64,000 nt of DNA, taken from positions 1-64,000 of the forward strand of contig SCSF01000133.1 of NCBI GenBank assembly GCA_004298435.1, in the 5' to 3' direction. Position 1 is the stretch's first letter; every line of letters starts with the position of its first letter. This stretch comes from Beijerinckiaceae bacterium. Lineage in GTDB: Bacteria; Pseudomonadota; Alphaproteobacteria; Rhizobiales; Beijerinckiaceae. Made by a program: the position numbers and the translations under genes. Positions 1 through 64,000 of the stretch are shown piece by piece. The notes under the pieces were generated by a model that saw only the letters and a program-made list of their open reading frames with translations, searched no databases and was not told the origin of the DNA.

Positions 1-255
1 GGTCTTTGGCCGCTCGACCGTGATGGTCGTCAGGAGCCGCGGCGCATCTTCCGCGCTGTCCCAGCCGTCATCTTCGGTGATGCGGACATGAGGCTCGAAA
101 CGTCCGCTCTCGTTCGATTGCGCACCTCGGCCGCGCTTCGGCGGGAGCCCCGCGGGCCAGCTCTCCGGGTTTTCCGCGCGGCGGCACGGCAGGGCACGCC
201 CACGCGAGCCTTGCGGGGTCAAGACTTCCTCCTTTATCAGGGCTGCGTCCGACAT
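1..255 (-). CDS. PA0069-family radical SAM protein, N-terminal fragment (truncated by window edge)
   Basis: Reverse complement reads MSDAALIKEEVLTPQGSRGRALPCRRAENPESWPAGLPPKRGRGAQSNESGRFEPHVRITEDDGWDSAEDAPRLLTTITVERPKT; the RGRGA-SN-SGRFE...DDGW...LLTTxTxxR pattern is typical of the N-terminus of this family. Not in the ORF track because it runs off the window. Confidence 0.7.
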   Translation of the reverse strand, partial: MSDAALIKEEVLTPQGSRGRALPCRRAENPESWPAGLPPKRGRGAQSNESGRFEPHVRITEDDGWDSAEDAPRLLTTITVERPKT

Positions 256-376
256 GCGGCTTGATCCCGGCTCTCTTGAGCAAACTAGAACAATATGAGA
301 ACAAATAACGTACATAACGAGGGCCGTCAATGGCCAGGATCGTCGTTGCGCCAGGCAAAAAGGTGAGGATGAGCAG

Positions 377-907
377 ATGCTTTCCGTGATCGTCCTTTGC
401 GGCTTCGCAGAGCCGGTGCGCCCCGATGCGGTCGTGCGCACGCTCGTGCCGCTCGTCGCCGCGTCCGTCAGGGGGCTTGTGCGCGATGTCATTCTGGCCG
501 GTCCGCAGGATGCAGAACTCGGGGTCATCGCGGAGCATGCCGGCTGCGCCGCCTTCGAGAGCGCGACAGAGGCGGCGGCTCTGCGCGATGCCATCGCAGC
601 CGCGCGCTCCGCGGATCTGATGATCCTCATTGCAGGCCATGTGCCGCAAGCCGGGTTTTTCGAGGAGATCGAGGACCTCCTGAATATGCGCGGCAGCGCG
701 GATCAATCGGGCAGGGTCTTGAAGACGGCGCCGGTCACTTTCTACGAACGAATATGTCCGGCGCTTGCACCCGTCGTTGGCATCATTGCAAGCCAGAGTC
801 GCTGCGCAAAAATAAAAATAGAATCATTTCAACAGCTTCGTCGTGCGGTTGATGCACGGAAATCTTTGCGGGCGCGGCTCCAGTCGATCATGGGACGCCC
901 GAACTGA
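377..907 (+). CDS. hypothetical protein, possibly glycosyltransferase-2-like (MLSVIVLCG...VPLVAASVRGLVRDVILAG)
   Basis: ORF of 176 aa in a coding-like frame; N-terminus weakly resembles the start of GT-A folds. Confidence 0.45.
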   Translation: MLSVIVLCGFAEPVRPDAVVRTLVPLVAASVRGLVRDVILAGPQDAELGVIAEHAGCAAFESATEAAALRDAIAAARSADLMILIAGHVPQAGFFEEIEDLLNMRGSADQSGRVLKTAPVTFYERICPALAPVVGIIASQSRCAKIKIESFQQLRRAVDARKSLRARLQSIMGRPN

Positions 908-1052
908 ATACCGAACCAAACTCCTTTTTACGCATTGGCCATCGAATGGTGGCGCTCGAGTAAGGAGACTTTGCCGGAAACGGCTTTGACAGAAATTTGA
1001 AATCGGTCGCCGCCTTGAACCTTCGGAGCATGCTCCGGGAAAGGATCAGATC

Positions 1053-1967
1053 ATGCGGCGGCGGAAAAGCGCTGGAAATTCGCTTTCCGGATCAGGGCTT
1101 TCAAACCTTCTCTTCGTTCTTTTTCTCGGCGTCGCGGCTTTGGCCTGCGGGGCAGAGCCGGGAAGCGCGCACTCCGTCACGTTGCCGTTGCCGCCGCCGC
1201 GCCCGCCTGATCTTCGCGCGATGCTCGATGTTCCGCCGCTGCCGCCGCCAAGACCGCAGATTCCGCAAAGTCAGCAGATGCCGCCGAGCCTGGCATTACC
1301 TTTGATCGGGAAGCCCCACAGTGCCGGAGATACCGAGACCGTGCGCGCGCAAGTTCTGGCGAGCGGCAAGATCGTCGCCGACAGTCTTCCCGCTATCGTC
1401 GGATCAGCGCAGGCGAACATGACAACGATCGGCGTTGGCGTCTGTGGCATCGATGCGCCGATCCGGCTGAAAGCGATCGTCCTCGCCAGTGGCGACAAGG
1501 TCGTTCTCGCGCCGCCTATCGTCCTGCGCGCCTCGCTCGCCGATGCGCTTGCCGATTGGGTGCGCGATGATCTCGAACCTGCTGTCGCCGACAAGGGCGA
1601 CCGGCTGGCGAAAATTGTGGGCGTGGGCGCTTATCAATGCCGCCGCCGCGATCGCCTGCTGCGCGCCAAGGTCAGTGAACACGCAACCGGCGATGCAATC
1701 GATCTCGAAGGCTTCGTGACTGCGAAAGGCAGACATTTCGCGATAGCACTACCGCATGGCGACGCGGATGCGGACCGCCGGTCATTTCTCGCGCTGATGA
1801 AAAAGACGGCCTGCCAGCGCTTCACGACAGTGCTGGGGCCTGGCGCCGACAGCTACCACGCCGGGCATCTGCATCTCGATCTCGAAACGCGGCGCCACAG
1901 CGGCCATTTGTGCGAGTGGAATCTGCCGCCCGATAGTGCGGACAGGGCAGCATCGAAAGCGCCGTAG
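1053..1967 (+). CDS. extensin-like family protein (exported, Pro-rich N-terminus)
   Basis: 304 aa; signal-like N-terminus, C-terminal VGVGAYQCRRRDRLLRAKVSEHATGDAIDLEGF...SYHAGHLHLDLE pattern of extensin-like C-terminal domain. Confidence 0.75.
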   Translation: MRRRKSAGNSLSGSGLSNLLFVLFLGVAALACGAEPGSAHSVTLPLPPPRPPDLRAMLDVPPLPPPRPQIPQSQQMPPSLALPLIGKPHSAGDTETVRAQVLASGKIVADSLPAIVGSAQANMTTIGVGVCGIDAPIRLKAIVLASGDKVVLAPPIVLRASLADALADWVRDDLEPAVADKGDRLAKIVGVGAYQCRRRDRLLRAKVSEHATGDAIDLEGFVTAKGRHFAIALPHGDADADRRSFLALMKKTACQRFTTVLGPGADSYHAGHLHLDLETRRHSGHLCEWNLPPDSADRAASKAP

Positions 1968-1968
1968 C

Positions 1969-2874
1969 TTATTGCGCGAAGGTGTTGCAGGAATCGACCA
2001 GACCGGATTTCAATCCGGTCTCGAACCAGTGGACGCGCTGCGCCGAACTTCCATGGGTGAAGGAATCCGGCACGACTGTACCCTGCGTCGCCCGTTGCAA
2101 CCGGTCATCGCCGATGGCTTGCGCGGTCGCGATCGCCTTCTGGATGTCGCCGGGCTCGATCACATGATATTTGGCCTGCGCATTGGCGGCCCAGACACCG
2201 GCGAAGCAATCCGCCATCAACTCGATACGGACTGAGATCGCATTGGCGCGAGAGCCGCCGGCGCTTCTCTGCGCAGCCTGCGCCTTGCCGAGAATCCCGA
2301 GTTGATCCTGCACATGATGGCCGATCTCATGCGCGATGACATAGGCATAGGCGAAATCGCCGCCACCGCCGAAGCGCCGCTTCATGTCGGCGAAGAAGGA
2401 CGTATCGAGATAGACCTTCTTGTCGATTGGGCAATAGAATGGCCCCATCGCGGCTGTCGCGCCGCCGCAGGCCGAGCGTGTCCGTCCTTTGAAGAGGACG
2501 AGATGCGGTGGGATATATTTGATGCCTTTCTGTTTCGGCAGAATATCGGACCACACATCCTCGGTTTCGGCGAGGGTCGCGGCGACGAACTGGCCGATCT
2601 GGTCCGAAGGCGTGCCGACGCGGCCTTGCGGTTGCGTCGGGGCGGACTGGCTATATTGCGTGGGGTGCCGCGCGCTTTGAACCATCTCCGCGCCGCCGAT
2701 GAGAATGCGCGGGTCTATGCCCAGCGCCCAGCCGATGAGGCCAAGCACGACGACCGTTCCGAGCCCCAACTGTCCCGCGCCGCCGAAGCCGCCTGATGCG
2801 CCGATCTGCGTGCTGGCATCGTCATCGCGACGATCCTCGATATTGTCGGAGCGGCGGAAATCTTCCCAACGCAT
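1969..2874 (-). CDS. neutral zinc metallopeptidase (YpfJ family)
   Basis: MRWEDFRRSDNIEDRR N-terminus and HEIGHHVQ zinc motif with downstream RIELMADCFAGVWA. Confidence 0.9.
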   Translation of the reverse strand: MRWEDFRRSDNIEDRRDDDASTQIGASGGFGGAGQLGLGTVVVLGLIGWALGIDPRILIGGAEMVQSARHPTQYSQSAPTQPQGRVGTPSDQIGQFVAATLAETEDVWSDILPKQKGIKYIPPHLVLFKGRTRSACGGATAAMGPFYCPIDKKVYLDTSFFADMKRRFGGGGDFAYAYVIAHEIGHHVQDQLGILGKAQAAQRSAGGSRANAISVRIELMADCFAGVWAANAQAKYHVIEPGDIQKAIATAQAIGDDRLQRATQGTVVPDSFTHGSSAQRVHWFETGLKSGLVDSCNTFAQ

Positions 2875-3010
2875 GGACCGGGGACTCCTTCTCGATCGCT
2901 ATTTTCTAGCAGCGGCGGATGGCAAGGGCTATAGCGTTTTCGCGCCATACAGCTTTCGGTGCGCCCGAAGAAAACACGTCAGAACAAGCAATTAACACCA
3001 TGGTTTTGAT

Positions 3011-3874
3011 CTAAAAATTTATCCCGAGTGTTTTCATTTTCTTCGCGAGGGCGCGCAAATCCGCCCAGGCCAAACCTTTCTGGGCCGGCGTCCGCAGAAG
3101 ATAGGCCGGATGCAGCATGGCGAGCGCGAGAATCGTAAAGCCGTCCACGTCGTAATCAAACCAGCGGCCGTGCAGCCGCATCATGCTGTCCTTCGTGGGC
3201 AGGAGCGTGTGGCACGACGGCTTGCCGAGGCAGATGAGAATCTTCGGGTTCACGAGGGCGATCTGGCGGCGGAGGAAGGGCAGGCAGGCCGCCGCTTCGA
3301 GCGGCGTCGGCGTGCGGTTGCCCGGCGGCCGCCAGGGCACGATATTGGCGATATAGACTTTGCTTCGGTCGAGTTCGATCGCCGCCAGCATCTTGTCCAG
3401 CAATTGTCCCGCGCGGCCGACGAATGGCCGCCCGATGCGGTCCTCATCGGCTCCCGGCGCTTCGCCGACGAACATGATCGGCGCTTCGGGGTTGCCGTCC
3501 GCGAAAACAAGTTGCGTTGCAGTTGCCTTGAGCCCGCAGCCATCGAACGCGAGAAGCTTTGCCCGCAATTCGTCGAGATTTTGCGCCGAGGCGGCGGCTT
3601 CGGCGGCTGATTGCACGACAACATCGGCGGCAAGAGGAGCGACTACAGGCTTGGCCTTGTGTGGTGCAGCGGTCGGGGGCTGTCGCGTTGCCGGTGGGCG
3701 TGGCGGCCGCGGCTCGTGGATTTGCTCGCGTATGGCCGTCTTCGCCGCTGCCGTTTCCGCAAAGCGGTCGTGCGCGGCGGCATCGATGGCGGCATCGACG
3801 CCCATGTCGGCATACCAGCGCAAAAGCTGGGCCAAAGCGCTCGCGTCGGGGCTCGTCTCGTCGGCTATCGGCAT
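3011..3874 (-). CDS. uracil-DNA glycosylase, family-4-like
   Basis: [29 protein letters not shown] and [20 protein letters not shown]...HPAYLLR motifs. Confidence 0.9.
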
Positions 3875-3938
3875 AGGGAAGGATTAGCATTTCCGCCGTG
3901 CGGAAGCGACCGGCGCGCTCAGACGTGTCGAGGTTGAC

Positions 3939-4238
3939 CTAGACCTCTTCAAGGTGTCGGCGCAAAAGGTCATTGACCCGCGATTGCCAACCGTCTCCAC
4001 TAGCCCGAAGCTTTTCCAGGACATCAATATCGATGCGGATCGAGACGGCTTCCTTCTTCCTCAAAGGACCATGGCGTCGGATGGACTTAGCCAAATGAGG
4101 GAAGGCTTCGGAAAAAGGTTTGGCTGAGGAGAGTTCATTGTCGGTCGCCTCGAAATCATCAGGGTCGGCTGCGATTTGCGACTGGATTCTCGCCTCTTCC
4201 GTCTCGCTGATAGGAGGAATCTTAGAATGCTTTGGCAT
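3939..4238 (-). CDS. brnA: BrnA-family antitoxin
   Basis: MPKHSKIPPISETEEARIQSQIAADPDDFEATDNEL...RKKEAVSIRIDIDVLEKLRASGDGWQSRVNDLLRRHL; directly downstream of and overlapping brnT. Confidence 0.85.
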   Translation of the reverse strand: MPKHSKIPPISETEEARIQSQIAADPDDFEATDNELSSAKPFSEAFPHLAKSIRRHGPLRKKEAVSIRIDIDVLEKLRASGDGWQSRVNDLLRRHLEEV

Positions 4239-4479
4239 AGGCATTCCTTTCTTTGCGGCTCGCATGACGCATGCTGATAATCGAAAGAGCTTCGGTGCCG
4301 AGAGGACGAAATACGACTGAAATGATTTCCTCGTCGAGTATTCCAATCGCCATGTAGCGGTTGCCCTTGGCTGAAACGATCAAAGCGTTCTCAAAAAATC
4401 CTTCTGCTACGTCCGCGAAATCCATTCCCCTCGCTTTAAGATTGATTTGTCGCTTTGGTTCGTCCCAGAGAATTTCCAT
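4222..4479 (-). CDS. brnT: BrnT-family toxin
   Basis: MEILWDEPKRQINLKARGMDFADVAEGFFENALIV...ISVVFRPLGTEALSIISMRHASRKERNAY; start chosen at internal ATG matching the family N-terminus. Confidence 0.85.
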   Translation of the reverse strand: MEILWDEPKRQINLKARGMDFADVAEGFFENALIVSAKGNRYMAIGILDEEIISVVFRPLGTEALSIISMRHASRKERNAYAKAF

Positions 4480-4623
4480 TAATTTGTATATACGAGTTAA
4501 CCGGATAAAATTCAATCACTCATATGCGAGTTCTGCTCCAATTAGGCAGATGCCTATCTCTGCGCTCATTTAGGTTCTTCGAGGCGCAAATGGACAAACC
4601 AGCCGTAGGATGCAGCGTCGCCT

Positions 4624-5313
4624 TCACCGCTTGGCGTCCGGAGCATATCTCGCCAAGAACAGCGCCACTGCCTCATCGACATGATGGCGGATCGTTTCTT
4701 CCGTGGCCTGCTCCCAGCCGGGCGCTACGAGCATCATAATGTGGCGATTAGCGACGACCGAGCCAAGAAAGAGCTTGGCGGCGAGGGTCGAATCGGAGCA
4801 GGTCAAGAGACCTTGGCGCACTGCGCCTTCGAGATAGAGGGTCAGTTGTTGCAGGATCTGCGCTGGGCCTTGCTCGAAGAAGATGCGACCGAGTTCGGGC
4901 GTCCGCGGCGCTTCGGCGACGACGATGCGGAACAGGCAGATCGGATCCGGGTTCAACAGCAGCCGGAGCAGATTGAAACCGAGTTTATGGAGCACTTCCC
5001 GCGGTTCGCCTTGCAGGGGAAAGTCGCCTTCGGCTTCGCCATAAACTCTGGCGGAGCGGGCTCGCACCACTTCCGAAAACAAGCCCTCCTTGCTGCCGAA
5101 ATGCCTGTAGAGAGTCTCCTTCGATGCCCCTGCGCGAGAGGCGACGATCTGCATCGTCGTTTCGGTGAAACCGAGATCGAGAAAAACCCCTTCGGCGACC
5201 GCTGCGATTTCTTCACGCCGCTTCTCACCGCGCGGAATGCGTCTGGTTTTGAGAGTATCCGCGTCCGCGGTTTCCGCCGCCGTCGTCTCGGGTGTGATCG
5301 GTGTAGAAGTCAT
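4624..5313 (-). CDS. TetR/AcrR-family transcriptional regulator
   Basis: HTH pattern TTMQIVASRAGASKETLYRHFGSKEGLFSEVV; divergent from efflux operon. Confidence 0.9.
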   Translation of the reverse strand: MTSTPITPETTAAETADADTLKTRRIPRGEKRREEIAAVAEGVFLDLGFTETTMQIVASRAGASKETLYRHFGSKEGLFSEVVRARSARVYGEAEGDFPLQGEPREVLHKLGFNLLRLLLNPDPICLFRIVVAEAPRTPELGRIFFEQGPAQILQQLTLYLEGAVRQGLLTCSDSTLAAKLFLGSVVANRHIMMLVAPGWEQATEETIRHHVDEAVALFLARYAPDAKR

Positions 5314-5363
5314 TGCTAGTTGTCTGTTCGCTCCGGTTGACAATGACACGAGGGGACAATATA

Positions 5364-5379
5364 CGAACTTGGCAGTTCG
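5364..5379. promoter_or_regulatory. candidate TetR operator CGAACT-TGGC-AGTTCG
   Basis: Perfect 6-bp inverted repeat, 4-bp centre, in the divergent tetR/efflux intergenic region, just after a TTGACA-like box (5337-5342). Confidence 0.5.
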
Positions 5380-5645
5380 GTTAAGCAATTTTTCTAATAG
5401 AGCATATGCGCTAAAAGTTGAAAGACTTTTTCCGCCAAAAAGCAACAAGCAAGACACTGATTCTACAGTGTTTCCCATATCTCGCGGGGCGCTTTTGCGG
5501 TCCGCGCATCGCATTTTCGGCCCGTTTGCGCGGCGCTCTGCACCGATGCCGGCAAGTCGGACCCCTTGTCTGGAAAGCGTGGCTGTCGCCATAGGGGTTG
5601 CCCGGGGAGTTACGGAATTTGAGCGAGACTGGCCAAAAGGAGCAT

Positions 5646-6713
5646 ATGGCTCCCGGCAAGGCGAAGCCTGCGGGCTCGCGCCGGCGCGTCATTCTGCTGA
5701 TCGTCATTGTCCTGTTCCTCGCCGGGCTGGCCTATGTCGGCTATGCCTACTGGATCGCCAATCTCGGCTATCAGACCACTGACGACGCCTATCTCGACGG
5801 AAACGCGATCACGATCGCGCCGCGCATTTCGGGCGCGGTGGTCTCGCTCGACGTGACGGACAATCAGTTCGTCCACAAGGGCGATCCGATTATCCATATT
5901 GATCCGCGGCAATACCAGATCGATCTGGAGCAGGCCGAGGCGCAACTCGCGACAGCCAAAGGCCAACTGGCCGGCTTCAAATATGCGGCGCAGGTCGCGC
6001 GCAAGAACTTTCCCGCAGCGTTGGCCATCGCGCAGGCTCAACTCGCCAGCGCCAATGCTGCGTTGGTCAAGGCGGAGGCCGATTACAAGCGCCAGATGGC
6101 GCTGCCCCGCCGCGCGACGACGCAGCAGGAGGTCGATACCGCGACATCAAACTGGCATCAGGCGCAGGCGCAGGTACGTCTCGCCCAGGCGCAGGTGCAG
6201 GAGGCCGAGCCGGTCCAGGAGAAGATCGGCCAGGCCGATGCGCAGGTCACCCAAAACACAGGCGAGGTCGCGCAGGCGCAGGCGCGCGTCGATCAGGCGA
6301 AGCTGAATTTGTCTTTCACGGTTTTGCGCGCGCCTCAGGACGGCTGGGTGACGAAGCGCAGCGTCGAGGTCGGGAACTATTTGGCCGCCGGCCAGCAGAT
6401 CATGTCGCTCGTTCCCAAAAAGATCTGGGTCACCGCGAATTTCAAGGAAACGCAACTCACAAACATGCGGCCGGGCCAGCCTGTGACCATTACGGTCGAT
6501 GCCTATCCGAACATGAAACTCGAAGGCCATGTCGATTCGATCCAGCGCGGAACGGGCGCCAAGTTCACGGCCTTTCCGCCTGAAAACGCGACCGGAAATT
6601 TCGTCAAGATCGTGCAGCGCGTGCCCGTGAAGATCGACATCGATAAGGGACTCGATGTGGAGCATGCGATGCCGCTGGGCCTTTCGGTCTATCCGCGGGT
6701 GAAGGTGAAATGA
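5646..6713 (+). CDS. HlyD/EmrA-family membrane fusion protein
   Basis: Single N-terminal TM, GYQTTDDAYLDGNAITIAPRISG and LSFTVLRAPQDGWVTKRSVEVGNYL motifs. Confidence 0.9.
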   Translation: MAPGKAKPAGSRRRVILLIVIVLFLAGLAYVGYAYWIANLGYQTTDDAYLDGNAITIAPRISGAVVSLDVTDNQFVHKGDPIIHIDPRQYQIDLEQAEAQLATAKGQLAGFKYAAQVARKNFPAALAIAQAQLASANAALVKAEADYKRQMALPRRATTQQEVDTATSNWHQAQAQVRLAQAQVQEAEPVQEKIGQADAQVTQNTGEVAQAQARVDQAKLNLSFTVLRAPQDGWVTKRSVEVGNYLAAGQQIMSLVPKKIWVTANFKETQLTNMRPGQPVTITVDAYPNMKLEGHVDSIQRGTGAKFTAFPPENATGNFVKIVQRVPVKIDIDKGLDVEHAMPLGLSVYPRVKVK

Positions 6714-8437
6714 CGCAGGCGCGCAAACCTGCCGAAGCGCCAAGACTGATTTCCGATCAGGCCGACGAGCCATATGCGCTGCCGGAAGATGCGTTTCCGG
6801 ATGAATCGCCGCTGCATGAGCCGGGCCTTGCGGCTCCGTCGCAGGCTTCACCTCCCGCGCCGCCGCCTCCCGCGGGCATGGGCGAACCGGAATGGCATCC
6901 GCGCAGCAATCCCTGGGTCGTCGCGATCGTTGTCACCATCGCCGCATTCATGGAGATCCTCGACACGACGATCGTGAATGTCGCTTTGCCGCATATCGCG
7001 GGGAGCCTCTCGTCGTCGAGCGACGAAGCGACCTGGGCGCTGACCTCCTATCTCGTCGCCAACGGCATCGTGCTGACGATTTCCGGCTGGCTTGGCAATG
7101 TGCTCGGGCGCAAGCGCTATTTCCTCATCTGCATCGCCATGTTCACCGTCTGCTCATTTTTGTGCGGAACTTCGAGCAGCCTGGGCGAACTCATTATTTT
7201 CCGGCTCATGCAGGGCTTTTTCGGCGGCGGCCTGCAACCGAACCAGCAGTCGATCATTCTCGACTATTTTCCACCGGAACGGCGCGGCGCGGCATTCGGC
7301 GTGACAGCGGTCGCAATCATCGTCGCTCCGATTCTGGGACCGACGCTTGGCGGCTACATCACCGACTCGACGTCCTGGCGGTGGATTTTCTATATCAACG
7401 TCCCCGTCGGAATCATTGCCGTTGTTCTGGTGTCGCTCCTGGTTGAGGATCCGCCCTGGGCGCGGGAGCGGCGGCGTACAACCGATTTCATCGGCCTCGG
7501 CCTGATCGCAATCGGGCTTGGCTGTCTGCAAATCATGCTGGATCGTGGCGAGGACGAGAACTGGTTCAGTTCAAGCTTTATCGTCATCATGGCGATGATC
7601 GCCGTGTCGGCAATCGTCGGCGCCATCCTCTGGCTGATGGTCGCAAAAAAGCCGATCGTTCATCTCGCCGTGTTCAAGGACAACAACTTCGCGGCGGGCT
7701 GCGGCATGATCAGCGCCATGGGCGGGATCCTTTACGCCAGCGCCGTTCTCATTCCGCAATTTGCGCAGCAGGTCATTGGCTACACCGCTACATGGGCGGG
7801 GCTCATCCTATCGCCGGGCGGCATCGTCGTCCTGTTCCTCATTCCTGTCGTCGGACGGCTGATGACCTTCATCCAGACTCGCTATGTCATCGCCTTCGGT
7901 TTCTTTACGCTGGGCTGCGCGTTTCTCTACTCGCGCGTGCTGACGCCGGACATCGATTTCATCCGGATGGTGCTTCTGCGCTCGTCGCAATCCGCCGCGC
8001 TCGCATTTCTCTTCGTTCCTATCAGCACGATCGCCTACCGGACCTTGCCGCGTGAATTGAACGGCGACGCCACGGCGCTTTATTCGATGTTCCGCAATGT
8101 CGCGGGATCTGTCGGCATCGCCATATCGACGGCGACAGTTCAACAAAGCACCCAGATCCACGAGGCCTATCTGTCGCGCTGGGCGACGCCGTTGCATCAG
8201 CCATTCCAACAGTTGATCGCGACCTATCAGGCAGCGTTACAGGCGATGGGGCATGTCGCCACGGAGGCACATGCGCTCGCGGTGGGCAAGGTGCTCCAGG
8301 ATTTCCGGATACAGGCGGCTGTGCTGGCCTACTCGGATGTCTTCTTCTACTGTTCCTTCGTCGCCTTTGCGATGGTTCCGTTTTGCTTCCTGATGTCGCC
8401 GACAAAGTCCGGCGGCGGCGGGGTGGGGGCGCATTAA
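6710..8437 (+). CDS. DHA2-family MFS drug transporter (EmrB-like)
   Basis: MEILDTTIVNVALPHIAGSL...ATWALTSYLVANGIVLTISGWL; 4-nt overlap with upstream gene. Confidence 0.93.
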   Translation: MTQARKPAEAPRLISDQADEPYALPEDAFPDESPLHEPGLAAPSQASPPAPPPPAGMGEPEWHPRSNPWVVAIVVTIAAFMEILDTTIVNVALPHIAGSLSSSSDEATWALTSYLVANGIVLTISGWLGNVLGRKRYFLICIAMFTVCSFLCGTSSSLGELIIFRLMQGFFGGGLQPNQQSIILDYFPPERRGAAFGVTAVAIIVAPILGPTLGGYITDSTSWRWIFYINVPVGIIAVVLVSLLVEDPPWARERRRTTDFIGLGLIAIGLGCLQIMLDRGEDENWFSSSFIVIMAMIAVSAIVGAILWLMVAKKPIVHLAVFKDNNFAAGCGMISAMGGILYASAVLIPQFAQQVIGYTATWAGLILSPGGIVVLFLIPVVGRLMTFIQTRYVIAFGFFTLGCAFLYSRVLTPDIDFIRMVLLRSSQSAALAFLFVPISTIAYRTLPRELNGDATALYSMFRNVAGSVGIAISTATVQQSTQIHEAYLSRWATPLHQPFQQLIATYQAALQAMGHVATEAHALAVGKVLQDFRIQAAVLAYSDVFFYCSFVAFAMVPFCFLMSPTKSGGGGVGAH

Positions 8438-8438
8438 C

Positions 8439-10031
8439 GTGGGGATTTCGTTACAAAAAGCGTACGCCCCGGCGGATGCGCTTCGTCTTTTGTCGCGGCG
8501 CAGCCTGCGGCTCAGTCCGCTTTTGGGATTGCTGCTGGCTGGCTGTGCGGTCGGGCCGAACTTCGTGCCGCCCAATCCGGGCCTGCCGTCTACGTCGTTT
8601 CTGGCGAGCGGACGTCACGAATCCACACAAAAATCAGCCGCGGCATCCGCCAGGATCGCCGCACCCGATCCGGATTGGTGGTCGATCTTCCATGACCGCC
8701 GGCTGACGAAGCTGGAGCAGCAGGTCGCAGACGACAATCTCGATGTCAAAACCGCGACTTTGCGGCTTGCGGAAAGCCGCTTCCAGCGCGGCGTCGTCGC
8801 CTCGGCGCAATTTCCGGGATTGAACGGGAATACCTCCTACGAGCGCCAGCAGCCGAGTAAAAACGGTTTGCTTGGTCTGTTCAGTGGCGGCACGGGGCAG
8901 GAGGCGAGCGGCAGTTTCGGCTCCGGCGCTGGCGGCGTTCCGGGCAATCTGACCGCGCCGTTCAGCCTCTGGCAATATGGGTTCGATGCTTCATGGGAAC
9001 TTGATCTCTGGGGCAAGGTGCGGCGGCAGGTTGAATCCGCCGACGCGCAGGTCGCCGCCGCCGCCGACCAGCGCCGCGGCGCGCTTATTTCGAGCTTCGC
9101 CGAGGTCGCTCGCGATTACATGCAGCTTCGCGGCGTGCAGATGCAGATCAAAATCGCCAGGGATAATCTCGAAACGTCGCGGCAGATTCTGGATGTCACG
9201 CGCACCCGCGCCAAGAGCGGGGTAACGACAGGACTCGATGTCGAGGATGCCGCGGCTCAGGTGGACGCGGTGCGTGCGCAAATTCCTGATCTTCAGCGTC
9301 AGCAGTCGGAACAGATCAACGCCTTGAGCTATCTGCTTGGCGAAGCGCCGGGGGCGCTCGCGAGCGAACTGGTTACGCCGGGCGTAGTGCCACCGACCCC
9401 GCCGCGTCTGCCGGTCGGCATCCCGTCCGAACTGGCGCGACGGCGGCCAGACATTCGTCAGGCTGAAGCACAACTCCACGCGGCGACGGCGGATATGGGC
9501 GTTGCGATCGGCGAATTCTATCCCAGCGTCAAACTCAACGGCAGCGTCGGATTTCAGGCGCTCGATTTGAAAAATCTCTGGAAAGGCTCATCGCTGCAAT
9601 ACGCCCTCGGGCCGAGCGTCACTTTGCCGATCTTCGAGGGCGGCAAGCTGAAGGCGACGCTGGCGATGCGCACAGCGCAGGCGCGCGAGGCCGCGATTGT
9701 TTATCACCAGACGGTGCTGAAAGCCTGGCATGAGGTGGTGAACGCGCTCGTCGCCTATCGCACAGAGCGCGAGCGCCACGCGACGCTTGAGTCCCAGGCG
9801 AAACATGCGCGCTCTGCGCTTGATCTTGCACAGGCGCGCTATAAGGACGGGGTCGCGCAATTCATCACCGTGCTCGACGCAGAGCGAACCCTGTTACAGG
9901 CCCAGCAGCAGGCAGCAACGAGTGCTACGACCGTCGCGGTGGATCTCGTCGCGCTTTACAAGGCGCTGGGCGGCGGCTGGGAAACTTATTTCCCGGTCAA
10001 GCATCCGAAGACGACTGCTTCGCTTTTGTAA
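8439..10031 (+). CDS. efflux RND/MFS outer membrane factor, NodT-family lipoprotein
   Basis: Lipobox LLLAGCAVGPNF, PDPDWWSIFHDRRLTKLEQQ, RRPDIRQAEAQLHAATADMGVA. Confidence 0.92.
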   Translation: MGISLQKAYAPADALRLLSRRSLRLSPLLGLLLAGCAVGPNFVPPNPGLPSTSFLASGRHESTQKSAAASARIAAPDPDWWSIFHDRRLTKLEQQVADDNLDVKTATLRLAESRFQRGVVASAQFPGLNGNTSYERQQPSKNGLLGLFSGGTGQEASGSFGSGAGGVPGNLTAPFSLWQYGFDASWELDLWGKVRRQVESADAQVAAAADQRRGALISSFAEVARDYMQLRGVQMQIKIARDNLETSRQILDVTRTRAKSGVTTGLDVEDAAAQVDAVRAQIPDLQRQQSEQINALSYLLGEAPGALASELVTPGVVPPTPPRLPVGIPSELARRRPDIRQAEAQLHAATADMGVAIGEFYPSVKLNGSVGFQALDLKNLWKGSSLQYALGPSVTLPIFEGGKLKATLAMRTAQAREAAIVYHQTVLKAWHEVVNALVAYRTERERHATLESQAKHARSALDLAQARYKDGVAQFITVLDAERTLLQAQQQAATSATTVAVDLVALYKALGGGWETYFPVKHPKTTASLL

Positions 10032-10277
10032 GCGTCTGCTGCGGCGGCGATTTCTTTTCCGATCCATTATTCAGACGATGCCGCGATTGCGGATCGCGCG
10101 AACTGGCGTGATAATCCCCGGCAGGGGAGGACGTGAGATCTGGCGCCTGAGCATCCTGCGCGAATCGATCTGCGCTTTGCGCATGAACAATGCTCCAATT
10201 GTTTGAATCTCAGGCGTCTTGCCTGCTTTCAAGTGGCCCCGGCTGAAGCAGGATGCTCTTGAGGGAAAGGATGCGCC

Positions 10278-12284
10278 ATGACCAGATCTGCCTGGAAAGC
10301 CGCGCCGGCTGGCCCGCGATCCATTGCTCTCGTCGGGCCTTACGGCAGCGGCAAGTCCACACTTTTCGACGCGTTGATGACGGCCGCCGGCGCGCCGGTC
10401 AAACGCGTTGCCGATGCACGCAGCCGCAGCATGACGACAGAGCTGCGCCTTGGCCATTGCAACTATCTCGATGAACCCTGGGCCATTCTCGATTGCCCCG
10501 GCTCGGTTGAATTTTCCTACGAGACACTGAGCGCGCTGATGGTCTGCGATCTCGCGGTCGTTGTCTGCGAACCTTCGCCCGACCGCATGGCGGGCCTCAC
10601 GCTTTTGATGAAAATGCTTGAGGATCATGTGATTCCGCATCTCGTTTTCATCAACAAGATCGACAGCTTCTCGGGCCGCATCCGGGATTCGATCGCGAGA
10701 TTGCAGAATTACTCAAGCTTTCCGATGGTTCTCCGGCAGGTTCCAATCCGCAACGCCGATAATGTCACCGGCTATGTCGATGTCGTGAGCGAGCGCGCCT
10801 ACCGCTATCTTCAGGCGCAGGACTCCGAGTTGATCACTCTGCCGAACGACATGCGTGAGCGTGAGCAGGAGGCGCGTGCAGGCCTGAGCGAGGTTCTCGC
10901 CGACCACGACGATGCAATCATGGAGAAAATTCTCGAAGACATTGCTCCGACATCGGACGAGTTGTTCAAGCAGCTTCACGAAGATCAGGCCCACGGCAGC
11001 ATCGTGCAGGTTCTGCTGGGCGCGGCGGGGCAGGGCTTCGGCGTTGAGCGCTTGTGGAAGGCTTTGCGGCACGATGCGCCGGACGCCCTGGAAACGGCCG
11101 AGCGTCATGGCATAGCCGCATCCGACCAGCCGCTGGTGCAGATCTTCAAGACCATCCACGCCGGTCAGGCAGCCTATACCGGGAAGCTCTCGCTGGGCCG
11201 CCTCTGGCGCGGCGCCGTTGTCGATGGAGCCACCATGGACTCAAGCCGCGTGGGGGGCATCTATCATTTCGTTGCCGGCGAACCGGTACGCATGACAAGC
11301 GCCAGTGCGGGCGAACTCGTCGGGCTCGGGCGGCTTGAAGCGGCGCAGACAGGCGCGGTCATCGGCTCGCACGATGCTTCCGAGCAGCTCGACTTTCCGA
11401 CGCCGCCCGAGCCGGTCTTCGCGCTGGCGATCGCCACCAAGGATCGCAAGGACGACGTGAAGCTCTCCACCGCGCTGCATAAGCTCGTCGAGGAAGACCC
11501 GTCGATTTCCGTCTTGCACGATCAGGCGACCGGCGAAACGTTGCTGAGAGGCCAGGGCGAGATCCATCTCAATGTCGCGCTCTACCGGCTCTCGAACAAT
11601 TACAATCTGCAAATAACTGTGGGCGTGCCGAAGATCGACTTCAAGGAAACGATCCGGCGGGACGTTCACCAGCATTCGCGGCTGAAACGGCAGACCGGCG
11701 GCCATGGGCAATTTGCCGATGTGAAGCTCGATGTCATGCCGCGCGCGCGAGGGGAGGGCTTTCTCTTCACGGACAAGATCGTCGGCGGCGCGGTGCCGAA
11801 AAATTACATTCCAGCGGTCCGCGAAGCCTCGGAGGAGGCGATGCAAAAAGGCCCCTTCGGCTATCCTGTCGTCGATGTCGGCGTGACGCTCGTCGATGGC
11901 ACGTTCCACAGCGTCGATAGCTCCGACATGGCGTTTCGCACTGCGACACGGCTTGGGGTCGCCGAGGCGCTGGCCAAGGCGGAGCCTGTCCTGCTTGAGC
12001 CGATCGATCATGTGACGGTCAGCGTTCCCAACCAGTTCACGCCCGGCGTGCAGCGGCTGCTGAGCGGACGCCGGGGTCAGATTCTCGGCTATGCGGAGCG
12101 CCCCGGCTGGACGGGATGGGACGATGTCGAGGCCTTGGTGCCCGAGGCGGAGCTGCATGATTTTATCCTGCAACTGCGTTCCGACACGATGGGGCTCGGC
12201 AGCTACAGAAAGAGTTTCGATCATCTCGCCGAGGCGCGTGGCAAGCTTGCTGCAAAAGGTACGGAGAAGGCTGCGACGCAATAG
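10278..12284 (+). CDS. elongation factor G-like translational GTPase (EF-G paralogue)
   Basis: P-loop GPYGSGKST, DCPGSVEF, NKID; later EF-G domain motifs (GQGEIHLNVAL, TGGHGQFADVKL, KIVGGAVPKNYIPAV). Confidence 0.9.
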   Translation: MTRSAWKAAPAGPRSIALVGPYGSGKSTLFDALMTAAGAPVKRVADARSRSMTTELRLGHCNYLDEPWAILDCPGSVEFSYETLSALMVCDLAVVVCEPSPDRMAGLTLLMKMLEDHVIPHLVFINKIDSFSGRIRDSIARLQNYSSFPMVLRQVPIRNADNVTGYVDVVSERAYRYLQAQDSELITLPNDMREREQEARAGLSEVLADHDDAIMEKILEDIAPTSDELFKQLHEDQAHGSIVQVLLGAAGQGFGVERLWKALRHDAPDALETAERHGIAASDQPLVQIFKTIHAGQAAYTGKLSLGRLWRGAVVDGATMDSSRVGGIYHFVAGEPVRMTSASAGELVGLGRLEAAQTGAVIGSHDASEQLDFPTPPEPVFALAIATKDRKDDVKLSTALHKLVEEDPSISVLHDQATGETLLRGQGEIHLNVALYRLSNNYNLQITVGVPKIDFKETIRRDVHQHSRLKRQTGGHGQFADVKLDVMPRARGEGFLFTDKIVGGAVPKNYIPAVREASEEAMQKGPFGYPVVDVGVTLVDGTFHSVDSSDMAFRTATRLGVAEALAKAEPVLLEPIDHVTVSVPNQFTPGVQRLLSGRRGQILGYAERPGWTGWDDVEALVPEAELHDFILQLRSDTMGLGSYRKSFDHLAEARGKLAAKGTEKAATQ

Positions 12285-12549
12285 CTTTTCCGGGACAGGC
12301 GCTTGATCCGGAAACATTTGATGTTCATGTAAGCCAAAGCGACAGAGTGTGATTGGCATGCGATGCGAGCATCGGTGAAGCTGATCAGGATTTTAATTGT
12401 CTGATTCGGCAAAAAGTCGGATCTCGGCCATCCTGGCGTCGGATTCGACTTTTATATTCAAAAAATGGTCGCTGCGGGCCATCACGCTGATGCGCGCCAA
12501 ACCCCGACGAGGTCACGGGGCGTGTGCCGGGAAGTAATGGGAGGCCGTT

Positions 12550-12738
12550 ATGGATGCTCACTTCGAACAATTGCAACGAGCCGATTCGAGTGAGGAAGAT
12601 TTTTCGAACGCGCTTGTACAGCGGATCAGAAAGCTGCGCTGGATGGGTATGGAAGATGAGGCGGAGCGCCTTCAGGCCATGCTGCGCCAGATCCACCCTG
12701 CGGATATCCTGTTTTCGGATCCATCGGACACGGACTAA
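12550..12738 (+). CDS. small acidic hypothetical protein (62 aa)
   Basis: ATG preceded by GGGAGG Shine-Dalgarno-like sequence; MDAHFEQLQRADSSEEDFSNALVQRIRKLRWMGMEDEAERLQAML. Confidence 0.5.
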   Translation: MDAHFEQLQRADSSEEDFSNALVQRIRKLRWMGMEDEAERLQAMLRQIHPADILFSDPSDTD

Positions 12739-12827
12739 GAACTTCTCGGTCGAATAGTATCTTGCGAGGAGCGCTTGCTGTTTTTGCAGGCGCAAGCGGG
12801 GCGGCAGCATCCTTCGGGGAAGCAAAG

Positions 12828-15488
12828 TTAGCCCGCTACCAGCGGCCTTCGGGTCCGTCGCAGAATTTCCTTCAATTCGGAAATACAGGAACCGCAGTTC
12901 GTGCCGGCGCGCAGCTTTCTGCCGAGCGCATGCACGTCCTCGATTTCATCTGCGGCGATAGCCTCGCGGATCGTGTCGATGCCGACATGAAAGCAGGTGC
13001 AGATGATGCGGCCGTGCGACGTCGCGCCGCCTCTGATTGCTCCACTCAGAAGCGACAGGCGGCAGCCGCCATCAAGCGGCGCTTTTCCGGCAAAGAGATC
13101 GATGACGGCCCCGGCCTCAGGCAGTCTGCCGGGCTGACCGAGGAACAGACATTCCTCGATCCCGTTGGCGCTCACAAAGGCGAGACGCGTGACGCCACGG
13201 GCCGGATCGCGATATTCGATCAGCTCCCAGCCCTCTTGCGGCGCAAGCAGCGCTTCGGCGGCATCCGCCATCTCCGTTGCGGGCTGCGGGCCTCTCAACC
13301 GGTAGATCTCGCATCCCATGCCGGGCCGCCGCGACCAGTAAAAAGAGTTTGAGGGCTTGAAGCGCCGCCGCGTGATGAGCAGCATTTCGAACCCAGTCAC
13401 GACCTTCTCGATCGTTACGGGCGTATGTTTCAATTCCGGCTGATGCGAAATCGGATCGACGGCGGGATTGGCCAGGGCTCCGGCGACGCAACGCCCTGCG
13501 AATTGGTCGCTCCAGTGCATCGGCAGAAAAAGGCTGCCGTCCGGCTGGTCAGGCGCCACCCGCGCCTCGGCGAGTGCCGTGCCCCATGAGGTCGTGAGCC
13601 GGACGAGATCGCCATCGGAGATGCCGCGTTTTGCAGCGTCTCCCGGCGCAATTTCGACGCAGGGCTCTGGCCGGTGCAGCGACAGTCGCGGCACGAGGCC
13701 GGTGCGGGTCATCGTATGCCATTGGTCGCGCAACCTGCCGGTATTGAGGATCAGCGGATAGGCTGCGTCCGCCGCGAACCGCGGCGCGCGCTGGCGCACA
13801 GCGACGAAGTGACCGCGCTGGTCCTCTGTCGGGTAGAGGGCATCATCGAGCAGCCTTTGCGTGCCCTCGTCGCGGCCAGCGGAGACAGGCCATTGCACGG
13901 GTGCAAGCGTGTCATAGGCGGCGTCATCGATGTGCATCAGTCCGCCAAGATCGAAACGGCGGGCGTCGTCATTCTCGAAAGCCGAAAGCGCCGCATGTTC
14001 GCGAAAAATGTCGGCGGCGCGCCGGTACGGAAAGCTTGCCGCGTAACCAAGACGCTCCGCGACTCCGGTAACTATAGCCCAGTCGCAGCGTGCCTCGCCG
14101 GGCGGCGCGCGAAAGGCACGCTGGCGTGAGATTCTCCGCTCCGAATTGGTGACGGTGCCGTCCTTTTCGCTCCAGCCGGCGGCGGGCAGAAGCACATGCG
14201 CCAGTTCTGCCGTGTCCGTTTCCCCGGTGCAGTCCGACACCACGACGAACGGACAGTCTGCGAGCGCCTGCCGCACCTTGCCGGCATTCGGCATGCTGAC
14301 CGCCGGGTTGGTGCCCATGATCCAGAGCGCCTTGATCTGCCCGTCGGCGACGGCATCGAACATTTCGACCGCTGGGAGCCCGGGCCGCTGCGCCATGTTC
14401 GGCGCATTCCAGAAGCGACAAACCTTGTCGATCGCTGCCGGATCGTCAAAGCTCATATGCGCCGCAAGCTGATTGGCCAGGCCGCCAACTTCGCGCCCGC
14501 CCATCGCGTTGGGCTGGCCAGTGAGTGAGAAGGGTCCGCTGCCGGGCTTGCCGATCCGCCCCGTAGCGAGATGGCAATTGATGATGGCGTTCACCTTGTC
14601 GGTGCCCGCGGACGACTGGTTGACGCCCTGGGAATAGGCAGTGACGGTCTTCTCCGTCCCGGCGAACCAGTCGTAGAAGAGCTTGAGATCGCGCGGATCG
14701 AGGCCACAGCGGGCGGCAACCGAGGCGAGAGAGCCGGCTTCTGCGGTCGCCGTCGCAAGAGCCTCCGCAAACCCCGAGGTGTGGCTGCCGATATATTCGG
14801 CGTCGATCGCATCTTTCGCCGCAAGATACGCCAGCAGGCCATTGAAGAGCAGAACGTCCGTACCGGACGCTATGGGGAGATGTAGATCGGCCGAAGCGGC
14901 GCTTGCCGTCCGGCGCGGATCGATCACGACGACGCGCGTGCCATGCTTCTCGCGCGCGGCCTCAAGGCGCTGAAACAGGATTGGATGACACCAGGCTGTA
15001 TTGGAGCCGACAAGAACAACGAGATCGGCGCTATCGAAATCTTCATAGCAGCCAGGCACGAGATCTTCGCCGAAGGCGCGACGATGGCCTGCGACGCTGG
15101 ACGACATGCACAGACGCGAATTCGTGTCGATATTGGCGGTGCCGAGAAAGCCTTTCGCGAGCTTGTTGGCGACGTAATAATCCTCCGTCAGCAACTGCCC
15201 GGAGACATAGAAGGCAATCGACTCGGGGCCATGCTGGTCGAGCGCTTCCCGAAAGCGCTGTGCGACGAGATCGAGCGCTGTGTCCCATGCAACGCGGAGG
15301 CCGCCGGCTTTTGGATGCAGAAGACGGCCGGAGAGGCGAAGCGTTTCGCCGAGCGCGCTTCCCTTTGAGCAGAGCCGTCCCAGATTCGCCGGATGTTCAG
15401 AATCGCCTCTGACGTTGCCGTCTGAGTCGGCCACGACGCCGCAACCGACGCCGCAATAGGGGCAAGTGGTGTGCGTCTCTTTGCTCAA
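12828..15488 (-). CDS. nasA: assimilatory nitrate reductase catalytic subunit (molybdopterin, [4Fe-4S], C-terminal BFD-like [2Fe-2S])
   Basis: TTCPYCGVGCGV...GRLCSKGS N-terminus; molybdopterin oxidoreductase body; CTCFHVGIDTIREAI...GTNCGSCISELKEIL C-terminus. Confidence 0.92.
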   Translation of the reverse strand: MSKETHTTCPYCGVGCGVVADSDGNVRGDSEHPANLGRLCSKGSALGETLRLSGRLLHPKAGGLRVAWDTALDLVAQRFREALDQHGPESIAFYVSGQLLTEDYYVANKLAKGFLGTANIDTNSRLCMSSSVAGHRRAFGEDLVPGCYEDFDSADLVVLVGSNTAWCHPILFQRLEAAREKHGTRVVVIDPRRTASAASADLHLPIASGTDVLLFNGLLAYLAAKDAIDAEYIGSHTSGFAEALATATAEAGSLASVAARCGLDPRDLKLFYDWFAGTEKTVTAYSQGVNQSSAGTDKVNAIINCHLATGRIGKPGSGPFSLTGQPNAMGGREVGGLANQLAAHMSFDDPAAIDKVCRFWNAPNMAQRPGLPAVEMFDAVADGQIKALWIMGTNPAVSMPNAGKVRQALADCPFVVVSDCTGETDTAELAHVLLPAAGWSEKDGTVTNSERRISRQRAFRAPPGEARCDWAIVTGVAERLGYAASFPYRRAADIFREHAALSAFENDDARRFDLGGLMHIDDAAYDTLAPVQWPVSAGRDEGTQRLLDDALYPTEDQRGHFVAVRQRAPRFAADAAYPLILNTGRLRDQWHTMTRTGLVPRLSLHRPEPCVEIAPGDAAKRGISDGDLVRLTTSWGTALAEARVAPDQPDGSLFLPMHWSDQFAGRCVAGALANPAVDPISHQPELKHTPVTIEKVVTGFEMLLITRRRFKPSNSFYWSRRPGMGCEIYRLRGPQPATEMADAAEALLAPQEGWELIEYRDPARGVTRLAFVSANGIEECLFLGQPGRLPEAGAVIDLFAGKAPLDGGCRLSLLSGAIRGGATSHGRIICTCFHVGIDTIREAIAADEIEDVHALGRKLRAGTNCGSCISELKEILRRTRRPLVAG

Positions 15489-16699
15489 GCGGCCATCTCC
15501 GGCTGGAATATCAGAAGATCGCGCGGAGCCTTGATCGAGCGGCGGCTCTGGATGAAGTCCAGATAATCCGCGCCACCCTGCACGTCGCCGTAGAGCAGGG
15601 CGCCGACGAGCCGCTCATCGCGGGCGACAAGGCGTTTGTAGATTCCGCGAGCGGCATCGCGGAACATCAGGATCTCCGTATCCTCGTCGCCATAAATGTC
15701 GCCTGTCGAGAACACGTCTATGCCGGTGACCTTGAGACGCGTTGCTGTTGCAGCAGGCTTGTAAAGGGCGGAATGATCGCCGCAGAGCCGCGCCGCCAGA
15801 GTCCGCGCCATGTTATAGAGAGGCGCAACGAGGCCGAAAACCTCGCCGCGATGTTCCACGCATTCGCCGATTGCGGAGATGGCGGGATCGTTCGTTACGA
15901 GCCGATCATCGATTTCGATTCCGCGGTTCACGGAGAGGCCACAACTCAGCGCAAGCTCGATGTTGGGCCTGATGCCGATGGCCATGACGACAAGACTTGC
16001 TGCTATTTCGCAGCCGTCTGCAAGGATGACGCTCTCGACATGATTGCTGCCAAGGATCGCCTCGGCTGTCGCATTGGTGATGACGTTGATGCCGCGCCAC
16101 GCGAGGTCCTTTCTGAGCATGGCTCCAGCGACGGGATCGAGTTGCCGCTCCATCAGATGCGGCATGAGATGCAGCACGGTCACTTCCATGCCGCGCCGTC
16201 TCAGGCCATAAGCCGCCTCAAGTCCGAGCAGACCGCCGCCAATGACGATTGCCTTGCCGCCTGTCGCCGCCGCCTTCTGCATGGCCTCGACATCGGCGAC
16301 GGTTCGAAAGCTGACGACGCCGGGCAAGGCGGCCCCTTCGATGGGCAGCATCAGCGGCATGGAGCCCGTTGCCAGGATCAGATGGTCATAGGCTGCGCGT
16401 ATTCCTGATTCGCTGACGACTTCTCGCGCGGCACGGTCGATGCCGACGATCTTCTGGCCGGCACGGAAGGTTATGCCGTGACGCGCATACCAGCCGTGGT
16501 CATGTAGTAGAATCGATGCGAAATCCTTCTCTCCCGCCAGCATTGGGGAGAGCTGGATCCGATCGTAATTGCCATAGGGTTCGGCGCCGAAAACAGTAAT
16601 GGCGTAGCGGTTCGGCGCACGCGCGACAATCTCCTCAATCGCACGCATGCCAACAAGCCCGTTGCCGATGAGCACGAGACGCTTCGCTTCAGAATTCAT
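15485..16699 (-). CDS. FAD/NAD(P)-dependent oxidoreductase, nitrate/nitrite reductase electron-transfer subunit (NasB/NirB N-terminal-like)
   Basis: LVLIGNGLVGMRAIEEIV, EPYGNYDRIQLSPML, GKAIVIGGGLLGLEAAYGLRRRGMEVTVLHL; overlaps nasA start. Confidence 0.88.
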   Translation of the reverse strand: MNSEAKRLVLIGNGLVGMRAIEEIVARAPNRYAITVFGAEPYGNYDRIQLSPMLAGEKDFASILLHDHGWYARHGITFRAGQKIVGIDRAAREVVSESGIRAAYDHLILATGSMPLMLPIEGAALPGVVSFRTVADVEAMQKAAATGGKAIVIGGGLLGLEAAYGLRRRGMEVTVLHLMPHLMERQLDPVAGAMLRKDLAWRGINVITNATAEAILGSNHVESVILADGCEIAASLVVMAIGIRPNIELALSCGLSVNRGIEIDDRLVTNDPAISAIGECVEHRGEVFGLVAPLYNMARTLAARLCGDHSALYKPAATATRLKVTGIDVFSTGDIYGDEDTEILMFRDAARGIYKRLVARDERLVGALLYGDVQGGADYLDFIQSRRSIKAPRDLLIFQPEMAA

Positions 16700-16887
16700 A
16701 TTGGGTCCTGATCCGCGCAAGGGCCATAGGGTTTTCGCACCCGTAAGCTCGCGGGCATGAGCCGCGAGACGAGCAGGCTCAGCGTCCAAGCAACTTGCGT
16801 GCCCAGATCAATTCCGGTGTGGAGGCGGTCTATGAGGAGTGGATTTGGCTATGCGTTATGCAGCCGCGCGCGGCGGGTGCCGAAATT

Positions 16888-17901
16888 TCACTCGGAAGGC
16901 CGCTCGGCAGCCGCGCGCGCGAGCCGGTCGTTAATCGCTTCGCCGAGGCTCGTGTCAGGAATTGGCGCAACCGCGATCATGTCGAAACCACGAGAATCGA
17001 GAACGCGTAAATGTCTGAACAGATTGGCTGCCGCCTCGGTCGTATCGCCCGAATGGGAGAGATCGAGCACATTTTCCGCAGGCGGGAAGATGCCGCCAAA
17101 ATCGAGGCCGCCTTCACCGGTGCGAAGCTCGCGGGCGGCGAGCCTGAGCCGGGCGCGCGGCGCGTAATGTGACGCAAGCTGGCCCGGCGAAGTGGGTGCG
17201 CCGTCGCCAGCGATACGTCCCGCAAGGGCGCGGCCGAGCACTATTTCGATTGCGTTGCGTGAAATGCCGCCGGGGCGCAGCAGCCTCGGAACGTCTTCAA
17301 CGCAGGAAATGATGGTCGATTCGACGCCGACAGGGCACGGTCCCGCATCAAGAATCATGTCGATTCTTCCGGCAAGATCTTCCTCTACATGCGCTGCGGC
17401 CACCGGGCTCATGCGCCCCGAGATATTTGCAGAGGGTGCGGCGATTGGCCGTCCTGTTGCGGCGATCAGCCTGTGCGCCGTTTCATGTCCCGGCACACGC
17501 AATGCGACGGTCTCAAGCCCGGCGCGCGCCAGTGCGCAAACCGTTCCACCCTCCGCCACCGGCAAAACGAGCGTCAGAGGCCCAGGCCAGAAGAATTGCG
17601 CCAGCAATTCGGCCTCAGGGGTGAAGACCGCTTGCTGCCGGGCTGCCGCCAAATTGGCGACATGGGCAATGAGGGGATTGAACGAGGGCCGGCCTTTCGC
17701 CGCGTAAATTCCCGCGACGGCAGAATCGGAGGTGGCGTCGCCGCCAAGCCCGTAAACCGTCTCGGTCGGAAAGGCGACGAGGCCTCCGGCGCGCAAAATC
17801 TGGGCAGCTTCTGTGATGGCTGCGGCATCGGCGGGAACAAGGCGTGTCAGCGATGACGGGAGCGTATCTTCCGTTTCGCCATTCAGGAATGTGGGTGACA
17901 T
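16888..17901 (-). CDS. L-threonylcarbamoyladenylate synthase (Sua5/YciO/YrdC)
   Basis: GGLVAFPTETVYGLGGDATSD, KGRPSFNPLIAHV, PSANISGRMSPV, C-terminal Sua5 domain. Confidence 0.93.
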   Translation of the reverse strand: MSPTFLNGETEDTLPSSLTRLVPADAAAITEAAQILRAGGLVAFPTETVYGLGGDATSDSAVAGIYAAKGRPSFNPLIAHVANLAAARQQAVFTPEAELLAQFFWPGPLTLVLPVAEGGTVCALARAGLETVALRVPGHETAHRLIAATGRPIAAPSANISGRMSPVAAAHVEEDLAGRIDMILDAGPCPVGVESTIISCVEDVPRLLRPGGISRNAIEIVLGRALAGRIAGDGAPTSPGQLASHYAPRARLRLAARELRTGEGGLDFGGIFPPAENVLDLSHSGDTTEAAANLFRHLRVLDSRGFDMIAVAPIPDTSLGEAINDRLARAAAERPSE

Positions 17902-17945
17902 TCGGGTAGTCTATAGCGTTTTTTCGCGCGAAATGGCTACAGGTC

Positions 17946-18503
17946 TCAGCCGACCTTGCGCATATTGCCATAGAGCAGCCGGTCGGCCCGCTCCTGCTCG
18001 GACTCGCGCGAGACGCGTGTCCCGTGGTTGACGAGGTCGGTGGCCTTGAGCAGCACTTCGCGCATAGCGTCTCCGGCGCGCGTGCAGAGTTCCGCGGTCG
18101 TGGAGGAGCTGAGGCTCCCGGCCTTATGCTGTCTGCGGATGGCGGCGACCGCGCCGACGGCGCGCCTGTCGAGATCGGCAACCACAGCTTCAAAATCCCG
18201 CCGAAAGCCGGAATCGAGCGAGGCATAGGCTTCGAGTGCGGAGGTCCGGCCAGGCAGAACTGATTTCGCGAAATAGCTTTGATAGCTTACCGGCCGCCAG
18301 CGCAAGATGTCGTCGATCAATTCAGGCATCACTGGCAAATGCTCGATCAACATCACGATTTCGTTGAATAAATTCAGATAATCGTTGGCGAGCCCGGAGG
18401 CAGGATTGACAATAGCCTCAGCCCGGGTCTGAAGAACGGCGGAGCTCTTCGGCGACGCGGCTATGCCGTCTCTTGTTGGATTGATGTTGGCATTCTCGGC
18501 CAT
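17946..18503 (-). CDS. conserved hypothetical protein
   Basis: 185 aa coding-like ORF with LANDYLNLFNEIVMLIEHLPVMPELIDDILRWRPVSYQSYF. Confidence 0.65.
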   Translation of the reverse strand: MAENANINPTRDGIAASPKSSAVLQTRAEAIVNPASGLANDYLNLFNEIVMLIEHLPVMPELIDDILRWRPVSYQSYFAKSVLPGRTSALEAYASLDSGFRRDFEAVVADLDRRAVGAVAAIRRQHKAGSLSSSTTAELCTRAGDAMREVLLKATDLVNHGTRVSRESEQERADRLLYGNMRKVG

Positions 18504-18744
18504 TGCTGACGTCTCGACCCCTGAATCTCCCAACCGAATTTAGCGGGGAGAAGGATAACAATCGGTTTCAAAAATCAGCATTTCCTCCAAACATCGGCCA
18601 TCATCTGTCTTTTTGCGTATTAGGTTGATTCCAAATGGGTCTTTTCACCACAACTGGGGCCTGCCCCTGCGTTACGGAGCCGTCTTCCGGACGCGACTTT
18701 TTGGCCGTGGTTGGCAACAAATCGCCTGCTGAAACGAAGTGCAT

Positions 18745-19479
18745 ATGTGCGGACGCTACTCCCTGACCTCGCCGCCGGAGGCGGTGCGCGATTTCTTCAA
18801 CTATGTCGAGCGGCCGAATTTTCCACCGCGCTTCAATATCGCTCCGACCCAGCCCGTTGGCGTAATCCATGCGGAAACCGATGCCGAAGGGACATGCCGA
18901 CGCCATTTCCGGCTGATGCGCTGGGGGTTTCTTCCGGCATTTGTGAAGGACCCGAAAACCTATCCGCTCGTCTTCAACATCCGCAGCGAAACACTGCGTG
19001 AAAAGCCGAGCTTTCGTGCCGCCATGAAGCGGCGCCGCTGCATTTTCCCGGCGGATGCCTTTTACGAATGGCAGAGACTCGGCCCTCGAAAAGGGGAGAG
19101 CCGGCCCTGGCTCCTGAAGCGGCGGGACGATGCGCCTCTCGCGCTGGCGGGCCTCTGGGAAAGCTGGATGGGACCGGATGGGGAGGAGATCGATACGGCT
19201 GCGATCATCACGACCGCCGCCAACGGCATGACCGCGCCGCTGCATCCGCGTCTGCCGGCGATCATCGAGCCATGCGATCTGGCGTTGTGGCTTGAAACCG
19301 GCGAGGCGAGCCTCGACGACGCCTTTGCGTTGTTGCGCCCTGCGGCAGAAAACGTGCTCACGTTTTTTGAGATCGGCCCCGGGATCAACAAGGCCGACCA
19401 TGACTCGCCCGAAGTGCAGCGGCCGGCTGAAACTCCGGCGGAGCCAACTGCGCCGCCGGAGCAAGGGAGTTTGTTTTAG
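18745..19479 (+). CDS. SOS response-associated peptidase (SRAP, YedK/HMCES family)
   Basis: MCGRYSLTSPPEAVRDFF with Cys2, RWGFLPAFV, RRCIFPADAFYEWQ, LHPRLPAII. Confidence 0.93.
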   Translation: MCGRYSLTSPPEAVRDFFNYVERPNFPPRFNIAPTQPVGVIHAETDAEGTCRRHFRLMRWGFLPAFVKDPKTYPLVFNIRSETLREKPSFRAAMKRRRCIFPADAFYEWQRLGPRKGESRPWLLKRRDDAPLALAGLWESWMGPDGEEIDTAAIITTAANGMTAPLHPRLPAIIEPCDLALWLETGEASLDDAFALLRPAAENVLTFFEIGPGINKADHDSPEVQRPAETPAEPTAPPEQGSLF

Positions 19480-19493
19480 CAACTCCTGTTTTT

Positions 19494-21512
19494 TCAATGC
19501 TTCGGCGCGGCAGCGCGCCTCGCTTTCACCTCGTCCGCAGTGATGAGTTTGCTCTTGTTGCCCCAGGAAGAGCGCTCGTGGTTGATGATGTCCGCGATCT
19601 CTGCGTCGGTTAATACGCTTTCGAAAGGTGGCATCGGGGTCGCATATACGGTGTCGCCCACTTTCTGATCATGCAGTCCGTTCAGGACCGTGTCGATCTG
19701 CTTCGTTGGATTGGGATCCAGCACGGCGGCATCGCCCTTGAGCGGCGGGAACGCGCCCGGCAGACCCATGCCCGTTGGTTGATGGCAAGCCGAACAGTTG
19801 GCGGAGAACAACGCCGCGCCCTTGGCTGCATCGAAATGATAGGGGCCTGACGGCGCAGAAGGCTTGGGCGCCGCATGCTCCGCGGGTGCTGCCTCAGTCG
19901 CTGGTGAGGTTGGCGTAGAGTTATCGGCCTTGGCCGAAGACCCGCCGCTGCCGCGCACATCGAGAACACCGATCGCGCCGATCATCGCGTGCGCCATATC
20001 GTGATCGACAAAAGCGTATTTGCCGGGATCGGGGATAATGAGGTCGAAGATTGCGCCCGCGCCCGGCCCGACGGTGTAGGTGGATACGCCGCTCAGCGCA
20101 TGAGCCGAATCGCCATCGGGGTAAACTTTATCGAAGATCGCGCCGATGACATGGAACGAACTCCACAGACTTGGCCCGGCATCGACGAAATAGAGCCGCA
20201 CGCGCTTGCCGGCTGTGACCGGCAACGGGTGATCGCGGTACTGGAAGGCCGCGCCATTGAAGACGACTTCATCAGGGCGCTCTTTCAGCATTTTCTCGTA
20301 GCTGGGACCCATGAGCTTGCCGGCGACTTGTTGCGTGTACCACTCGCTTTGTTCAATGACGTAGCTCTCGGCGGCGGGCGGCAGCGGCTCCTTCGGATCA
20401 ACGACCATGACGCCATACATGCCGCTCGCAATATGCAGCAGCACGGGCGGTGTCCCGCAGTGATAGATGAATGCGCCGGGCACGCGCGCCACAAATGAGA
20501 ACTTGATCGATTTGCCGGGCAGCACGTCCACATAATGCTGGCTGGGCGCAGTCATGGCGGAGTGGAAATCAATGGAATGCTGCATCATTCCATGATTGGT
20601 GAAGGTCACATGGACCGTCTGTCCCTGCCGCACATGAATGATCGGGCCAGGCACGCTGCCGCCGAACGTCCACGCCTGATAGTCGACGCCGCTGGCGATC
20701 GCGACGGACTTGTCGGATGCGACCAGATGGACGCTGACACTGTCGCCCGTACCGATCAGCGGCGGCAGCCGCGCATCGCGCGGCGCGGCAATCGGTTTAT
20801 TGGAGGCAAGCGAAAGCGGTGAGACGGCCGCGGCGGCAGCGACCGTCGAAGGTGATCTCACATTCAATGTGCTGTGCAGCCCGCCGATCAGGAGCACCAC
20901 CAGCACTGCGACAGCCAGCATCGCTGGAATCTGCACGCGCCACGGGAGGGCGGGCGGCTCATGCGCGAACGTTTCATCGGTGCTCCATTCGGAGATGATG
21001 CGCCAGCGGGGCCAGCGCCGCTCAATGAAAAAGTCCAGGCTATAAGGGTTGCGCCCTTCAAGGGTATCGATGCCGATCAGGGCGACGAAGATCAGCACAT
21101 AGCTGATCGCAGTCCCCATATTGTTTGCGCCGACTGTATAGGGGCCGCCGAAGCCTTCCGCCGTGCTCCACACCAGCAGGCTGAACAGGGCGCCGATCAC
21201 ATACAGGGATTTGCGTGCAAAGCCGGTGAGCAGCGCCAGCGCGATCAGCGTTTCGACGATCCGTGTGAGCCAGGTGAAGAGCAGGACGTGAGGTGTTACG
21301 AGGGCGATCCACATGGCGAACCAGGGCGCCAGAAAAGCTGGCTGCCCTTGAGCGGCATTATGAAGATAGCCGACGTAGTGGACGGCGAAATCAGGCGACC
21401 AGGTGAGGGCGGCGCCGACTGCCCATATAACGCCGAAGGCAATTCGCAGCGCGGCGGTCGCGATGGGTGGCCAAAATCTGGAAAAAGAACCGTGAGGATT
21501 AATATGGGGCAT
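19494..21512 (-). CDS. fusion protein: N-terminal DoxX/DoxD-like membrane domain + NirK-type multicopper oxidase + C-terminal cytochrome c
   Basis: About 160 aa multi-TM N-terminus; MQHSIDFHSA...FIYHCGTPPVLLHIASGMYGVMVV cupredoxin ligands; SSFHVIGAIFDKV; YAFVDHDMAHA; C-terminal CSACH and MPPF of cytochrome c. Confidence 0.85.
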   Translation of the reverse strand: MPHINPHGSFSRFWPPIATAALRIAFGVIWAVGAALTWSPDFAVHYVGYLHNAAQGQPAFLAPWFAMWIALVTPHVLLFTWLTRIVETLIALALLTGFARKSLYVIGALFSLLVWSTAEGFGGPYTVGANNMGTAISYVLIFVALIGIDTLEGRNPYSLDFFIERRWPRWRIISEWSTDETFAHEPPALPWRVQIPAMLAVAVLVVLLIGGLHSTLNVRSPSTVAAAAAVSPLSLASNKPIAAPRDARLPPLIGTGDSVSVHLVASDKSVAIASGVDYQAWTFGGSVPGPIIHVRQGQTVHVTFTNHGMMQHSIDFHSAMTAPSQHYVDVLPGKSIKFSFVARVPGAFIYHCGTPPVLLHIASGMYGVMVVDPKEPLPPAAESYVIEQSEWYTQQVAGKLMGPSYEKMLKERPDEVVFNGAAFQYRDHPLPVTAGKRVRLYFVDAGPSLWSSFHVIGAIFDKVYPDGDSAHALSGVSTYTVGPGAGAIFDLIIPDPGKYAFVDHDMAHAMIGAIGVLDVRGSGGSSAKADNSTPTSPATEAAPAEHAAPKPSAPSGPYHFDAAKGAALFSANCSACHQPTGMGLPGAFPPLKGDAAVLDPNPTKQIDTVLNGLHDQKVGDTVYATPMPPFESVLTDAEIADIINHERSSWGNKSKLITADEVKARRAAAPKH

Positions 21513-21601
21513 GTAACACCCGTTTGGGCCGGAATGGCGGAAGCGAGCGACACGAACGTATCAGCAAAATGATTCATTTTAGCTGTGGCAAAGCGCGGCA
21601 A

Positions 21602-23041
21602 TTAAAGCACTTTACCCGGATTAAGAATGCTTTTGGGATCGAGCGTCGCCTTCAGGCTTCGCATGAGATCGAGCGCCACGGGGTCCTTCACGCCGGGCAG
21701 CAGTTTGCGTTTTAGCTGACCGATCCCATGTTCGGCCGAGATCGACCCCTTATGCGCTGCGACGATCGCATGGACGATCTCGTTGACGGAATCCCACTGC
21801 GCGAGAAAGCCCGCTTTATCCGCGCCGACCGGCTGCGACACATTGCAATGGATATTGCCGTCGCCGAGGTGGCCGAAGGCGACGAGCCGCGCGCCGGGCA
21901 TGTATCGCGTCACCGCTGCCTCGACTTCTGTGAGAAATGCCGGCACGTCGGAGACGGGCACGGAAACGTCATGCTTGATCGAACCGCCTTCATACCGCTG
22001 CGAGTCGGGCAGACGTTCGCGCACGCGCCAGAAGGCGCTGCGCTGATCCGTTGAGCCTGCAACCGAGGCATCCTCGATGATGCCGTTTTTCTTCGCTTCG
22101 TCCAGAAGCCGGCCCATGCGCGCGTCCAATCCGTCCGACTGGGAAGCCAGTTCCATGAGGACGTAGTGATTGTGCCGCGCCGGTAAAGGATCGCTTGTAT
22201 TTGCCTCGTGCGCGAGAACGAAATCGATCCCGATGCGCGGGATCAGTTCGAACGTCTTCACGTCATTGCCCGCGACCGCGTGTGCAAGATCGAGCAGCCG
22301 CAGGGCCTGGCGAGGATCGCGCAAACCTGCGAAGGCCGTCGCGAACACGCGCGGCTTCGGATAAAGTTTCAGCACTGCGGCGGTGATGATGCCGAGCGTG
22401 CCTTCCGAGCCGATGAAGAGATTTTTCAGATCGTAGCCCGTGTTGTTTTTTCTGAGCTTCGAGAGATCCGAAAGGATCCGCCCGTCGGCGAGCACCACTT
22501 CAAGGCCCAGCGTGAGATCGCGTGCGTTGCCATAGGCGAGCACCGCGACGCCGCCGGCATTGGTGGCGAGATTGCCGCCAATCGTGCAGGTGTGTTCCGA
22601 AGCGAACGAGAGCGGGAAATAACGGTCGGCGCGATCGGCCTCGGCATGCACTTGCGCGAGCGTCATACCGGCTTCGACAATGAGCGTGTTGGAGGAGGGA
22701 TCGGCCTCGCGCAGCCTGTTCATGCGGGTGAGAGATAATATAAGTTCGTCGCCGCGCGCCGATGGCACCTGGCCGCCGACAAGCCCGGTATTGCCGCCCT
22801 GTGGCACGACCGCGGTGCCGGTCTCGGCGCAGAGCGCAACCAGCGTGGCGACTTCCGCCGTTGAGGCGGGCCGGGCGACGCAGAGCGCCTTGCTGTGGAA
22901 ACGGTCGCGCGGCTCAGTGAGATAGGAGGCCATCTCCGCCGGAGCGGTTATGACATTTGCCGCGCCGATGATGCTTTCGAGACGCGATAGAAAGTCCGCA
23001 TCTCGCGGCGCATGCGAAGCGGTTTCAGCGTTTGGGCTCAT
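21602..23041 (-). CDS. FAD-binding oxidoreductase (D-lactate/2-hydroxyacid dehydrogenase-like, GlcD-type)
   Basis: VVPQGGNTGLVGGQVP, CTIGGNLATNAGGVAVLAYGNARDLTLGLEVVL, GHLGDGNIHCNV, SAEHGIGQLKR. Confidence 0.92.
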   Translation of the reverse strand: MSPNAETASHAPRDADFLSRLESIIGAANVITAPAEMASYLTEPRDRFHSKALCVARPASTAEVATLVALCAETGTAVVPQGGNTGLVGGQVPSARGDELILSLTRMNRLREADPSSNTLIVEAGMTLAQVHAEADRADRYFPLSFASEHTCTIGGNLATNAGGVAVLAYGNARDLTLGLEVVLADGRILSDLSKLRKNNTGYDLKNLFIGSEGTLGIITAAVLKLYPKPRVFATAFAGLRDPRQALRLLDLAHAVAGNDVKTFELIPRIGIDFVLAHEANTSDPLPARHNHYVLMELASQSDGLDARMGRLLDEAKKNGIIEDASVAGSTDQRSAFWRVRERLPDSQRYEGGSIKHDVSVPVSDVPAFLTEVEAAVTRYMPGARLVAFGHLGDGNIHCNVSQPVGADKAGFLAQWDSVNEIVHAIVAAHKGSISAEHGIGQLKRKLLPGVKDPVALDLMRSLKATLDPKSILNPGKVL

Positions 23042-23086
23042 GGTTTCGCACCCATATTTCGTGCGGTCGAATTGAGCTGCGCGGCC

Positions 23087-24391
23087 TCAGCCGAGAAGCT
23101 TTCGGCTGCGGCGCGTTTTCTTCGCCACACGCCGCAGCACGGCAACGATCTCGACATGCGGCGAGTAACGAAATTGATCGAATGGCTTTATGCTCTCGAC
23201 GGTGTAGCCGCCAAATTCAAGAAGCGCGATGTCGCGGGCGAAACTTATGGGATTGCAGGAGACGGCGACGACGAGCGGCGTCATTGAACCCGCGAGGGCC
23301 TGCGCCTGCAACTCCGCGCCTGCGCGCGGCGGATCGAAAACTACGGCATCATAAGGGGCCAATTCCGCGGCGGTAAAGGGACGGCGGAAGAGATCGCGTT
23401 TTTCGATGCTGACAGGCCGAAGCTCGGGCCTTGCCCGCGCTGCTTTCAAAAGCGCAGCGAGAGCCGGGCCGTCGCTGTCGGCGGCGTGTACCTGAATCGT
23501 TTCGGCGAGCCGGAGCGAAAACGTGCCGACGCCGGCAAAAAGATCGAGGCCGCGTGCGCTGCCGGAAAAGGCTTCGGTGACGGCTTGCGCCAGCGCCGTT
23601 TCTCCCGATTCCGTCGCCTGGAGAAAAGCGCCTGTCGGCGGCGCGACATCGGTCTTGCCCATGCGCAGGATCGGGGCGCGGCGCTCGATGACGAGCATTC
23701 CATGGTTGGAAAGCCGCGCCAGATCGTGGCGTTCTGCGACTCCGATCAGGGCGGCGAGGCGGGTCGCATCGAGCGCCCCATGCCCTCTGATATCGACATC
23801 GAGACCGCTCAGCGTCGCAGTGAAAAGCATATCGAGCGGCTTGCGGGCGGATTTCAGCGCCACAGCGATCGCGCGCGCTGCCGGAAGCGCACTCGCCATC
23901 GACGATGCGAGAACAGGACAACTTTCGATCGCTACGATTTCGTGCGCGCGGGCCTTCATAAAGCCGACATGCACTTCCTTTCCGGGGCCGAAGCGGGCAT
24001 GAAAGGTGGCGCGCCGGCGGCCTTCGCCGTGGGCGTCAACCAGCGCGCCAACTTCCGCCGTCACATTGGCCCGTTTCAAGGCGGCGGCGACAAGGCCGCG
24101 TTTCCACTCAGCATAGGCAATGGGCGCGAGAGCCTGCACGGCGCAGCCGCCGCAGACGCCATAATAGGGGCAGAAGGGTGCGATCCGCTCAGGCGAGGCT
24201 TCGATGATTTCGACAAGATCGCCGCGATCGCCCGCGACTTCTGCGCGTATCGTCTCGCCCGCGAGAGCATAGGGCACATAGATCGGCCCTTTGTCGCCCT
24301 GCGCGATGCCTTCGCCGCGCTGGCCGAGGCGTTCGATCTGCAAGGTCGTGTATTGCCGATTGGTCTTTGGAGCTTCAGCCGCCGCGCTCAT
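23087..24391 (-). CDS. class I SAM-dependent RNA methyltransferase (RumA/TrmA-like, uracil-C5)
   Basis: TRAM-like N-terminus, CPYYGVCGGCAVQAL iron-sulfur Cys, LDLFAGVGTFSL, VVFDPPRAG, SCNPISFARD. Confidence 0.9.
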   Translation of the reverse strand: MSAAAEAPKTNRQYTTLQIERLGQRGEGIAQGDKGPIYVPYALAGETIRAEVAGDRGDLVEIIEASPERIAPFCPYYGVCGGCAVQALAPIAYAEWKRGLVAAALKRANVTAEVGALVDAHGEGRRRATFHARFGPGKEVHVGFMKARAHEIVAIESCPVLASSMASALPAARAIAVALKSARKPLDMLFTATLSGLDVDIRGHGALDATRLAALIGVAERHDLARLSNHGMLVIERRAPILRMGKTDVAPPTGAFLQATESGETALAQAVTEAFSGSARGLDLFAGVGTFSLRLAETIQVHAADSDGPALAALLKAARARPELRPVSIEKRDLFRRPFTAAELAPYDAVVFDPPRAGAELQAQALAGSMTPLVVAVSCNPISFARDIALLEFGGYTVESIKPFDQFRYSPHVEIVAVLRRVAKKTRRSRKLLG

Positions 24392-25140
24392 TCAGCCATC
24401 TTTCTGGCGCCAATCAGATATTCGCGATTGCCGTCACCGCCTTCAATCGGAGACGGGATGACTCCCGCGACCACGCACCCGCTGTTTTGCACGAAACTTT
24501 CGATTTCGTCGCGGGCGCGCTCCCTTGCTGCCTCGTTCTTGACGATGCCCTTGACGACAAAGGCAGGGCCGACCTCGAACTGCGGCTTGATCAGGGCAAC
24601 GAGCATGGACATCGGCGGCGCGAGAGAAATTATGGTGGGGAGGACAAGCTTCAGCGAGATAAAGCTGACATCGCAGGTAATCAGTTGCAGGGGTTCCTGA
24701 AAATCGGTGGAGGTCAGTTTCCGCACGTCCAACGCTTCTTTGGCAATGACGCGCGGATCGGCTTTGAGCCTCGGGTGAAGCTGGCCGCGGCCGACATCGA
24801 CGGCATAGACCTGCGCCGCGCCGCGGCTCAACAGAACATCCGTGAAACCGCCGGTCGAGGCGCCGACATCAAGGCAAATAAGGCCCTGCGGGTTGAAGCC
24901 GAAGGCATCGAGAGCCGCAGCGAGCTTGACGCCGCCGCGCGACACCCACGGGTAGGGCGCCGCCGCTTCAATCCGATCGGAGGGCGCAACGAGAGCCGAG
25001 GCTTTCAAAAGAACGCGGCCTTCGATGCTGACGAGGCCTGCCTCGATCGCCTCCCGCGCTTTGGCGCGGCTTTCGAAAAGACCGCGCTCTACGAGAGCGC
25101 GGTCGGCACGTTGATAAGGCGTGGACTCAGAGACGGGCAT
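24388..25140 (-). CDS. tlyA: TlyA-family rRNA methyltransferase / hemolysin A
   Basis: QRADRALVERGLFESRAKAREAIEAG (S4), KLAAALDAF...CLDVGASTGGFTDVLLSRGA, VKPQFE-like IKPQFEVG. Confidence 0.92.
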   Translation of the reverse strand: MPVSESTPYQRADRALVERGLFESRAKAREAIEAGLVSIEGRVLLKASALVAPSDRIEAAAPYPWVSRGGVKLAAALDAFGFNPQGLICLDVGASTGGFTDVLLSRGAAQVYAVDVGRGQLHPRLKADPRVIAKEALDVRKLTSTDFQEPLQLITCDVSFISLKLVLPTIISLAPPMSMLVALIKPQFEVGPAFVVKGIVKNEAARERARDEIESFVQNSGCVVAGVIPSPIEGGDGNREYLIGARKMAE

Positions 25141-25176
25141 TACGGCCCTTATGATCCGCGCGACTGTGACGGAAGA

Positions 25177-26607
25177 TCATCGCCTTTCGTCCCGCTTGTC
25201 CTCGCCGCGATGGCCGCCACCCTGATTCGGATGCGCATTGGCAGGGCCATGCGCCTGCGGACGCCCGCGCTCGCCGCCGTTATGCGGCGCGGCAGGCGGA
25301 TGGTTCGGCTCGTGTCGCTGCATCTGGGCAGGCGCCTGGCGGTGCTGCATCTGCATCGGTGCCTGGCGCCCTGGAGCAGGACGCTCTCCTTGCGGCCTTG
25401 GTTGGGCATGGTTGGGCGCGGCATGTCGCCCGGCGGGCTGCGCAGATGGACGCTCCTGCCGCATCGCGGGATTCGCATTGCCGCCCCTCATCCCGGGCTT
25501 TTCGTGCGGGGTGGCCGCTGGTTTGTTTCCTCCGACAGCACCATGTCCCCGCATCTTTTCATTGGCGCCCGGATGCTGTCCGTTAGCGCCCCGATGCTCC
25601 GGCGTCATCGCCGGCTTGCCCTGCTGATTTCCCGGGGCGGTTTTTTCTCCGGGCTTCATCATATTATGCTGCCCGTTTTGTTCATGCCGCCCATTTTGAG
25701 AATTCGGCACGCCGTGCTGTCCGCTTTCGGGGGTGGCCGCGCCGTGCCCCCGGCCTTCTGGCTTTATCGTTCCCGGCTGGGCCGCTCCCGGCTTTGTCAT
25801 TCCCGGTTTCATCGATTCGGGATGAGCGCCGTTTGCGGGATTTGCTTCGCCTTCGTGGCGCGAAGGCACAACGCCTGTTCCCTTGAACTGCGCCGGATGT
25901 GCGGTTGCAGCGACAGGCGGCCTGCCGTGATTGGCTTTGTTGGAGAGCGATTTATCGTTCCTGGCGGCGGTGACGTTCTTCTCCTGAACCACCGTCGGCG
26001 CAAAGTGCTGTTGCCTTGCGAATGTCCGCTGCTCTTTTGTCTCACGGGCTTTTGTGCCGCCGTTGCCGCCGTTGAAACTGACGCGGTTCACGTTGCGATT
26101 CACAATTACCGTCTTCTCGTAAACATTGGTGATGTTCTTTGTCGTGATGTTGGTCACGGAGCGGTTGTAGAAGAAATGTCCGTCGCGCCAACGGCCGCCT
26201 TCATAGCCCTCACCGGTGTAGCCGTGGCCATAATGAATGCCGCCATAATAGCCGACGCGCGTTCCCCAATAGCCGTGATGGAAGAGATATGAGCCGCCAG
26301 CCCAGCCCCAATAACCAGGCGTCCACAAAAGCCCGGCACGGGGCGGTTCGACCCAAGTGCCCGGAACCCAATAATAATCTTCGTCATCGTAGCTCCACGA
26401 CCAATATCCGGGTGTCCAGACATAGCCTGGCCCGGGCAGCGGCGGCTGTTCATACACCGGCAGGGGCGGCGGTGCTGAACTGACCACCACAGGTGGCTGA
26501 CATGCTACTGTTTGCGCTTGCGCTGGAGCAATGGAAAGCGTCGCAAAGCCAAGAAGAACCATAAACGACGAAGAACAGATGAGTTTTTTTGAGTAGCAAT
26601 TCGGCAT
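25177..26607 (-). CDS. YXWGXW-repeat exported protein with long low-complexity Pro/Gly/His/Gln tail
   Basis: Signal peptide; WTPGYWSW, WVPGTWVEPPRAGLLWTPGYWGW repeats; C-terminal MKPG/HGA/QRQAP-rich tail. Confidence 0.75.
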   Translation of the reverse strand: MPNCYSKKLICSSSFMVLLGFATLSIAPAQAQTVACQPPVVVSSAPPPLPVYEQPPLPGPGYVWTPGYWSWSYDDEDYYWVPGTWVEPPRAGLLWTPGYWGWAGGSYLFHHGYWGTRVGYYGGIHYGHGYTGEGYEGGRWRDGHFFYNRSVTNITTKNITNVYEKTVIVNRNVNRVSFNGGNGGTKARETKEQRTFARQQHFAPTVVQEKNVTAARNDKSLSNKANHGRPPVAATAHPAQFKGTGVVPSRHEGEANPANGAHPESMKPGMTKPGAAQPGTIKPEGRGHGAATPESGQHGVPNSQNGRHEQNGQHNMMKPGEKTAPGNQQGKPAMTPEHRGANGQHPGANEKMRGHGAVGGNKPAATPHEKPGMRGGNANPAMRQERPSAQPAGRHAAPNHAQPRPQGERPAPGRQAPMQMQHRQAPAQMQRHEPNHPPAAPHNGGERGRPQAHGPANAHPNQGGGHRGEDKRDERR

Positions 26608-26679
26608 GTTAAGACTCGCCTTTGTTGTTGATCGGCTACGCCGACATTTTTGACAGCGCATTATGTCGAATTGCGGAAC

Positions 26680-27177
26680 CTATCTGTCGCGCTCAGGTTC
26701 CGGCAGGTGAAGAATAATCAATATTATTGCGAACGATGCGAGGCAGCGGAAGGCCGAGGCCTGCGCGTTCCATTGTGGCGATTGCCACATTTGAAACCAT
26801 TCGCCTGCGATGATGAGAAAGCCGAAAAAATAAAGCGCGAAGCCGAGAGCGAGCCCGAGCGTGGCGAGCGACTTTGCGGCATTGAAAGAGTTGTCATTAT
26901 TTCGCCACGAAAAACACAATCGGAGCGCTCCAAAAAGACAGAGCGCACCGTAAAGAAGCTCGGCAGCGATGATGATCCAGTAAGCGATGTGTTGAAGTTC
27001 GGGGCTGGTGATGGCGCGCGCCATCAGCGGACTCGGCCGATGGATTGTGTCCATCGCCAGAACATGCCGGACTGCCTCGAAATTCAGAGGGTAGTCGATG
27101 ATATTGTCGGCGCCGGTCAGGAGACCGAAGACGCCGACAAAAGCGACGAAGGCTATTTTGACGCCTCTGATGAGCAT
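26680..27177 (-). CDS. DUF2165-like small integral membrane protein
   Basis: 165 aa, four predicted TM segments; LLTGADNIIDYPLNFEAVRHVLAMDTI. Confidence 0.7.
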   Translation of the reverse strand: MLIRGVKIAFVAFVGVFGLLTGADNIIDYPLNFEAVRHVLAMDTIHRPSPLMARAITSPELQHIAYWIIIAAELLYGALCLFGALRLCFSWRNNDNSFNAAKSLATLGLALGFALYFFGFLIIAGEWFQMWQSPQWNAQASAFRCLASFAIILIILHLPEPERDR

Positions 27178-27203
27178 CGGCGGGCGCGCTGCGCGAGCTT
27201 CGA

Positions 27204-29171
27204 TCAGGCGATCATGCTGCGCGCCGCATCCTTTTCGCGCCCAAGGGTCGCCAGCACTTTGGCGACGATGCCCTTCGCATCAAGACCCGCGCGGGCATAG
27301 AGCTTCTCCGGCTTGTCTTGATCGTAGAACTCATCCGGCAGCACCATCGAACGCAACTTGAAGCCGCGCGCGCTACGGCTATCGAGCAAGCCTTCCTCGA
27401 GCAACGCCTGCGCGACGAACGAGCCGAAGCCGCCCACTGTGCCTTCCTCGATGGTGATCAGCGCCTCATGGTGCTGCACAAGGCGGCGGATGAGATCGAG
27501 ATCGAGCGGCTTGGCGAAGCGCGCATCGGCGACGGTCGCCGAAATTCCCCGCATGGCGAGATCTTCCGCCGCTTTCAGCGTCTCTGCGAGGCGTGTTCCG
27601 AAAGAGAGCAGGGCAACGGTATTGCCTTCGCGCAGCACGCGACCGCGTCCGATCGGGAGAATCTCACCCCGGGATGGCAGATCGACGCCGACGCCTTCGC
27701 CACGCGGATAACGGAAGGCGATCGGGCCGTCGTTATAGGCGACGGCGGTCGCGACCATATGCACAAGCTCCGCCTCGTCGGCGGCGGCCATCACCACCAT
27801 GCCGGGCAATATGCCAAGATAGGAGACATCGAAAGAACCTGCGTGCGTTGCGCCGTCGGCCCCGACCAGCCCGGCACGGTCGATAGCGAAGCGCACCGGC
27901 AATTTCTGGATCGCGACGTCGTGGACGACCTGATCGTAGCCGCGTTGCAGGAAGGTCGAGTAGATGGCGCAGAAAGGCTTGAACCCTTCGGTCGCCAGAC
28001 CGGCGGCGAATGTCACCGCATGCTGTTCGGCGATGCCGACATCGAAGGTGCGCTCCGGGAAGGCCTTTTCGAAAATATCGAGGCCGGTGCCCGAGGGCAT
28101 CGCAGCGGTGATCGCGACGATCTTGTCGTCGCGCTCGGCTTCCTTCACCAGCGTGTCGGCAAAGACGCGTGTGTAGCTCGGCGCATTCGCCTTCGGTTTT
28201 ACCTGCGCGCCGGTCACGACATCGAACATACTGACGGCATGATGCTTGTCGCTCGCCGCTTCGGCTGGCGCGTAGCCCTTGCCCTTCTGGGTTACGACAT
28301 GGACGAGGATCGGGCCTGTCTCGAAATCGCGGACGTTCTTGAGGACGGGCAGCAGATGGTCGAGATTATGCCCGTCGATCGGGCCGACGTAGTAGAAGCC
28401 CAACTCCTCGAACATGGTGCCGCCGGCCCAGAAGTTCCGGGCGAATTCTTCGGTCTTGCGGGCACGATCGTAGATGAACTTCGGCAGGTGTCTGCCGAGC
28501 TGCTTGGCGGTTTCGCGCACCGTGCGGTAGGCGCCGCCCGAAACGAGACGTGCGAGATAGGCTGACAAGGCGCCTGCGGGCGGCGCGATCGACATTTCAT
28601 TATCGTTGAGGATGACGATCAGCCGCGAGTGCATTGCGCCGGCATTGTTCATCGCTTCATAGGCCATGCCGGCCGACATGGCGCCATCGCCGATGACGGC
28701 GATCACATTGTTTGGCGTGCCGGAAAGCGTGCTCGCGACGGCCATGCCGAGGCCCGCCGAAATCGAGGTGGACGAATGCGCGGCGCCGAAGGGGTCGTAT
28801 TCACTCTCCGACCTTTTGGTGAAGCCGGACAGGCCGTCGCCCTTGCGCAAAGTGCGGATCCGGTCGCGTCTGCCCGTCAAAATCTTGTGAGGATAGGCCT
28901 GATGGCCGACATCCCAGATCACTCGGTCGCGCGGCGTATCAAAAATGTAATGCAAGGCAACGGTCAACTCGACCACGCCGAGCCCCGCACCAAGATGACC
29001 ACCGGTGACGGAAACTGCGTCGATCGTCTCGTGCCGCAATTCAGCCGCGACCTGCGCGAGATTGGACTCCGGCAGGCGGCGCAGATCGGCTGGCGTCGTT
29101 ATCGTGTCCAGAAGAGGGGTCTTCGATGTCGTCACAACTACCTCGTCGATGTCTGGATCTTGTTCGAGCAA
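27204..29171 (-). CDS. dxs: 1-deoxy-D-xylulose-5-phosphate synthase (start codon uncertain)
   Basis: [57 protein letters not shown]. Confidence 0.96.
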
Positions 29172-29829
29172 AGATCTCTTGAACCTAGCTTAATGACTTC
29201 AGGCGCGAATGCGTTCGTGGCCCGCTGCAAAAAAATCGAAATGCAATCCCAAATCCTTCCCCGGCCTGCCGGGTGTGGAGCATCCTTCTCATCCGAAAAT
29301 TCATTATTTTCCGGAACATTCAGGTTGCGGCGTTCGGCCTGGCGTCCTCAGGCATTGCCCGATGCGGTAAGCGTCATTCCAGGACGGAACCCAGGACGCC
29401 ACGCCCATAGGCACGGTCGAGCCTGTTCCGAGAGGGGTACAATAGCCGAACATTCCGCCAAACGCCATAGAATAAGCCTGTCACTCCTGGCGCTCCCTAA
29501 GAACGCCCGGCTGAATCCCAAACTTGCAAAGCCTTCGGTGGCTGGAAAGCTATATAGGTCGCGGAAATGGTTTGCCCACGGCTCTCCGGCCGAATTGACT
29601 TCTGTTGGGCTACCCTTCTTTAGCGTCCTTGTCGCGGCGTCTTTTTGTTGCGGTGCATTCTGCCGCACGCGCCAGCCTCATTGATGCTATCAATGGCACG
29701 CGGATTCCCGCCGGGGCTGAGAGCTTTTTTTGGCGAATTCAAACCGCAACTCTATTTACTTGTTTTGACGCGCTTTCTCGACGCAAGCCAAAAGCCGTTT
29801 CGCGCGAAAACGCCACAGGATCAGGCCAG

Positions 29830-32502
29830 ATGACGAAATGGGTCTACACATTCGGTGACGGGAAGGCGGAAGGCGCGAGCCGGATGCGCGACCTTCTCGG
29901 CGGCAAGGGCGCCAATCTGGCCGAGATGGCGAACCTCGGCCTTCCTGTGCCGCCGGGCTTCACCATCACGACCGAGGTCTGCTCCTTTTTCTACGCCAAC
30001 GCCAAAAGTTACCCGCCGGACTTGGCCGGGCAGGTGGAGGCGGCTCTGTTGCACGTCAGTGAGCTTACCGGCTGCAAATTCGGCGATCCCGAAAATCCCT
30101 TGCTGGTGGCGGTGCGCTCAGGCGCACGCGCCTCGATGCCCGGCATGATGGACACGGTGCTGAATCTCGGCCTCAACGACGAGACGGTCGATGCGCTCGC
30201 CAGGAACGCCGGCGACCGCCGTTTTGCCTATGACTCCTATCGCCGTTTCATCCAGATGTATTCGGATGTCGTGCTGGGTGTGAAGCATCATGTGTTCGAG
30301 GACATTCTCGAACAATTCAAGGAAAGCAAGGGCCTGCTGCTCGACACTGAACTGACGGCTGAAGATTGGCAGGTGATGATCGGCGCCTTCAAGCAGAAGG
30401 TCGAGGAGGTGCGTGGCGCACCCTTCCCACAGGATCCGCATGCGCAGCTTTGGGGAGCCATCGCGGCGGTCTTCGGCTCCTGGCTCAATCAGCGCGCGAT
30501 CATCTATCGCCGTCTCCACGATATTCCCGAAAGCTGGGGAACGGCGGTGACGGTGCAGGCGATGGTCTTCGGCAATATGGGCGAGACCTCGGCGACCGGC
30601 GTCGCGTTTACCCGCAATCCCTCGACCGGCGCAAAAGAGCTCTATGGTGAATTTCTGATTAATGCCCAGGGCGAAGATGTCGTCGCGGGCATCCGGACGC
30701 CGCAGAACGTGGCCGAGGTGGGGCGACTCGCGGCCGGCTCCGACAAGCCATCGATGGAAACGGCGCTGCCGGACGTCTATGCCGATTTTGTCCGCATAAC
30801 GCAGCTTCTCGAACGGCATTACCGCGACATGCAGGACATGGAGTTTACCGTCGAGCGCGGCAAACTCTGGATGTTGCAAACGCGCTCTGGCAAACGCACG
30901 GCGAAGGCGGCGCTGCGCATCGCTGTCGATATGGCGACGGAGGGGCTGATCTCGCAGGAGGATGCGGTTCTGCGGACGGATCCCGCCTCGCTCGATCAGC
31001 TTCTGCATCCCACCCTCGATCAGGACGTGGATCGCAAGGTATTGGCGACCGGCCTGCCGGCCTCGCCGGGGGCAGCCTGTGGCGAGATTGTTTTCAGTGC
31101 CGACGAGGCCGAAGAGATGCACCGCAACGGCCGGAAGGTCATCCTCGTCCGCATCGAGACAAGCCCCGAAGATATTCACGGCATGCACGTCGCCGAGGGC
31201 ATTCTGACGACGCGCGGCGGCATGACATCGCATGCGGCTGTCGTGGCGCGTGGCATGGGCAAGCCGTGCGTGACCGGCGCTGGCTCTCTCGCGGTCGATT
31301 ACGACAAGGCGACCATGGGCATCGGCGGAAAGGTTTTTAACGCTGGCGACGTCATCACCATTGATGGCGGAACGGGGCAGGTAATCGAAGGCGAGGTTGC
31401 GATGGTGCAACCGGAGCTTTCCGGCGAATTCGCGCTCGTCATGGAATGGGCCGACAAGGTCCGCCGCATGGGCGTGCGCGCTAATGCCGAGACCCCAATG
31501 GACGCGCGCATGGCGCGGAATTTCGGCGCCGAGGGCATCGGTCTTTCCCGCACCGAGCATATGTTCTTCGAGGCTGACCGCATCATTGCCGTCCGGGAGA
31601 TGATTCTCGCCGAGGATGAAGTGGGCCGCCGCGCGGCGCTGGCAAGGTTGCTGCCGATCCAGCGCGACGATTTCGCAGCGCTGTTCGAGATCATGGCGGG
31701 CCTTCCGGTGACGATACGGCTGCTCGATCCGCCTTTGCACGAGTTCTTGCCACATACGCAGGAGGAAATAGCCGAAGTCTCCGCCGCGATGGGCGTGCCG
31801 GCCGAGCAGTTGGAGCGGCGCGCCACGGAACTGCACGAGTTCAACCCCATGCTCGGCTTCCGCGGCTGCCGCCTCGCGATCGCTTTTCCGGAGATTGCGC
31901 AAATGCAGGCGCGTGCGATCTTCGAGGGCGCAGTCGCGGCCAAAAAGAAGACCGGCGCGATGCCGCATCCTGAAATCATGGTGCCCCTGATCGTTACCAA
32001 AAGGGAGCTCGATCTCATCAAGGCCGACATCGATGCAATGGCCGCTGCCGTCGCTTCCGAAACCGGCGAGACCATTCCCTATACGGTCGGAACGATGATC
32101 GAACTTCCGCGCGCCTGCCTGCAAGCGGGCAGAATTGCGGAAACCGCCGAGTTCTTTTCCTTCGGCACCAACGATCTCACCCAGACGGGTCTCGGCATCT
32201 CACGCGACGATGCTGGTTCATTCCTGGGGACTTACGAGGAGCGAGGCGTTCTTTCGAAGGATCCTTTCGTATGTATCGATGAGGAAGGCATCGGCGAACT
32301 CATCGAGATCGGCGTCAACCGGGGGCGCGAGACGCGTCCCGAGATCAAGCTCGGAGTTTGCGGAGAGCACGGCGGCGATCCGGCCTCGATCGATTTTTTT
32401 GAGAAGATCGGGCTGACCTATATTTCCTGCTCGCCGTTCCGCGTGCCGATCGCGCGGCTTGCCGCCGCGCAGGCGGCGCTCCGCCACAGGCGACCGGGTT
32501 AG
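29830..32502 (+). CDS. ppdK: pyruvate, phosphate dikinase
   Basis: MTKWVYTFGDGKAEG, LLGGKGANLAEM, GGMTSHAAVVARGMGKPCV, GLSRTEHMFF; start set at ATG 29830. Confidence 0.96.
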   Translation: MTKWVYTFGDGKAEGASRMRDLLGGKGANLAEMANLGLPVPPGFTITTEVCSFFYANAKSYPPDLAGQVEAALLHVSELTGCKFGDPENPLLVAVRSGARASMPGMMDTVLNLGLNDETVDALARNAGDRRFAYDSYRRFIQMYSDVVLGVKHHVFEDILEQFKESKGLLLDTELTAEDWQVMIGAFKQKVEEVRGAPFPQDPHAQLWGAIAAVFGSWLNQRAIIYRRLHDIPESWGTAVTVQAMVFGNMGETSATGVAFTRNPSTGAKELYGEFLINAQGEDVVAGIRTPQNVAEVGRLAAGSDKPSMETALPDVYADFVRITQLLERHYRDMQDMEFTVERGKLWMLQTRSGKRTAKAALRIAVDMATEGLISQEDAVLRTDPASLDQLLHPTLDQDVDRKVLATGLPASPGAACGEIVFSADEAEEMHRNGRKVILVRIETSPEDIHGMHVAEGILTTRGGMTSHAAVVARGMGKPCVTGAGSLAVDYDKATMGIGGKVFNAGDVITIDGGTGQVIEGEVAMVQPELSGEFALVMEWADKVRRMGVRANAETPMDARMARNFGAEGIGLSRTEHMFFEADRIIAVREMILAEDEVGRRAALARLLPIQRDDFAALFEIMAGLPVTIRLLDPPLHEFLPHTQEEIAEVSAAMGVPAEQLERRATELHEFNPMLGFRGCRLAIAFPEIAQMQARAIFEGAVAAKKKTGAMPHPEIMVPLIVTKRELDLIKADIDAMAAAVASETGETIPYTVGTMIELPRACLQAGRIAETAEFFSFGTNDLTQTGLGISRDDAGSFLGTYEERGVLSKDPFVCIDEEGIGELIEIGVNRGRETRPEIKLGVCGEHGGDPASIDFFEKIGLTYISCSPFRVPIARLAAAQAALRHRRPG

Positions 32503-32626
32503 TACCATTCTGAAACGCATCGACAATTTTATTCGTAAACGCCTCTTTTAGCTTAAGAGGCGATAACCATCCCATAGGGACGATGAGACGGAGCCTGTGA
32601 TCTTTTAGACACACCGTCGTCCGCGT

Positions 32627-33871
32627 GTGGGGTGTCGCGTGCTGTCTGGTTTGTTCCGTATCAGTTGGGCGTTGGGCGTTGTGGCCCCCTGGTGCATAGG
32701 CGTCGGGCTTGTCGTGTCGATCTCGGCCGATGCCGGCCAGGATTCGAGTTTCGGCGCGACCGTCGCTGCGGCGCGCTTTCAAGCAATCATCCAGCCAATC
32801 GATCTCGTACCCGCGGACAGCGGCGGCCCGACGCTCAGACTCATCGGAGAGCAGCCACGGCCCCGGATTGAACAGGCGCGGCTTGAACTCGGACCGCCAG
32901 ACGCGTTCAATCTGCCTTCCGATGAGAAAGAGCCGCGCATCGCCTTCAAGAACAAGGTGCCCGGCATCGTGGCGAAGCTGCCGCCGGAGATCGACCGGAC
33001 ACACAAGGGCGATCCGTTTGTCGGCTTGCGCCCGACCTTCGACAGCGAATTGCGCCACAGCGGCCTTGCCCATATGCGGATGGCGGATCTGATGTTCACC
33101 CGCGATGACCTCTGGCCGCTCAGCGCCTTCTCTGCCAGGGAAAACGCGACAGGCGGGCCGGACAGCGCCTCCAGCTTCGAGCCGTGGCCTGAAGGCGAGA
33201 GCCCGACGACCGCTCATTCGTCTTCATCGGCATCACCACAACAAGGCGGCGTATCGTTGATTACGATGCGGCCTGCGGCAATCAACGAACGGCTGATGCA
33301 AGGTGCGACCCCTGCCGTGCCGCTCGCCACAAGGCTCGCTTCGACGACGCCTGCGCCTGCCGATGCGACGCCGATCGAGGTTTATGCGGGAACAGAGCCG
33401 AAAGATACGACGGTGGTGCCCGCCGATCGGCCGAAATATGCCGCGCTGGTCGGTCAGGATCATGCCAGGCGCGAAATGCACTGTCTGGCTGAAGCGATTT
33501 ATTTCGAGGCGCGCGGCGAGCCGCCTGAGGGGCAGGCAGCAGTGGCGCAGGTTGTGCTCAACCGGGTTTCGAGCGGGCTTTACCCATCGACAATCTGCGG
33601 CGTTGTCTTCCAGAACCGCAGCCATTATCGCGCCTGCCAGTTTTCCTTTGCCTGCGAAGGGCGCTCTTTGCGGATCACCGAGCCGGACGCCTGGCGCAGG
33701 GCTGTGCGAATCGCCAATGCCGTCTCCGACGGAAAAACCTATGTGGCCGACGTCGGCGCGGCGACGCATTATCACGCCGATTATGTGCGCCCCCGCTGGG
33801 CGCGGCATTTGAAACGTATGGATACGATCGGCCACCACATATTTTACGAATTACGCCCCGGGCAGACGTGA
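32627..33871 (+). CDS. SleB-like cell wall hydrolase
   Basis: CLAEAIYFEARGEPPEGQAAVAQVVLNRVSSGLYPSTICGVVFQ...CQFSFACEG; GTG start. Confidence 0.9.
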   Translation: MGCRVLSGLFRISWALGVVAPWCIGVGLVVSISADAGQDSSFGATVAAARFQAIIQPIDLVPADSGGPTLRLIGEQPRPRIEQARLELGPPDAFNLPSDEKEPRIAFKNKVPGIVAKLPPEIDRTHKGDPFVGLRPTFDSELRHSGLAHMRMADLMFTRDDLWPLSAFSARENATGGPDSASSFEPWPEGESPTTAHSSSSASPQQGGVSLITMRPAAINERLMQGATPAVPLATRLASTTPAPADATPIEVYAGTEPKDTTVVPADRPKYAALVGQDHARREMHCLAEAIYFEARGEPPEGQAAVAQVVLNRVSSGLYPSTICGVVFQNRSHYRACQFSFACEGRSLRITEPDAWRRAVRIANAVSDGKTYVADVGAATHYHADYVRPRWARHLKRMDTIGHHIFYELRPGQT

Positions 33872-34037
33872 ATTCAGTCGCGTCCGGCGCAACAACGCAA
33901 AACCGCCATTTTCTGTCTCACTATGACGCGGTTCTTGCGATTTTCCGCGCGGCGCCAATGGCAGGTGCGCGTCCCTTTTTGCTGCCATTCTGATTCGGCC
34001 TGGCTTTGCCGCTCCCGTGAGGCGCAACCGCTTCGCT

Positions 34038-34140
34038 AGAGCGTTTTCGAGCGAAGCGGCTTCCGGTTCGCGTTAAGAAAACGCGTCAGAACAAATAACT
34101 AGAGCCTCGGTTCTGATTCCATCAGAACCGGAACGGCTCT
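34038..34140 (+). repeat. mosaic intergenic repeat, fullest copy (AGAGCGTTTTCGAGCGAAGCGGCTTCCGGTTCGCGTTAAGAAAACGCGTCAGAACAAATAACTAGAGCC + CGGTTCTGA..TCAGAACCG..GGCTCT hairpin)
   Basis: Same blocks recur at 2930-2993, 29764-29815, 37227-37280, 50751-50800, 57540-57570, 58351-58429. Confidence 0.8.
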
Positions 34141-34320
34141 ATAGGAGCGAGGGCTTCTTTGGGATAAGAGTTTTCCCCGACGGAGGCTGGCGGCGATCTC
34201 CCGCTTTCGGATAATTCCAGACGGAATATTCTTGCCTGCCTGAAACGCTTGCCTGTACGACACTCCTGATCGAGAGCGATGCGGATCCTGAGCGCTCCCA
34301 AAATTTCTGCGAGATATTCC

Positions 34321-36132
34321 ATGTCCATGAAATTCAAGATTGTTCTGGAGAATCAGCGCTTGTCCTCGCCTCGTCCCGCTTCCCGCGCTGGCCTTCGCGC
34401 CGCCGCTCTCCTTTGCGTCTCCTCGATTGCTGCTTCTCTCGTGAGCATGCCTGCCGCGGCGCGTGAGCATGAGAACTTTTCGGTTGCGACGCCTTTCGAG
34501 GTCGGCGACAGCCCGGCAGGCAATTATCTCGCCGCTCTCATTGCCGGCGATGATCGCGATACCGGCGCTGCCGCAACCTTCTTCGGCGAGGCATTGCGCT
34601 TCGATCCGCACAATCAGCAATTGCTTGAGCGCACCTTCGTCGCCGCGGTTTCAAACGGCAATATGCAGGAGGCATTCGGCCTCGCCGAGCGGCTTCTCGC
34701 GCGCGATCCGCACAACACTCTTGCGCATCTCGCGATCGGGGTCCGGGCCGTCAAGGCCCGCAGATATTCGGCGGCGCGGGCGCAATTCACGCGCGGCGGC
34801 GTGGGGCAGGAGCACGATCTCACCGCAACCCTTTTGTCGGCTTGGACCTATGCCGGCAACCGCGACTACAGGAAAGCGCTCGACGTCCTCGACAAGCTGA
34901 ATGATCCCGGCTTTGCGATCTTCCGCGAATATCACAAGGCCCTGATCGCCGATCTCGGCAATAATGTTCCGGTCGCGACGCGGGCTTTCAAGGCGGCATA
35001 CAAGACCGACAAGAATACCCTCCGCCTCGTCGATGCCTATGGGCGGTTCCTGTGCCGGCATGGCAAGAAGGATGAAGCGATCAAGGTCTATCAGGCCTTC
35101 GATCAGATTTTGCCGAACCATCCGACAGTCGAGGCCGCGCTGAAAGCGCTCAACGATGGCAAGAGGCTCGAACCGATCGTGCGGACGCCGGAGCAGGGGG
35201 CGGCGGAAGTTCTTTACGGGCTGGGTGCCGCGGGTGGTCGCCAGGGCGATGATCTTGCCGCGCTGATCTATCTGCGGCTGTCGCTTTACCTCGATCCAAA
35301 CAACAGCCTCGCCACGCTGACGCTCGGCGATCTCTATGAGCGTCTGAAGCAACTCGAAACGGCGATCGACATCTATCAGTCAGTGCCGGACAGCGATCCG
35401 TTGCGCCTGACGGCGGATATCGAAACCGCGGAAGTTCTCGCAAAGCTCGGCCAGACCGACAAGGCAGCCAGAGCTCTGGGAGACATCATAACGGACCATC
35501 CCGACAATGAGGATGCACTGACAGCCCTGGGCAATCTGGAGCGCGCGCAAAAGCATTATCCCGAAGCGATCGACGCCTATACGAAGGCGATCGCGCATTC
35601 GAAGAAGCCGGAAAAGGCGAATTGGCCGCTCTATTATTTCCGCGGCATCGCCTATGAGCGGAACAAGGAATGGCCGCCTGCGGAGGCGGATTTCCAGCAC
35701 GCGCTGAAACTCAATCCCGATCAGCCGCTGGTTTTGAACTATCTGGCTTTCAGTTGGGTCGACAAGGGCATCCATCTGAAGGAAGCGCTGCCGATGCTGA
35801 AACTCGCGGTGGAGCTGCGCCCGACGGATGGCTACATCGTCGACAGTCTTGGCTGGGCGGATTACAAGCTCGGCCATTACGATGACGCCGTGAAGGAACT
35901 GGAGCGCGCAGTCGATCTCAAGCCGGCCGATCCCGTGATCAATGAGCATCTGGGCGATGCCTACTGGCGCGTCGGCCGCAAGCTCGAAGCGCATTTCCAG
36001 TGGAACCATGCGCGCGACATGAAGCCTGACGCGGAGGAATTGCCGAAAATTCTGCAAAAAATCGCGCACGGGCTGGATTCGGCGAATAAACCCGCCGCGG
36101 CGGAAGCGGCGCCGGCCAAGAGCGGCGGCTGA
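34321..36132 (+). CDS. exported tetratricopeptide-repeat protein
   Basis: Signal peptide and multiple TPRs (PLYYFRGIAYERNKEWPPAEADFQHALKLNPDQPLVLNYLAFSWVDKG). Confidence 0.88.
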   Translation: MSMKFKIVLENQRLSSPRPASRAGLRAAALLCVSSIAASLVSMPAAAREHENFSVATPFEVGDSPAGNYLAALIAGDDRDTGAAATFFGEALRFDPHNQQLLERTFVAAVSNGNMQEAFGLAERLLARDPHNTLAHLAIGVRAVKARRYSAARAQFTRGGVGQEHDLTATLLSAWTYAGNRDYRKALDVLDKLNDPGFAIFREYHKALIADLGNNVPVATRAFKAAYKTDKNTLRLVDAYGRFLCRHGKKDEAIKVYQAFDQILPNHPTVEAALKALNDGKRLEPIVRTPEQGAAEVLYGLGAAGGRQGDDLAALIYLRLSLYLDPNNSLATLTLGDLYERLKQLETAIDIYQSVPDSDPLRLTADIETAEVLAKLGQTDKAARALGDIITDHPDNEDALTALGNLERAQKHYPEAIDAYTKAIAHSKKPEKANWPLYYFRGIAYERNKEWPPAEADFQHALKLNPDQPLVLNYLAFSWVDKGIHLKEALPMLKLAVELRPTDGYIVDSLGWADYKLGHYDDAVKELERAVDLKPADPVINEHLGDAYWRVGRKLEAHFQWNHARDMKPDAEELPKILQKIAHGLDSANKPAAAEAAPAKSGG

Positions 36133-36206
36133 CAGTTTTTCGGTTTTCCCGCGCCAAAGCTTTTCGAGCCGCCGGCACGTCCGGCTTTCGCCCCTTTGCT
36201 TCGACC

Positions 36207-37082
36207 GTGCCCTTGCTGCTGACAGAACGCGCCCCCGCCAAGATCAATTTTACGCTGCATGTCATAGGCCGGCGCGCGGACGGCTATCACTCGCTCGAAA
36301 GCCTCGTCGCCTTTTCGCGCAGCGGCGATGTCCTGTCCTTCGATCCCGGCAGCAAGCTGACACTGTCCGTAGATGGCCCGACGGCAGGTGAGGCGGGGGA
36401 TCCGCAGGATAATCTCGTCTTCAGGGCCGCGCGCAATCTCGCCGAACGGGTCGATAATCTGAAGCTCGGCGCCTTTTGCCTCAACAAGACGCTGCCGGTA
36501 GCCGCCGGCATCGGCGGCGGCTCTTCCGATGCTGCGGCGGCATTGCGCCTTCTGGCGCGGGCCAATGATCTGCCGCTCGATGATCCGCGTCTCATGCAGG
36601 CCGCGGCGGCGACGGGCGCCGATGTCCCGGTCTGCCTTGCCGCGAGAGCCCGGATGATGACTGGCATCGGCGATAAGCTCGGGCCGGTTCTGCGCCTGCC
36701 GCCGCTGTTCGCGCTGATCGTCAATCCGCGGCAGGCGCTTGCGACGAAAGACGTTTTCGTGCGGATGAATATTGCGCCCGGCAGCGAAACAGGCTTCGGC
36801 AGTCATCCGGCAATCGAGAGCGGCACAGACGCCGCGGCGCTCATCGCAGCCGTGAAGAGAGGCCGCAACGATATGGAGGATGCAGCGATCGTGCTCGTCC
36901 CCGTCATCGGCGATGTTCTGAATATTCTGGCCGCGGCTCCCGGCTGCCGGCTGGCGCGGATGTCCGGTTCCGGCGCGACCTGCTTTGCCCTGTTCGGGGA
37001 TCGCCGCGCGACGATGCGGGCGCGGCGCGCGATCGTGCAGGCGCATCCCGGCTGGTGGGTAAAGGCGGCGGTCCTGAATTGA
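36207..37082 (+). CDS. ispE: 4-diphosphocytidyl-2-C-methyl-D-erythritol kinase
   Basis: APAKINFTLHVIGRRADGYHSLESLV, LPVAAGIGGGSSDAAAALR, GSGATCFALF. Confidence 0.94.
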   Translation: MPLLLTERAPAKINFTLHVIGRRADGYHSLESLVAFSRSGDVLSFDPGSKLTLSVDGPTAGEAGDPQDNLVFRAARNLAERVDNLKLGAFCLNKTLPVAAGIGGGSSDAAAALRLLARANDLPLDDPRLMQAAAATGADVPVCLAARARMMTGIGDKLGPVLRLPPLFALIVNPRQALATKDVFVRMNIAPGSETGFGSHPAIESGTDAAALIAAVKRGRNDMEDAAIVLVPVIGDVLNILAAAPGCRLARMSGSGATCFALFGDRRATMRARRAIVQAHPGWWVKAAVLN

Positions 37083-37226
37083 GGACAGCGGCTTGAGACC
37101 GCGTGCAGCAACCCTTCCCACAGAGAGAAGGAAAGTGCCCAATCACTAAATTAGTTGGGTCTTGGCCCTAGATAGATGAGACTGATCTGCGGAAGCAGCG
37201 CTACCGCTGCTCCAATAATATGCGTT

Positions 37227-37280
37227 TTGACGCGTTTTCTTCACGCGAACAGGAAGCCACTTCGCTTGAAAACGCTTTAG
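37227..37280 (-). repeat. mosaic intergenic repeat copy
   Basis: Reverse complement AAAGCGTTTTCAAGCGAAGTGGCTTCCTGTTCGCGTGAAGAAAACGCGTCAAAA. Confidence 0.75.
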
Positions 37281-37293
37281 GAGGCCCGACGCC

Positions 37294-38379
37294 ATGCTCA
37301 TCTTTCGCCAGATGTTCGATGCGCAATCCTCGACTTACACCTATCTCTTGGCGGATTCTGACTCGCGCGCCTGCGTGCTCATCGATCCTGTCTTCGAACA
37401 GGCGCGGCGCGACGCCTCCTTCATCCATGAACTCGGGCTCGATCTGCTCTGGACGCTCGATACGCATGTCCATGCCGATCACGTCACCGGCGCATGGCTC
37501 TTGAAGCAGAGGCTCGGCAGCCGCATCGCCATTGCCGCCGCTGGCGGTGCGGAAGGCGCGGACCGCCTGCTTCAGCATGGCGATGTTGTGACTTTCGGCG
37601 CGCGCTCGCTGGAAGTCCGCGCCACGCCGGGCCATACCGATGGCTGCCTCACTTATGTTCTCGACGATCATACGCGCGCTTTTACGGGCGATGCGATCCT
37701 CATTCGCGGCTGCGGGCGAACCGACTTTCAGCAGGGCGACGCCGGACATCTTTATCATTCGATCAAGGAGCAGATCTTCACGCTGCCGGAGCATTGTCTT
37801 CTGTTTCCCGGTCACGACTATCGCGGAGCGACGGTTACTTCGGTCGATGAAGAGAAGCGTTACAATCCGCGCATCGGCGGCGCGCTGAGCGAATCCGATT
37901 TCACTGGATATTTGGCCAATCTCGGATTGCCGCATCCAAAGCAGATCGACATTGCGCTGCCCGCCAATTTGCGTTGCGGACGGCCGCAGAACGATGCCGT
38001 ACAGGCTGATCCCGATTGGGCTCCGCTGAATCTTACCTTCGCCGGCATATGGGAGGTCGAGCCGCAGTGGCTCGAAGAACATGCGGGCGCGGTTCAGATC
38101 CTTGACGTGCGCGAGCCCGATGAAGTGATCGGGCCACTTGGCGCGATAGACAAGGCGATCGCTATTCCTCTCGCGCAACTCGGCGAGCGGTCCGGCGAAT
38201 TATCGAAAGAAAAGCCGATCGTGACGGTCTGCCGCGCCGGCGGGCGCTCGGCGCAGGCGACTGTGATCTTGCAGCACAAGGGCTTCGACAAGGTCGCGAA
38301 TCTTGCGGGCGGTATGCTGCGCTGGAACGCCGGGCATCATCCGACGAAAGGCAGCTTCGATTACGATGCGGGGCTGTGA
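37294..38379 (+). CDS. ETHE1-like persulfide dioxygenase fused to rhodanese domain
   Basis: THVHADHVTGA, GHTDGC, FTGDAILIRGCGRTDFQ, LFPGHDY; C-terminal rhodanese VCRAGGRSAQA. Confidence 0.9.
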   Translation: MLIFRQMFDAQSSTYTYLLADSDSRACVLIDPVFEQARRDASFIHELGLDLLWTLDTHVHADHVTGAWLLKQRLGSRIAIAAAGGAEGADRLLQHGDVVTFGARSLEVRATPGHTDGCLTYVLDDHTRAFTGDAILIRGCGRTDFQQGDAGHLYHSIKEQIFTLPEHCLLFPGHDYRGATVTSVDEEKRYNPRIGGALSESDFTGYLANLGLPHPKQIDIALPANLRCGRPQNDAVQADPDWAPLNLTFAGIWEVEPQWLEEHAGAVQILDVREPDEVIGPLGAIDKAIAIPLAQLGERSGELSKEKPIVTVCRAGGRSAQATVILQHKGFDKVANLAGGMLRWNAGHHPTKGSFDYDAGL

Positions 38380-38431
38380 TTTGGCATTCAATAAAGCCAG
38401 AGAACGAGCCATGTCCGCGCGTAATATGCGT

Positions 38432-38507
38432 CGTCATTGCGAGCGCAGCGAAGCAATCCAAACGGGCGGAACTGGATTGCTTTGTCGCTTCGCTCCTCGC
38501 AATGACG
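38432..38507. repeat. palindromic REP-like intergenic repeat (CGTCATTGCGAGCGCAGCGAAGCAATCCA ... TGGATTGCTTTGTCGCTTCGCTCCTCGCAATGACG)
   Basis: Imperfect long inverted repeat read directly; typical dispersed alphaproteobacterial element. Confidence 0.75.
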
Positions 38508-38511
38508 TTCG

Positions 38512-38605
38512 TCAATGCACCCGCTCAATGCAGTCGGCGACCCCGATCAGCGCCGTCTTCCGTGACGATGCAGGGAAGAGTTCCAGCCCGCGACGGGCAT
38601 ACACG
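38512..38605 (-). pseudogene. displaced 3'-terminal fragment of a polyprenyl synthetase gene
   Basis: Minus-strand translation ARRGLELFPASSRKTALIGVADCIERVH* aligns with the real C-terminus ARDALELFPASAWKTALIEVVDFCIERVH* encoded at 38952 onward. Confidence 0.8.
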
Positions 38606-38615
38606 GTTGCCGCGT

Positions 38616-38945
38616 CTACGCGCGGGCAAGGGCTTTCCGCAGGCCGTCGGGGTCAGCTTTGATGGCGCGTAGCAGAGTCCGTGTGGGACCGCTCGGCTTT
38701 TTGGCGCCGCGCTCCCATTCCTGCACGGTTCGGATGCTGAAGTCATAGACAGCGGCGAACTCGACTTGCGTCATGCCAGCCGCGCGCCGGATGGCGCGCA
38801 CATCAATTTCAGGGGCCATGTCGGGTGCGGCGTCAGGATTGGACGCGATCTGACGAGTAATGTCCGCGTCCGTCATCGCGTCCATTTTGCGCCAGTCCGT
38901 TGCCGCCAGCGCCTTACGCGCCGCCTCACTCAAGCCTTTCGCCAT
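38616..38945 (-). CDS. HTH (XRE/HigA-like) antitoxin-type transcriptional regulator, no adjacent toxin
   Basis: VRAIRRAAGMTQVEFAAVYDFSIRTVQEWERGAKKPSGPTRTLLRAIKADP. Confidence 0.85.
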   Translation of the reverse strand: MAKGLSEAARKALAATDWRKMDAMTDADITRQIASNPDAAPDMAPEIDVRAIRRAAGMTQVEFAAVYDFSIRTVQEWERGAKKPSGPTRTLLRAIKADPDGLRKALARA

Positions 38946-38951
38946 AGCGAT

Positions 38952-39959
38952 TCAATGCACCCGCTCGATGCAGAAATCGACGACTTCGATCAGCGCCGTC
39001 TTCCAGGCTGAGGCGGGGAAGAGTTCCAGCGCGTCGCGCGCCATCGCGCCATAATGGCGGGCGCGCTCCACCGTATCTTCGAGCGCGCGATGGGCGTGCA
39101 TCGATGCGATCGCAGTTTCGAGATCGCCTTCGCCTGTCTCCCCGCGTTCGAGCGTGCGGCGCCAGAAGGCGCGTTCTTTTTCAGAGCCGCGGCGGAAGGC
39201 GAGCACAACGGGCAGGGTGACCTTGCCCTCGCGGAAGTCATCGCCGACATTTTTGCCGAGCTTGGCGGAGGTTCCGCCGTAATCGAGGGCATCGTCGATA
39301 AGCTGAAAGGAGATACCGAGGTTCATGCCATAGCTGCGGCAGGCGGCGATTTCCGCCTTTGGCCGCTGCCCGAGAATCACGCCGACCTCGCAGGCCGCGC
39401 CGAACAGGGCCGCCGTCTTCGCCCTGATGACGGCGAGGTAATCGTCCTCGCTTGTCTGCATGTCTTTCGCGGCAGAGAGCTGCATGACTTCGCCTTCGGC
39501 GATCACCACAGCGGCGGACGAGAGAACATCGAGACAGGCGAGAGAGCCGACCTCGACCATCATCTTGAAGGCCTGGCCGAGCAGAAAATCGCCGACCAGA
39601 ACACTTGCCTCATTGCCCCAGAGCATGCGGGCCGCGAGCTTGCCGCGCCGCATGTCGCTTCCGTCAACGACATCGTCATGCAGGAGCGTGGCTGTGTGCA
39701 TGAATTCGACAGCAGCAGCCAGCTTGATATGGCCGCTGCCCTCATAGGCGCAGAGCCCTGCGCTCGCCAAAGTCAGCATCGGCCGCAGGCGTTTGCCGCC
39801 CGAGGAAATGAGGTGGTTCGCGATGTCGGGGATCATCGTCACATGCGACGCCGCGCGGCCGAGGATCGCCTGATTGACCCGCTCCATATCGGCGGCGACG
39901 AGACTCGTCAGCGCTTCGACACGGCGTTCCGGCGTGACTTCTTCAAGAGGGATGACGAC
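38952..39959 (-). CDS. polyprenyl (octaprenyl) diphosphate synthase
   Basis: GGKRLRPMLTL, LLHDDVVDGSDMRRGK, ISFQLIDDALDYGG; start uncertain (VVIPLEEVTPERR). Confidence 0.93.
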   Translation of the reverse strand, partial: VVIPLEEVTPERRVEALTSLVAADMERVNQAILGRAASHVTMIPDIANHLISSGGKRLRPMLTLASAGLCAYEGSGHIKLAAAVEFMHTATLLHDDVVDGSDMRRGKLAARMLWGNEASVLVGDFLLGQAFKMMVEVGSLACLDVLSSAAVVIAEGEVMQLSAAKDMQTSEDDYLAVIRAKTAALFGAACEVGVILGQRPKAEIAACRSYGMNLGISFQLIDDALDYGGTSAKLGKNVGDDFREGKVTLPVVLAFRRGSEKERAFWRRTLERGETGEGDLETAIASMHAHRALEDTVERARHYGAMARDALELFPASAWKTALIEVVDFCIERVH

Positions 39960-40309
39960 GCCCAAGCTTCCCGCCTCCGGCTGGCACGATGATCTTGCCG
40001 GCATCCGTTTGGATGCCGCGGCCATCCTCCCCGCGCGAGAAGATGCCCATAATAGGAAAGATGCGCACATCGGCCTTTCGACCCTGTGCGCTTTCCCATA
40101 TGGAAACTAGGACGGGAGCGGCCTCTCCGCAACTGACCGGCGGCAGGCTGGCCGTGGCAGGACATTTTGCCCCAGCGGCATCGCTTGCAGCGGTTTCGGG
40201 GGATGGCTTTCGATTTGCCTGATGAAAATGCCGGGGAAGCGTTCCAATTCCATCTGAAGCGAAACGGCTTTAGGATAGTGTGCTCGCAGCCAAGCCTCCG
40301 GGATTGCTT

Positions 40310-40534
40310 ATGATCGAACTTTTGCGGACCAATGATCTGGTGTTGATTTCGGCAGTCGAGGCGATCCTCGCCGGACTGGGAATCAAGGTTTTCGTCGCGG
40401 ATCAATTCACCAGTTCGATCGAAGGATCGCTTGGCTTTTTACCCCGGCGCATGCTCGTGCATAGTGACGATGCGTCGGCAGCGCGCCGGGCTTTGAAAGA
40501 TGCGGGGCTTGCCGCGGAATTGAGTCATGGCTGA
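40310..40534 (+). CDS. DUF2007-domain protein
   Basis: MIELLRTNDLVLISAVEAILAGLGIKVFVADQFTSSIEGSLGFLPRRMLV. Confidence 0.85.
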   Translation: MIELLRTNDLVLISAVEAILAGLGIKVFVADQFTSSIEGSLGFLPRRMLVHSDDASAARRALKDAGLAAELSHG

Positions 40535-41297
40535 AACCGTAGCGGCCGCCACGGCTGTTACGCAGGATGCGTTTCTCGGCGGTCGGCTGCTTTTGCATCA
40601 ACCGGCAGAGGGGCATCGGGCTGGCAGCGATGCGATTCTGCTGGCTGCTGCCGCACCGGAGTCCATTTCCGGACTCGCGCTCGATATTGGCGCAGGGGTG
40701 GGGGCGGCAGGTCTTTCGCTTGCCGCGCTGCGGCCGGGCCTGACGTTCGGCCTCGTCGAAAACGATCCCTCGCTTGCGGCGCTGGCGCGCACCAATATCA
40801 CCGTCAACGGTTTCGGCCAGTCAGGCTCGGTCTATGAGGCGGATCTTCTCGATCCGCAAAGCCGCGCCGCCGCCGGTCTTCTGGATGGTTCGGCTGCCCT
40901 CATCATCAGCAATCCGCCGTTTCTTGATGCGGCCCGCGTCCGCTCCTCGCCGAAGGCCAGCAAACGCTCGGCGCATGTCATGCCGGACGGCGCTACGCTC
41001 GAAGGCTGGATCACCGCCTGCCTCGCGCTGCTGATGGATGGGGGGCAGCTCATCCTGATCCATCGCCCGGATGCCTTGCCGGAGATGCTCGCGGCGCTTC
41101 AGCGGCGGGCCGGGGATATAGGTCTGCTGCCGATCCATCCGCAAGCCGGCAAACCCGCCATGCGGATTCTTCTGCGCGCCAGAAAGGGCAGCCGTGGCCC
41201 GCTCGCCATCGCGCCGCCTCTCGTCCTGCATGAGGCCGGCAGATTCACGCCCGCCGCAGATGCGCTTCATCGCGGCGAGACGCTGATCGCATGGTGA
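40527..41297 (+). CDS. tRNA1(Val) (adenine-N6)-methyltransferase-like protein
   Basis: LDIGAGVGAAGLSLA, ALIISNPPFLDA. Confidence 0.85.
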   Translation: MAETVAAATAVTQDAFLGGRLLLHQPAEGHRAGSDAILLAAAAPESISGLALDIGAGVGAAGLSLAALRPGLTFGLVENDPSLAALARTNITVNGFGQSGSVYEADLLDPQSRAAAGLLDGSAALIISNPPFLDAARVRSSPKASKRSAHVMPDGATLEGWITACLALLMDGGQLILIHRPDALPEMLAALQRRAGDIGLLPIHPQAGKPAMRILLRARKGSRGPLAIAPPLVLHEAGRFTPAADALHRGETLIAW

Positions 41298-41406
41298 TCC
41301 TACAGAGAACGGCAGGGTGCGCCCGGCAAGACCCGAAGGCTTTGCCCGCCATTCACGCAGTTGGTTCTGGAAGCATCATGTCACTGGTTACAGCCGCAAC
41401 GCATGA

Positions 41407-41682
41407 TCACCAGCGATGGCACCAATGATGGTGGCACCAGTAGCGATGATGCCAATGGTGGTGGTGATGCCAGTAGTGGTGATGATGCCAGTAGTGGTGG
41501 TGGCGCCAATGGCGATGATGCCAATGGGCCTTTATGAGAAGCGGTGAAGCCGATGTCGTTTCGACCGTGGAGGCCGCTTGCGCCGCACCCGTCAGCGGGC
41601 CAGCTTGCGCGATAGTAATGCCGCCGATCGACATGCCGGCGATAGTGCAGACGACGAGTCCCAATTTGCGTGGCAACCGCAT
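41407..41682 (-). CDS. small exported His/Trp-rich protein
   Basis: Signal peptide MRLPRKLGLVVCTIAGMSIGGITIAQA; tail HWHHRHWRHHHYWHHHHYWHHHHHWHHRYWCHHHWCHRW. Confidence 0.6.
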   Translation of the reverse strand: MRLPRKLGLVVCTIAGMSIGGITIAQAGPLTGAAQAASTVETTSASPLLIKAHWHHRHWRHHHYWHHHHYWHHHHHWHHRYWCHHHWCHRW

Positions 41683-41860
41683 ACTTGCTCTCCTTTCTGT
41701 AATAATGTCCGCAGCATACGGACACGCTTTGGACCCAACTCACACAAGGACAGATGGTTGCTGAATCGCGCCGGGCAAATGCGCATTCGCGCTATGCGAG
41801 TGGGGCAGCACGGAAGGACGCGTCTTCCATCTTCCGTTCCAGGCCGATCTCGGCTAGGCA

Positions 41861-42811
41861 ATGCGCATGAATACTGCTGCCATTGCACCGCAGAATTCGG
41901 CTCCCGCCGTTTTCGATCCGCGCCGTTCCTTCCAGGGCCTTATTCTCGCCTTACAGAAATTCTGGGCTGAGGCAGGCTGCGCTCTGTTGCAGCCTTATGA
42001 CATGGAGGTGGGCGCGGGCACATTTCATCCCGCGACCATCCTGCGGGCGCTGGGTCCACGGCCCTGGCGGGCGGCCTATGTGCAGCCTTCGCGCCGGCCA
42101 AAGGATGGCCGCTATGGCGAAAATCCCAACCGGCTACAGCATTATTATCAGTTTCAGGTCATCCTGAAGCCGTCGCCCGAAAATTTGCAGGATCTCTATC
42201 TCGGCTCACTGGCCGCTATCGGCATCGATGCGCATCTGCACGATATCCGTTTCGTCGAAGACGACTGGGAAAGCCCCACGCTTGGCGCCTGGGGCCTCGG
42301 CTGGGAGTGCTGGTGCGACGGGATGGAGGTTTCGCAATTTACCTATTTCCAGCAGGTCGCAGGCATCGAATGCGCGCCGGTCGCAGGTGAATTGACCTAT
42401 GGGCTCGAACGGCTCGCCATGTATGTGCAGGGCGTCGAAAACGTCTTCGATCTGAATTTCAATGGCGGCGAGGGCGCGGAAAGAATTTCCTACGGCGATG
42501 TGTTCAGGCAGGCCGAGCAGGAATATTCGCGCCACAATTTCGAGGCCGCCAATGTCGAGACGCTGTTCCAGCATTTCCGTGACGCCGAAGCCGAGTGCCA
42601 ATCTCTCTTGGCGAAGGGCGCGCAAGGCGAGCGCCAGCTCATGGTGCTGCCGGCCTACGATCAGTGCATCAAGGCATCGCATATCTTCAATCTGCTCGAT
42701 GCGCGCGGCGTGATCTCAGTGACCGAGCGGCAGAGCTATATTCTGCGCGTGCGCGAACTCGCCAAGGCGTGCGGCCGGGAGTGGCTGAAGACGGAGGCGG
42801 GCGGCGGATAG
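41861..42811 (+). CDS. glyQ: glycyl-tRNA synthetase alpha subunit
   Basis: [47 protein letters not shown]. Confidence 0.97.
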
Positions 42812-42886
42812 CATTCCTTTGCTGGCTTCATCCGTTTATAGAAAGCGCCTCAATAGTCCGCGGGTTCGCCCGCCCAAGTCGAGATC

Positions 42887-45022
42887 ATGGCCGATTTTCT
42901 GCTCGAACTGTTCTCCGAAGAAATTCCAGCCCGCATGCAGGCGCAGGCGGCCGCTGATCTGCGCCGTCTGGTCACGGGAGCCCTGTCGGACCAGGGCCTG
43001 AGCTATATGGGCGCCGCGAGCTTCGCGACGCCACGCCGGCTGGCCCTGCACATCGCCGGCCTGCCGGAGCGTCAGGAGGACCGCCGCGAGGTCAAGAGAG
43101 GTCCGCGCGTCGGCGCGCCCGAGGCAGCGGTCCAGGGGTTTTTGAAAAGCGCCGGCCTCAATTCGATTGATGAAGCGCAGATCGAAGTCGAACCGAAAAA
43201 GGGCGAATTCTACGTCGCGATTATCGAGCGCCCGGGCCGCGGCACGGCGGAGTTGCTGTCCGAGATCCTGCCGGGCCTTCTGAAAAATTTCCCGTGGCCG
43301 AAAAGCATGCGCTGGGGAAGTGCGTCCGCCGCGCCAGAAGCGCTGCGCTGGATCAGGCCGCTGCACAGCATTCTCGCGACCTTCGGTCCGGAGACGGAAG
43401 AAACCCAGATCGTCCCGTTTTCGCTTGATGGCGTCACCGCTGGCAATGTCACCTACGGACATCGCTTCATGGCGCCGGGTGCGATCACAGTGCGCCGCTT
43501 CGACGATTATGTGAGATCGCTCGAAAGCGCCAGGGTCGTGCTCGATCCGGAACGCCGGCGCAACATCATCCTCTTTGACGCGCAGAGCCTTGCCTATGCG
43601 CAAGGTCTTGAGCTCATCGTCGATACGGGACTGCTTGAGGAAGTGGCGGGGCTTGTCGAATGGCCTGTCGTGCTGGTCGGCGAATTCGATGCGGAATTCC
43701 TCGCCATTCCGTCTGAAGTGATTCAGGCGACGATCCGCGCCAATCAAAAATGTTTCGTGTTGCGCGATCCGAACACCGGCTCGCTCGCCAACAAGTTCAT
43801 CCTGACCGCCAATATTGTCGCCTCGGATGGCGGCGAGGCGATCGCTGCCGGCAATGGCAGGGTCGTCCGCGCGCGATTGTCAGACGCAAAATTCTTCTAC
43901 GACACCGATCTTCAGGTGAAGCTCGAAGATCGCCTCGCAAAGCTTGAAAACATCGTCTTTCACGAGAAGCTGGGATCGCAGGGCGAAAGGGTCAGGCGTC
44001 TCATCGAACTCGCTGGCGCGATTGCGCCGCAGATCGGCGCCGACGTTGAGGCTGCGAAACGCGCGGCGAAACTCGCCAAGGCCGATCTCACTTCCGAAAT
44101 GGTCGGCGAATTCCCCGAATTGCAGGGGCTGATGGGCAAATATTACGCGCTGGCCCAGGGGGAGCCCGAGGCTGTCGCGACCGCGATCGGGGACCATTAC
44201 AAGCCGCAGGGGCCGAACGACCGCATCCCGACTGAGCCCGTGGCGATGGCTGTCGCGCTCGCCGACAAGTTCGATACGCTCGTGGGCTTTTTCGCAATTG
44301 ACGAAAAACCGACCGGCAGCAAGGACCCCTATGCTCTGCGCCGCGCCGCGCTCGGCATCATCCGCCTCATTCTTGAAAACGAGTTGCGGCTGCCGATCCT
44401 CGGTCTGACAGAGGGAGCCCTGAACGGATACCTCGCGGACGAGAACAACGCCGATGTTCGTGCGGTCGCCAAGCCTGATCTTCCCGATGCCGTTTTGAAC
44501 TTTTTCGCGGATCGGTTGAAAGTCTATCTCCGCGAAAAGGGCGCGCGGCATGATCTGATCGATGCCGTATTTGGCCTGGGTGAACAGGACGATCTTCTGC
44601 TTATCGTGCGGCGCGTCGATATGCTCGGCGCGTTCCTCGATACGGAGGATGGCAGCAATCTTCTGGCCGGCTACCGGCGTGCAGCGAATATCCTGAAAGC
44701 CGAGGAAAAAAAGGCCGGAGCGGAAGAGGCGAAGAGCTATCAGGAGGCTTTCGCACCCGAGCGATTTGTAATGGAGGAGGAGCGCGATCTTGCCGCGGCG
44801 CTTCTGGCCGCTGCAACCGCAGCGATTCACGCCATTGTTGACGAAAATTTCGCAACCGCCATGCAGGCGTTGTCAAATCTGCGCGCGCCGGTTGATTCCT
44901 TTTTCGAGAAGGTGACAGTCAACAGCGAAGACAGGACGCTGCGCCTCAACCGGCTGCGCCTGCTCAACGGGCTGCGCACCGCCGTGCATCAGGTTGCGGA
45001 TTTTTCGAAAATCGCGGGATAG
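42887..45022 (+). CDS. glyS: glycyl-tRNA synthetase beta subunit
   Basis: [18 protein letters not shown]...KSMRWG...[26 protein letters not shown]. Confidence 0.97.
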
Positions 45023-45057
45023 TTTGGCCCGCGTGAGCGTCATTGATGGCAAAAAGC

Positions 45058-45230
45058 CCTCATCCTGAGGAGCGTCTGAAAGGCGCGTCTCGAAGGATAG
45101 GGCTTTTCATATGAGTATCGGGAAAGCGATCCCTCGCCCTTCGAGGCTCCGCTTCGCTACGCACCTCAGGGTGAGGGTTTGGAGCCTATATCTCCTCATG
45201 CTGAAAAGCCGCCAGAGGCGGCGTCTCGAA
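45058..45230. repeat. dispersed intergenic inverted repeat (CCCTCATCCTGAGGAGC ... GCACCTCAGGGTGAGGG)
   Basis: Inverted arms and related sub-blocks (GCGTCTCGAAG twice) read directly. Confidence 0.6.
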
Positions 45231-45266
45231 GTATTCAAAAGCTGTTTTCAATGACGACAACCCGCC

Positions 45267-45515
45267 TCATTCCACATCGAGCGGCGTGCTGCCGGTCGGT
45301 TTTCCATCCGCGCCGAGGGTGATTTTTTCGATCCTCTGTTCGGCGCTTTTCAATAGCGCCTCGCAACGCTTTTTGAGCGCTTCGCCGCGCGCGTAAATCG
45401 CAATCGACTCTTCGAGCGGCACCGCGCCTTTCTCCAGTTTATCGACCACCTCTTCGAGTTCTTTCAGCGCCTGTTCGAAGGGGAGGGTGGCAACATCGTC
45501 CGAGTCTGCTGTCAA
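45267..45515 (-). CDS. xseB: exodeoxyribonuclease VII small subunit
   Basis: [55 protein letters not shown]. Confidence 0.95.
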
Positions 45516-45590
45516 AGCGGGTCTCTTGGCTTCAAAGGGGGATGGAAACCTATATCACATGCCGGCAAGCTGGGGCTAATCAACCCTGGA

Positions 45591-46142
45591 TTATTGCAGC
45601 TCCAGCGCGAAGGGAATGCCTTCGGCGCAATCCTCGCCACGGCCGATCCTGTCGATCGCAGCGACCATACGGCCGCTGCGGCCAAGCATATCGTCTGCCA
45701 CGGCCACGAGCCTCGGATTGGGCGTGGCGGTCGGCGAAGACCGGCGGATCGTCTGCGCGATCTCGCTCTCGTCGCGCTGAGGGTTGAGCGCACATGCCGA
45801 AATGAATGCAGCCGCCGTCGAGCGGCTGACACCGGCGAAGCAATGAATCAGCAGCGGGTGCTCGCGGTCCCAGAGCCTCACGAAATCGAGGAGGCTTGCA
45901 ACGTGGTTGTCGGCGGCCAGGACATAACCTTCCATTTCATCCGCGATGTCGGAGACCGCGACGACGAGATGCCGCTCCGGCGCGATTCCCTCCGGCCGTT
46001 GAACGACGACGTCCTGATTCATCAGCGTGATGAGTGAACGTGCCCCGGTCGATGCCGCGATATCGGCAATCTTGAAAATCGAGCAGACGTGAATTCGTGA
46101 CAAATGTTCAGACCTCGCGCGCGGCAAGCCGCATTCCAACAC
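45591..46142 (-). CDS. protein-tyrosine-phosphatase-like protein
   Basis: HCFAGVSRSTAAAFIS P-loop (HCxxGxxRST). Confidence 0.8.
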   Translation of the reverse strand: MLECGLPRARSEHLSRIHVCSIFKIADIAASTGARSLITLMNQDVVVQRPEGIAPERHLVVAVSDIADEMEGYVLAADNHVASLLDFVRLWDREHPLLIHCFAGVSRSTAAAFISACALNPQRDESEIAQTIRRSSPTATPNPRLVAVADDMLGRSGRMVAAIDRIGRGEDCAEGIPFALELQ

Positions 46143-46234
46143 AGAAAATCATAGACGTTTTATCCGCCCGCTTCATGGCCGAACATCGCGTCGCAGGCAA
46201 TGGTATTTGGTATTTCTGGAGTTGTCCCCTTGTC

Positions 46235-46858
46235 TTATGTAACGGACGGTGTGCTCAGCGCAGCAAGCTCGGCGAGAAAGCGATCCGCCGCGAGCCCCGG
46301 CGGCCAGGGCTCCCAGGGTGCGCCGCTATAGACGGGGACGAGCGGATCCTCCTTCAGCGGCTTGAAGGGGATGCGCAGCACGTTGCGCACTTCCGCCTCG
46401 GTCCAGCCAACCACATGCACAGCCTCGCTTGCCGCTGCGATCCGGTCGGCCTTCTTGTGCGGCGCGCGATCCTTCTCCGTCCAGGCGGGGAGGCCGTAGC
46501 GAAGTGCGATGACATTCGCGAGCCGCTCCGCCAGTTGCCGGTAGGCGTCGCCCAAAAAAGGCTTCAGCACGGAAATGCAATCGAAGCCGAGAAGGCCTTC
46601 GTCGGCGTCATGCAGAAGCTCGCGGAGATCGGCGCGCCTGTCGTGCGCCTCGGGAAAGGCGAGCCGGCGCAGTTGCAAAACGAGCAAAGAATGTTGCGCC
46701 ACCGACAGCGGCAGCGGCCAGGCGGAATGGCCGCCCCAGCGATAGGTGCGCGCGAGGCCGAGCGCGAGATCTTCATCATCCCAGTCGAAGGGTGTCGGGT
46801 TGAGTAGATCGAGCCGCTTGCCCGAAAGCAGTCTTACCCAGGCGCGTGCCTCGGCCAT
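46235..46858 (-). CDS. HD-family hydrolase
   Basis: RWGGHSAWPLPLSVAQHSLLV...LRELLHDADEGLLGFD; ATGA overlap with tag. Confidence 0.85.
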   Translation of the reverse strand: MAEARAWVRLLSGKRLDLLNPTPFDWDDEDLALGLARTYRWGGHSAWPLPLSVAQHSLLVLQLRRLAFPEAHDRRADLRELLHDADEGLLGFDCISVLKPFLGDAYRQLAERLANVIALRYGLPAWTEKDRAPHKKADRIAAASEAVHVVGWTEAEVRNVLRIPFKPLKEDPLVPVYSGAPWEPWPPGLAADRFLAELAALSTPSVT

Positions 46859-47463
46859 CAGCGTAGCTTTTGCGCCAATGCGGCGCATTCCTTGTGGCGG
46901 TAGCAGGAAACGAGGTGATCGTTCACCATGCCGACGGCCTGGCAAAAGGCATAAACGATGGTGGGTCCGCAGAATTTGAAGCCGCGCTGCTTGAGGTCCT
47001 TGGACAGGCGGATCGACAAGGCGGTTTCCGCCGGAATCTCGCCATGTGCGCGAAACCTGTTTTGCTGCGGCACACCATCGACGAAGCCCCAGATGTAATT
47101 CGCGAACCCCTCGTGCTCCATGATGTCGAGGTACGCGCGCGCCGAAACCACGGAAGCATCGATCTTGGCGCGGTTGCGGATGATGCCCTGATCCTGCATC
47201 AGCGCCGACAATTTGGCTTCATTGAAGCGCGCGATCTTTGCCGGTTCGAACCCGTTGAAAGCGCTGCGAAAGGCTTCGCGTTTGCGCAGAATGGTGATCC
47301 AGGAAAGACCCGCCTGAAAGCCATCGAGGATCAGCTTCTCGAACAGCGCACGGTCATCCCATTCGGGGACGCCCCATTCCTCGTCGTGATAGGCGACGTA
47401 AAGCGGATCTTCGCCGGGCCATGCGCAGCGAGTCTTTTTGTCGAGGGCGGAGGCGGTGGTCAT
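46858..47463 (-). CDS. tag: DNA-3-methyladenine glycosylase I
   Basis: RCAWPGEDPLYVAYHDEEWGVPEWDDRALFEKLILDGFQAGLSWITIL. Confidence 0.96.
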   Translation of the reverse strand: MTTASALDKKTRCAWPGEDPLYVAYHDEEWGVPEWDDRALFEKLILDGFQAGLSWITILRKREAFRSAFNGFEPAKIARFNEAKLSALMQDQGIIRNRAKIDASVVSARAYLDIMEHEGFANYIWGFVDGVPQQNRFRAHGEIPAETALSIRLSKDLKQRGFKFCGPTIVYAFCQAVGMVNDHLVSCYRHKECAALAQKLR

Positions 47464-47524
47464 CCCTAGGCGCGTAGCCTGATCGATCGGGGGAGTCCAG
47501 CCGATTGAGTGCGTGCCCGGCGGT

Positions 47525-47688
47525 CCCCTCTCCCCATAAGCGAAGCGATGGGGAGAGGGTTAGGGTGAGGGGCCGGGTGATTGGCTCCGACGATCAATCA
47601 ACGCGCACCATTTAGAGCCAACTGCCGCAGATTATTCCGACTCACTCAGCCCCTCACCTTACCTCTCCCCGCTCGCGGGGAGAGGAGC
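47525..47688. repeat. paired dispersed repeats (CCCTCTCCCC..GGGGAGAGGG TTAGGGTGAGGGGC / GCCCCTCACCTTAC CTCTCCCCGCTCGCGGGGAGAGG)
   Basis: Two convergent copies with inverted orientation seen directly. Confidence 0.7.
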
Positions 47689-47718
47689 GGCAAGTGCTCG
47701 CGTAAAATGACGGAATGC

Positions 47719-48588
47719 CTACAGCAGCCTCTCCACGCCGGCCGCTGCCGCGACGAACTCCGGTGGAACATCGACATTGAGCGTAGCCTCGCCAGCCCTG
47801 AGCGGAACGCCGGCGGCTTGGGCCGCTTCGAGCCGATCGAGCCGCAGCGTCACGAGTCCTTCGGACCCGGAGATCGAGCCAATCGAACCAATCGCGATTT
47901 CGCCGTAAAGGATTTCGCTGCCAGGCGCTGGCGGCGGCCCGTCGAAATGCACTTTTACGATTCGCTTGCGGGCCGTTTTGCGAAAATGCACCCGCGAGAC
48001 GACTTCCTGGCCGACATAGCAGCCCTTTTTGAAGTCAACTCCGTGCAAGGCATCAAAATTTGCTTCGTGAACGAACGTATCGCCATAGATAAAATCAACG
48101 CCGCCCTTTGGGACGGTCGCGGCGATACGGTGATTCTCGTAAGCCTGCTCATTCGCAGGAGCGAGCTTCGCCAGAACAGCATGCGGTGCGATGAGCCGAG
48201 AACCCAGCGCGTCGGCGCGTGGATCCTTGAACGTTATGCCTTCAGCCGCCTGCGGCGCTTCCTGCCCCCAGAAGGCGGCGACGCCGAGACTTTCCGAGAC
48301 ATCCTCGACGGTGATTTTGGCGCGCATTTTGTGGAAGTTGATGCGCTTGGCGAGATCGGCCGCCTGCGCCTTCACACAATCGAAGTAATAGCCTGAGCCT
48401 TCCGGCAGCGACACGATAAGAAAATCAAACAGCAATTTGCCCTGCGGCGACAACAACCCGGCATAGCGGGCCTCGCCCGGTTTCATATCGAGCATGTTGT
48501 TGGTGACGAGCTTCTGGAGAAAAGCCTCTGCTTCGCCCGTCACTTTGATGACGCCGCGATCGGTGAGAAGACTGGCACCCTTGTCCAT
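47719..48588 (-). CDS. YgfZ/GcvT-domain folate-binding protein (Fe-S cluster repair)
   Basis: MDKGASLLTDRGVIKVTGEAEAFLQKLVTNNM, KGCYVGQEVVSRVHFRK. Confidence 0.92.
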   Translation of the reverse strand: MDKGASLLTDRGVIKVTGEAEAFLQKLVTNNMLDMKPGEARYAGLLSPQGKLLFDFLIVSLPEGSGYYFDCVKAQAADLAKRINFHKMRAKITVEDVSESLGVAAFWGQEAPQAAEGITFKDPRADALGSRLIAPHAVLAKLAPANEQAYENHRIAATVPKGGVDFIYGDTFVHEANFDALHGVDFKKGCYVGQEVVSRVHFRKTARKRIVKVHFDGPPPAPGSEILYGEIAIGSIGSISGSEGLVTLRLDRLEAAQAAGVPLRAGEATLNVDVPPEFVAAAAGVERLL

Positions 48589-48814
48589 TGCGCATCCTGA
48601 CAGTTGATTTCTGAGGCAGGGCACGCCGCCCCTGACGCTGATGCCTATCTAAGCCGTTCCCGCAGGCAAACAAGCCAGACGAAATGGCACGCTGAAGACC
48701 TGCCAACGGGCAGACAAGACGTGCTAAAGACAGGGCTGAAGCGCTGTGGCATTCCCGAGTGCCGCGATTTGCATGTTGGAGCGGTCCGCCGGCTGGCGGC
48801 AAAGCGGGGGAATT

Positions 48815-50140
48815 ATGCCGCAAACATTTGATCTCATTATAAAAAATTCGACCGTCGTCAATCAGGATGGGATCGGCCGGCGGGACATCGCCGTCACAGC
48901 CGGAAAGATCGCAGCGATCGGTGATCTCGGCTCCGCCTCGGCAGGAGAGGTGCTGGATGCGACCGGCCTGCATGTTCTGCCCGGCGTGATCGACAGCCAG
49001 GTTCATTTCCGCGAGCCCGGTTTTCCGCACAAGGAGGACCTCGAGTCAGGCTCCCGCGCCGCTGTGATGGGCGGTGTCACGGCTGTCTTCGAGATGCCGA
49101 ACACAAATCCGTTGACGACGGGCGCGTCCGAGCTTGCCGACAAGGTCGCTCGCGGCCTGCATCGCATGCATTGCGACTTCGCTTTCTGGGTCGGTGGCAC
49201 GCATGAGAACGCCAATGATGTTCCCGAGCTTGAGCGCCTGCCGGGTGCGGCGGGCATCAAGGTCTTCATGGGCTCTTCGACCGGCACGCTGCTTGTCGAG
49301 GACGATCCCGGCATTGCCGCCATTCTGGCCAAGACGCGCCGCCGCGCCGCGTTTCATTCGGAAGACGAATATCGGCTGAACGAGCGTAAGGCGGTACGCG
49401 TCGAAGGCGATCCGTCCTCGCATCCGATATGGCGCGACGAGGCGAGCGCGCTCATTTCAACGCAAAGGCTGTTGCGCATCGCACGCGAGAAGCACGCTGC
49501 GGTCCATGTGCTGCATGTTTCGACGGCGGAGGAGATCGAACTCCTTGCTGCGAACAAGGATCTCGCCAGCGTCGAGGCCACGCCGCAACATCTGACATTC
49601 AGCGCCGACGATTATGCGCGGCTCGGCACCCGATTGCAGATGAATCCGCCAGTGCGCGCGGCGCGCCACCGCGAGCGCATCTGGCAGGCGCTCAATGAAG
49701 GCATCGTCGATGTGCTCGGTTCCGATCATGCGCCGCATACGCTGGAAGAAAAGGCGAAGCCTTATCCGCAAAGCCCGTCCGGCATGCCCGGCGTGCAGAC
49801 GCTGCTTCCCATCATGCTCGATTATGTGAATGCAGGCCGTCTCTCGCTGCTGCGGCTTGTCGATCTGACGAGCGCCGGCCCGTTGAGGCTCTTCGGCATT
49901 GCCGGAAAGGGACGGATCGCTGTCGGTTATGACGCCGATCTCACCATCGTCGATCTGAAGAAAGTCGTGACGATGAGTGATGCGGACATGGCCTCGCGCG
50001 TCCGCTGGACGCCTTATGACGGCATGAAGATCACCGGCTGGCCGGTCGGCACCATCATCCGCGGCCAACGCGTCATGTGGGAGAACGAGCTGGTCGCCCC
50101 ATCGCTTGGCGAGCCGGTGCGCTTCGTCCAGGGTTTGTGA
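48815..50140 (+). CDS. dihydroorotase / amidohydrolase
   Basis: LPGVIDSQVHFREPGFPHKEDLESGSRAAVMGGVTAVFEMPNT, LGSDHAPHTLEEK. Confidence 0.92.
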   Translation: MPQTFDLIIKNSTVVNQDGIGRRDIAVTAGKIAAIGDLGSASAGEVLDATGLHVLPGVIDSQVHFREPGFPHKEDLESGSRAAVMGGVTAVFEMPNTNPLTTGASELADKVARGLHRMHCDFAFWVGGTHENANDVPELERLPGAAGIKVFMGSSTGTLLVEDDPGIAAILAKTRRRAAFHSEDEYRLNERKAVRVEGDPSSHPIWRDEASALISTQRLLRIAREKHAAVHVLHVSTAEEIELLAANKDLASVEATPQHLTFSADDYARLGTRLQMNPPVRAARHRERIWQALNEGIVDVLGSDHAPHTLEEKAKPYPQSPSGMPGVQTLLPIMLDYVNAGRLSLLRLVDLTSAGPLRLFGIAGKGRIAVGYDADLTIVDLKKVVTMSDADMASRVRWTPYDGMKITGWPVGTIIRGQRVMWENELVAPSLGEPVRFVQGL

Positions 50141-50273
50141 GTCAGCTCTATTTACATTCATTTGATTTCGACAAGTGCCAAGGTGCGCCAAGGCGGAGTC
50201 CCTGGACCCGCAGCAGCCAGATTGCAGTGGGATTATCCGAGAGTATTCAGAGATACTAACCAAGCGTGCCGCT

Positions 50274-50726
50274 ATGACATGTCTGAACCAACGGCGAAGT
50301 AAGGAAGCCATAGGTGCTTTTGTCGATATAGTGAGCTTTGCCAATTCCGCTGGCGAGGATGATACGAAATTTAGGCTAAAGGTATTTTATGTGCATTCTT
50401 TATTCGCAGATTTGTGGCTCTTGATGGGGACTTATCTCATAGGCGTTTGGGCCGCCGCAAGAGTACTGTTATTTTTATTGATTATATTATCAGTTGCCGG
50501 GCTGATTGGTGGGCGTTCTAAAAGCTCACTCTTGATTCAAGCGGTGCCGATTTATGGTATAATCGTTTGTGAATCCTTAGTTTTTATTATGTTTATCAGC
50601 AGTACTTACTTGGCGCTCCGAGAGGTTGGTATGGGAATTTTTCTGTTTCTGTCGGGTTTATTGATTTCCGGGGCAGTTTGGCGTATCGCCGCAAGTGTAA
50701 ATCTAGTCAAACAATCGTCAATGTAG
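50274..50726 (+). CDS. AT-rich hypothetical membrane protein
   Basis: Hydrophobic segments LWLLMGTYLIGVWAAARVLLFLLIILSVAGLIGG and IIVCESLVFIMFISSTYLAL; ORF visibly AT-rich compared with flanks. Confidence 0.45.
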   Translation: MTCLNQRRSKEAIGAFVDIVSFANSAGEDDTKFRLKVFYVHSLFADLWLLMGTYLIGVWAAARVLLFLLIILSVAGLIGGRSKSSLLIQAVPIYGIIVCESLVFIMFISSTYLALREVGMGIFLFLSGLLISGAVWRIAASVNLVKQSSM

Positions 50727-50750
50727 AGCGATTTAAAATTGCTGTCGGTC

Positions 50751-50800
50751 TAACGCGTTTTCTTCAGGCGAACGGCAAACCACTTCGCCTGAAAACGCTG
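50751..50800 (-). repeat. mosaic intergenic repeat copy
   Basis: Reverse complement ACAGCGTTTTCAGGCGAAGTGGTTTGCCGTTCGCCTGAAGAAAACGCGTTA. Confidence 0.7.
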
Positions 50801-51286
50801 TCAGCTCGGCCCGTAGCGATGTGCGACATCATGCGCGATCTGGCGCGATTCGGTCAGGAAGCGGCCGATGATCGCCCGCGCGTTTGCCGTGCAGAGACGA
50901 TAGGTGAGCGCATAGCCCTGAAAGCCCCGGTTGAAGGCGCCTGCAAGACGCTCTTTCCGTAAAGGCGTCTTGGCTTCCGCAGCGAGAAGCGCCGCCATTT
51001 TCGCGCGCCAGACATCGCCCTGATGATGGTCGCAGAGGTCTTGTAGATAGGCGAGCGCGCCGAGCATTTCCGAAAGCCGCAGCAACTGCGGCTCATAGGG
51101 CGGCGCTGCGGTATCGGGCGGCGGTTCGGCGGGCTTCGCGTCAGTTGCCGGCGGCTTGTCGGCTTTCGCAGCCGTCGCCGGGTGGTGCGCTGTTGCGGTT
51201 GCGGCAAAGACTGGCGCCGAACTCATGCAGGCAATCATAGCCGCGGCAAGCATCCGTATGAAGCGACGCGAGCCGGTGCTGTTCAT
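50801..51286 (-). CDS. TIGR02301-family exported protein
   Basis: YEPQLLRLSEMLGALAYLQDLCDHHQGDVWRAKMAALLAAEAKTPLRKERLAGAFNRGFQGYALTYRLCT. Confidence 0.75.
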   Translation of the reverse strand: MNSTGSRRFIRMLAAAMIACMSSAPVFAATATAHHPATAAKADKPPATDAKPAEPPPDTAAPPYEPQLLRLSEMLGALAYLQDLCDHHQGDVWRAKMAALLAAEAKTPLRKERLAGAFNRGFQGYALTYRLCTANARAIIGRFLTESRQIAHDVAHRYGPS

Positions 51287-51741
51287 GCGAGGCTTTCCCG
51301 CGCGAATATTCTGCTGGCCGCCTCGACGACGGGGATGAGGCCCGGCGTTGTCGGCAGATGTTTGAGATCCTGCGGCGCGACCCACCTGACCTCGCCGGCC
51401 TCCGGGCCTGGGCGAGGTTCGCCCGACAGCCATTCGCCGACGAAGGATGCGATCACGAAATGGCGTGAATATTTTGAATATTGCAACGCGCTGTCCCAGC
51501 TCACCGTCTCGACATGCTGATTGAAGGCGATGACGCGGGCGGTGACGCCGACTTCTTCATAGAGTTCGCGCAACGCCGCTTCCTCCAGCGTTTCGCCGGC
51601 TTCGAGATGACCGCCGGGAAGCGAATATATGCCGACAAAGGGCGGCTTCATGCGGGTTGCGACAAGCACGAGCCCTTTGCGGAAAACCGCGAGGCTGACG
51701 CCTATGGCTGGGCGGGAGGCAGGAGAGGGTTCAAGCATCAT
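51283..51741 (-). CDS. NUDIX hydrolase
   Basis: Nudix box GGHLEAGETLEEAALRELYEEVGV. Confidence 0.94.
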   Translation of the reverse strand: MMLEPSPASRPAIGVSLAVFRKGLVLVATRMKPPFVGIYSLPGGHLEAGETLEEAALRELYEEVGVTARVIAFNQHVETVSWDSALQYSKYSRHFVIASFVGEWLSGEPRPGPEAGEVRWVAPQDLKHLPTTPGLIPVVEAASRIFARESLA

Positions 51742-51779
51742 GGCAGGATGCGATCGTAACGCAGAAAAGGTGAGCGCGC

Positions 51780-52472
51780 TTATGGAAACAGGCGCTCTTT
51801 GTGCCAGGCTTCGCCCGGCGAGGCGCGATGAAACCTGATCCGGTCGTGCAGGCGGAACGGCCCGTCGGACCAGAATTCGATCACCAGCGGGCGGATTCGA
51901 TAGCCGATCCAATAGGACGGCCGGGGGACATCCGACAAGGCGTATTTCGCCGCATATTTGGCGACCGCCTTTTCCAGAGCAAAGCGGCTTTCGAGAGGGC
52001 GCGACTGGCGGCTGGCCCATGCGCCGATGCGGCTCTGCAAGGGGCGGCTGTGGAAATAGGCGTCCGCTGTTGCCGCATCCACCTCCTCGACAGGACCGCG
52101 GATGCGGACCTGACGCCGCAGGGATTTCCAATGAAAAACCGCTGCGGCGCGCATATTCGCTGCGAGTTCTATGCCCTTGTCGCTTTCGTTGTTGCTATAG
52201 AAGACAAACCCATCGACATCCGCGTCTTTCAATAGGACCATGCGGACGTTTGGCAGGCCGTCGGCATCCACTGTCGCCAGCGCCATCGCGCTCGGGTCGT
52301 TTACCTCGCTTTTCTCAGCTTCGGCATACCAGGTGGAAAAAAGCGCGAAAGGCTCGTCAGCCTGGGTAAAGTCACGCGCGGTTAATTCATTCAATTTAAT
52401 ATACCCCGATGGCGATAGGATGGAGGTGCCCGGTTGCCAGACGCGAAAGACAAGGTGAGCTCCGCAGTTCAC
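51780..52472 (-). CDS. pdxH: pyridoxamine 5'-phosphate oxidase (start uncertain)
   Basis: [65 protein letters not shown]. Confidence 0.94.
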
Positions 52473-52931
52473 TCCTATATAGGGATTGGCGGCTTGTGGC
52501 GAAATCCGTCATGTGGGGGGCTCAAGCGCGCGCCGCTGCTCCTCTGCCTCGCGCTGCTTGGCGGCTGCTCGGTATCCATGCCTATGGCGTCGCTCATGCC
52601 GGCCCATCACGATGATGAAACCGGCTCCATCCCGAATTTCCAACTGGCTGGCTGGCTCGATGATGCGGACTGGCAGCGCGCCAAGCCCGCTTTCGACAAG
52701 GCGCTTGCGGAAACGAACGTTTCGGCGGTGAGTTGGGCCAACCCCGACTCCGGCGCAAAAGGAAACTTCAAGGCTGTCGGCCAGGCTTTCGCGGGGACCG
52801 CCGGCATGTGCCGGGGCTTCCATGCCACCCTTGTCGAGCCTGCGGCCAACAAGGCGCTTGAAGGGACCGCCTGCTCCGACAAGACTGGCAACTGGCAGGT
52901 CACGGACGTCAAGCCGGTCAGGCAGGGCTGA
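52434..52931 (+). CDS. RT0821/Lpp0805-type surface lipoprotein
   Basis: Lipobox [12 protein letters not shown] and C-terminal [33 protein letters not shown]. Confidence 0.75.
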
Positions 52932-52984
52932 AATTCCTGCGGGAGCTTCGCCGTTGACTCCGCTTGGCCGGATCATTAGCACTG

Positions 52985-53152
52985 GGTGGGACGGTTCCCT
53001 TCGGGGATCAATAGGGAACATGGTGAGGCTTCGGCCGATGCCATGGCTGCCCCCGCAACTGTAAGCGGCGAGCCGCGCGCCATTAACGCCACTGGGCAAC
53101 CGGGAAGGCGGCGCAAGGCAGAGACCCGTGAGCCAGGAGACCTGCCGTCAGC
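52985..53152 (+). ncRNA. cobalamin (B12) riboswitch
   Basis: GGTTCCC...GGGAACATGGTGAGGC...GGCTGCCCCCGCAACTGTAAGCGG...CCACTGGGCAACCGGGAAGGCGG...GACCCGTGAGCCAGGAGACCTGCCGTC; upstream of TonB receptor. Confidence 0.95.
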
Positions 53153-53273
53153 CGTGGTCACACGCGAACACATTGAGCGGGGTGCATCAATGGGGACGGA
53201 TGCTTAGGCTGAAAAATTAGTCTGAGCCTTCTGCTTTGGTTCGCAGTGACGTGTCACGTTGCTGCGAGGCCTT

Positions 53274-55244
53274 ATGGTTTCCCGTTCTTTTCGTCGTTTG
53301 CCGCGCCTCTCCGCGCGAGCCATTTGCTTGTCTTCCGCTTTTGTCCTGACCACTTCAGCGCGTTTGCATGCGCAGGAGGCTGCGCCGGATGCGATCAATC
53401 TCGACCCTGTGGTGGTCAGCGCCACCCGGCTGCCGACGCCGGAAAGCGAGATCGCAAGCAGCATCACCGTCATCACCAGCACGGATATGGAGGCGAAGCA
53501 GGAGCGTACTTTGCCGGATGCTCTCGCGGATGTGCCAGGCCTCAATGTCGTCCAGGCCGGCGGTCCCGGCGGCCAGACCTACGTCTACATGCGAGGCACG
53601 GATCCCAATGATACCAAGGTCTTGATCGACGGCATCGATGCCAGCGATCCGAGTTCGGCCGACGGCTCGTTCGATTTCTCCAGTATATTGACCTCCGGCA
53701 TCGAGAGGATCGAAGTGCTGCGCGGGCCGCAAAGCGGCCTTTATGGATCTGACGCCGTCGGTGGCGTCATCAATATCATCACCAAAAGCGGCTCCGGGCC
53801 GGCGCAATTCCACGGTTCGGCTGAAGGAGGCTCCTTCGGCACCTTCAACCAGACCGCCGGCGTCAGCGGCTCTGCCTCCTGGCTCAGCTATGCGTTCGAC
53901 ATGGCGCATTTCCATTCGAGCGACACGCCGGTGACTCCTTTTGGGTTGGTGCCTCCGGGACGCCCTGTCAATAGCGATTCATATGACAATCGGACATTCT
54001 CGCTGAAACTCGGCGCGAAAATCGCGGACAATTTCGATCTCGGCTTCGTCTCGCGCTACCTCGAATCGAATCTCGCTTCGACGAGCGACGATTATCTCGG
54101 GCCGGAAGCGACCCCGAGCCACAGCGATAATCAGGAACTGTTCACGCGCGCGACCGCACACACGGTGCTTTTCAATGGCCGTTTCGATCAGACGCTGGGG
54201 CTTGGTTATACGAAGTACAATCGTTCGTTTCTTGATCCGAACGCGGCGCCGGCCATTCCTGACTTTTATAACGGCGAAAGGGTCAAACTCGACTGGCAGG
54301 GCAACATCAAGCTTCTGCCCGGCGAAATCCTGACGATCGGCGCAGAGCATCAACGCGACCAGATCGACAACAGCTCACCAATCCTCGCCGGCGTGACCAA
54401 CGAGGCGGGTTTCGCCCAGCTTCAATCCAGTTTTGGCAAAAGGGTCTTCAATACCGTCAGCGTGCGCTATGACGACAACAGCCAGTTCGGCAGCGCCGTG
54501 ACCTATCGCGTGGCTCCGGCTCTTCTCATTCCGGAGACGGGAACGAAGCTCAAGGCCAGTCTCGGCACAGGGTTCAAGGCGCCCAGCCTCGATGAGCTTT
54601 ACAACAGTTATCCGCAGTACGGCTTCTTCGCCAATCCTGCGCTCCAGCCGGAGAAAAGCCTTGGCTACGATGCCGGATTCGAACAGGGCCTTTTCAAAGA
54701 GAAGCTGCGTTTTGGCGTCACCTATTTTCACAATGATCTCAGAAATCTGATTGAGATCAACGATAGCTATACGTCTTATGTGAACGTGGGGCGGGCGACG
54801 ACGCAAGGCATTGAGAGCTTTATCGCGCTCCACCCCTGGACGCGACTGACGCTGCGCGCAGATTATACCTACACCGCCGTATATAACGATATTACGCAGA
54901 CCGAGCTTCTGCGCCGGCCGAGACACAAGGCGAGCATTTCCGGCACCTGGCGCGTAACCAACGCCGCTCAGTTCAGCGCGACAGTCATCTATGTCGGTTC
55001 ATGGCTCGACAGCAACCGCGACGGCAGCACAACCAATATTCCCGCGCCTGCCTATGTGCTCGTGAACCTTGCAGCCTCCTATGATTTGGGCCAGGGCGTT
55101 ACCGCGTTCGCGCGCGTCAACAACGCGCTTAATGTGCATTATCAGGATCCGCTCGGTTTCCAGCGGCCGGGGCTTGGTGTGTTTGGCGGCTTGAGGGTCG
55201 CCTTCGGCGGCCCGAGTGCTGCGGCGAAAACACATGGAGAGTGA
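53274..55244 (+). CDS. btuB: TonB-dependent vitamin B12 receptor
   Basis: LDPVVVSATRLPTPESEIASSITVIT TonB box/plug, SGIERIEVLRGPQSGLYGSDAVGGVINIITK; riboswitch-controlled. Confidence 0.93.
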   Translation: MVSRSFRRLPRLSARAICLSSAFVLTTSARLHAQEAAPDAINLDPVVVSATRLPTPESEIASSITVITSTDMEAKQERTLPDALADVPGLNVVQAGGPGGQTYVYMRGTDPNDTKVLIDGIDASDPSSADGSFDFSSILTSGIERIEVLRGPQSGLYGSDAVGGVINIITKSGSGPAQFHGSAEGGSFGTFNQTAGVSGSASWLSYAFDMAHFHSSDTPVTPFGLVPPGRPVNSDSYDNRTFSLKLGAKIADNFDLGFVSRYLESNLASTSDDYLGPEATPSHSDNQELFTRATAHTVLFNGRFDQTLGLGYTKYNRSFLDPNAAPAIPDFYNGERVKLDWQGNIKLLPGEILTIGAEHQRDQIDNSSPILAGVTNEAGFAQLQSSFGKRVFNTVSVRYDDNSQFGSAVTYRVAPALLIPETGTKLKASLGTGFKAPSLDELYNSYPQYGFFANPALQPEKSLGYDAGFEQGLFKEKLRFGVTYFHNDLRNLIEINDSYTSYVNVGRATTQGIESFIALHPWTRLTLRADYTYTAVYNDITQTELLRRPRHKASISGTWRVTNAAQFSATVIYVGSWLDSNRDGSTTNIPAPAYVLVNLAASYDLGQGVTAFARVNNALNVHYQDPLGFQRPGLGVFGGLRVAFGGPSAAAKTHGE

Positions 55245-55247
55245 CGC

Positions 55248-55841
55248 ATGAATGTCGAAACGCGCACAACGCATGCGTCGGAACGCATCATCGACGCCGA
55301 TGGCGCTCAGATCGACGTCTTTGAGCTTCCAACGGATTCCATGAGCCTCGAAAGCTTGCTCAGCGATCTCTTCGAAAACCATTGGCGGGAAATTGTTTTC
55401 GGTCCGATCATCCAGGGCGCGGTGTTTGAGTGGCGGGCTCAGCAGGCGCCTACGCGCATTGGAATGTTCGATGGCTATTTGACCGTCGCTTTCGGGGTTC
55501 CGCATTTTCATTTGTGCATCGGTGAGCACAAGGGCATGCCGAGCCATCCTGTCGCATCGGCCCTCGCGCATCACCGCCGCACCTCGCGCGCCGAGCTCTT
55601 TCGCCGCGTGTGCAAGGCGGGGACGCCAGTCTCTTGGGGGCTTCGTCTTTTTAACGGCAGGGGAGAGCAGCAGATCACCATTCTGCTGCCCAATCCGTTT
55701 TTGAATCCCGACACGGACAAAATTCTGAAAGCGCCGGATTGGTCCAGGCTGGAACTCTGGGACCAACTCCGGGCGCGCTGGTTCGGGCTCGATGCGCCGG
55801 ATCCTTTTGACAGATCTGGCAAAGGGTTTCGCCACGAGTGA
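55248..55841 (+). CDS. conserved uncharacterised soluble protein of the B12-riboswitch operon
   Basis: 4-nt gap after btuB; FGPIIQGAVFEWR, FGVPHFHLCIGEHKG, SWGLRLFNGRGEQQITILLPNPFL. Confidence 0.7.
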   Translation: MNVETRTTHASERIIDADGAQIDVFELPTDSMSLESLLSDLFENHWREIVFGPIIQGAVFEWRAQQAPTRIGMFDGYLTVAFGVPHFHLCIGEHKGMPSHPVASALAHHRRTSRAELFRRVCKAGTPVSWGLRLFNGRGEQQITILLPNPFLNPDTDKILKAPDWSRLELWDQLRARWFGLDAPDPFDRSGKGFRHE

Positions 55842-55874
55842 AACAAGGCTATCAATCTTGAGAAGGAGAAGACA

Positions 55875-56444
55875 ATGCGAGGGTATTCATCTGAAATGCG
55901 TGTTCCCGGGGCTTCTTTGTTGTGGGGATTGGCGCTCGTTGCTGTGAGCGTCGCTTTCAGCCTCGGTCTGGCTTGCGCTGTGCCGCTCGCCGCTTTTGCC
56001 GCTATAGCAGTGCTGACCGGAAATCGAGCCGAAGCTCTGTTTCTGATCGCCGCTGTTTTCCTGACCAATCAATGTATTGGTTTCGGCCTGCTCCATTATC
56101 CCTTGACCGTCGACACATTCGCATGGGGCGGCGTGCTGGGCCTTGTTTCCGTCGCCGCGGTTTTTGGCGCTGAATGGGCTCGCGACCGGCTGAGCGGCAT
56201 GGGGCGTGTTCTGTCGGCTTGCACGGTGTTTTTGGCAGCTTTCGCGCTTTACGAGGGACTGCTTTTCCTGGTCACTGCAATTTCGGGCAGCGGCTTCGAG
56301 GCTTACACTGCGCCGGTCGTGGCGCGGGTCTTCTTCATCAATGTTGCGGCATTTGCCGGGCTTCTCGTCTTGCACCGCCTCGCGATTGCGGTTGGTCTTG
56401 CCAGCCCGCCAACGCCGAGGTTGATGGCTCAAGGGTCCGTCTGA
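55875..56444 (+). CDS. six-TM small membrane protein, candidate corrinoid/cobalt transporter (BtuM-like?)
   Basis: About six hydrophobic segments; TNQCIGFGLLHYP loop; third gene of riboswitch operon with AGAAGGAGAAG Shine-Dalgarno-like sequence. Confidence 0.55.
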   Translation: MRGYSSEMRVPGASLLWGLALVAVSVAFSLGLACAVPLAAFAAIAVLTGNRAEALFLIAAVFLTNQCIGFGLLHYPLTVDTFAWGGVLGLVSVAAVFGAEWARDRLSGMGRVLSACTVFLAAFALYEGLLFLVTAISGSGFEAYTAPVVARVFFINVAAFAGLLVLHRLAIAVGLASPPTPRLMAQGSV

Positions 56445-56562
56445 CACGGTCAGGCTTGCGGTCGGCTCCGGCGCACCCCAAATTGCCAGATGAGACATTG
56501 CGCCCGCGCCACCAGATCCAGGACAGGATCGAAGACGGGCGGGCGCCGGAGTGGGCTCCAAT

Positions 56563-57534
56563 ATGCGCGATCCATATACGGTACTGGGTGTTGGGAAATC
56601 GGCCGATGCGGCTGAAATCAAAAAAACGTTTCGCAAACTCGCGAAGAAATACCATCCCGACCAGAGCAAGGATCCGAAGGCGAAGGAACGCTTCGCCGAG
56701 GTGAGCGCCGCCTATGAAATTCTGGGCGACGAAAAGAAACGCGGGGCTTTTGACCGTGGCGAAATCGATGCCGAAGGCAAGCCGCGCGGCTTTGAAGGCT
56801 TTGGCGCGGGAGGTCCGGGAGGTCCCTGGGCGTCAAGCCGGCGCAGCCAGCCGGGCGGCTTCGAACATTACGAATTCAGTCAGGGTCACGGTCCTGGCGG
56901 AGCAGGTTTCGACGCCAGCGACTTTTTCAGCGAGATTTTCGGCAATCGCCGTGGCGGCGCCAGACAGGCGGGAGGAACTCAAAGCAGCCGGTCCTTGCCG
57001 CGTGGCGAAGATGTCGCGGCGCATGTCACCGTCACTTTGTCCGAGGCGGTGCATGGCACGAAGATTCGGGTCTCATTGCCGACCGGACGCACGCTTGAAA
57101 TCTCTGTGCCGGCCGGAATCGAGGACGGCAAGCAGATCCGGCTCAAGGGGCAGGGCCATCCCAGCCCCTTCGGCGGCGAGCAGGGCGATGCGCTGGTAAC
57201 GGTCAAGATCGCCAAGCATGCCTATCTGAGAGTCGATGGACGCGATCTGCGCCTCGATCTGCCCTTGACGCTTTATGAGGCCGTGCTGGGCGGCAAGATC
57301 AACGTCCCGACGCTCGACGGCATGGTGGAACTCAATATTCCCGCGGGTTCGAACGGCGGCAGGACCCTGCGGCTGCGCGGCAAGGGCCTGCCGAATCCGC
57401 AGGGTGGCACGCATGGCGATCTGCTCGTCACATTGCGAATCATGCTGCCGGATGCGCCTGATGCCGATCTCATCAGCCTGATGCGGCAATGGCAGACGGA
57501 AAAGCCTTACGATCCGCGCCGCGACGTCAGGTGA
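56563..57534 (+). CDS. DnaJ/CbpA-like J-domain protein (no zinc finger)
   Basis: MRDPYTVLGVGKSADAAEIKKTFRKLAKKYHPDQ, DnaJ C-terminal domains. Confidence 0.93.
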   Translation: MRDPYTVLGVGKSADAAEIKKTFRKLAKKYHPDQSKDPKAKERFAEVSAAYEILGDEKKRGAFDRGEIDAEGKPRGFEGFGAGGPGGPWASSRRSQPGGFEHYEFSQGHGPGGAGFDASDFFSEIFGNRRGGARQAGGTQSSRSLPRGEDVAAHVTVTLSEAVHGTKIRVSLPTGRTLEISVPAGIEDGKQIRLKGQGHPSPFGGEQGDALVTVKIAKHAYLRVDGRDLRLDLPLTLYEAVLGGKINVPTLDGMVELNIPAGSNGGRTLRLRGKGLPNPQGGTHGDLLVTLRIMLPDAPDADLISLMRQWQTEKPYDPRRDVR

Positions 57535-57539
57535 AACGC

Positions 57540-57570
57540 AGAGCGTTTTCAAGCGAAGTGGATGCCGGTT
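57540..57570 (+). repeat. 5' half of a mosaic intergenic repeat
   Basis: AGAGCGTTTTCAAGCGAAGTGGATGCCGGTT. Confidence 0.7.
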
Positions 57571-57715
57571 CTGAATATTCAACAGCTTATATCGAATAAA
57601 AATTCCGGCTATGTCTGAAACCATGTCCAAGCAAAGCTTGGAAATCAGCACTTTTCGGCGAAATCGAGCCAAGGCGCACTTCTTGGGTTGAAATCGGGCG
57701 AGCGCAGGCTTATTA

Positions 57716-57734
57716 GTATCAACATTGTTGATAC
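57716..57734. promoter_or_regulatory. candidate MazE/MazEF operator GTATCAACA-T-TGTTGATAC
   Basis: Perfect 9-bp inverted repeat immediately 5' of GGAGGT and the mazE ATG (57744). Confidence 0.65.
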
Positions 57735-57743
57735 GGAGGTTCC

Positions 57744-57986
57744 ATGCGCGTCACGGTCAAGAAATGGGGCAACAGTGCCTCCGTCCGTATCCCGTCCCCC
57801 ATTATGGAAGCGGCGCACGTCCGGTTGGATCAGCAGGTGGACGTGCGAGAGGAACGAGGCCGTATCGTCATCGAGCCGGTGCGCGTGCCAGCCTTCGATC
57901 TTGCAAGCCTGGTGGCCGGAATTACGGATGAGAACCGCCACGGTGAAATCGACTTCGGCGGCCCCGTCGGCAGAGAGGTTCTCTAG
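57744..57986 (+). CDS. mazE: MazE-family antitoxin (AbrB/SpoVT-like)
   Basis: MRVTVKKWGNSASVRIPSPIMEAAHVRLDQQVDVREERGRIVIEPV. Confidence 0.92.
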   Translation: MRVTVKKWGNSASVRIPSPIMEAAHVRLDQQVDVREERGRIVIEPVRVPAFDLASLVAGITDENRHGEIDFGGPVGREVL

Positions 57987-58318
57987 TGGCGGCCGTCTAT
58001 GTGCCGGATACCGGCGACATAGTTTGGATCAACTTCGACCCCCAAGCGGGCCATGAGCAAGCCAAACACCGGCCCGCCGTGGTCCTCAGCCCCGCCAGCT
58101 ACAATGATCGGGCCGGGCTGCTTCTCTGCTGTCCCACCACCACGAAGATCAAAGGCTACCCCTTCGAGGTCGAGCTGTCCGGCCATCCCGCCAGCGTGGC
58201 CTTGGCCGATCAGGTCAAGAGCTTCGATTGGCGGGCACGCAAGGCGCAAAAGAAGGGAAAAATAACTGCTGGCGAACTTGCGGAAATTCGCGCCAAGGTA
58301 CATGCACTCATTGGGTAG
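57986..58318 (+). CDS. mazF: MazF-family endoribonuclease toxin
   Basis: YVPDTGDIVWINFDPQAGHEQAKHRPAVVLSPASYNDRAGLLLCCPTTTKIKGYPFEV; GTG start overlaps mazE stop (TAGTG). Confidence 0.94.
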   Translation: MAAVYVPDTGDIVWINFDPQAGHEQAKHRPAVVLSPASYNDRAGLLLCCPTTTKIKGYPFEVELSGHPASVALADQVKSFDWRARKAQKKGKITAGELAEIRAKVHALIG

Positions 58319-58350
58319 AACATTCTCGCGCATGAGGATGAAATGACGGA

Positions 58351-58429
58351 TATGGTTTGCGTGAAGAAAACGCGTCAAAACAAATAAGTAGAGCCCCGGT
58401 TCTGATTCCGTCAGAACCGAAACGGCTCT
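58351..58429 (+). repeat. 3' half of a mosaic intergenic repeat with terminal hairpin
   Basis: GGTTTGCGTGAAGAAAACGCGTCAAAACAAATAAGTAGAGCCCCGGTTCTGATTCCGTCAGAACCGAAACGGCTCT. Confidence 0.75.
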
Positions 58430-59264
58430 AACGCTGAGGATCCGCCAGAAGGGCGTGGATCTGCCGCGCCAGCGTGGTAAGCCGTTCGCTGTGCGAAGGC
58501 GCGGCGAGTGCGTAGAGGCTCTGCCCCTGGCGCCAGTAAACCGCGTTGGCCGACACCATTTCCAGACCCCGGAACGCGGGATCATCAGCGGGTTTCGCTG
58601 CGGCAATGCAGAGGACGATCGGCATTCCGGATGGATCGTTAAAATCGAGGCAGTTGACGGGGCCTTCGGCGTTGCCGCCCGCTTCGCCGCGCAACAGTTC
58701 CAGCCCGTGACGTTTCAGGCTCGGCAGAATGACGAGCGCCGGTTCGACCGCTCCGGCGTTCCAGCTCGCCGGCTGCTGCCGCATGGCGTGCTTTGGATGT
58801 CTGTGATGGAGGGCCGCCGTCGCGAGGAGCGCCACGGCTGAGCCATGGTTCGAAGATGCGTCAGAAAACGCATCGACGGCAAAGGCGCGATAGCGATTCA
58901 TCGACAGATTGGCGGCGATCGTGACGGTGATCCCGGCAACAAACGCAGCCGCAGCGAATGCCAGACCGCGCCGCCGCCGGCGTCGCGGGAGAAGGTCGCG
59001 CGTTCCGCCCTCATGTGACGGCGGCAGGCTGACGAGCCGCGGCGCGCAGGCCAGCGAGAGACTTGCCGGCACCTGCTCGATTCCGACGTGAGAAAATGCC
59101 GCCTTCAACAGCATGTTCTGCTGCCGCCAGGCTTCGATGCGCGCGGCGTCAGCCGGCGTATTGGCCAGATAGGCCAGCACAGCCTCGCGGCGATCGTCGT
59201 CGATTTCGCCATCGACGAAGCTATGCAGATCATCTTCGGCGATGGGGAAGGGGGTAGAACTCAT
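58428..59264 (-). CDS. anti-sigma factor (membrane-anchored)
   Basis: DDLHSFVDGEIDDDRREAVLAYLANTPADAARIEAWRQQNMLLKAAF, single TM GLAFAAAAFVAGITVTIAANL; adjacent to sigma gene. Confidence 0.85.
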   Translation of the reverse strand: MSSTPFPIAEDDLHSFVDGEIDDDRREAVLAYLANTPADAARIEAWRQQNMLLKAAFSHVGIEQVPASLSLACAPRLVSLPPSHEGGTRDLLPRRRRRRGLAFAAAAFVAGITVTIAANLSMNRYRAFAVDAFSDASSNHGSAVALLATAALHHRHPKHAMRQQPASWNAGAVEPALVILPSLKRHGLELLRGEAGGNAEGPVNCLDFNDPSGMPIVLCIAAAKPADDPAFRGLEMVSANAVYWRQGQSLYALAAPSHSERLTTLARQIHALLADPQR

Positions 59265-59271
59265 GGCGGCA

Positions 59272-59829
59272 CTATTTCACGAGCCGCAGATGCGTCGCGC
59301 GGCGCAGGGGCGCTTGCGGTGACGTTTCCGATAGCGCTTCGGCAAGGCGGCCTCGCGCCCGTCCCAGACGCGCAATCAATCCGCTACGGGAAATATGCAG
59401 AATCCGCGCGGCTTGCGCATAATTGAAACCTTCGAGTGCAACAAGCAGCAACGCCTCGCGCTCCTCGAGACGCAGGCTCGAAAGAGCGGCGCATAGTCCG
59501 CGCGGCAAAGCATTGGCGTGCAGCGCGTTGGAGTGTCCCGCCCGCGCCAGTGAGTCATCGCTATGAAGAGAGCCGCCGCTCAGCGCGCCATTGCCGCCGG
59601 CCGCCTGGAACTGGTGGCGGCTGTCGCGGTGCAGTTGCGTCAGATGCGCATAGACCTGGATGGCCAGATCGGGCCGATGTTCCGGTGAGCCGGATTCGAG
59701 AACCCGCATGAATGCCGCATGCACGAGTTCATCCGCCGCGTCGTTCGGCGCGGGCGAAGCCTGCATAAGGGCACGGGCATAACGACGCAATCGCGGCGTC
59801 ATAACGCTCAGTTCGTCCCTGACACTCAC
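59272..59829 (-). CDS. ECF-type sigma-70 family RNA polymerase sigma factor
   Basis: LRRYARALMQ...ADELVHAAFMRVLE region 2; LRLEEREALLLVALEGFNYAQAARILHISRSGLIARLGRARGRL region 4; GTG start. Confidence 0.88.
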   Translation of the reverse strand: MSVRDELSVMTPRLRRYARALMQASPAPNDAADELVHAAFMRVLESGSPEHRPDLAIQVYAHLTQLHRDSRHQFQAAGGNGALSGGSLHSDDSLARAGHSNALHANALPRGLCAALSSLRLEEREALLLVALEGFNYAQAARILHISRSGLIARLGRARGRLAEALSETSPQAPLRRATHLRLVK

Positions 59830-60380
59830 CTTAGCCCTCCTCGGAGTGCTTCCCGAAAAGCTTAAAGGTCTTTTCGAGGCGGCGCGCGCGTTCCCCCACA
59901 GCAATTTTTGTATCTTTGACGGCGATCGAATTGATCAGGTTCAAAGAGCTTGTCCCAAGGCGTCCCTTCGCCAACCTGCGGCAGATAGCGCTTGACCCTA
60001 TGCTGCCGCCCTTTTCTTAAATATTAGAGCGCAGTTGCTGCCTTGCCTATGGCTAGTTTGCAAATCTTCGCGCGAATTTCGCGGCTCCGGTTTCGTCCCG
60101 TTGCTGGCGGACCCGGCTGCGGCCGGCGGAATTTCCTCATGCCGGCCCTTTCCTTTGAACTTGCGCTCTGGTTAAAGGGCTCAGGTTTCGGTCGAAAGCG
60201 CCACTGTTCTCCTTGGCGGGCGGGAGCAGGGCTCCTGGACCGGAAGCGACAGCCCGGAGCCGCGACAGGCTCCACGAAACAAGTCTTGACCGAGGGCTTG
60301 GCCAATGTGCCAAATCCGGGTTAAGGCAGCCCCTGCGCGGCGGCAGTCATGGGTCGCCCCTCTCTTGAGCCGGATCGAGA

Positions 60381-61229
60381 ATGACGCAACCCGAACCCAC
60401 GCCCGTCAAAGCAAATCCTGTCGGGATCCTTACCGGCAAACGCGGCCTCGTCCTCGGCGTCGCCAATAATCGCTCGATCGCTTGGGGAATCGCCAGGGCG
60501 GCGCGCCAGGCCGGCGCGGAACTCGCCTTCACCTTTCAGGGTGAGTCGCTCGAAAAACGGGTGAGGCCCCTGGCGCAGGAACTCGATGCCCTCGTCGTCG
60601 GTCATTGCGACGTCACGGATCCTGCAACCCTCGACGCCGCCTTCAGCGAAATAGAACGTGTGTGGGGCCGGCTCGATTTCATCGTTCACTGCGTCGCCTT
60701 TTCCGACAAGGACGAGTTGACGGGGCGTTATGTCGATACGACGGCGGACAATTTCTGCAATACGCTGCTGATTTCCTGTTATTCCTTCACCGCAATTGCG
60801 CAGCGCGCCGAAAAACTGATGACGGAGGGGGGCTCGATGCTCACCCTCACCTATTACGGCGCTGAAAAATGGATGCCCCATTACAACGTCATGGGTGTCG
60901 CCAAGGCGGCGCTGGAAGCCAGCGTCCGTTATCTTGCCGCCGATCTGGGCGAGAAGAACATTCGGGTGAACGCTATATCCGCCGGCCCGATCAAGACGCT
61001 CGCGGCCTCCGGCATCGGCGACTTCAGCTATATTCTGAAATGGAACGAATATAACGCGCCGCTGCGGCGCTCCGTGACGATCGAGGAAGTGGGCGAGACA
61101 TCCGCTTTCCTGTTGTCGCCGATGGCGCGTGGCATTACCGGCGAAATCCTGCACGTCGATGCAGGCTATCATGTCGTGGGCATGAAAAACCCCGCCGCTC
61201 CCGATATGTCGGCTCTCATAAAAGACTGA
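60381..61229 (+). CDS. fabI: enoyl-[acyl-carrier-protein] reductase (NADH)
   Basis: GKRGLVLGVANNRSIAWGIARA, YYGAEKWMPHYNVMGVAKAALEASVRYLA, NAISAGPIKTLAASGI. Confidence 0.96.
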   Translation: MTQPEPTPVKANPVGILTGKRGLVLGVANNRSIAWGIARAARQAGAELAFTFQGESLEKRVRPLAQELDALVVGHCDVTDPATLDAAFSEIERVWGRLDFIVHCVAFSDKDELTGRYVDTTADNFCNTLLISCYSFTAIAQRAEKLMTEGGSMLTLTYYGAEKWMPHYNVMGVAKAALEASVRYLAADLGEKNIRVNAISAGPIKTLAASGIGDFSYILKWNEYNAPLRRSVTIEEVGETSAFLLSPMARGITGEILHVDAGYHVVGMKNPAAPDMSALIKD

Positions 61230-61271
61230 AGCCTTCGGCTGGCCTCTGCGGCGACGACGGCGCGAATTTCC

Positions 61272-61301
61272 GGCATCGCCGTCGCGCGACGGCATGATGC
61301 C
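61272..61301. terminator. strong GC hairpin downstream of fabI (GGCATC GCCGTCGC GCGACGGC AT GATGCC)
   Basis: Near-perfect stem containing a perfect 16-bp palindrome; no clear U tract. Confidence 0.4.
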
Positions 61302-61478
61302 GCATGAGCCGGAATTTTGCCCGAAGCTTGCGCCGGTTCATGCAAAGTTCATGTCGTTTGCTGCATAGAGTCACGGCAGCTTCAAAGGCCATTATCCGTG
61401 GCCAAAGTCGCTGAGAAAATTGCGATATCAGGCGTTGGGGGGCGCATCGCATGTTGAACTCATGTCATTTCGGCCGCG

Positions 61479-64000
61479 ATGCCGAATAGCCGATCGCTTC
61501 TCCAGATGAATTCCCCGCTTCGCGCCCACACGCCAAACCTCGCTCCGGTGCGGCCGGCCCGAGTCCTGCGCGGCCCTGTCCGCCCCGATTTGTGCCGCGA
61601 CGAATTGCTGTGCGAGATTTTCTCCGCAGCCGTCCAGGCCCAACCCGATGCCGTCGCTCTGATCAGCGGCGGCAGCCAACTGACCTATGCGGAACTCGAC
61701 CGGCGCGCCGAAGCCATTGCGCGTGGACTGGTCCGGCAGGGGATCGGCCCGGGACAGGTCGTCGGCCTCTGGCTGCCGCGCGGCTGTGAATTGCTGATCG
61801 GGCAGATCGCGATTGCCAAGACAGGCGCGGCCTGGCTGCCGTTCGACGCCGACACCCCGATCGACCGCATCGCCACATGCCTCGATGACGCGTCTGCCAC
61901 CGCGCTCCTGAGTTCCGGGCCGCGCGCCGAGATAGCGCGCGCCAAGCCGGTTTCCGCCGTCTTCACCGCCGCCGATCTCGTCGATGATGCCGATCAGACG
62001 ACCGTCAATGCGCGTGCATTGGGAGCGACGCCGGATCATCCAGCCTATCTGATCTATACGTCCGGCTCGACCGGCGCGCCGAAAGGCATCGTGATCAGCG
62101 GCCGCAACATCTGCCATTTCCTACGGGCCGCCAATGAAGTCTACGGCCTGAAAAACACGGACGTCGTCTTCCAGGGCGCTTCCGTCGCCTTCGATCTGTC
62201 GATGGAAGAAATCTGGCTGCCTTATCTGGTCGGCGCCACACTGTTCGTCGCGAGCCCGGAAATTCTCGGGGAGGCGGAACGTCTTCCGGATGTTCTGGAG
62301 GCGAACGGCGTCACTGTGCTCGACACCGTGCCGACGCTGCTCTCCTTATTGCCGCGCGACGTGGCAAGCTTGCGGCTCATCATCCTTGGCGGCGAGGCCT
62401 GCCCGCAGGCGGTCGCCAATGCCTGGTGCCGTCCGGGCCGCAGAATTTTCAATTCCTATGGGCCGACGGAAGCGACGGTCGTCGCGACCATCGCGGAGGT
62501 TCGCGTCGGCGCTGCCGTGACGATCGGAACGCCAATCCCGAATTACAGTTGCTACGTCGTGGATGAGGGGCTGGGTCTTCTCGGCGTTGGCGAGGAGGGG
62601 GAACTCCTGATCGGCGGCCCGGGCGTTGCGCAAGGCTACCTCGGCAGGCCGAAGCTGACTGGCGAAAAATTCATCGCCAATCCCTTCGCGGCCACCACTG
62701 GCGATCCGCTTCTTTATCGCTCGGGCGATGCCGTGGCGATCGATCAGCACGGCAATCTGTCGTTCCGCGGCCGCATCGACGATCAGGTGAAGATCCGTGG
62801 TTTTCGCGTCGAACTTGGGGAAATCGAGGCGAAGCTGACGGAATGCGCCAGCGTCGAACAGGCCACCGTGGTTTTGCGCCAGAACGACGGGCTCGACGAA
62901 CTCGTGGCCTTCATTGTTCCAGCGCGGGACGCCAAAATAGATGCGAGGCTTTTGCGCACCGAACTCAGGGCGCAGTTGCCGCCCTATATGGTGCCGGTCC
63001 GTTTCGAGACGCTCGCGGCCTTGCCGCGGCTTATCTCCGGCAAACTCGACCGCAACAGCCTGAAGAAACTGCAACTCGTTCCGCTCGCCTCCACCGAGGC
63101 GCAGGAGGAGCCGCGCAACGAAACCGAGGAGTTGCTTCTCGCCGCCGCGAAGCGCGTGCTGCCGCCGCAGCCGATCCCTCTCGACGCGGATTTCTTCACG
63201 GATCTCGGCGGCCATTCGCTGATTGCCGCGCGCTTCATTTCCGTCGTGCGGGAGACTCCGCGCCTCGCCGGAATCACCTTGCAGGATGTCTATGCTGCGC
63301 GCTCCCTGCGCGCCATGGCCACGCTTCTGAATGACAAAGCGCCTCCGGATGACGGCGCCGATCTTTCCTTCGAGCCGCCGCCGTTGCGCCGGCGTTTTCT
63401 CTGCGGCCTCGCACAATTTGCGGCCATGCCGTTCATTCTATCGTTGATCGCGATGCAATGGCTCGGCGTATTTATGAGCTACATGCTGTTCACGGACGCA
63501 GATGCAACGCTGTTCCAGGAAACGGTGACGCTGATTGCGGTCTATATCGCGATCGAGATCGGCATCGTCGCGATCGTGATCGGCGCCAAATGGCTGCTGC
63601 TCCCGCGCACGAAGCCAGGTCGCTATCCGCTATGGGGCGTCTATTACTATCGCTGGTGGCTGACCGAGCGACTGCTGAGCCTGATCCCTGTCAGGAACTT
63701 CCAGGGGACGGCGCTGATGCGCTTCTACCTGCGTGCGATCGGGGCGAAGATCGGTAAGGATGTGCTCATCGCCGATCTCGCCTGCGGAGCCTATGATCTT
63801 GTGTCGATTGGCGACCGCACCTGCATTGGCGCGAACGCAACCCTGGCTAATGCGCGGGTCGAGGGCAACGAGCTGATCATCGGCGCGATCGACATTGGCG
63901 CGGACGTGCAGATCGGCACCTCCTGTGTGATCGAAGAAGATTGCGTGATCGGCGACGGTGCGGAATTGCGCGATTTGACGGCGCTCCCTGCGGGCGGCCG
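61479..64000 (+). CDS. Pls/PosA-like single-module NRPS: adenylation domain, PCP, multi-TM region and start of hexapeptide acyltransferase-like repeats (truncated by window edge)
   Basis: Open to window end; LIYTSGSTGAPKGIVIS, NSYGPTEATVVAT, LYRSGDAVAIDQHGNLSFRGRIDDQVKIRGFRVELGEIE, DLGGHSLIAAR PCP, TM segments (MPFILSLIAMQWLGVFMSYMLF; LIAVYIAIEIGIVAIVIGAKWLLLP), IGDRTCIGANATLANARVEG hexapeptide repeats. Not in the ORF track. Confidence 0.88.
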   Translation, partial: MPNSRSLLQMNSPLRAHTPNLAPVRPARVLRGPVRPDLCRDELLCEIFSAAVQAQPDAVALISGGSQLTYAELDRRAEAIARGLVRQGIGPGQVVGLWLPRGCELLIGQIAIAKTGAAWLPFDADTPIDRIATCLDDASATALLSSGPRAEIARAKPVSAVFTAADLVDDADQTTVNARALGATPDHPAYLIYTSGSTGAPKGIVISGRNICHFLRAANEVYGLKNTDVVFQGASVAFDLSMEEIWLPYLVGATLFVASPEILGEAERLPDVLEANGVTVLDTVPTLLSLLPRDVASLRLIILGGEACPQAVANAWCRPGRRIFNSYGPTEATVVATIAEVRVGAAVTIGTPIPNYSCYVVDEGLGLLGVGEEGELLIGGPGVAQGYLGRPKLTGEKFIANPFAATTGDPLLYRSGDAVAIDQHGNLSFRGRIDDQVKIRGFRVELGEIEAKLTECASVEQATVVLRQNDGLDELVAFIVPARDAKIDARLLRTELRAQLPPYMVPVRFETLAALPRLISGKLDRNSLKKLQLVPLASTEAQEEPRNETEELLLAAAKRVLPPQPIPLDADFFTDLGGHSLIAARFISVVRETPRLAGITLQDVYAARSLRAMATLLNDKAPPDDGADLSFEPPPLRRRFLCGLAQFAAMPFILSLIAMQWLGVFMSYMLFTDADATLFQETVTLIAVYIAIEIGIVAIVIGAKWLLLPRTKPGRYPLWGVYYYRWWLTERLLSLIPVRNFQGTALMRFYLRAIGAKIGKDVLIADLACGAYDLVSIGDRTCIGANATLANARVEGNELIIGAIDIGADVQIGTSCVIEEDCVIGDGAELRDLTALPAGG

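Follow-up and report, generated by a model that had tools for sequence, protein, structure and literature searches.

The three-domain RpNiR of Ralstonia pickettii and PhNiR of Pseudoalteromonas haloplanktis are haem-tethered nitrite reductases in which a NirK core is followed by a C-terminal cytochrome c, with no membrane domain. In RpNiR, Asp97 and His240 form the catalytic pair, and Val241, Ala244 and Ile245 are also mentioned in the published work. Ile245 corresponds to His254 of AxNiR, the residue which controls the primary proton channel, and this gate position is Ile in both RpNiR and PhNiR. The linker residue Tyr323 of RpNiR (Tyr313 in PhNiR) is reported to be invariant in haem-tethered copper nitrite reductases (PMC6038957), and a change of Gln262 (Gln252 in PhNiR) or of Phe295 raises the activity of RpNiR. 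Membrane association is known from the lipoprotein NirK of Bacillus and Geobacillus, which uses a lipid anchor, has no transmembrane domain and is described with no cytochrome fusion (PMC3475470). Among membrane proteins, the DoxX/DoxD family (Pfam PF07681) forms a four-helix bundle, and in thiosulfate:quinone oxidoreductase (doxDA) the membrane part is made up of DoxD-family proteins (PMC2754497).

The window, a stretch of 64,000 nucleotides from a Beijerinckiaceae bacterium, encodes a DoxX-like membrane domain, an extra transmembrane helix, a NirK core, a linker and a cytochrome c in one uninterrupted open reading frame of 672 amino acids on its minus strand (21512 to 19494; all features below lie on this strand). 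A preliminary description of this DNA had located the same frame at 19494-21512 with no strand given, and its account of the architecture holds, including the membrane tether (five predicted transmembrane helices at the N-terminus), the C-terminal cytochrome fusion and the quoted motifs such as MQHSIDFH; its claims of a lost catalytic histidine and of a doubtful nitrite reductase do not. In a Pfam and NCBIfam scan, residues 258-522 match a NirK-type core and residues 562-645 a cytochrome c, with no match in residues 1-229. The best match among solved structures is RpNiR, aligned over residues 257-668 (9e-74). The full-length AF2 model (pLDDT 47) is too poor for use. No paper that treats DoxX and NirK together was found in a search of open-licence PMC articles, and a subscription paper could exist; hence this is a conserved NirK variant apparently undescribed in the published literature.

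The NirK core consists of two cupredoxin domains (residues 258-520; 19953-20741; TIGR02376, 4.1e-60). The type-1 copper ligands H312, C352, H360 and M365 align with RpNiR residues 94, 135, 143 and 148, the type-2 ligands are H317, H351 and H504 in the same alignment, and both sets are kept in 31 of 31 homologues. The same is true of the catalytic Asp315 (20568-20570), which corresponds to RpNiR Asp97, of the catalytic His454 (20151-20153), which corresponds to RpNiR His240, and of I456, the isoleucine two residues further on. The preliminary description had compared HVIGAIFD with HLIGGHGD and reported the catalytic histidine as substituted. However, the residue it took as catalytic is the second histidine of HLIGGHGD, a proton-channel gate. 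The stretch SSFHVIGAIFD is identical in the fusion and in RpNiR, and its first histidine is RpNiR residue 240, since Val241, Ala244 and Ile245 fit H-V-I-G-A-I when counted from 240. A check of the Asp and His positions against RpNiR thus finds the catalytic pair, D315 and H454, complete, and the alignment together with the published numbering rules out the loss. The suggestion that the protein may not be a classical nitrite reductase therefore falls too, as RpNiR is active with the identical motif. The HLIGGHGD form characterises a single NirK clade in the set of loci compared, and the fusions, RpNiR and their neighbours have HxIGxxFD. The NirK proteins with the motif HxIGEIFD, which we take to be AniA-like, likewise have no second histidine; unlike the fusion, those compared have no C-terminal cytochrome (except one from Azoarcus) and none has a DoxX-like N-terminus.

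The Ala/Pro-rich linker (residues 521-556; 19845-19952) differs from that of RpNiR and PhNiR. The gate tyrosine is absent from the linkers of 31 of 31 homologues, and the only nearby tyrosine, Y558, lies 15 residues from the first haem cysteine. Similarly, the position of RpNiR Gln262 is serine in all 31 fusions, and that of Phe295 is variable and never Phe. Since changes of Gln262 or Phe295 make RpNiR more active, the fusion seems to be an enzyme that is ungated by nature. The cytochrome c domain (residues 557-664; 19521-19844; Pfam Cytochrom_C, 1e-11) carries the haem motif C573-S-A-C-H577 and Met627, the probable axial ligand, with Cys, Cys, His and Met present in 31 of 31 sequences. It is 53-57% identical to the cytochrome c domains fused to FixO/CcoO of cbb3 oxidases, those of the source genome included, and 41% identical to that of RpNiR; it may therefore have been recruited separately. 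On contig C91 of the source genome (L055:5651-8415), a FixO/CcoO with two extra fused cytochrome c domains adjoins CcoN, and the same fusion is also present in a Bradyrhizobium.

Taken together, the protein is probably a membrane-anchored, haem-c-tethered NirK which reduces nitrite to NO at the periplasmic face of the membrane. The five-helix N-terminus, a DoxX-like bundle plus one helix, would hold the enzyme in the inner membrane so that its C-terminus projects into the periplasm. The cytochrome c would take electrons, most likely from the bc1/cytochrome c pool that would also feed the cbb3 oxidase, and pass them from the tethered haem c to the type-1 and then to the type-2 copper, where Asp315 and His454 would protonate nitrite. 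A nitric oxide reductase whose gene lies elsewhere would then consume the NO. In favour of this reading are the RpNiR alignment, which takes in the cytochrome; the complete conservation of copper ligands, catalytic Asp and His, I456, CxxCH and Met627; the five predicted helices with Lys and Arg on the cytoplasmic side of the DoxX-like part; and the resemblance of the cytochrome to FixO/CcoO-fused domains. The status of the fusion as the only NirK match in 11 carrier genomes also speaks for it, as do the NO-reductase-like haem-copper enzymes of the source genome and of four other genomes (G657-G660). Against this reading count the TIGR02376 score of 203.8 bits (about 185-208 in complete fusion members, 353.6 in RpNiR), which lies below a cut-off of 296.3 that is an NCBI naming rule and not a chemical feature, together with the long-branched clade apart from RpNiR, the absence of the gate tyrosine and Gln262, the lack of a denitrification operon, and the canonical NirK that 20 of 35 carriers have as well.

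The nature of the N-terminus, read as DoxX-like in the preliminary description, is supported indirectly. A direct Pfam match is lacking at E-values up to 10, and a PDB sequence search with this part gave no match. However, a profile of the fusion N-terminus finds separate alphaproteobacterial proteins (L047, 3e-37; L048, 1e-18; L049, 2e-14), of which L049 touches Pfam DoxX at 2e-4 and L047 at 0.0065, both just below the curated cut-off. Profile-profile comparison (hhalign) with a DoxX protein alignment gives 81-89% probability, with a reversed control under 2%, and R23, E87 and G97 of the fusion fall at the positions where DoxX has its invariant Arg, Glu and Gly. The fold lends weak support, as the Foldseek E-values are not significant and the probabilities are highest for TMEM35A/NACHO (0.51) and for a DoxX protein of viral origin (0.63, TMt 0.74). 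The N-terminus is thus a distant but supported member of the DoxX superfamily, too divergent from PF07681 for a direct match, joined to a periplasmic copper enzyme, and with a conserved EGFGGPY loop of its own. Proteins of ~320-390 amino acids, several of them with two fusion-related DoxX-like repeats, occur at L048, L049, L118 and in further genomes.

Hydropathy shows several hydrophobic stretches within residues 14-220. For residues 1-222, AF2 (mean pLDDT 74) predicts helices at 16-37, 40-56, 59-96, 100-115, 133-152 and 191-216, which are read here as four predicted DoxX-like transmembrane helices and a fifth. The four-helix domain, with helices 16-37, 59-96, 100-115 and 133-152, would span residues 16-152 (21057-21467), and the fifth helix, from hydropathy, AF2 and the distribution of Lys and Arg, is predicted to run toward the periplasm at residues 191-218 (20859-20942). 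The predicted cytoplasmic loops carry Lys and Arg, and the predicted periplasmic loops 38-73 and 116-132 have neither in all six first homologues; hence the NirK and cytochrome parts should be located in the periplasm.

Could the DoxX-like domain be a mere membrane anchor for an ordinary haem-tethered NirK? This is a possible but unlikely explanation. Five predicted helices that put the catalytic part in the periplasm, and the precedent of the membrane-associated Bacillus enzyme, fit it well. A mere anchor should drift, as other segments do more clearly: mean pairwise identity across 31 complete sequences is 69.7% in the fifth helix, 57.2% in the cytoplasmic loop 153-190 and 40.8% in the linker. 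The DoxX-like domain reaches 77.5%, against 77.7% for the NirK core and 70.9% for the cytochrome c, and its periplasmic loop STAEGFGGPYTVGANNM (residues 116-132; 21117-21167), at 88.6%, is the most conserved segment compared. R23, H51, R84, E87 and E119 are invariant in the 31 homologues, and H45 is kept in 30. It is unusual for such a domain to match the catalytic core in conservation, with the highest values towards the periplasm; the missing linker tyrosine is the second unusual feature. Because of its conservation the module probably does more than anchor, and it likely offers a partner or a quinone a site on the periplasmic face.

The architecture recurs well beyond the source genome. In the Rhodanobacter family the whole N-terminal profile has matches in 31 of 234 genomes; of 30 loci fetched from this family 28 are complete and two are interrupted by contig ends, and each of the 28 complete frames combines the DoxX-like domain with NirK and a single haem motif. 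A scan of named genomes, which relies on exact 8-residue patterns and misses diverged copies, recovered full-length relatives with 66-77% identity in Rhodanobacter, other Gammaproteobacteria and an Alcaligenaceae genome, as well as a contig-end fragment of the fusion in a Chloroflexi MAG. The survey of co-occurrence proposed in the preliminary description is thus positive, and a fusion unique to the source genome is ruled out. A chance fusion is likewise excluded, as complete homologues preserve architecture and motifs. Among 399 genomes sampled from the phylum only the source genome carries the fusion, no full-length match was found in other sampled genomes of the same order, and no plasmid-borne copy covering 80% of the query was found. 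In the NirK tree the fusion cores form one long-branched clade (100/98) whose internal branching is not resolved and which is not sister to RpNiR; the latter groups with an Azoarcus NirK-cytochrome. The gene shows no obvious foreign base composition (GC3 72.6 against 65.6-73.1 in its neighbours), and it is the distribution that points to transfer between lineages.

No conserved operon was found, and no denitrification operon surrounds the fusion in any of the loci read. About 3 kb from the fusion (window 12828-16789) lie a molybdopterin nitrate reductase-like gene and an NAD(P)H nitrite reductase/rubredoxin reductase-like gene, both probably assimilatory. At another locus (L039:4531-5582), genes for a hemerythrin-domain protein and a CopD-like membrane protein are located directly upstream of the fusion in divergent orientation, and a cbb3 CcoN with a cytochrome-fused CcoO occurs a few kb away. 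Elsewhere in the source genome, contig C82 (L053:913-3526) encodes in a row a CoxII-like protein, a COX1-like protein with GHTFINV at its active site and SCO/SenC. This cluster resembles the sNOR norSY-senC of ammonia oxidisers, for which published work leaves NO versus O2 reduction undecided. A COX1 similar to that of the source genome is found in G657 and qNOR-like proteins of 767-786 amino acids in G658-G660, these assignments being made by length and motif reading, as NCBIfam gave no name. Contig C19 (L054:6080-9304) carries consecutive genes for a multicopper oxidase, a cytochrome c and another NirK-like protein, this one with two domains, in an array similar to the Nitrosomonas ncgABC-nirK cluster.

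Carrier genomes bear on a further explanation, in which the same chemistry would clear nitrite or nitrous acid from the cell's surroundings in acid habitats instead of serving respiration. A canonical NirK above the cut-off stands beside the fusion in 20 of 35 carriers, several of which are incomplete assemblies, and a denitrifying phenotype in those 20 cannot therefore be assigned to the fusion. In acid, nitrate-rich groundwater Rhodanobacter is the dominant group (PMC8809349), and a Castellaniella raises its NirK at pH 5.5 (PMC12915299), although the DoxX-fusion type is not established for that NirK. However, the habitat link comes from record titles and papers, and the 11 carriers in which the fusion is the sole NirK match fit removal poorly, which makes this role rather unlikely.

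An improbable alternative, likened to qNOR in its relation to cNOR, is a quinol:nitrite oxidoreductase, in which the DoxX-like domain would oxidise quinol and feed the haem c or the type-1 copper with no need for bc1. The role of the DoxD family in thiosulfate:quinone oxidoreduction, the core-like conservation of the domain with its strongly conserved periplasmic loop, and its invariant charged and histidine residues would all suit such a function. Yet the DoxX-like domain has no Cys, no obvious ligands for a haem b site and no evident intramembrane His pair, and no relay is therefore visible that would take single electrons from a two-electron quinol. Its fully self-contained form, with a P-side quinol site in the DoxX-like domain that feeds a haem-c-tethered NirK free of the Tyr gate, must be considered quite improbable. 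Least probable is another copper oxidase or reductase, as had been suggested at the outset from the supposed loss of the histidine, for although the score below the NCBI cut-off, the separate clade and the altered gate and proton-channel residues could be read in this way, the catalytic Asp, His and Ile and all type-1 and type-2 ligands are invariant and the HisCAT motif is that of an active enzyme.

NirK is a main source of soil NO and hence of N2O, and pipelines which use the NCBI cut-off would leave the fusion unnamed. It offers a natural test of what the tethered domains of copper nitrite reductases do, and of the role of the linker tyrosine, as all 31 homologues are without it. In the Rhodanobacter family, dominant in the acid nitrate-polluted groundwater of Oak Ridge (PMC8809349), the fusion is common. 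If its electrons did come from quinol, the enzyme would bypass bc1 and would be the NirK counterpart of qNOR in denitrifiers of acid habitats.
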